Source: Sarcomyxa edulis (Eukaryota; Basidiomycota; Agaricomycetes; Agaricales; Mycenaceae). From it: a stretch of 35,599 bases of DNA. Both the position numbers and the translations under genes were made by a program. Numbering within the stretch: the stretch's first letter is position 1; each line of letters opens with the position of its first letter. Location of the stretch: assembly GCA_009761415.1 (NCBI GenBank), contig QUOL01000038.1, forward strand, positions 1 to 35,599, given 5' to 3'. Of this stretch, positions 1 to 35,599 are shown one piece after another. The notes under the pieces were generated by a model. It ran no database searches and was not told the origin of the DNA. It saw only the letters and a list, made by a program, of their open reading frames with translations.

Positions 1-189
1 GATTCATCAGGAAAACGTAAACACGTCTGAAAATGTTACCAACTAAGCTATAGAGGAATATAGATTTATTATATTTATTGCAATATTTAACACTCCCAAA
101 GCACCTGTGCCTATGCTGTTTTAGCTGGAGCTGTGATATTAGATCATCCAGTCCTGCCTGGTGTAACGAAAGGACATGATGACTTTTCC

Positions 190-421
190 AAATATATAGG
201 TGGGAAGCTCTAGTGGTAATCTTTAGCCTAAACCCCTTAACACTAGCCATAGTATGCCGACACCAAACACGCTTACTCCAGCCATGGGAAAGGCCATGCC
301 ATTCATAATGATTAATAATCCAAATAAAAGTGTCAGCAGCAAGAATTGAACCTGTGACCATCACATATTATATAACCATACTTTCTAATTATACTTTCTG
401 ACACTATACCAACTAAGCTAT
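190..421 (-). mobile_element. tRNA-derived SINE-like element
   Basis: On the minus strand an exact Pol III A box (TAGCTTAGTTGG, 420-409) is followed 57 nt later by a B-box-like motif (GGTTCAATTC, 352-343). This is the order and roughly the spacing of a tRNA promoter, but the flanks do not fold into a tRNA, and a non-tRNA body runs on to about 190. That is the architecture of a tRNA-derived SINE. A second copy of the same A box sits at 50-39, cut off by the window edge. A degenerate plus-strand copy of the B box lies at 719-728. The poly-A or simple-repeat tail and the target-site duplication were not resolved. Confidence 0.5.
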
Positions 422-699
422 GAAAGCTTAAATAGAAATTATAATACAGTGAAATAAGTACCCATTTGAGAATTTGTTTTATTATCAATAAATTCAATAT
501 TAAATGAGTTTCCTCTTGCCTAACCCTAACTTAACTTTAGTGATCAAATATGTGTGTAATAATTACATAATAAGGTTTCTTCCATTGTGTTTTATTCCAG
601 GACCTTTTGTGGGAAGATTCATGCTTAATCCTAGTTAACATTTTATTTGATAGAGAAATGAGTGAAATAAGTTTGCAGAATGGTGTATATATGACAATT

Positions 700-800
700 T
701 ATGTAATATATGGTTTAGGGTTCAATTCTTGCCAGTTGCATTCTTTTACAATCGTAAAGGACCTTAGGCAAAAGCTCCTAGCTACAGTCATGGTGAGGTG
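700..800 (+). mobile_element. degenerate SINE-like fragment
   Basis: The B-box-like GGTTCAATTCTTGC at 719-732 is the same as in the element at 190-421 but on the other strand. The following body shares interrupted blocks with it, such as TTAGGC-AAAG near 767-775. The A box is not recognisable. This is probably an old copy of the same family. The open frame at 607-1074 that spans it is AT-rich and without recognisable protein character, so no gene is called. Confidence 0.3.
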
Positions 801-2602
801 GGTGCACTGCCACCTTTTGCTCTGGGGGAAAAAAAATTGGGTCTTTGAAGAAGAGATAAGCCAAATAGTACGGAGCTACATCCCCATACATACCTGGAGT
901 TTCATACATATTGGAGAGTTGGTTTTGACGTGCAAAGCAGGGCTCCGAGATCTAGATTTTCAAAAAATTGAGATTTATATGGGATTTATACCGGGTTTTG
1001 CCCCATATATATATGCATTGGGAATATATTTGTTCCCAATTAGAAAGACATGTTTATCTGAGTATATCTACTGAATCTTCTCGAATCCAACATATTCCAC
1101 ATTCCCGGGCAGCTTAGAGGGTCTCAGTCATCATATCTCAGTTTTTTTTTTTGTATGTTTTTGTATTTTTTTCTCTATTTCTTCTTCAGTTTTTCCTTTC
1201 TTGCATTTGAAGGTGGATTGTATCATATGATATGTTGGTTTTTCGAAAGTGGCTAGACGGTTTTTCTTTTATTTGGGCATCGTAAATTGCACAATGTGCC
1301 TCCGCCGTCAAGCAAGTGGCCCGTTCACAAAGAAAATAAACAAATAAAAGGTTAGCATAGCAGGGGGCTGTTTAGGGGGTTTCTAAAAAGCCGTGAAGTA
1401 TTCACCTTACAAGAAAAGATATATTAGAATTGTATTGTAACCACAGTGAAGATCGAGGATGTATAAAGAGGCAGGAGCAAGCAAAAAAGTGCAAGAACTG
1501 TGAATTTTGCAATATGGTCAACAATGTACAAGATGCAAAAAAAATTCATGGCGAGAAGATATCAAGAAGAATGAGGTGGTAAAGTACTGTATTAAACGGA
1601 ACATTCTCGACGGGGTTTCCCTTGAAAAATCTAGGAAATTCATTCAGAAAAGTCAGCTTTCCAGGTCATCTAGCAGCATTATAAAATCTGACATGGTATA
1701 TCCAGATATTTTGAACTTCTCGGGATCCATTGTGATTTTGTTTCAAAGATGACTGCCCCGAGTATAGAAGCTGCACGGCTTGCACTGACTGACTATGTGT
1801 CATAATCAGACCACCTCCCAATACAGGGAATGACTATAAGGACCCACATTTTGATTTTCTTCACGAGGTGCAAATGGGACGCGGTGGATAGACAAGTATT
1901 GCAGTCTCATTCACGTGATGCCAAGGACACCGACCCGGTCTTGCCAGCTATGTTTAGAAAAATTTTCATGATCCGACAAATGACAATGTCAACAGGAAAA
2001 GTCACTTGTCTCTCACATGCTCTGAGAGAACCAAAAGCTTCCCCAAGCATTCCAGAGCATCTCAGGGGTATTTTAGGAGCTCTGAATGCTCTGAGAGACT
2101 CTGAGAAGCTCTGAGAGTTGTTTGAGAGCTTTCTGAGATGCCTTAGGAATAAGTAGTTTCCTAGAGTACCTCAGACACCCTGGGATGCTCTGACATACCA
2201 TTGAAAAAGGATGTAAAATAGAGTAAAAAACAGGTTTCGGATGACTAGGACATTGAAGAAAATAAATGCATTCAGCAAGGATCAAACTCGGACCCTTCAC
2301 CTAAAGGACACAGAACCTCGGAAACTAACAACTTAACCAATAGTCTACAAGACCATGTACATGTCAGTCTCCTACCCAGCCACACATTACGAGGTTCAAA
2401 ATGAGATTCACGCGATGTAAAATCCGAGAATTTGAGTGAGACCAATTATCAGTTGGATAGCACGGACCGGATTTCAAACTCCCCACACTCTTATTTTTTT
2501 GAACCTCTCCACGGCGGCTGGCATATAATACAAGTAAACACGTTCTCAGCACCACCTCAACGCGTCGCATTTTTGTACCTACCTACTCTTTGTACTGCTT
2601 CA
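801..2602. other. non-coding AT-rich stretch
   Basis: No convincing coding signal on either strand. A poly-T run lies near 1141-1152. Between 2020 and 2200 the motif CTCTGAGAG and variants such as GCTCTGA recur at irregular spacing. Near 2282-2350 a weak, inverted tRNA-like pair (GGTCCGAGTTTGATCC on the minus strand and TAGACTATTGG upstream of it) may be another worn SINE head. Confidence 0.5.
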
Positions 2603-3306
2603 ATGGCATCTCGCGACCAACTTAATGCTGTTATTGCAGCTCTTGAGCACTATGACTTAGCTGCATCTAATTTCATCCTGTCTCTACTTAAAAATTCGCA
2701 TTACCAAGAGCAAGCTTGCCTCAAAGACCTTCTCGAACACTCCGGAGAGTTACTGTCCGCATTTCTACAACATCCCAAGACATCAGACTCCACTCTTGCA
2801 TGGGCCAACAATATAATAAAGAAGAAATATGCCGAGGCCATCAAGAAATTAGCAAAGACCGAGAATGGATGGCACTTTAGTGCCCTTTGTGCTTCTGCAA
2901 AGCAATTGCAGGAATTCCGCATCGAAGAAATGGCAGAACTAGAAGGAAATCAGCCACTGAACGTCGGGCTGCACTCATTACCATTGCAATGTTGCATTGC
3001 CTCCGTATTTTCCAGGCAGCTTTACTGATTGATTCTCTGTAGAAAAAAGTTGTGATAATCAGTCTGATGATGCAGAGCACGACTCAAAAATGTAACACTT
3101 TCAAAAGTATCTTCGGCATCTTCCTGCATGCTTCAAATACCCTGGAGAAAGTCATCGAAGCCCTCGCACACATAGGGATTTCAATCTTGATTCAAGCTAT
3201 CCACAACACAATCTGCTCACTATCGCGCTGTGAGGATGCCAGCATCCCCAGCCAAGGAATCAACAACTATACAACAACCTACTCTTATGCGACTCCCCAG
3301 ACATAG
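2603..3306 (+). pseudogene. decayed DUF6589-type agaric TE-associated gene (N-terminal part)
   Basis: The reading frame starting MASRDQLNAVIAALEHYDL at 2603 gives about 140 residues resembling the N-terminus of the very abundant agaricomycete DUF6589 proteins: a helical start, then a GWHFSA block and an FRIEEMAELE block. After the stop at 3028, a second frame (3052-3306) carries the next expected segment (MMQSTTQKCN, FGIFLHASNT, VIEALAHIGISI), so the two pieces belong to one gene broken by a frameshift or lost exon junction. The remaining roughly 700-800 residues, including the domain itself, are absent. The family has no established function and is inferred to be transposon-linked because of its copy number. 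Identification is from memory of family motifs. The broken state is directly visible. Confidence 0.6.
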
Positions 3307-4456
3307 CTAACTACAGAGATATTGGTGATATTACCACAAACGACTTGCTTTTCGAATGTCCGGACACTGAAAGACACCAAGTACCCGCGACTTGACGGTT
3401 TCTCCCCGAAAGCGGCCTCTTCATCCACTCACAAAACGCTAACCCGCCTTCGGTCACGTCTCAGAACGTTTTGGAATACCTGAAATCACACACGAACAAC
3501 TTCTCCGAAGGAAATCTACCGCCAGAACCCAATTCCCTATCGTCGTTTCACCTGACCGAAAGCCCAATGTACTCGATCACCTCTCCGCAGCCCCCTAGAT
3601 CCTTCGGACAGATCCCAAATCGTTTCAGCAGGCTCCCTTTCATCTCTAGAAGACCTCATCGAGAGATACTTCACCGACAAAACATTGCCACCAGTCGACA
3701 TACCGCCAACGTGATGCTTGCTGCCCTGAGCTGTTCTTCCTATCAAATCGGACATATTCCCTTTACATTGCAATCTCAATTCACACCTTTCCATGCATCT
3801 GGACGCCTCGTTAAGGCCTCCGTTCACCCTGACCAAGTGGTGCTACGGAATATGCTTCCCTCTGTGTTTATCACATGACACAGCACTTGTAAGCGAGGTA
3901 TCGCCCGCTAAAGACACTACAGGTCTCCGCCTAGCAACCCACATCAAATTCACTCTTCTCGGACAACTTTGGCCGTCGCATCTTGGAAAAATCTATCGGA
4001 AGCTCCCTATCATCCTGCTCACTCGGACATGTTTCATCCCTTCACAAATTCACCTTGCAACACTTTCAGAAAACACCTCAGGCCTTAACCTTTCACACTG
4101 AGCGAGGTTCGGACACATCAAAATCAATACCGGATCTGTTTCATCATTACAGATCTCGGGGACCTTGGGATGACACTCGGGGTGAAAGAATTAGGCAAGG
4201 ACAGGGAAGGAATTCATATATAAAGTAGGATAGGACATGGAGAACGGGAGATAGAACAAGTGTGGACAAGAACCATAGAGACATACCCAAATCGACCACC
4301 CACCCAGTCACTCTCTATAGGAATTCTATCTCTTTCTCATACTCCTGAAACCGAGACCAAGAACGATTACAGGAGTCGGTCAAACAAGAAGAAAAGGACT
4401 CGATTCAGTCGGCAGTACCACTCTCGGACGAAGGAAGCTCTCCGAAACTAGTTCAG
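3307..4456. other. non-coding, TE-like stretch with a TATA-like site
   Basis: No recognisable protein. The plus-strand frames at 3471-3878 and 3793-4101 overlap each other and lack family character. The sequence is rich in TCCGAA/CGGACA words that continue into the tandem repeat downstream. A TATA-like ATATATAAAG occurs near 4216-4225, followed by a leader-like stretch, which would fit an LTR or other Pol II promoter of a transposon, but no paired LTR is found in the window. Confidence 0.35.
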
Positions 4457-4725
4457 AGCTGTCCGAAACCCTCGATAGCTCTCCGAAGACATTTATAGCT
4501 ATACAAAGCATCGGTCAGCTCCCCGAAAGCTGTCCGAGGCCTTTGTTGGTTCTCCAAGAACGAAAACTATAGCTGTCCGAAGCCATCGATAGCTCTCCGA
4601 AGACGTTTTATAGCTGACCAAAGCATCGGTCAGCTCTCCGATAGCTGTCCGAGGCCTTTGTTGGCTGTCCGAGAACAAACCTATAGCTGTCCGAAGCCTC
4701 TATTGGCCCACGAGAACGAACCTAT
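4457..4725. repeat. 114-bp tandem repeat, 2.4 copies
   Basis: Two consecutive 114-bp units (4457-4570 and 4571-4684) both begin AGCTGTCCGAA and share blocks such as CAAAGCATCGGTCAGCT and TGTCCGAGGCCTTTGTTGG. A third partial unit runs from 4685 to about 4725. Inside each unit the shorter word AGCT(G/C)TCCGA recurs several times, so the unit itself arose from a smaller repeat of about 20-30 bp. Confidence 0.85.
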
Positions 4726-5376
4726 AGCAGTCCGAAGCTTTCCTTACACCTCATCATCTCATATCCACCTCGCCACCGTTTTACACACACATTTATTCAA
4801 ATACAAGTCACTGGGCATTAGGATTTCTCGCTACGTAAAATCCCCTCCGAGAAAACGTCACCTTACCCCCCTAGAGGCGAACTACAGTTAGGAGTCTAGC
4901 ACATCTACTCCTAGCGCCGCAGTCCTCACCACACCAATGTCTCAATGTTCACATCACCACTGCAGTCCATGGCCCGCAATGGAGCGCCGTTCATATGGCG
5001 CTCTGTACACACTCACTGCCTGGAAGGTATAAAGCAGTTGGCGTCTTGGACGCCCATATTGCGGCCCGTGGATATCCGGATAGACGAACGCATATGGCTT
5101 ATATGGAGCCATGGTGGTAATATATAGTCTAATAGTCCTGGCTGTAGCCAGTGGAAATTATTCATTAAGCATGGCTGTAGCCAACCCTGTGGCTGTGCAC
5201 ACTTCCAAGAGGTCCAGCACCCGATTTTCCCTCAGCTTTGTCAGCCAAAGTCCGGGACCTCTACCCAGGCCTTACACATGTACAAATAGAAGACCATGAA
5301 TATAATAATAATAATATTCGGGCAGGTAGGCTTCCTGTACAAAATGAATTCTATTAATGGCTCTTCTTTGTTGGCT

Positions 5377-5439
5377 CGTTCCGATCGGATCCAGCTAGCC
5401 ACGCCGCCGATTTGGACCTCTGGCTAAGTCTGACTTGGC
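5377..5439. repeat. direct repeat, copy 1
   Basis: A 63-bp block starting CGTTCCGATCGGATCCAGC. It is repeated with about 90% identity at 5733-5794, 356 bp downstream in the same orientation. Both copies contain CTAGCCACGCCG and CCTCTGGCTAAGTCTG. Confidence 0.8.
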
Positions 5440-5732
5440 CAGCCAGCGCTCAATCTCCCTAGTCTGTCTGGGACAGAATGTAGCGGATGGGCTCTGCTCG
5501 GGGTCTCATAATAGCATTCAAATCCATCTCGGGCAACCCTGACTTGGCCAAACCTCAGAAACTATCCATTGGCTAGGTTTGGGGAAGGGGATAGCAGTCG
5601 GTCCAATATGCAATAGATTTGTGGCATTTGTGGCGCACTGGCTAAGTTGGACTTGGCCAAGCATCAAAATCTAGTCTCTGGCTAACTTTTATGGCATTAG
5701 ATCTACGCCAATAATGATAGCCTTCTTCGGCA

Positions 5733-5794
5733 CATTCCGATCGGATTCAGCTAGCCACGCCGCGATTTGGGCCTCTGGCTAAGTCTGGGTTGGC
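5733..5794. repeat. direct repeat, copy 2
   Basis: Second copy of the block at 5377-5439, with a one-base deletion in the GCCGCCG run and several transitions. Confidence 0.8.
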
Positions 5795-5951
5795 TGTCAG
5801 CTCCGGAGATTCCGTGGTGAGTAAAGAGCACTATGCTGAAAATATTCTAAGTCCAAATTTTCGATCTCGCACTAAGTCTTTCTGTTATTCCTCTCCGTTC
5901 AATGATATAGCATGCATACGATGTTATATAGATATATACAAGTGCTTTACA

Positions 5952-8900
5952 TCAATTTCGAACCTTCCAAGCAAGGATACCCTGAAGCACCCAACCTACA
6001 TCAATGACAGCCTCTTCCCAATCAAGAACAGGGCCTGTGACCTTCACCCCGTCGACTTTGCCCTGGACCGAACATCCCCACCAATAAAGGCAGGCAACAA
6101 CCCCAAGGAATCCGTTGGCTCCAGGACAGTCCAGCGTATCCCACTCGTCACCATACTCCTCCACCTCCGAAGGCCAGTCAGATGAGTTGTTGAGGCGACA
6201 CCATTTCGGCTGTAACGAGATCCACCATGCACGCCATGTCTTTCCAAACGAGATTGTATCAGTGACTAACGTCGACGCACCACTGCGGCCCCGTCCATCC
6301 ACGATCCAAACTGTAAGTTGTGCCGGTCTTCCAACTTTCGGGAATCCGCGTTTTCCGTTCTTGAACCCGTTGCAAACTTCAGAGACTAATAAGTAGGCTC
6401 AATAGCCCGCGGAAGGGTTCCCCAGATCGTTGACCATCAATAGCGCTACCGGCAGCTTCAGCCAATTAGGTGCATTATCGGGTACCTCGGTGTCGATATC
6501 TTCCCCAGCAGAATTTTGTCGCGACTGTCGAGATGTGGCCTGCTACTGGAGGGCGGGTTGCGAACATCCTCGCCAGGGGAAGATGATGTTTCACCGTCGA
6601 CGGCGGTGGAATCACTGACGTTCGGAGGGGGACGCTGACACCATCACTGGCAGGAGCATTTTCGACGTTGGGAGCAGAAGATACCTCGGCATCTGAGGTT
6701 TCAGGGTCGATAGTCGTGCCAGAGTCCACCCCAAAGTTGCGAACATCAGATGGTGGAGGGGTTTCAGAACTGAGGGATGAATGATTTCCAATTCTACACG
6801 AGGGTCGCGAACACCAGGACGAGAGTTGGGAGAGCCAGGGACTGCATGATTGCCAGAGGCAAGACGAGGGATGCGAACGTCGGAAGAAGCGGGCTCGTCA
6901 ATGGGCGCGGATGCACGGGTTCCACGGGTCGAACAAGAGGTGCGAACATCAGGAGAGGGGCTCCTTGACGTCGTCTGAATGCCTTCAGCGCCTGTATCCA
7001 CGTCCATACCTGTGACATCTATTCCTCCCACTACAGTCTCAACCTCGCCCTGCGACCGATCGCCGTTGTTGTGCGGTCCACCCATAGTATCCACTGGCTC
7101 GCCCATCTCGTCTCCTTGGTTTTCAGGTGTGTCCCCGTCGTTCAGTAACATCGCGTCGTCTCCGTTCGCGCCTGAGCCCATCTCTTCCCCATCTTCCATG
7201 GATTGTGGGTTCTTCGAGCCCCGTGTAGACCGCCTTAACGGTTCTATCGGTGCAGTTGCTTGCTTCCTCCTTGGCTTTGGCCTTGGCGGCGCAGCGTCTT
7301 CCGAGACGTTTCTCTTGCCAGATATAATGTCGGCAGCGTGCCTAATGTCGAGTTCGTCCAGAAGCAGCTGGTTCCTCGCTAGATTCGCGTTTCTGATCCT
7401 TTCGTACTCAGATATTGCGGGTTTAGGTTGGGGAGTACTCTGGGAGGGATAGCGTGGGACGTTGAGGCTTGGGATGTGGATTTGGATTTCTTCGTCGCCG
7501 TTGTCTTCACAATTGCGACGGTGGTGCTCTTGGTCGTCATTTTCCTCCCTGTTCCAGCGTCAGCCTTGTCTCCCGCCTGCATCCGCCTTCTCTTCTTCGA
7601 TCTCATCTTTGCCGCCTCCTCTTCGCTATCGACCGCGTCGTCGTCGTCATCGTCATCGTCGGATGACGATTTGCCATCCGAATCGCTATCGTCCAGCACT
7701 ACATCATCGTCCTGTCCGTCCACATCCATGCGGTATTTTGCTTGCAGCAATGGGTCGTCTAGAGGCAATGCTGCCGCAGCTTTGTCTTCTGAAGCTAGAT
7801 CGCGTTTCGTCAGCCTTGTATCTAGACACCATGCAGAACGGCTGACTTACTGAAGCATGTTTGAAGATATCCTTCGAACAATGCGCTCACGCCCCTTTGG
7901 AAGCGTTCAGGCTGCCATCCGGCGAACGTTACAGGATTCGGCGACTTGTTGACTGATCTCGTTATACTGAGCACGTTCACGGATAAGTATCTTCGTTTGA
8001 TTGATATTTGAACAAAAACTCACGTCAAGGACCAATTTCCCCCCTTGGTCTGGCATGCACCCACGACAAGTACCACCAGATGCATGCCTGTAAAGTCCTT
8101 CACTCCTTCGAAGATTGGAGTGAAGAATGCTCCAAGCCGATTGATACATCTAAGGAATTCTTTAATTATTTGAGTTCGAATATACGCGGACTAAACAAGA
8201 GCTTACCTTTGTCGGTCTGCTGGTGCTTGCGAGGGCGGGGTAGACATGGCCAATTTATATTCTGCATTCGCCTGGTCACGGTCTGCCTCTGCCTTGGCCA
8301 CAAACAATGCCTTTCGCTCCTCCGGTAAAGTATCATACAGCTCTTTTGCGATTTTACAACGAAATGCAGTAGTGGGATTCCCACTGATGGAGGGGTTTGC
8401 AGCGACGTGTTCTGCCCAGCGTTCCACAACGGTCAAATGGATCTCCTCCTTCTGGCACTCGTGCATATACTGTTGATAGCCCTGGCGACGTTTTTGGGGA
8501 GGTGCCTTGATACCGGAGAGCTTGGCCATCAGTAGCGCTAAGGGATCGTCTTTGAAGTTGACGCGTTTGGCCATCGCGATCTTCTTCATCCGCTGCACTC
8601 GATACTGGAGCCAACGTCGAATGGCCTGATGGGATTGGCATCGGTCAATACTACTGCTACACATCGAAAGAAAAAAACTCACCTTATTTTTCTGGCGAAT
8701 ATAATCTCCACGCGCGACCTGCTCTTCTGCTGTTAAGTCCTCTACTACAGGGGGTTCGTTGATGTCGTAGACGGGCAGCGGTAAGTCTGGTTCTTCGTCG
8801 TCTGAAAGTCTCCAGGAGATGAGGGTATGATATTCGTTGCAGATACGATTGAAATAATCGCGTTCGGCGGTCCACCCAAAGCGCATAGAATCTGCGTACT

Positions 8901-9003
8901 TCTCAACGTGAGGTAAGAGAATCGTCTCACGACATCCTTCGGCCCACAGCTTCTGATTGCGGCGGTCCTTTTTAGGGATGCGCTTGTACTGTCGTTTCCC
9001 CAT
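5952..9003 (-). pseudogene. TE-associated multi-exon gene with HMG-box-like region, C-terminus decayed
   Basis: Starts at ATG 9003 (MGKRQYKRIPKKDRRNQKLW). Exons in order are 9003-8683, 8625-8207, 8149-8024, 7966-7851, 7788-7520 (or 7511), and 7439 onward. Three introns are exactly 57 bp, one is 62 bp, and one of 71 or 80 bp (acceptor at 7440, weak donors GTGAAG or GTCGCA) keeps the frame. Residues about 149-234 (RRQGYQQYMHE to YKLAM) resemble an HMG box. Later come a WQPERF motif, an acidic Asp run (near 7640-7660), a basic KKRRRM segment, and SEYERIRNANLARNQ. The family tail (APNWLKLPVALL, GRPAQLTVWI, WWISLQPKW, YWWGCSV) is recognisable down to 5952. However, the low-complexity linker needs three same-direction frame changes (about 6775, 6625 and 6505), and a TGA interrupts the tail at 6401-6399. 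The family is a repetitive agaric family often near transposases. The DNA-binding role is inferred. Confidence 0.7.
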
Positions 9004-9270
9004 CAGATTAGACGCCCAAGAGCGCTTATGTACACTTAAGAGTGCTGGAGTCTATCTTCAGTCGTGTCATTTATTGAGATGTACGAGACACTCACGATTG
9101 CAACAATATACACCTGACGCTGATCTGAAGGATGACTCTCGGATGCTCCCTTTCGATTCTAGGGCATACTCGGACGATATTGACCACGTGCGCCAATGCT
9201 GAGCCTTTGAACTCCGCTCGAAACCCTGATAATCACCTCAGATCAGATAACGACTTTGCTTCAGTCCACG
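9004..9270. promoter_or_regulatory. divergent intergenic region (putative bidirectional promoter)
   Basis: A 267-bp gap separates the head-to-head starts at 9003 (minus) and 9271 (plus). It has no clear TATA box. Its position makes it the only place for both promoters, and shared regulation of the two genes is an inference. Confidence 0.35.
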
Positions 9271-10619
9271 ATGGACCTCCTTGTAGCGTACACTAGCGCC
9301 ATGTCTCTCGACTCCTCTTCCCCACACAAATACTGCACACCCGTGTATTATCCTGGAGCGTCCCCACGGAATTCTCGCTATTACGTTGTGACGTTTGGAC
9401 GTGTCACTGGATCTTTCGGAGCTGGTAGTTCTTTTCTTCTATCTTATATTAGCACGATACTGATCTATATCAAGGCTTATTGTCGAACCTCTCGTCCTCG
9501 GTTTCTCTGGCAGTTCTCACAAGAAGTTCAGCACTGCAGAGGAGGCGGTTGAGAGATGGCGCGAAAACTATCTCATACATCACGCCAGCGGAATCACCAT
9601 CCAGAACTTGCCGAGATTGCAAAAAGGAACGATAAGACTCCTGTTCTGCCTGCTCCTGTTTCTCTCGAGGAACTTCGTAAAGAGGCCATCCGGCGTCAAG
9701 TCCGTCCAGCGACACCTCCTCTGACTCCCACCAAACCACCTCCTACTTACGAAACCTCAGCTTTCACCACCCCTTCAACCCCAGTCAAAACCCCGCTACC
9801 TGTGTACATCCGTTCTGCTTCACCAACTCCCGTCCGTCGTACGTCTACAAAACCTGCCCGCCATTGCTCACCCCCGGATGTCAATGCACCTTCGCCTGCC
9901 CGGGGTGCTCCACCCATGTCAACTCCCACAAGACTATCTTCGTCAGTATCTGGGAAGTCTTGTTTGTCGGCGTCGTCTCCGGTGCAGCCATCGTCAGGCC
10001 CAATCAGGGATTCATCGGAGGGAGTCTCTCGTAGCTCCATTCAGCCTACAACACCCCCCAGTTCCATTGCTTCCTCTACTTCTCTGGTTGTTCGACCCCA
10101 GAGCAGGCCTGTGGTGCGTAGGCCTCCGAGAAACGTTTATGGGGTGTCTTTTGGGTCGTTCCGTAATGCGATATCCAATAATCGGTGCGTATAACATTCA
10201 CTCACATTCACTCCCCTACTCATGATCTGGATCTATGGACAGAGAGTCGGCTTATAGCCTGTATACTCTATTTCGTGACGCGCAGTGCCAGCCGGGTTTC
10301 CATGTAGGTCCTCTCGAGGAAGTCGTGGCGGACATCACAGCAGGCTGGGAAGACACATTCTTCTCGTTCAATCAGGGCGAGGGCGACGTCCTCACCTATT
10401 CGAACTTGTACGTGTCTTGTCTCTCCCTCTTCTTGCGCGTAGATGATACTAATCGTGACCTGTAGCAACCTCGCCCGCGCCAAGTTTGAACAACTCTGCA
10501 CGTTTTCGGACACCGTCGAAATGTTGCTCGACGAAACGCTCCAAGGTACAGAGAGGCACGAGGAGCACAATTGTGAAGACCACGGCTGGAGAAACTGCCC
10601 TGAGGGTGTCAGCATGTAA
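9271..10619 (+). CDS. protein with split viroplasmin/RNase H1 N-terminal-like domain, Pro/Ser-rich
   Basis: ATG at 9271 opens a frame with RYYVVTFGRVTGSFG (near 9380-9421). After a probable intron (GTAGTT at 9425 to CAAG at 9474) a different frame continues VEPLVLGFSGSSHKKF then TAEEAVERWRENY. Together these match the two halves of the viroplasmin-type RNase H1 N-terminal domain (YVV-GR...GFSG...KF-T-EEA). The join is one base out of frame, and another frame change is needed before the Pro/Ser-rich stretch (9556-10184), so this part may be damaged. Downstream splicing is clean: intron 10185-10242 (58 bp) and intron 10408-10465 (58 bp), ending at TAA 10617-10619 after a charged helix (LARAKFEQLCTF). 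It is divergent from the gene starting at 9003, with 267 bp between them. The domain binds RNA/DNA hybrids in RNase H1; no RNase H catalytic domain follows here. Confidence 0.5.
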
Positions 10620-11280
10620 CATTGTTAGACTCATTGTGCAGTAAACACGCCTCGCAGTGCTTTTTTTCCCAATCAAATAGCTACATTTTGTAGCACACAT
10701 ATATACCTTTATCCCATCTCTCCAGAACAAGTTGTCCCACCTTCCCAGGTTCCATTGACCTGCGACGTCATTGATGAAGCAAAGACTTAGACATTGAGCA
10801 CAGTTGTGTAAGTAAAACATGAGATTCTGCGAAGGTAGGGGCTGTAGAACAGCTTCGCGACCCAGTCCAATAACATGTAGTCCAGCTTTCGGATTGGTCC
10901 CGAGCACGACACATATCCTCAGTGAAGTTACATTCAACCATCTTCTTCTTTCTCATTCTTGCCGAAGCACAACACGCCGTGCTCAACGCGTTCGTACACC
11001 ACCCCTCCCTATACCATACGGCGCAACCAACTCGTGGTACCGATAACTGTCGCACCCAACGAAATGGGGTACACTTCCTGCTAGCATTGAAAGGCTAAGT
11101 ACATCAGTCAGTCGACCATTTGACGTATCCAGCTATGCGCACATACCGCACATACCATTGAGAGCAACAGCCAATGCTCCCAGGAACGATGCTCTGAACA
11201 TTGGCGTTGAAGATCGGTGTGGAAGATTGGAGTTGAAGATCGGGAGTGTTGCGAGTGTTGAAGTAATGATATAGCACGCA
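10620..11280. other. intergenic, no gene seen
   Basis: Short overlapping frames occur on both strands (for example 10449-10937 minus and 10819-11046 plus), but none shows domain motifs, intron signals or consistent composition. This stretch presumably holds the 3' end of the gene at 9271-10619. I see nothing else that I can support. Confidence 0.4.
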
Positions 11281-11598
11281 TGACGAGTGTGGGGAAGCAT
11301 AAGATATATATGAGATGCAGTTGTTTCCGCCAGGTGCGTGTAGTTTCAGTGCCCTATGAAACCGACAGAAGACATGTTAGCAGCTTTGCTACGACGCGCC
11401 TTTTGTATATATATCACAATACCTATGACCGTAAACATGACGAGTGTGGGGAAGCATAGGATATACTATATGAGATGCAATTGTTTCCGCCAGGTGCGTG
11501 TAGTTTCAGTGCCCTATGAAACCGACAGAAAGACATGTTAGCAGCTCTGTTACGACGCGCCTTTTGTATATATAATACAATACCTATGACCGTCAACA
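11281..11598. repeat. 157-161 bp tandem duplication
   Basis: Unit 1 (11281-11437) and unit 2 (11438-11598) both start TGACGAGTGTGGGGAAGCAT and share TTTCCGCCAGGTGCGTG, CCCTATGAAACCGACAG and TACGACGCGCCTTTTGTAT. The copies differ by a handful of substitutions and small indels. The duplication lies directly upstream of the minisatellite and of the gene at 11939. Confidence 0.85.
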
Positions 11599-11654
11599 TG
11601 AATCGAAGATGGAGGAGGAGGTTGCAAAGACAGTAACGAATTGGCTGCAAACAG

Positions 11655-11802
11655 ACGCGAACGAGATGCGAACGAGGTGCGAACGAGGTGCGAACGAGGT
11701 GAGAATTGGGTGCGAACGAGATGCGAACGAGGTGCGAACGAGGTGCAAACGAGGTGAGAATTGGGTGCGAACGAGGTGCGAATGGGTGCGAACAGGTGTC
11801 AA
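11655..11802. repeat. 11-bp minisatellite (GTGCGAACGAG) with 55-bp higher-order period
   Basis: About a dozen units of GTGCGAACGAG and close variants (GATGCGAACGAG, GTGAGAATTGG). The block starting GATGCGAACGAG at 11665 recurs at 11720, giving a 55-bp higher-order unit of five 11-mers. The open frames through it on both strands are by-products of a repeat that lacks stops. Confidence 0.85.
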
Positions 11803-11938
11803 GTTGCGAACAAAAGTCGTGAACAAGCGCCGAATTCGTCACTTTTTCCATGCATTGCCCTTAGCACTTGTCAAACGCACTTTCATCTGTCTTTGCTCTT
11901 TGCTCTCATTCACTCACCTTCTTTCTCAATTCTTTCTC

Positions 11939-13084
11939 ATGGCATCTTCACCTTCAAGAAGGCCAAAAAAGGCAAAACCCAAAGCCAAAGTCAAAAACAA
12001 GAACAAGAACAAGTCAGCCTCGACTGAAGCAATGGAGACATCGAAGTCGAATAGGTCAAATAGTAACTCGGGAAGCGATAAGAGTCGGTCTGCTAGGAAA
12101 AGTGCCCTATACTATTCAAAGTACGTCGTTGTGACTTCTCCTATCCATGACATCTCTCATCAATGATCTACTAGGAACGGAGCGATGCTACGAGAAAAGG
12201 CTAAGCTTCGGATGCGTGATTATCGTGCCGCTCGAGCAACAGCGACGCAACTTGACACTCCTGCTCCTGCTGCCCATCGACACTCCACCCAAGCTCCGCA
12301 ACCTGACACTCCTGCTCCTGATGTCCAACGACACTCTACCCAAGTTCCTCAAACTGTAACCCAGCGTGAATCTACATTCAGCCGCTCCCAGTCCTCCCCT
12401 CTTCCAGATGATTTGACCCCAGAACCGTCTCCGTCTCCCGGTCCTTTTGCATCTCAGCTTCCTCGTTCCCCTCGTTCTCCCACTCCTGATCTCCCAGCTC
12501 CTTCCCGATCTCCATCTCCAATTCATCGCTCGAGAAGAGTAGACGACCAATGCATAGATCCTCGTCTCCGATCCACGCATATGGAGCTGGAAGATATCGC
12601 CCTACAAGGTGTTGACCTCGATCTCGTATTCGACCTTGAAACCCTTCCATACGAGTTCGACATTGACAATTCCGACATCAATATTCACTTTGATCGCGTC
12701 AACCTGCCGCACAATCTCGACGTCATGGATCATTTTGATCCTGAAGACGAATTCTACATGGTCACTCATAGGCGATGTGTGGGGGAATGGGCTAGTCGAT
12801 GGGGGCATACATCGTGTTGGGCGCAGGAAATCAAAAGCAGCTATCATCAGCTTCGTACGGAGCTGCAACGGGAACAATTCGCATGCACTGTAGGCACCCA
12901 CGCCTACCAGGGCCGCATCATCGTCCGTCAGCTTACCGGTATATTGGATGTAAGACCTTTTCCGAAGGAAGATTGGCACCTGAGGGAATTATGGAGGACT
13001 TCAATGGAGCTGTTGGAACCCATCTATCGTGGGCTTGCTATCATCGATGCTTGGTTGGACTTTTTGCGCGTAGTCTCCGTATAA
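11939..13084 (+). CDS. intact TE-associated protein with basic helix
   Basis: Two exons, 11939-12120 and 12175-13084, with a 54-bp intron (GTACGT...CTACTAG). The product is 363 aa. Residues about 9-60 are Lys/Ser-rich and nuclear-signal-like (KAKPKAKVKNKNKNK). The intron splits a basic helix (SARKSALYYSK then MLREKAKLRMRDYRA, about 52-80), which looks like the DNA-contacting helix seen in other repetitive agaric families. Then follow two 17-residue repeats (DTPAPAAHRHSTQ, DTPAPDVQRHSTQ; DNA 12254-12304 and 12305-12355) and a Pro/Ser linker. The C-terminal region is acidic and then globular and Trp-rich (CVGEWASRWG, DWHLRELW, IDAWLDFL). No disabling mutation is seen. ATG 11939 follows a CT-rich leader. 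The function is unknown; a DNA-binding role is inferred. Confidence 0.65.
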
Positions 13085-13191
13085 CATTCATTCTGGCGTC
13101 TTAACATAGATTACCCCTGTATCGAGTCAAAAAAGTGACATTCATTCTGGCGTATTGACATAGATTGCCCCTATATCGAGTCAAAAAAGTG
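13084..13191. repeat. 54-bp tandem duplication at the stop codon
   Basis: ACATTCATTCTGGCGT at 13084 recurs at 13138, and the two 54-bp units differ at only four or five positions (for example TACCCCTG versus TGCCCCTA). The first unit begins in the TAA stop codon of the upstream gene. A B-box-like GAGTTCGAATCC lies just beyond at 13220-13231. Confidence 0.85.
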
Positions 13192-13423
13192 GACGCGTCG
13201 CGCACGTGATCGTGAATCTGAGTTCGAATCCTTGTTTGACTTAAGTAAATTTTTCGTTTCCACTGCCACCATACTGTTACTTCGTCGTCTTGCTATCACA
13301 TCCACATTCTTCAAACTTCAACCAGCTGGGACAGTGGGGCCATAGCAGGCACCAACCGTCGTAAGTCCCTTCTAAATATATTTAGGCCAACGACCTGAGT
13401 AACCCGTGCACTGAGCCTCACCC

Positions 13424-14682
13424 ATGGGTACTATGGCGGGGAGCTCAAGGTTAAGGGCTTTTTGCCTTCTGCTGGTCATTGTACTGCACTTACTACTCCC
13501 TCCCCTTCTCTCACAGGCAAGTCCAGATAATGACTCGAACAGTAAGTGGCCACTTTCCACAACAACACAGCATGCTGACACCTACGCGTTTTAGACGCGT
13601 CAGGGGACAGAATTCTTGCCCTTCTCAATGGACACCACGTCGAGGATACTTCCTATACGCGCAAACATTCAGTTGGACTCCTTGGCTTGACGTGCAAGGC
13701 AAGAGGAGATATCTCGAGAAGTACAAGGTGTGGGGGATAATGAGGGTGTTTTTTTGTCGTACGGGTCACACTGTGTCTCTCCCGCAAGGTCGAGATCTTC
13801 TTCATTGTCCTCTCTTTCTGACTGCCTCTCCGACATGTCCGTTGATCGCGTCGTGGAAGTCGCCCCCCATAGCCCTCCTCAGTCAATGTCAGATGACATC
13901 GACACGTCTTTCGTTCCTCCGGAGTCAAGCTCCCCAATTCCCAGCTCACCTACTCAACGCTCGTCGTTCTCCATGTTGCGCTCAGTCTCCCCCATCTCGT
14001 TGCCATCGCGCTCAGCGTCCGTCATGTCTTGTCCGACATTCCCTGTCCCAAGCTTGCCGTCCGTTGCCAAGACAGCTGGCCACTCGGTGGAGCGAGCGCG
14101 TGCAAGAAGGCAAGCACGTAAACGCTGTCACCAGAAGGCAATTAAACGGGCGGAGGACGCTCTGCAGTCCTCTTCCGCTCCTCGGTATCGTGTACGCTCC
14201 TCTACGTCAGTCAAGTATTCAAAACCTATCGCCATCAAGTCATTATTCAGCATTAAGAATATGCCTACCACACACGGGTCATTCACCGGGTTACGCCAGA
14301 AGGTGGTGAGGAAAAGGCCCTTCCAATTGGACGAACTCTTGGACAAGGGTTTCAAGCTTCGCAAGTGGGACGGACGGTCAGCTTTAGCACTCATCGTTGC
14401 CCTCCGTGACTGACATCTGCAGCCTTCATCAGAGACACACACGTCATAACGGATGTAGGCCAACGCATCATGGTCACTCTCGTAGGATATCCCAAGGACA
14501 ATCCCTCTTCGCGTTCAAAGCCATGGGCTGGCGTAGCAAGCGGGGCCGCTTCCATTATTGATACGACTCGTACACAACAGGGCATCTCTCCACGTCGCCA
14601 CCGTAGGGGTAATTTTGCGGCTCTGGCATGCGGCGTTTCATACGGCGGAGGCCAAGAGGTGCGAAGCCTGAGCAAACGATAA
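13424..14682 (+). pseudogene. truncated TET/JBP-type dioxygenase gene (N-terminal region only)
   Basis: Exons 13595-13727, 13789-14376 and 14433-14682 join in frame, with introns 13542-13594 (53 bp), 13728-13788 (61 bp) and 14377-14432 (56 bp). The 5' start is unresolved: ATG 13424 gives a hydrophobic run that may instead be the pyrimidine tract of an earlier intron ending at CACAG 13516. The product has a Ser-rich N-terminus, a basic RARARRQARKRCH segment, then QLDELLDKGFKLRKWDGR, TDVGQRIMVTLVGYPKD and finally HRRGNFAALACGVSYGGGQ (14599-14655). That order matches the region upstream of the double-stranded beta-helix in the expanded basidiomycete 2OG-Fe(II) TET/JBP family. Those enzymes oxidise 5-methylcytosine and are associated with KDZ transposons. 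The HxD...H iron-binding core is missing because the frame ends at TAA 14680-14682. Confidence 0.6.
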
Positions 14683-15068
14683 ATACTCAACTTAGTCATC
14701 AGGCATGGGGGTTTCTGAGGGGGATTTCTTTCCCATGGGGGGTTTCTAAGTAGAATAATCCTGTAAGTTAGTTAGTCCCAGGATTTAGCCACTTAAAAAA
14801 TTTTGATGGGATATCCCAAGGGGGGGCACCGGCAAACGCCTAGACCAGAGGGAGGGAGGAATAAATCTTAAGCAGGAACTTACTTTTGGGATAGTATGAG
14901 GCTGTATTGAAGCTTATTTACTGTATTAACCACAGCCAAGGCGATTCAAGTTCCACTCAAAAAGAACACAAAATTGTCGTGATTGGTGGCTACGTGGACC
15001 ACGTGGAGTTTCCTAGTAGAGCCGTCTTAAAATTATAATTATGTTCCTTCATCAAATCTACGAACCGG
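14683..15068. other. non-coding gap after truncation point
   Basis: G-rich words (GGGGGTTTCT, TTTCCCATGGGGGG) and AT-rich DNA without coding signals replace the expected catalytic part of the upstream gene. This is probably the junction of another element. No terminal repeats were recognised. Confidence 0.4.
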
Positions 15069-15436
15069 ATGGCGAAGGAGAAGAAGTTGACTCAGGTGAG
15101 AGTTTTTCTCTCACTACCAGGTATCAAGGGTGCACATCAGTTGACGATTCACATACTTAGCCTCCTCAGTACAATGCAGACAGCACCCGATACTGCGAGA
15201 CTTGTCTGACAGACATCAAAGTCGGATTCGGTGGCAAAACAAACTTGGAAACCCATCTTACAAGTATCACCGAGAACTCATATTGGAACCTCGCCCAGGC
15301 CTGGATATCACAAGTTTCTTCAGGCGCGTAGACCGCCCGAGTCGTAACGCGCAACCAGTTTCTGAGCCAGGACCTCCCCCACTTTTCAATTATGTTGTAC
15401 CTGGCTTCCACATTCAAGTTCTGTCAATAAATTCAA
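15069..15436 (+). pseudogene. C2H2-type zinc-finger TE-associated gene, 5' fragment
   Basis: ATG 15069 encodes MAKEKKLTQ, followed by a 65-bp intron (15096-15160). Exon 2 then reads YNADSTRYCETCLTDIKVG, a C-x2-C knuckle with a GG-xxN motif followed by ETHLTS. The matching second half (KYHRELI then DITSFFRRVDRP and PVSEPGPPPL) is in the next frame, so there is a frame break near 15258. This arrangement, a C2H2-like single finger followed by an SFF motif and a proline-rich tail, recurs in agaric repetitive proteins. The fragment stops where the MITE at 15437 begins. Confidence 0.5.
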
Positions 15437-15720
15437 TAGGGTGTTTCACACCCATCCAACTTTGGCCCAACTCGATCTCCAACTTCGTCTCAAATTTTGC
15501 ACCAACTTTGACATCAATTCTGGTAAATCCTGCGTAAAAAAAAAAATCTGAGTTGGGGAAATGAGTGGGAAGGCAAAGTTGGAGCAAAGTTGGCTGTCAA
15601 ATCGGGCTCGGGAGCACGACTTCATCCCAACTCGCAAAGTTGGAGGATTTCAGAAATCGAAGTTGGGGATTCGAGTTGGGCCCAAGTTGGGCCCGAGTTG
15701 GCCAGGTGTGAAACACCCTA
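15437..15720. mobile_element. MITE, TA target site, 14-bp perfect TIRs
   Basis: The ends read TAGGGTGTTTCACACC (15437-15452) and GGTGTGAAACACCCTA (15705-15720), perfect inverted repeats flanked by or including the dinucleotide TA. The subterminal parts are also mutually inverted and rich in CCAACTTTGG/AGTTGGGCC words. Total length is 284 bp with no coding capacity. A TA target duplication and small size point to a Tc1/mariner-type (Stowaway-like) non-autonomous element. Confidence 0.85.
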
Positions 15721-15799
15721 ATGTATTCTGGGGTTTTGAAACCTTCCCAATCCAGCCGTAACAAAATTGGGACCCGGCAACAATGTTCCCATGTGACCC

Positions 15800-17554
15800 C
15801 CCCCAACAGGAATGAGGCTCAAGTTGGCTTGCAACCCCCGTCTCTCCCTCTCTAATCCAGATGAATTGACTTGACAAGCTTCAGAACAAAGGTAAACGCG
15901 GTCTGCAGGGGTCAGAACTGCATTTATGAACCTCTGAACATTGTTCCTCTTGTACATTGTGTGCGTATTGTGTTGGCTGAGGCTCATGCGAGGTGCACGA
16001 CGAAACACTAACTGTAAGCTTCCTAATGCACCTTCATTGACATCATTGGTAGCAGGTATCCATACCCGGTCTTTCTCTGCCTGTGTCATCCCAGAAATTG
16101 TGCCACCTGCTTCAAACTCACTACAGAATCGACCTCAGGTTTCTAGAGCACGGTTAAAAAATGCTATGAGACAAGGCTTGAGGTGCGGTAGGGAGCTGGA
16201 CATCCTCTGTACTGCATAAAATACCTCTGGCCTCTCTCACGGCTTTCCATCCAGTGCCCCAGTTTTAAAAGAGGCATCTGCTGCAAGAAGAAGCTCCAGT
16301 TTTGAGATAATAGCTCGACAGTGAGCCTTTACTTTCTCGTGAAGTGGTCCAAGCTCCAAGGCATTGATTTGTTCCGCATATAAGGATGGCTTAATGCCTG
16401 AGAATACAGACCAAGGACAGATAGTTCAGTGAGTGTCGAAATGTCTTTGAGTCCATTGAAGACATTGGTTTCCATATGATTGAAGGTGCCACTCTCATTT
16501 TTATTGGGCACAAGCAAGAGAAAATCAAGATAGAACGGAAGGTGAACCAGGAGTTCACCTGCTGCCTTGCAATGCGACTGAAAGTGTGTACTGCTTATTC
16601 CCGGAAATAAAATTGGATAGCCAAGCTGATGTTCAAAGTGCATCTGGTATGTGTCTTGTTGTCCTTTTTTATCATCCTTGTGACGGAAAATTGCCCCTGC
16701 TAAACTCGTCAACTTTACCCCTCCACTTTGAGAGGACTCCAAAGCATTATCCCAAGCCTTAGATGGACCGGCGGCGGCAGCGGCGGTGTTTTCCCGATTC
16801 ATTAACTTAATTGGACCAACTAATCCAGCTTTGTCCCAGAATTCAGACATTGCCTTTGCGCCACCCTTCACGGAGTTCATTTCCTTCTGCATGCAGCACC
16901 CAGCCCATACAAAGAGCTGGGCTTCATGTTTCTCAGCGTCCGATAACGCTCCCCATGCCTTGTCACCAAACCGAAGGCAAATTTGGTTGTAGGTCTTGCG
17001 ATCATGTCAATCCTTCTCAGCCTCAGAGAGTGCGTCCCATTCAGCCTGTTCTCCAGCCTTGTTGATGTTACGCTTGTTCTCTTCCCAAACAACGGTAACA
17101 ACTCCCCCAGTGGAGTTTTGTGCATGAGCCTTTCACCGTGGAGCGCCTGAGTACAGAACTGCTTCCATTCCTCCATCAACTGAGCAAGCTTCTTTTGATC
17201 TTCTGCATGGTCGGACCCTAATCCCAATATATAAGCAGCAAAAGCGAGAGCATTTGCGGGGATCTGGTGACCAAGAGGACTTTTGTTGTACGTATGGTAG
17301 AAATTGTTGTGCAGAATCTTCCATCTCTCTAATTGTGTTTTACTTGTATGGTCAGGGCCCGATGTGATACCACAGAAACACAATTTTGGGACATTTGTAG
17401 AGCTCTCAATTGGGGTTGGCTGCTGTACGTGCACCCGCAATCTACTGGCCGTATTCTGAGTTGGCCGATCCAGATTATACAAAGGAACTCGAGTCGTTAT
17501 ATGCTTCGCTTCATACGGGTTATGTCTAATCTTTGTGCCGTCACCGCTCGTCAC
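15800..17554 (-). pseudogene. degraded agaric TE-associated gene (WDKAGLVGPI family)
   Basis: Reading down the minus strand: LERWKILHNNFYHTYNKSPLG and GLGSDHAEDQ and EEWKQFC (17350-17150), WDALSEAEKD, VWAGCCMQKEMNSVKGG, FWDKAGLVGPIKLMNRENTA (16800), SLAGAIFRHKDDKKGQQD, YSQALSHPYM, then PATNDVNEGALGSLQL and MYKRNNVQRF near 15940-16040. I recall this block order from a highly repeated agaricomycete family of unknown function. It is broken by a frameshift near 17085, by stops at 17009-17007, 16239-16237 and 16137-16135 (the last two TGA where the family has Trp), and by another frame change near 16375. No functional product is possible. Confidence 0.7.
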
Positions 17555-17599
17555 AAAGCCTGTGTCAATATAAGCAGGATATCGAAATTAAGTAGTGCC

Positions 17600-17880
17600 G
17601 GTAAGTACACATCAGCAAACCAGGCTCCCGCTGTGCAGATCTACAGAGATCTGCATAAGGAGCCATAGACCGAAAGATCCCATAGAAAGGGTCCTGAGGT
17701 TTGTAGATCTACAAAAAAGTAGAATTTCTATATTTTTTCTACCATCTCTATGGCTCATCTATAGCTATTCTATCATGGTGCACTCTGTAGTGCTGTGTAG
17801 AACTGTCAACTCAATAGAGACAATAATACAATTATTATTGCACAATCCTATCTCACAACAATCAGAGAGTACGAGAACTT
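17600..17880 (+). repeat. dispersed repeat, copy A
   Basis: Starts with CATCAGCAAACCAGG (17610-17624) and continues with self-complementary AGATCTACAGAGATCT and words like CCATAGA, CCCATAGAAAGGGTCC and TCTACA. The same start and the CCATAGAA-GGGTCCT block recur near 18899-19010, and the start motif recurs inverted at 20875-20888 and 20958-20971. No coding signal. Confidence 0.6.
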
Positions 17881-17936
17881 GAAAGCATTATAATCATTAT
17901 CAAAGTAAACATTCAAAGCATATGGTTAGACACATG

Positions 17937-18180
17937 TATCACACCTCCGTGTCTTGTTCTCGTTCTTGTTCCCCATTCCCGTGTCTCGTTCCCCATTCCC
18001 GTGTCCCGTTCCCCATCCCCACGTCTCGTTCCCCATCCCTGTGTCTTGTTTTCATTCTTGTTCCCCATCCCTGTGTCTCGTTTCCCATCCCCGCATTTTG
18101 TTCTCCATTCCCGCGTCTTGTTCTCCATCCCCACGTCTTGTTCTCAGTTCCCCCCGTTGTCTTGTCTTGTCTTCTCCCGT
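17937..18180. repeat. CT-rich minisatellite (about 20-bp unit)
   Basis: Imperfect repeats of CGTTCCCCATTCCCGTGTCT and variants. The strand is almost purely pyrimidine with GT interruptions. All long frames here (plus Ser/Pro/Val-rich, minus MGNETREWG-type) are repeat artefacts. Confidence 0.85.
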
Positions 18181-18825
18181 TCCAAGCCGTCCTGTCGTGT
18201 TACCCACTGTGCCATTTTGTTCTAAGCCATGTCTCGTTCCTAGTCATCTCGTCTTGTTCCCGGCCTCTCACCTAGTCCCCCCCCTGTGCAGTACATTATT
18301 TTTGTGAATGAATAGTCTTGTAAAAATAAAGAGATTGTGTACCAGCAAAAAAACGACCAGTCCAAGTCACCATCAATTTGCGCAACCCTCGCAAGTCAGC
18401 AACACGTTTTCTGGCTTCGTTGCCATTGTCTCAAGCCCTGACTTCACTAGCAAGATAAGAAAAGCAAACATACCGTGTTTGGAACAACTCGAGACAAGTC
18501 TCAATGTTCTTGCTGCCAGTAATGGCCACCGATGCTGTCAAGTTGGGGAAAGTGACGTAGGATAGGTGCCGGATGGTTTTTATCTGTAAATAGACCAATT
18601 TTGGGTGATGAAAAGTGAAACCTGAGTTGGAGAGAGGTTCAGTATTGGGAGGCTTGGAAATATGAGAAGGAAGGCAAAGAGGCTCGGAAATATGAGGAGA
18701 AGGAAGACGAAGAGATTCAGAAGACTGCGTGATGTGCTGGCGGGTTAGGGTAGGTTTTTTCGGACTTGGAAGAATTTCAAGGTCGAGTTATGATAGTGGG
18801 GGTGTGTGTCCCAGAGACTATACAG
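18181..18825. other. region with possible small exon relics
   Basis: A plus-strand frame at about 18618-18735 encodes LSWREVQYWEAWKYEKEG followed by a charged helix, which reads like a decayed coding exon. Another at 18308-18565 (SNTFSGFVAIVSSPDF) is unrecognised. Neither can be tied to a gene. The rest shows nothing identifiable. Confidence 0.25.
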
Positions 18826-19130
18826 ATCTACAGATCTACAAGAGACTATGCAGAGTGGGAGCTACTATGAAATGTGCGGGCGGCTACAAGTGTCTATGCA
18901 TCAGTAAACCAGGATGATACTACGAAGATCTATGGAGTTCTACATAGACAACCATAGAGCCGGAGAAGCCATAGAATGGGTCCTACGGTCCATAGAACTA
19001 CAGAAAAAGGCCCCCCTTCTACTGAAGTTCTACAAAGATCTACGGAGAAACCCCCCCCTTCTATGGAGTTATTTGTAGCACTCTATAGACAGTGGTAGAT
19101 CTCCTGTACCATGTAGATAGCAGAATATAA
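18826..19130 (+). repeat. dispersed repeat, copy B
   Basis: Contains CATCAGTAAACCAGG (18899-18913), then CCATAGAATGGGTCCT and repeated TCTAC/CTATGGAG words, parallel to copy A at 17600. Immediately upstream, ACAGATCTACAGATCTACA forms a short tandem. Confidence 0.6.
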
Positions 19131-19249
19131 TTTGCATTTTAGTATATCTCGGGAATAGAGAGTCTGAGGAATCAAAATGATATTCATAGTCAATGCAGAT
19201 AATACTAATATACATAGAGATAACCTCGGGTCACCTCAAATCACCATTT

Positions 19250-19965
19250 GAGCCGTCTCATCTCCTTCTCTAGCGTCTCGTCTTCTTCACCCTCACATAT
19301 CCTTTCCCGTCCTCTGATCTCATTTCCCACCTTCCGCCGTCTCGTCTCATTCTCCAACGCCTTGTATTGTTCCCTACCGTCTCGTCTTGTGTCGTCTTGT
19401 CCGAGTGGATTTGCTTGGATCATTGGTGTTCCCCGGCATCTCCACTTATTCCCCGACCTCTTGTCTCATCCCCCGCCTCTTGTCTCGTTCCTCGGCATCT
19501 CCTCTCATTCACCCGTCTCGTCTCGTCCCCCCCTCACTTGTCTTGTCCCCCCCTCACTCGTCTTGTCCCCCCCTTGCTCGTCTCGTCCCCTCTCGTCTCG
19601 TCTCGTCCCGTCCCGTCCCCTCTCGTCCCCTCTTGTCTCGTCTCGTCCCCCCCTCTCGTCTCGTCCCCCCCTCGCTCGTCTTGTCCCCCCCTCGCTCGTC
19701 TCGTCCCTCGCTCGTCTCGTCCCCCCCTCGCTCGTCTCGTCTCGTCCCCTCTCGTCTCGTCTCGTCTCGTCCCCTCTCGTCCCCTCTTGTCTCGTCTCGT
19801 CCCCCCCTCTCGTCTCGTCCCCCCCTCTCGTCTCGTCCCCCCCTCTCGTCTCGTCTCCCTCTCATCTCGTTCCCTGCTTCTCGTCTCAATCCCCTGCCTT
19901 CTCTTATCTTGTTCCCCCGCCTCTTGTCTTGTTCCCCACCCCTCGTCTCGCTTTGTTTCACAAGC
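19250..19965. repeat. (CTCGT)n/CCCC minisatellite, about 700 bp
   Basis: Built from TCTCGTCTCGT and CCCCCCCTCGCTCGTC units with local higher-order duplication. The block around 19573-19672 is repeated around 19725-19820. Plus-strand composition is almost free of A. Long open frames in all three plus frames and one minus frame (Arg/Glu/Gly/Asp-rich) are a consequence of the stop-free repeat and are not called as genes. Confidence 0.9.
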
Positions 19966-20102
19966 ACAAACTGCCTTGACCCCGACCTGAAGTTGTCAAA
20001 AGCGGAATTTGCAGTGGAAAGCTGGAGGCAGATCCGGGTACTTTAATGGACTTACCTATTTGATCTATTCCAGCGCGAGACATCGACAGTTCTCCCAATT
20101 CT

Positions 20103-20490
20103 TTAAGTGGTCGTATTTGGTGACAACAATGAAGAGGTAGGCTTTTTTGTTGCTCGCTCGTTCCAGGGAGACTCCAGAGCACCATTGTTTTGAGACTGTT
20201 GTGGTTCAGACGCAACTAGGAGGTCATCGATGAGGGAGACCTGAACGATGCCGTTGGTCAGGAGGAATTCGGATGGAGCGCGGGTGTCAGAGAGGTAGAG
20301 CTTAGCATACACACATTGATGTGCTTGTCGGGTAAGTTGGCGATAGAAGACTGTTGACTATATGACGACTTGTAGAGTCAGATATGCATGATTTTTTGAA
20401 TAAAAAAAGAACAATATGCTTACCAGGACTACGCCTAGAGTAGGTAACCAAGTCGGAAGTGCTTAAGCCTACTGGTTCCTGTTGTGCCAA
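20103..20490 (-). CDS. unrecognised reading-frame fragment
   Basis: Two minus-strand frames with protein-like composition: QQEPVGLSTSDLVTYSRRSP (20490 down), a possible donor GGTAAGCA after it, and MYAKLYLSDTRAPSEFLLTN with VQVSLIDDLLVASEPQ (20312 to 20103). They may be exons of one decayed gene, since the acceptor would lie near 20310. I do not recognise the family, and homology to anything is not claimed. Confidence 0.25.
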
Positions 20491-20689
20491 TGTCGTGCCA
20501 TTGGGTAGGCAGCATGTAATTGAGAGGGGCTGGGTATAAGTCCATCAGATCTTATGTGAGTAGGTTGAGAGGTGGAGAACGGTAGGACACTGCTGCTAGT
20601 AGACTAGAAGAAGACGTCCGGCAGTGCGCTGGCAAAAAGCACGTGATGCTCGTGAGGGCAAACACGATGGAACTTAGACGAAAAAATTA

Positions 20690-20976
20690 TCTGAGTAAGA
20701 AGTATTAGGGCATACTATGTAGAATATATAGAAACCCCCAAACTATGCAGAGCTCTGTAAAGGTCTGTAGTTAGGGGGTTTACTATACTATCTATGTGAT
20801 TTCTATGTGATGTCTACAGTATTTATGCCGACTATGTTTTTGATTGATTGCTATAGGCTTCTACGGTGAAAACACCGGTTTGCTGATGTGGAAAATCTAT
20901 GGGGTCTATGGGGTCTATGTTTTTGCTTGTTTACTATAACCGTTTACGGCAGAAAGTCTGGTTTGCTGATGCATAC
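20690..20976 (-). repeat. dispersed repeat, inverted copies C and D
   Basis: On the minus strand CATCAGCAAACCAG occurs at 20971-20958 and CATCAGCAAACCGG at 20888-20875, an 83-bp internal duplication with AAAAACATAG in both. CCCCATAGACCCCATAGA lies between them. It continues to about 20690 with TCTACA/CATAG words as in copies A and B. The copy D start coincides with a splice-donor-like GTATGC at the edge of the pseudogene to the right. Confidence 0.55.
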
Positions 20977-21513
20977 CTTTGGCCTGCTCGACTTCATGCA
21001 CTATCTGCATTTTTGCAGCAGCACCAGCCTCTTGCATGATACGCGCAACGCTTCTCGCACTTATATCATCCTTTACAGTGATACCCACACCTTTGGCAAC
21101 AATGTGCACTACATTATTGATGCTATCCACGGGAACATTGCGAATCACCAACTCTGTGACCATCTCTTGTGAGGCTTTTGTAACACCCCTTTCTCCTTCA
21201 TGCGATGCTCCCCTGGTACTGCATTGACCTGTGCAAGTCCCTCCTCGTAAGCCTGTTTCTTCTTTCTCAGTGTGCGCAAAGCCTGAATATTGTGAGCTTT
21301 CCGAAGTTGATTCTTCTCAACGCGAAGGAGGTCACATGTCCTTTTGGCGTGTTTGGCTTTGCGAGTCTTGTTGTAGAGCTTGCGTGCATTGTCGTCGGCT
21401 CGAGACCGTTGCTGTTCACCTTCCTGGTGAGATACCAGGAGCTCGGAGGACATTCGAGAGACGAGAGGATCCGGATTGTGATTTTCTTTTTGTCCAGAGA
21501 ATCCACCGGCGGC
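20977..21513 (-). pseudogene. TE-associated coiled-coil gene, broken and abutted by a MITE-like element
   Basis: The minus strand encodes SGQKENHNPDPLVSRM, RKLYNKTRKAKHAKRTCDLL and a Lys/Arg/Gln-rich coiled-coil stretch (21460-21230). After a one-base frame change near 21185 (GVLQKP versus VVTKAS) it continues ELVIRNVPVDSINNVVHIVA, GVGITVKDDISARSVARIMQ and EAGAAAKMQIVHEVEQAKG, ending at a donor-like GTATGC (20976). This order matches the N-terminal part of another highly repeated agaric gene family. The rest of the protein (usually several hundred residues) is absent. Upstream the frame runs into the element at 21514. DNA beyond it (22137-22280) may hold the severed 5' end, but this is not certain. 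Confidence 0.6.
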
Positions 21514-22136
21514 GGTGTCAAGGTTCAGTTCTGAACCGTGGTTCAAACCGAACTTTCCAGAACTGGACCGAAAGTTTGGTTCGAAGTTCAGGTGAAGCCC
21601 TGAACCAAACCATTGGTCCAGTTCAAGGTTCAGGCAAAGAGTGATTTCTTTGAACCAGTTCGAACTTGTCCGAACTTGTCAGAATCTAGGCTGAAAATTA
21701 TATGTTCAAGACTTGTTTGGACTCAAATATTCTTATTTTATGGCTTGTATAACAGAACCTTTGTTGAGACAAAATATTAGTTAGCTGTGTATGATTCAGA
21801 GCTGCTTTATCAACTTTCCCACAGCTCTGACATTATCTAAATCCTTAAGAATCAGGTTATCTGGGTAAACTGGTGTATATTTGCTATTTCTAAGTAGTGA
21901 TGTATAGAAAACAATAGCTATAGATTCATATAAACTCCACAAATTTTTTTTTGAAAGAGACTAGACAAGAAAAGGTTCGGTTCTAGGTTCAGACCACCCA
22001 GAACCTGAACCGAACCTGTCTGAACCGAACCTATGGTCAAGTTCAAAGTTCGGCCTAAGACCTGAACCGGACCATTGATTCAGTTCGGGGTTCAGGAAAT
22101 TGTGCCCTGAACCGGACTGAACCGGACTTTGACACC
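21514..22136. mobile_element. 623-bp MITE-like element with GGTGTCAA ends
   Basis: The left end GGTGTCAAGGTTCAG (21514) and right end CGGACTTTGACACC (22136) are inverted relatives. Over about 120 bp at each end GGTTCAG/CTGAACC/GGTTCGG words recur in inverted orientation, giving long imperfect subterminal inverted repeats. The centre (21660-21960) is AT-rich and non-coding. It adjoins the decayed gene at 20977-21513. A clear target-site duplication was not found, so the superfamily is undetermined (hAT-like is only a guess). Confidence 0.7.
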
Positions 22137-22748
22137 ACTAAGGTCCGCCGCGATTGTGTTTTTGGGCATTCAGTTTTTGCAGATTATTCAGATATTGAGC
22201 CCGCTGCAGGGGATTCCGGCCTCGACCCATCTACAGCGGACTCGGAGCAACGCCAGAGCAGTAAGAACGATATCGATTGCCAGTGGCGTCGACGTGTTTG
22301 ACCCCGACCACATTTCAAATTCGTGAATTTCCTTTTTCAGTCACAAATCTCAGCACATCTACGAGAAATCGAGTTGGGCAGGTGGAGTGTATCTGGACCT
22401 CAAACAAAGCTCGGAACCATGATATTGAATGATTTAAATGAGATTCTCCGGTGCAGAATTTTTTGTTACTTCCTGGCACCTGTTGGGCACCTGCAAGTAC
22501 CGTATATTGTCTCCGAATCACCAGAATCGAGCGAACAAGGGCATTTAGAAAAAATCTACTCTGGAGACTTTCTTTAGACTATAAATCTGATTTGTTTCTC
22601 ACACTATAACTATACCTGAAAGTGACTGTGGAGGGAGGTACAGAGGCCTACCGTGCGTACTGCCAGTGTCGGAGTTTGAATTCCGCACCCAGTGTTTAAG
22701 TTCAGTGAACTTCGCTCTAATACTTCTACATTCTTCCATCTTCCAACC
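22137..22748. other. intergenic, possible relic and upstream region
   Basis: On the minus strand 22137-22280 has a short coding-like stretch (SESAVDGSRPESPAAGSISE) interrupted by a stop, possibly the 5' part of the gene split at 21514. From about 22560 the sequence is the upstream region of the gene starting at 22749, with a CT-rich leader (TTCTTCCATCTTCCAACC) just before the ATG. Confidence 0.35.
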
Positions 22749-25029
22749 ATGGCTCACAGAACACCATCAAAACATCGAGACCGTGTTCAGTCGCGGATGT
22801 CAGTTCCCAAACGTGTCATGCCAAATTCAAGTGCGCATCCGCCTGCGCAACCCACCGATCCTCGACGATCAGCTGTCCCTAATCTCTTTACAGCTTCTTC
22901 AACAAGCGTCTCAATTCCATCTGTCGCCTCGTCTTCTTCATCTGTACATCATCCTTTGGAATCACCTGTCTCCTCCTATTCTCCTGTTCCTGCTCCTGCT
23001 CCTGCTCCTGCTCCTGCGCTGTCCTCCATCCCCGTTTCGTATCGAGTTTCTGGAGAGGATTTCTCGTTCTCAACTCTCCCTCCCCCATTCAAGGTAGCAG
23101 AGGCTGAGATTCGAAAAGAATGCGTTCAGTGGGCTTTCGAGTATTATGGAATTCCTTCTCGAATTCCTTCATGGGTACACAGAATACCGATTCTCGACAA
23201 GGAATGTTTTCTTGCACTGAAACACTTTCCCTCTATTCCGTTATGGGCTCTCGCATCTCTCAGCTATCCTCAAGAGGCACCGTCGTCCCTTCCCAATATT
23301 ACCGTTGACAGCGATCCCCCAGTCTTGCCCTCGACAACACCTGCCCCTACTCCAATTTCTCCCCCAACAGTTCCTGTCATTCCTGAGACAGGTTCAGCAC
23401 CAACTGACACTCCAAATACCTCAAATTTTCAGGAGAGCAATGCACAAGATCAGATGGAAGAAGAGAACGTAGTTCCAGTAGCGCAGCTGGTCGCTGGAGG
23501 TATGGAAGCTCTGGAAGAAGATTTATCTGCTGCTACCGATTTTGCTCGTGTCCTCGATCCTTCGATGGATCTGGACACTGGCTACAGCAATCTCACCTTC
23601 CAGGAGATCGAAAACATAATGAATGCCATTTCTGATAGTAAGCTTAATCTCTTCCTGGCCTCTATACATACTGATCAGTTATTCTGTTTTCTATGGGTAG
23701 ACGAGGAACTCATCGGCCAGATAACTCAACCAATCGCTGGACCACAGGTGAACCAAATGACGTATTCCCTCCCCGAAATCACCGTTCTTATAGTTCCGCA
23801 GTCTTCGCCGCCGCAATCGTCAACTCCTCGAACCTCTAGAATCTCTGAGGTCATTGACCTCAATACTCCTGAAGGTCTTCCGCTCGCCCCATCAACAGGC
23901 AAGGGAAAGGGGAAGCGACCTCGATCACCATCGCCTGTTGCCAGAAAGAAGGGTAAGGAGAAATATGACATGTCTCCTCAAGCTACACCGGAGATTGTGC
24001 TCAGTGATTCTGACGACGACGAAGTGATGCAAATCGACCCCCCTCCTGCCGTCCTCAAGAAGCGTGGTCCAAAACGCTATAACAGGGAATGGACACGGGT
24101 AGGAGTAAGTATTCTTTTCCTGTCTTCCTATCTTTTGTAGGTGTCCGTATTCTACAGGCTCACTTCTTTTGTTGTAATAGAATTTCAGGTGCAAGATGTG
24201 CAAAGAGAGGGGACTCTCTTCCTGTGTCGGTCTTCGGAACCAGTACTGCAATCGATGCAATGCCCCTACACGCTCCAAGTGCTCTCTTTCGAGGCAAGAA
24301 GGTCATCTTGACGAGTCCGAACTCGTCAGGAAGAAGCACATCACTGTACGAGAAATCCCTCCTGAGGAATTAGGCAACTATAAGGAAACCATGAGACTCT
24401 TGGCTGCGTCTTCGTCAAAGAAGCGCAGGAGGATCGTGAAGGAGGAGATAGGAAGTGGCGAAGGTCCGTCATTGCGTGCTCGTCGTGCGTTTTCCTTTTT
24501 CTTGGGTATCCTCCACCCACTCTCTGAATATGCAGTGCTTATTTTGCACTTTGATTGCCCATCATCAGGAAAAAGTGTCACCTCTCCTAAGCCCGTGTCT
24601 GGGAAATCAAATCAGGGAGCCCCTTCGGAAATGGATTCTTCTGTAGCGCATTCTTCAACGGTTTCCTTCGTCCAGCAACGCGCCTTGAAACAACGTCGAA
24701 AGCGCTGGACTGACGCTGAGAACGAGTTCACCGACCTAGTTGCCTCTTCTGTAGTTGCTGCCGCCAACGAGCGCATTGCGCAATTCATCAACATTCTTGT
24801 TAGGGACAGCATAAACAGCCACCTTGGCGTCTTCCAGCACGTATTCAACACCATCATTGGTGAAATCAATGACGACGATGCCGACAACAACGATGCTGAT
24901 GTTGACGACAACACTCCCAAAGTTGCCGATAGCGGATCACAAGCTACTGCTGAGCCGTCTAACTCTGGTTCCTCAGATGAAGAAGATGACGAAGACAAAG
25001 ACAGTGACAAAGACGAAGAACCGGTGTAG
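22749..25029 (+). CDS. intact Zn2Cys6-like cysteine-cluster protein, 678 aa
   Basis: Exons 22749-23637, 23701-24104, 24181-24463 and 24569-25029 join in frame; introns are 63, 76 and 105 bp (the last has a weak GTCCGT donor and could be retained, since it is a multiple of three). The start MAHRTPSKHRDR has a good context (CCAACCATGG). Order: basic and Ser/Pro-rich N-terminus with a (PA)n run (CTCCTG repeats near 22987), a globular block with WAFEYYGIPSRIPSWVHRI, a linker, a basic GKGKGKRPRSP motif, and then cysteines at about residues 435, 438, 446, 454, 457 and 465. Their spacing C-x2-C-x7-C-x7-C-x2-C-x7-C is close to fungal Zn2Cys6 clusters. A helical segment (VVAAANERIAQFINIL) and an acidic Asp/Glu tail end the protein. 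It is probably a nuclear DNA-binding protein of a TE-associated agaric family. No lesion is seen. Confidence 0.7.
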
Positions 25030-26339
25030 GAAAATTCAATGCTAGTAAGCTTTTTACTTAGTACAATTTGTTCCTTCAATTACCCGGTATTCTGTCTCCT
25101 TTTGTTGGTGGACATACTCAAGCCAGTCGCTTCCTTTCTCTGTGATGTCCCATACCTATCTTGTGTACTATAGCTGCTCGACACCACTTTGTGGTGTCTG
25201 TAACATCTGTACGGTTGTCTGTAGATATAACAAAAATGTATTCTCAATCCGTAAAATTAGTTCATGACAGTCAAGGTTCGTAGATTTCAAGACATTTGAG
25301 AAATTCGAGGGCCTTTGCATTGAATATGAGGCAATTGAAGATAGTCCGGGATGTGCAGAACATGCAGATAAAAACCGAGGCGAAATCATGAAGTATACGA
25401 AGACAAGTGATTTCGATTGCGTCTTCGGAAATCTAATCTTCGCGTCTCTTCCCCCCACCACAATTGCAACCATTTCCTCGACAAATAGTCCATCCTCTCG
25501 GTCTCGTTTCTACGTTCTACGCACCATTATCTGCGAACTTCAGGGCACTTCAAATCCAATATCTTTCGCGTGAGTACTGAATACACTGGATTCGTCCTCG
25601 ACAATTTGAACTTGTATAAGTCTGCGACTTGTGATCATATCCTCCCCGCTTGTTGGTCCACCGCATTCCCACTCAGAATCCCAAACATCGCAGCCTCCCA
25701 CTCCAAGTAGCATGTCACGTTCAAGCCTCCTCGCAACATTCTATCCAAATGGACTGGTAAGTACTCTCCCATCGCGTAATTGTCTGGCGCTTCCTTTCAA
25801 GCTCAAACACCATCTCAGAGAACACGAAAACGCGGGAGACACTAGCTGGATGGCATGCAGATGGTCGGATACCAGACGGAAAACGGTGCATGAGAAGACA
25901 AGCTGCTCGATGCTCTTGGGTAAATATGGTGGGAACAGGTATTAATGGAGTGCAGCGACAAGGTGAGTAACAAGTCTAACGATATAATGGCTACAACTTC
26001 ATTTGACTCCTTCGTGCGTGTTCGCTCTCAGGCTGTTTCCCTTTTCCATGATATCCACCTCGCTGTCCGTGACTTCTACAACTCCCTCAAAATCCTTGCG
26101 CGTTGCTCTTCGTCGTCATCGGTTAGAGATTGTGCGAGTAGAATTAGATGCAGTACAGGGAGAAGGTCAGTAACGACGCCGTTCATGTAGCTAGGTATGT
26201 GAACACCAGTTTATGCTACCGTATTCTTCGATCTAATGTTGTTATATTGTTTGATTTGATTTCTAGCTTTCAATAAACCCCCCCCACACACTCTTGGCCG
26301 ACTTCCACGAAACGAAACGACACCGAGGTCTTTCTATTT
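25030..26339. other. region with small exon-like fragments
   Basis: A plus-strand ATG at 25711 (MSRSSLLATFYPNGL) is followed by a donor (GTAAGT, 25756). Downstream frames ETLAGWHADGRIPDGKRC (about 25835-25890) and SLRVALRRHRLEIVRVELD (about 26090-26145) look coding and are flanked by GTGAGT (25965) and CTCTCAG (26029) splice-like sites. Together they suggest a short multi-exon gene or relic that I do not recognise. 25160-25480 shows nothing supportable. Confidence 0.25.
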
Positions 26340-26945
26340 AGGCCTTCAAGAGATCATCGCGATCGTCTTAGGACAAATTGAACAGGGCCAATGGATGGGC
26401 ATCCCGCTCAACGCACGCTTCTGCGTCAGTCCCGATGCCAGGCTGCATATGTGGTACGGAAGGAGGTCACAGCTCGACGTGGACGGGGGACCATGTACGT
26501 CACTCTCTGCCTTTGCTTTTGTTGAGTTTTCCGTAACTAATCGAGACTATAGACGTCAACGCCAAGGCAGTGCTCGTAGCAGCAGCTCGCAAGGAGTTGG
26601 CATATCTGGAAAGGTTCGGTCGACCACTACTACTATTCCGGCGTGAAAGAAGGGTGGCATACGGGTATAAGGAGCAGTCACCTTCGGACCACATCAAGAA
26701 TCTCGAACGCTACTTTCTCATTGCACCCTCACTCGTTCCCGAGAACTCAGCCCTCCATCAGTTCCGTATCAAGCATCCCGATCTCCAGCCCAGCAACGTC
26801 ATCGTGTCGACACCGCCCAACTCCGACGAGTTGAAAATCGTGGGCCTGCTCGCCTGACGGCACGCCTCGATCCTGGGAGAACGCGGGTTTATTGCATGTT
26901 CTGGGCTTGACATCGTATATGCCAATCATGTACCTGGCGAAACGT
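26340..26945 (+). pseudogene. aminoglycoside phosphotransferase (APH) family pseudogene
   Basis: Two exon blocks flank a 58-bp intron (26495-26552, GTACGT...ACTATAG). The first reads MGIPLNARFCVSPDARLHMW and GRRSQLDVDGG; the second continues YVNAKAVLVAAARKELAYLE, SPSDHIKNLERYFLIAPSLV and the catalytic-loop motif HPDLQPSN (26774-26797), the H-x-D-x4-N of the APH/choline-kinase fold. The next conserved block should give GLIDWQHASIL, but here it reads GLLA, stop, RHASIL: TGA at 26855-26857 occupies the Trp position and the following Mg-binding Asp is lost. The sequence soon diverges and the C-terminal lobe and N-lobe are missing. Fungal members are large families with mostly unknown substrates; no antibiotic-resistance role is implied. 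Confidence 0.75.
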
Positions 26946-27059
26946 GAGTCGTCTGCATCGGCTTTGGCTCAAATCGGATAATAATTGATAGATGAGTTTT
27001 CGACTAGATACGAGGGTTTGGGGCTTTGTAGTTTTATAGGTGAGAATTTTTCCCCATAA

Positions 27060-27753
27060 TCCCACCGAATCTCCCCCAGTCCTTCGTCGTACTATCTGCG
27101 CCTAGCCCACAAACTCTCTGTTCGGATTGGACGTCACCCGCCCACCCCTCTATACCTGAAAATATAGATAAAGACATCCCCATTCCCCTCGATGCACTCA
27201 TGTCACTACCATCCCCAGATCGTTCTCGCAAAAGAAGGATCGACAACCACGAACGAGACGGCCATCCACCCGCAAAGGGCCCTCGAATATCCACCGACGG
27301 CCAGTTCTCCCGATAAAACTCTAGCAGTAGACCTGCAATCCAAGACCCCAGATCCACAGGCGGTTGGAGTGCACGAGTCGAGAGACTACCCCTCAACGGG
27401 AATAGAGACCCCACCATAGCCCAGATGGGCATCATGAACGGCATGGGTCCACGACAACCCCAGCCATATCGTCCACCAGATCAGAAACGGGGTATATGTC
27501 ATGATTACCACAGTACGAGTATCCTCTGCATCTACTTCCGTCACCTCTAATCCTTTTCACAGATGATGGTTAATGAACACCCAAGGAAATAGCAATGGAG
27601 GATACCGAAACAACAATAACAACCGCCAACCCGACCCGCGGCACAGTCACCCCTGAAGTCCACACCTTCCGCCCTGAACGCCGCAATGACAAAACCCTCG
27701 TCGTCGAGAAAATCCCCGATGACAAACTCACCCTCGAGCACGTGAATGGGTGA
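27060..27753 (+). pseudogene. relic of an RBM26/27-like CCCH + RRM RNA-binding gene
   Basis: The frame reads SIPENIDKDIPIPLDALMS, RSRKRRIDNHERDGHPPAKG and RISTDGQFSR, then TAA (27314-27316). It goes on through a Gly/Met/Pro stretch to KRGICHDYH, the first Cys and lead-in of a CCCH finger (C-x8-C-x5-C-x3-H in the family), after which the finger is lost at a splice-like GTACGA. A later block reads EVHTFRPERRNDKTLVVEKI then PDDKLTLEHVNG, the start of the RRM, ending in TGA (27751-27753) where the family has Trp. This is the domain order of RBM26/27-type nuclear RNA-surveillance proteins (Rmn1 in fission yeast), normally single-copy host genes. Several stops and missing parts show a dead copy. 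Assignment is from motif memory. Confidence 0.6.
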
Positions 27754-28833
27754 ACTCAAGACTATAGTTCTCAACCAAGACATAGAAGGTTCAAAAGCGC
27801 CTTGTCTACAAGGAGGTCTCACAAAAGCAGGTATCCACGGCGTACAGGAGCTTGAGTGAGGAGGCTTTGTCGATAAGCCAAAGTCTGGTTGTATGAGGGC
27901 GATGCTTGCGTCTCAGGAGATTCTTGTAGGAACCGCCGGTCTGATTTGCTTTCTACATGGTCTTCACTGTTGGAAGATTCCTCACGCCTTTGTGGAAATT
28001 AAGTCGCTTCAACTTTTGTTCAAACTTTTTGAACAAAAGTTGAAGCGACTTTATTCCTACGGAGGCATTGCCGCACGGATTATTCTTTCCAAGTATGTGA
28101 ATTGACCAGATATTCTACCAGTACTCACGAGATATTCTGCAGACTTCCAAGCAAACAACGTCCCTCAGAGGCATAAGATAGCAGAACGATAGTGCGAGGA
28201 ACATGGCAGGCAAGTAAGGAGACTGGGAGGGAGTGTTCAAGCTCAAGCACACAAGGTACATAGTAGTATCTCTGATCTAACATAATCGTAATCTTTGCAC
28301 ACAGGACTTTACATCTCGATACTCTAAATAGCCTTGAATATGTAATTCAAGCTCTCGAACGTACCCCCACCTCGCTCAGGCAAATGATGGAGACAGAGAG
28401 ATTTTTTCACGCTGCCACCCCTCTTCGCTCGTCACCGTTAGCAGCTACACATGTATCTTCTTTCTTAGACTCAAGGGTACACAGATTGTCTGTAGTAGGG
28501 AGGTTCTTGCATGTAGAATACACACAATAATATCATTTTATGATCTTTTGATCTACATGTACATCTCGTCGCCACATCTCATTCTGTTCGCCAATGAATA
28601 TTGAGAGTTATATATGATATCGTCTCTCCGTCCAACTCCCGGTCTCTCTGTCCGTCTCTCTGTTCATCCCATAGTCTCTCCGTCTGAAATGAAGGTATTG
28701 GTTGTCTGTTTCGATGACGGTCCGGGGTATGATTGATGTTGCGGGGAATAATATTGACAAAAAGAAATATGTGCAGAGGGGCGACGATGCGAGGGACATA
28801 CAGAGCACAAAGGGAGTCGGGCATTATTGACGA
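27754..28833. other. intergenic, contains a long palindrome
   Basis: No gene supported. The plus frame at 27893-28105 exists partly because of the palindrome at 28001-28051. CT-rich phrases and (CCGTCTCT)-like words near 28620-28680 may be 3' flanking DNA of the minus-strand gene at 28834. Confidence 0.4.
28001..28051. repeat. perfect 24-bp inverted repeat with 3-nt loop
   Basis: The left arm 28001-28024 (AAGTCGCTTCAACTTTTG...) is followed by loop CTT (28025-28027) and a perfectly complementary right arm 28028-28051. Pairing resumes after one mismatch on the outer side (AAT/ATT). A transcript would form a 24-bp hairpin with a tiny loop; the DNA could extrude as a cruciform. Confidence 0.95.
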
Positions 28834-29870
28834 TCATGAGCGGTCGAAGTTGAACAGACGTTTGAGTTCAGGATAGACCTCGACCTCGATGGCCCTTTCG
28901 ACCTTGATACCATCATCGCCGATCTCCTTGACTGTGCGTTTTTCTTTTCGGGGGACGGGAGGCATGACTGGGTAAGTCTTGGTGGGAAGGTGATCGCATG
29001 ACCACAAACGTGCTGTGGCAATATATGTACTGATCAGCAAACTGAAACGGTATGAATGGATGGTAATAATTACTCACGTTCTGCGGCGGGCCTCCAATAA
29101 GTCTTGAGTGCTGGAGGAAACGATGACGTTGCGACAACAGATGCACTCGACGCCACCTCTGGACTAGCTGCATCCCCATCACAGCCCAACAGCAGACTAC
29201 GCATCTGTCTCGACGCACTGGGACCTGAGCATCCACTTGAGAGACTCAATCGTCGACTACCACAAATTGCACCTTTCGTAACTAGCTTCCCTTCTGCGAC
29301 CGAGGCAAGTAATGGAAGACTTGTTTTTGCCGACGGTCGAGTAAACGCCGCGAGACGACCGATGCGATGAGGCGATGTATGAGCCATAGGCTTTAGGAGG
29401 AGTGGACTCGCCGTTGGCGTCGATCGTGTGTTTCGACGAACTGAGACTGTAGGCCTCTGCCCTTCACGCGTTCGAACCGTCGTTCCATCCTGGGAGAATC
29501 TTGTGTTCTGGAACGTTGTTCCCGTAGTTGCCAGGACCATAGGGAAGCTTCTTCGCGGGCTTTGGACACATCTCTGCAAGGCGGCGCCCAGCCATCATAA
29601 TACCGCTCGTGTATTCGTTGGTGGGGTAATCAAAATCAGAAGATGATTCCTCGAAGAAGGTGGGGGCAGGTGGAGGGAGGGGAGGGAAGTTGTACTTGGC
29701 GGCGAGAGTAGCTAGGGAGGGGGAGATTTTAGTGGTGGGGGCGGTAGAAGAGGAGTTGAGCGAAGCCGAGTCATACCCGCTGCTCGTGTCGCTATCGGCC
29801 GAACCGAAAGACTTTGGGGGAACAGCAGGGAGAGGAGGTTCTTCGTATGAGATGCACGTCGTCCAGCCAT
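28834..29870 (-). pseudogene. unrecognised conserved-looking gene with several lesions
   Basis: The start region MAGRRAS (ATG 29870, after a CT-rich leader) changes frame within ten codons to SYEEPPLPAVPPKSFGSADS. It continues through TSSGYDSASLNSS, LAALAAKYNFPPLPPPAP-like and NEYTSGIMMAGRRLAEMCPK to ILPGWNDGSNA, then TGA (29466-29464) where CGA would fit, RAEAYSLSSSKHTIDANGE, and a second frame change near 29270. A clean 65-bp intron (29077-29013, GTGAGT...CCACAG) leads to the last exon, PRLWSCDHLPTKTYPVMPP to YPELKRLFNFDRS, stop 28836-28834. The composition is host-gene-like rather than TE-like. I cannot name the family. If any of the three lesions is a sequencing error the gene could be live. 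Confidence 0.5.
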
Positions 29871-30070
29871 GCAAAAAGACGCGAGAGAGAGAGATTAGAT
29901 TAGATTCTGGACTGCGATTGTGATCGTGATCGTCGAAGACGCCGACTTTAAATTTAGACGCCAACCAGACGCCAATCTTTGATCTGAACGTACCAGTTTC
30001 GACATCTATACCCACAAATCCTACCCAATCCCACTCAATATCAGCCAAGGAAAACAACCTCGACAACCCA
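29871..30070. promoter_or_regulatory. intergenic region between divergent starts
   Basis: Lies between ATG 29870 (minus) and a possible ATG 30071 (plus). It has a pyrimidine-rich leader on the minus side (CTCTCTCTCTCGCG) and GGCGTC words repeated (TTGGCGTCTGG, TTGGCGTCTAAA). It may be a shared promoter. Confidence 0.3.
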
Positions 30071-30650
30071 ATGTCGTATCGTAATCAGTGCCATCGCTGC
30101 TCATTGACCGTAAGTTCGATGGTCTTTTTCTAACCATCGATACACTGATTTACTATTAAATATCGCAGTGGGTTACACGATAATTGCTTTCAACCAAACC
30201 AAAAAACGCACGTTAACGTCCTCGACGGCTTCTCCGATTCAAAAAATGACCTGTTATCGCGTTTTTGAACGCTTCACTTTTCCTAGACCAAGGCAGCGAA
30301 AAAAAAAGGTTTCGGTCTTGTAAGTATTGCATAACCCGAGTGCGTGTGGATGACGAGAGGTGTCGTTCCAAGGTTTCGAGCGCTCATAAGGCGATATTTG
30401 AATACGGGACCACAGAGTCCTATGCAACCGAGCCGGTATGTATTTACATCTGTGGCATATTGTCCTTCTCTCAAATGCGTACTTTGATCTGTTTTAGGAG
30501 GAACACGAGCCTCGGGTCTCCAAAACACCATGGCTGAGCTTGAAGGAAATCCATGCTTCCATTTTAACTCTTAGTCACAATCACAAACTCGTCGTCGTCT
30601 GTAAGCTTGCCATCTTCACTCCCTACCGCCCCCACTCGTCTTCGTTCTTT
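30071..30650 (+). CDS. possible small Cys-containing protein, fragmentary
   Basis: ATG 30071 gives MSYRNQCHRCSLT, followed by a good donor (GTAAGTTCG) and an acceptor ATCGCAG (near 30168). Further exon-like pieces are FRSCKYCITRVRVDDERC (about 30310-30365), then YGTTESYATEP, an intron GTATGT...TTTTAG (about 30437-30498), and EEHEPRVSKTPWLSLKEIH. CxxC pairs (CHRC, CKYC) suggest a zinc-binding protein. The frames between exons 1 and 3 contain stops and the structure is not resolved. I do not recognise it. Confidence 0.25.
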
Positions 30651-32492
30651 CCTTTCACAATACTTACTCATGTTCACTCATCATTGGTCCCGTCATTGGT
30701 TCTCTTCTCATTCATTCATCTACTGTTCATCTTTCCTCGTTTTCCATCCCGACTAACTCCAACTCACACCTTCACCCCGCCCCAGACACCGCTAGATACA
30801 GAAGCACTCACACCCATCGGTTTCATCCCCACGCTTCACCTCCACTTTGCCTCCCCTTCACCACCACCGCGGTATGCACGTTCGGACGTTCAGCTTCCTC
30901 TCACTCGTCCATTCTTCCATATTTGTCCAAAGATTGTTCCTCGTTCCTCGTTCCTCGTTGATGCTTCTATATTCTTTGCTTACTCATTCACCTTCTTTCC
31001 TTACATTCACTGTACCCCATCCGAAACCCTACACAACCACCACTACCGTTCGGATCTGCGGTGTCGTATGGTGAGCGTCGGGGAAGGGAACGGCGTAAAA
31101 CGACTTTGTAGATTTGTTGATTGGGAAGGAGGGTTGAGTACGGGGTACGGGGTATGGCAGCTACTTTGGAAGGAGGCGTGGATGCGGATGTGGTTCAACC
31201 TGTGACGTTGAGGTAGAGACTTGGAGCGCCGAACGGAAGACCCAGACCCGCGGCACCTCACGCTGCACTCGACTCTAATACTGGTACAAATGTAACTCGA
31301 GGGGCAGAATTGGAAATCACATTGCCACGGTGCTTACGCCTGCGCCTATGGATGTAAAGGAGCTTTGGTGTTTTTGGTTTGCTGAGTTGTTATGATTATG
31401 GTACGTCAATAACTGTATTGGTTTCTTGCTGTTAATATTATTTATTCGATGCTCACGCGTACGGTACAGTAGGTGTTGGATGGGAAGGTCTGTAACAAAC
31501 GATACGCCCCTACAGTATTAGCCAAGTTATGTTGAATTCTCATACGAGGATTTCGATTCAAGACAGTTGGTCTGGAGTTGAGCATCATTATACCCTATGA
31601 TACCCATTCCGACCGACCGACCAACCGTCCTCCTCCGTGGGCTCTACCCTCTCCTCGGTGTGCATCTACAGAGTTCTATATCATCTATTTCAGACGAAAT
31701 GTCTGCTGACGGCGCCTCACAAAGCGCACTACTCTCCTTTTCTCAGATTTTCTCAGGAAGGGAGGGATATTCAGTGACAGGAGGAGAATAACGCTAACGA
31801 CTAACTTACTGTACCACTGTCTGCGTTATCGATTGTCTGCCCCACCTTCCAACGAGTACCCAGAAACGTCTCGTCATTCGTCCAATCCCATACATCCATC
31901 TCGCATCTCTATATCGATCGATAGTCAGACACCGTCCTCATCTCACGGAACGTATTCCGCCGGTGCTGCACTTTCGGGCGACCGATGTTGCCATCCAGAC
32001 TATCCTAGGCAAAACTTGAAACATGGGGCGAGACATTTCATTCTTGTAAGTATCTTATTAACTTTCTGACCGTCAGTGCGCGATTGGATGATACTTCGCT
32101 CAACTTTTTCGTCCGCAGGCAGTCTGGATAACATAAAGAGCAAGCATACAGTCCAAGCAGAATGGTATAAGTTCGTCTGAGAGTTCACGAGCTGCTGTGG
32201 AATTTAGATCTCGAAATACCGCACAACTTCAACACAGGACGCCATCCCATCTGGCTCATGTCCCCGTCTATCTATCAGTGGGAAGATCGTCGTGAAGACT
32301 CTTGATCCATGACCGAGATTCAGGTACATCTTCCACCAGTTTTCTGGAGTTCAGGTGGACGTTACTTAGGAGATCCCTATATAACTGATTTGTTGTAGAA
32401 TTTTATCAGGTCCAAAATCTTTGCTGAAGTTCGAGACTTCTGCAGTGTTAGCTTGACTACTTATCTACTACGCTACCGGCTTCAGGTAAATA
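30651..32492. other. region with weak exon-like pieces only
   Basis: 30651-31060 is pyrimidine-rich (CATTCATTCATC, CGTTCCTCGTTCCTCG) without a supportable gene. From 31699 a plus frame MSADGASQSALLSFSQIFSG stops at 31791; SAPPSNEYPETSRHSS, SISIDSQTPSSSHG and CCHPDYPRQNLKHGARHF follow at 31840-32040, ending at a donor GTAAGTATC; and HELLWNLDLEIPHNFNTG lies near 32190-32245. These may be exons of one unrecognised gene or relic. I could not join them in frame. Confidence 0.3.
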
Positions 32493-35400
32493 TCAAAGTC
32501 GTGGTTTTCTAATGATCCGTGCAGAGAATTTCCTAGTAAGACATGGTCCTGCTGCAAACCGTTCGACATAGTTTTTCCATGATAGCTGACGGTGGCTTCG
32601 GAACGAAATAATTTGACGTGCAAAGCCCTCTACAATTTCTGACCAACTGGGACTTGACAACACAATGGAGCCTTGCAGGGGTTCGATCGTTCCAGTTGCC
32701 CATTCCGAGATTGCGGTGAGAATCTGCAAAATTTGGTCAGCATATCGCGTTTCGTCTATAATCTGAATATTCGCACTAGAGTGGCAGCGCAAGCAGTGCA
32801 GGTTTGTATCGCCAAGTCGTCCTTTGGAAGACCCCCCTGTGGAATTGTTGGGCCAAGGAGCAACGCAGCAGTAACCTGTATGAGCACAGGGTCCCCTATC
32901 GCTGTGAAATCCTTCGGTTCATCACTGCTATACAAGAACGGGGTAGTCCGATATAATTGTCTAGCTTGAAGCATGGCTGCTTCCTGGGAGAGGGAGGCAA
33001 GGCCATACTCCTCTACCATGTGGCTGCGCGCGACCATCATAGCGTAATCGGTGTTCACATACAGCCTTTCGGATAGCGGATTGTTCTGGAATGGCATGTC
33101 GGAGGGATACTCTGGCTGGATGCCAATGATGGGCGGCAGAAGGTGGTGAAACGCGTGCATTGCCCGCATGACCAGATCTGCTTCTCAAATGCCGTATACT
33201 GAGTGCCGGTGACTTGCTGTAGACTTTCCACAGCATAGTGTTTAGTCGCTGTGCCAGAGCTGTGCTGGGATTGTTCATCAAGAACGGATACCTTATCCAC
33301 GCGTTGTAGAAGCGAAGAGAAGTGCCTGCGGAGCAACGCTGAGAGTAGAATACGGCAAGCGTTTGCCTCCATCTGTAACCCATCTGATTTCAGTAGATGC
33401 TCAACATTTTCGGAGCTCCATCTCCTCGACTTCGACCTTCGACCTGGCTTCCAGAAGATGTAACTTCTGAGTTCCTCGTGCGGTACCCCAGGATATTCCT
33501 TCTCGGCAAGGGAAATCTCAACAGGTCGAAAATATTGCCAGGTACAGCAGCAAAGGAAGCATGACTCTGGATGGAAGGAGCCACAAAGAACTGTCGTTGC
33601 GAGGTATCAAGCGAAAGGTCGCTGACTGCGAAACTCTGGGGTTGACCAAAGCACCTTGACCATCTATGAGCCTGAGATTACGTGGTAGATGGCCGTCGGC
33701 GGCATACCGCAGATCCGTCGTTTGCCAACTTCTAGGGGGACAGAGACTGCCCCAGAGTACAAACAGAGCAGGAACATGCGCAGAAAATTCTGTCCCCGCT
33801 CTAAGACGTCTTTTGGCGTCAGATTTCCGGCCGCAATGTCCACTTCGAATGCATGGCGTAACGAGTTGGACAGCGATTGCATGTAGCCACTATCATTGGG
33901 CATCTGGAAGGGAGAATCTGCCGCTGCAGAATCGTCAAACGCCTGAAGGTTGATACCCAGAATTTGAGTGCCTATATCCGAAGGGAAAAGACACTTAAAG
34001 GTCTCCTCAAACCGCAGGATCTGTTTCGAGGGAAGCTGTCGCAGCGCCTCGTGCTCGAATTTACGCTCCTCGATAAATGCCCAGGATAATGTCAACGAGT
34101 CTCCTCGCGAGCTCCATAGGATGCGTGCGGAGGGTTGTTCCTTGTCTACAAACTTCAAAGACTCCGTCCATAATGACATTATGCGCCCATATGTGTAGGA
34201 TTCGGTATTCCTGTCAACAATGCGACTGTTGTCCTCCATCTGCCTAGCATGGACAATGAGTTCGTACATCGTACAGTTACAACTGAAGAATCACCTGGCA
34301 TGTAGCTGAAGACGTTGTTGCCATGGAGCGGGAATCGGGCACAACGGTGGTATTGCCGCTCTCGGCGTCACTCAGATCTCCAGGATATTGCTGGAGTTCC
34401 AGATCCACGTCGAGTGCTTCAACATCCTGATCCTCCTCCATCTCCTCCTCCTCCTCCATATTCGTCGACAAGGTGCCTGTAGCGGAACATATTGGGCAGA
34501 TGCACTATCCAGAAAGGCTAGCTGGACCAGTACTGACGGGCCATCCTGATAACTTGGGTGCATGTTGACATGACGCACTTAGCCGACTTCCACTTCTTCT
34601 CCGGTGTCAAACACGCGAGCAAAATAGACTGTTCAGTATGTTCGCTATGTTTTCCGAGCATTGTCAGAAGTGAACATATCGGTGAGGAAACTTGAATGAA
34701 GACCATTATCGTCAAGAGGTCAAGGCATTTGGGGCTGGAGTTGGTTTGCGTGATGAGGTCCTGGACCATCAGCCGCTGCGTGGCAGTCAAGATAGGACAA
34801 AATTTCCCTAATGCTGACAGCTGGGTCTGATCTTTTGAAAGGTTGAGCGCATAATAGCGCAGTGCTATTGCAAACATCTTTGTGAAAACTGACCGGTATG
34901 CATGCAGGTTTCGGGAAGAAGGTCACGAAAATATCCGTGATGTCTAGAAAGGCAGTTCAATAATAGAATATACTCAAGATGTACATGCCACAACGTACTT
35001 AGGATCTGTCATACGGGTGATGTGTGACCGGAGAGACACGTGTGCGCGAGACACCCTTATTTCAGCCTCTTGAAGGTAAAGATACAATCCAAGGTGAATC
35101 TGCGTGAGAATGATCTCAATCCGTTGTGTAAGATCACGTTTTTCCGGCCAAACGTTCATCTTGTGTGATGGTAGTTTCGAAAGGCGGAAAATCGGGTCGA
35201 GGTCCTTGATCGCCCAGGAACTGACATGTTCAGCAAAGCCAAACTGCGCCAAATGAGGTGCGCTGGTGTATGTCAAAGTCACAGAGCGCAAGGGTGTTGG
35301 ATGGTTAAATTTGCCCCAGCTGGACTGCATGGCGATTTTGTAACCAGCGAATTTATTGTCCGTCCATAGTTGTATAGCATAATGCTTTTCTGTGGGGGTA

Positions 35401-35599
35401 GGTAGAGAAGCTCCAGGATGACGTGTAAGATGAGCCTTCATCGCACTGAGACAGAGTGTGATAGGGCATGTTGAGACTGGGCATCGAACCTGCTCGATAG
35501 GATCGGCAAGGCCAGGGATACCCTCTTCTAGACGCAGATCTTGTGAATGTCATGATATAGAGTTTCCGGTGTTTGCCGTACCATGGGACCGACCAAGGC
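32493..35599 (-). pseudogene. OrsD-like C2H2 large-protein pseudogene, 5' end outside window
   Basis: From the right edge, a probable intron (GTACGG...TCACAAG, near 35570-35530) leads to EGIPGLADPIEQVRCPVSTC and MKAHLTRH, a C-x4-C...H-x3-H finger that is the hallmark of the DUF3505/OrsD-type C2H2 proteins. Then come helical blocks (PKCLDLLTIMVFIQ, LLACLTPEKKWKSAKC), a Glu-rich linker near 34445, QMEDNSRIVDRNTESYTYG, RNLRLIDGQGALVNP, RPVEISLAEKEYPG, and HSSGTATKHYAVES (33200-33250), which resembles the terminal GHS-TA--YA block of such proteins. Frame breaks are needed near 34880, 33705, 33530, 33175 and 32790, so this is a dead copy. Such large proteins are multicopy in agarics and often near helicase or transposase genes. 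Molecular function is not established. Confidence 0.6.

Follow-up and report, generated by a model that had tools for sequence, protein, structure and literature searches.

Gene content of the locus

The stretch of Sarcomyxa edulis DNA analysed here (the window, 35,599 nucleotides) is the entire contig C32 of an assembly of 35.6 Mb in 40 contigs. It contains the front of a gene resembling those of TET/JBP-type dioxygenases, together with the following features.

8203 to 9051, minus strand: companion gene exon, divergent HMG-box-like C-terminal part (24 rows in the same genome)
9553 to 10194, plus strand: unclassified element gene, beginning at about 9480 with GFSGSSHKKFSTAEEA, with a counterpart in the corresponding position of the C27 copy (ORF 6049-6846)
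12167 to 13084, plus strand: ORF-U, directly 5' of the TET-like gene (17 rows in the same genome)
13397 to 13450, plus strand: conserved non-coding element of 54 nt, predicted to form a hairpin and located 80-133 nt 5' of the TET start
13530 to 13541, plus strand: exon 1 of the TET-like pseudogene (MTRT), from alignment with the paralogues on C27, C1 and C2
13542 to 13594, plus strand: intron 1, GTAAGT...TTTTAG, from the paralogue alignment
13595 to 14376, plus strand: exon 2, with the C-terminal end ...KGFKLRKWDGR and an in-frame TGA, from the paralogue alignment
13688 to 13690, plus strand: the in-frame TGA, a stop at codon 36 of the conserved reading frame, from the paralogue alignment and common to contig C33
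14377 to 14432, plus strand: intron 2, 56 nt, GTCAGC...CATCAG, from a frame test and the paralogue alignment
14433 to 14658, plus strand: exon 3, ...VGYPKD...HRRGNF...GVSYGGGQE, carrying VGQRIMVTLVGYPKD, from the frame test, genome matches and the paralogue alignment
14659 to 14661, plus strand: donor of the lost intron 3 and point of truncation, where blastn similarity to the paralogues stops
15437 to 15720, no strand assigned: small inverted-repeat element with TAGGGTGTTTCACACC termini, unrelated to the unit, with copies at 89-92% on C38, C4, C15 and C1

An earlier note on this DNA had read the motifs KGFKLRKWDGR, VGQRIMVTLVGYPKD and HRRGNF...GVSYGGGQ in that order on the plus strand, and this order was seen in the sequence. 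The first exon that it drew from 13424 (MGTMAG...) had to be abandoned, as the paralogues place the conserved start at 13530 and the first intron at 13542-13594; the ATG at 13424 was rejected as a start codon, lying inside the conserved non-coding element and being missing from the copies on C39, C40 and C28. The intron positions align across three paralogous copies. The note missed the in-frame TGA in exon 2, where all three aligned paralogues (C27, C1 and C2) have a sense codon at the same place. Two acceptors were tried for intron 2; TGCAG was out of frame, and CATCAG alone was in frame. Within the genome, the exons gave 36 matches at E<=0.01, the window itself and C33 counted in, and by sequence comparison the matches to the family exceed chance; per exon, identity to the close paralogues is 62-84%.

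Contig C33 is 99.77% identical to the window over the 10 kb compared (7485-17490, blastn) and is probably a redundant or allelic contig relative to it. The differences are short homopolymer-type indels, two of which lie in exon 3, and consensus errors therefore occur in C32/C33. Judged by offset, the overlap likely covers the whole left half of the window (1 to about 17770) and reaches further left. A second pair of redundant or allelic appearance, C27 and the end of C1, is 99.7% identical over 9.4 kb, and locus counts in this assembly include the duplicate contigs of both pairs.

TET+ transposons of the KDZ (Kyakuja-Dileera-Zisupton) type, with companion genes including an HMG-like one, are said to have been described in Agaricomycetes by Iyer et al. 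in 2014. The present unit resembles them in having, in many copies, a TET/JBP-like gene beside a KDZ transposase, and in its extra companion genes, whereas the window copy differs in having neither the transposase nor the TET core. In close copies, positions put the HMG-like gene some 3-6 kb 5' of TET; on C34, C38, C40 and C4 it is also found near KDZ where TET gives no match. The exon at 8203-9051 had no Pfam hit, and the AF2 model of the protein is weak (mean pLDDT 55.9, C-terminal helices above 80); the top Foldseek hits obtained from this weak model, with E values from 0.17 upwards, are HMG boxes. Across 7613-10604 the window is syntenic with C27 in three pieces (71.5-77.6%, blastn). Neither 9553-10191 nor its C27 counterpart had a Pfam hit, and the GFSGSSHKKFSTAEEA start of this gene (about 9480-10194) recalls what we take to be the viroplasmin / RNase H1 N-terminal domain. 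ORF-U had no Pfam or NCBIfam hit. It adjoins the TET gene upstream in the C27, C1 (two), C2 (two), C19, C32 and C33 copies; some KDZ rows that lack a TET match, among them rows on C34 and C38, also have ORF-U nearby. As shown by comparison of the copies, an intact close unit comprises, in order, the HMG-like gene (divergent), ORF-U, TET and the KDZ transposase; the window keeps the HMG-like gene, ORF-U and the front of TET.

The TET/JBP-like family and its KDZ transposases

The assignment of the fragment to the TET/JBP type was borne out by its relatives. Full-length paralogues were found in the genome, carrying an HxD...H...R core, and the outcome that the earlier note had named as grounds against its reading, top paralogues with no 2OG-Fe(II) domain, did not turn up when this was checked. 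HxD is present in 44/44 homologues, and those protein relatives that bear organism names come from what we take to be mushroom-forming fungi. The relatives have a double-stranded beta-helix fold whose nearest matches are TET proteins. These were reached by fold comparison only: no TET entry was returned from the PDB when the C27 protein, the A1 profile (to E<=10) or two exons from the Tet_JBP loci described below served as sequence queries, the A1 profile giving no sequence-level match to CcTet. Against Pfam PF12851 (Tet_JBP), the C27 paralogue scored 15.8 bits and the relative P0001 21.5 bits, both under the cut-off of 34.9; 11 of the 44 homologues matched at E<=0.01, and in a set of 85 homologues a precomputed PF12851 annotation exists for 3. 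Such sub-threshold scores, together with weak matches to 2OG-FeII_Oxy_3 (E 0.12 for C27; 1/44 homologues), would suit a family of some other 2OG-Fe(II) oxygenase, but in the structural ranking FTO, AlkB-type proteins and PHD2 come far behind CcTet, NgTET and TET2, which head it, and we give that assignment hardly any credence. The TET/JBP-like family is thus real, expanded and tied to KDZ in this genome, and with scores below the Pfam cut-off it is easily overlooked by standard annotation.

The expansion of the family, asserted in the earlier note, amounts to 24 paralogous core loci (from 26 rows, of which a weak C14 row was left out and two were counted as a single C1 locus). The asserted KDZ link was also recovered, with a transposase within 5 kb at 18 of these 24 loci and none within that distance at the remaining six; after merging of duplicate-looking pairs (C27 with the C1 end, the two C2 loci, and C4 with C39:1.62 Mb), the count was 15/21. 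The transposase profile PF18758 gave at least 93 rows in the genome, 47 of which, hand-picked as the main row per locus, formed the KDZ set for distances; about 1.3% of the genome lies within 5 kb of a KDZ row. At 13 of the 18 loci KDZ is downstream on the same strand, 1.7-3.1 kb from the core, and at five it is divergent, 3.1-3.3 kb upstream of the core. A genome search with PF12851 itself yielded six loci (C14, C12, C9, C4, C37 and C30), none over the cut-off. By profile they belong to the same superfamily as the TET-like family, but all six have HxD..D, as against HxD..N in the family, and none lies within 5 kb of KDZ.

Kojima 2025 (PMC12730594) proposes that transposon TETs aid escape from methylation silencing and distinguishes the types PU, AG and PE. 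AG has Gly or Ser where CcTet has residue 331, together with Asp at the position of CcTet 337, and PE has HxE in place of HxD. Unlike CcTet (Coprinopsis cinerea; PDB 7vpn, 7w5p, 8jkk), the homologues have Asn at the Gly331 position (44/44) and Cys at the Asp337 position (43/44, one gap), both positions being counted ungapped from HxD in a register without a residue-by-residue structure check. By the residues that Kojima 2025 (PMC12730594) gives, the family would be neither AG nor PE. Asn at the Gly331 position is as in hTET2, where Asn1387 favours 5mC over 6mA according to PMC11040006. Taking together the TET fold, the HxD-H-R residues and the published CcTet biochemistry, intact members of the family most likely oxidise 5-methylcytosine; in intact copies the enzyme would do so on or near the element, relieving silencing.

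A conserved element, and probable hairpin, upstream of the TET-like gene

Matches to the element at 13397-13450 are 88-94% identical between copies, compared with 70-76% in adjacent coding matches. Allowing up to three mismatches, 11 matches were found genome-wide, every one just 5' of a gene of the TET-like family, and a reversed-pattern control gave 0. Seven distinct copies form a 17-pair hairpin in which 95.8% of cells are paired, a proportion that drops to 35-46% in slid alignments. Across these copies, which are related to one another, double changes occur at four pairs, a number reached by 6 of 500 shuffles, and the covariation score was reached by none of 500. A model made from the seven copies found two untrained upstream copies (C2:1.21 Mb, 54.7 bits; C39:0.85 Mb, 26.7 bits), and in the nine-sequence alignment, which was fitted to the model, double changes occur at eight pairs. 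The number of further pair types was unexceptional (reached by 49/500 shuffles with seven sequences and 81/500 with nine), and the folding of the window element alone was unremarkable (z -1.25; 25/200 shuffles as good). The model search covered 53 loci and gave no hit in the Tet_JBP loci or in five paralogue loci (L030, L032, L033, L035 and L036) spanning 1.5 kb beyond the matched exon; two extra weak places at 12-14 bits were treated as noise.

The window had no Rfam match at gathering thresholds, nor had 13300-13600 at E<=5, and no mention of the hairpin was found among the results listed by full-text literature searches or by a term search in PMC12730594. It is possible, if rather doubtful, that this 54-nt hairpin in the 5' leader is an unreported cis-regulatory RNA or hairpin DNA controlling the transposon's demethylase, and that the family, with its TET2-like Asn, falls outside the PU/AG/PE scheme and prefers 5mC over 6mA. 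The hairpin, if real, would offer a handle on how a transposon controls its own anti-silencing enzyme.

Loss of the 3' half

Against all five paralogue loci compared (two on C1, one on C27, two on C2), blastn matches stop at 14660 or 14661. The core is gone, as the earlier note had stated: tblastn of the paralogue core against the window gave chance-level matches, with a best E of 0.91, and the window copy, where no family similarity follows 14661, has neither the HxD...H Fe(II) triad nor the 2OG-binding Arg seen in its paralogues and homologues. With C27 downstream sequence as far as 16500, a search later in the window for a displaced core or other 3' part of the unit turned up nothing but an unrelated 97-bp repeat (5109-5205). 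Among the matches listed for PF18758 there were none on C32 or C33; the transposase has been lost from the window copy together with the TET core. The retained residues correspond to about 1-293 of P0001, in whose model they form mostly low-confidence N-terminus and strands of the catalytic domain, and with reference to the same model the other catalytic strands and all Fe/2OG ligands are lost; in that model the retained part is not an independent domain.

From 14661 to about 15430, the sequence matches C32 and C33 only, a 55-bp repeat excepted. The inverted-repeat element that follows (15437-15720) appears MITE-like, with a probable TA target duplication. Gene fragments of an unclassified family lie on the minus strand at 15718-17587 (three ORFs without a Pfam hit), and 15827-16150 within this stretch has similar copies on C38 (87%) and C13 (73%).

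The dN/dS of the fragment against the paralogues is 0.12-0.20, and among the paralogues 0.11-0.21, these ratios being rough because dS (1.1-2.4) is near saturation. Window-specific changes were not enriched for amino-acid change (32:31 versus 29:23). Since the fragment resembles the paralogues in dN/dS and shows no such enrichment, the loss is probably a recent event when set against the time over which the copies diverged, although a low dN/dS would also fit a fragment under continuing selection.

We consider it very probable that the fragment is what survives, namely the 5' half, of a transposon-like, KDZ-associated unit with a TET/JBP-like dioxygenase gene, a gene now dead or dying. The loss at about 14661 has taken everything 3' of the third TET exon, including the Fe- and 2-oxoglutarate-binding half and the transposase; the premature TGA, which may be a consensus error, also disrupts the conserved frame. 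With the TGA present and the 3' half lost, we therefore infer a recent pseudogene without a working enzyme. Were the truncation or the TGA instead an error of assembly or consensus, an intact gene would stand at the locus. The homopolymer-type indels against C33 do point to an imperfect consensus, and C33, being likely redundant, may not be independent support; however, the TGA and the junction are common to both contigs, the stretch after the junction matches these two alone apart from the 55-bp repeat, and among the matches no near-identical 5' half is attached to a core, so that such an error seems very improbable. The earlier note had suggested that the fragment could yield a short DNA-binding or decoy protein, which would now have to run from a downstream ATG at 13835 to the stop at 14680-14682. 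An open frame after the TGA does span both exons, ending in VRSLSKR and a stop, and dN/dS remains low. Yet the TGA breaks the frame of exon 2 and cuts off the conserved start, which sits upstream of that ATG, the last exon ends at the donor at 14659 with no family similarity beyond, the retained part is without the remaining strands or any ligand, and a low dN/dS can stem from the time preceding the loss; a decoy or DNA-binding regulator is, in our judgement, very improbable. The broken window copy is a case of ordinary transposon decay in an element of a known kind.

Two tandem arrays were also noted in the window, one of 11-bp GCGAACGAGGT units (11657-11798, about 13 copies) and one of C/T-rich 20-bp units (19517-19863, about 18 copies).
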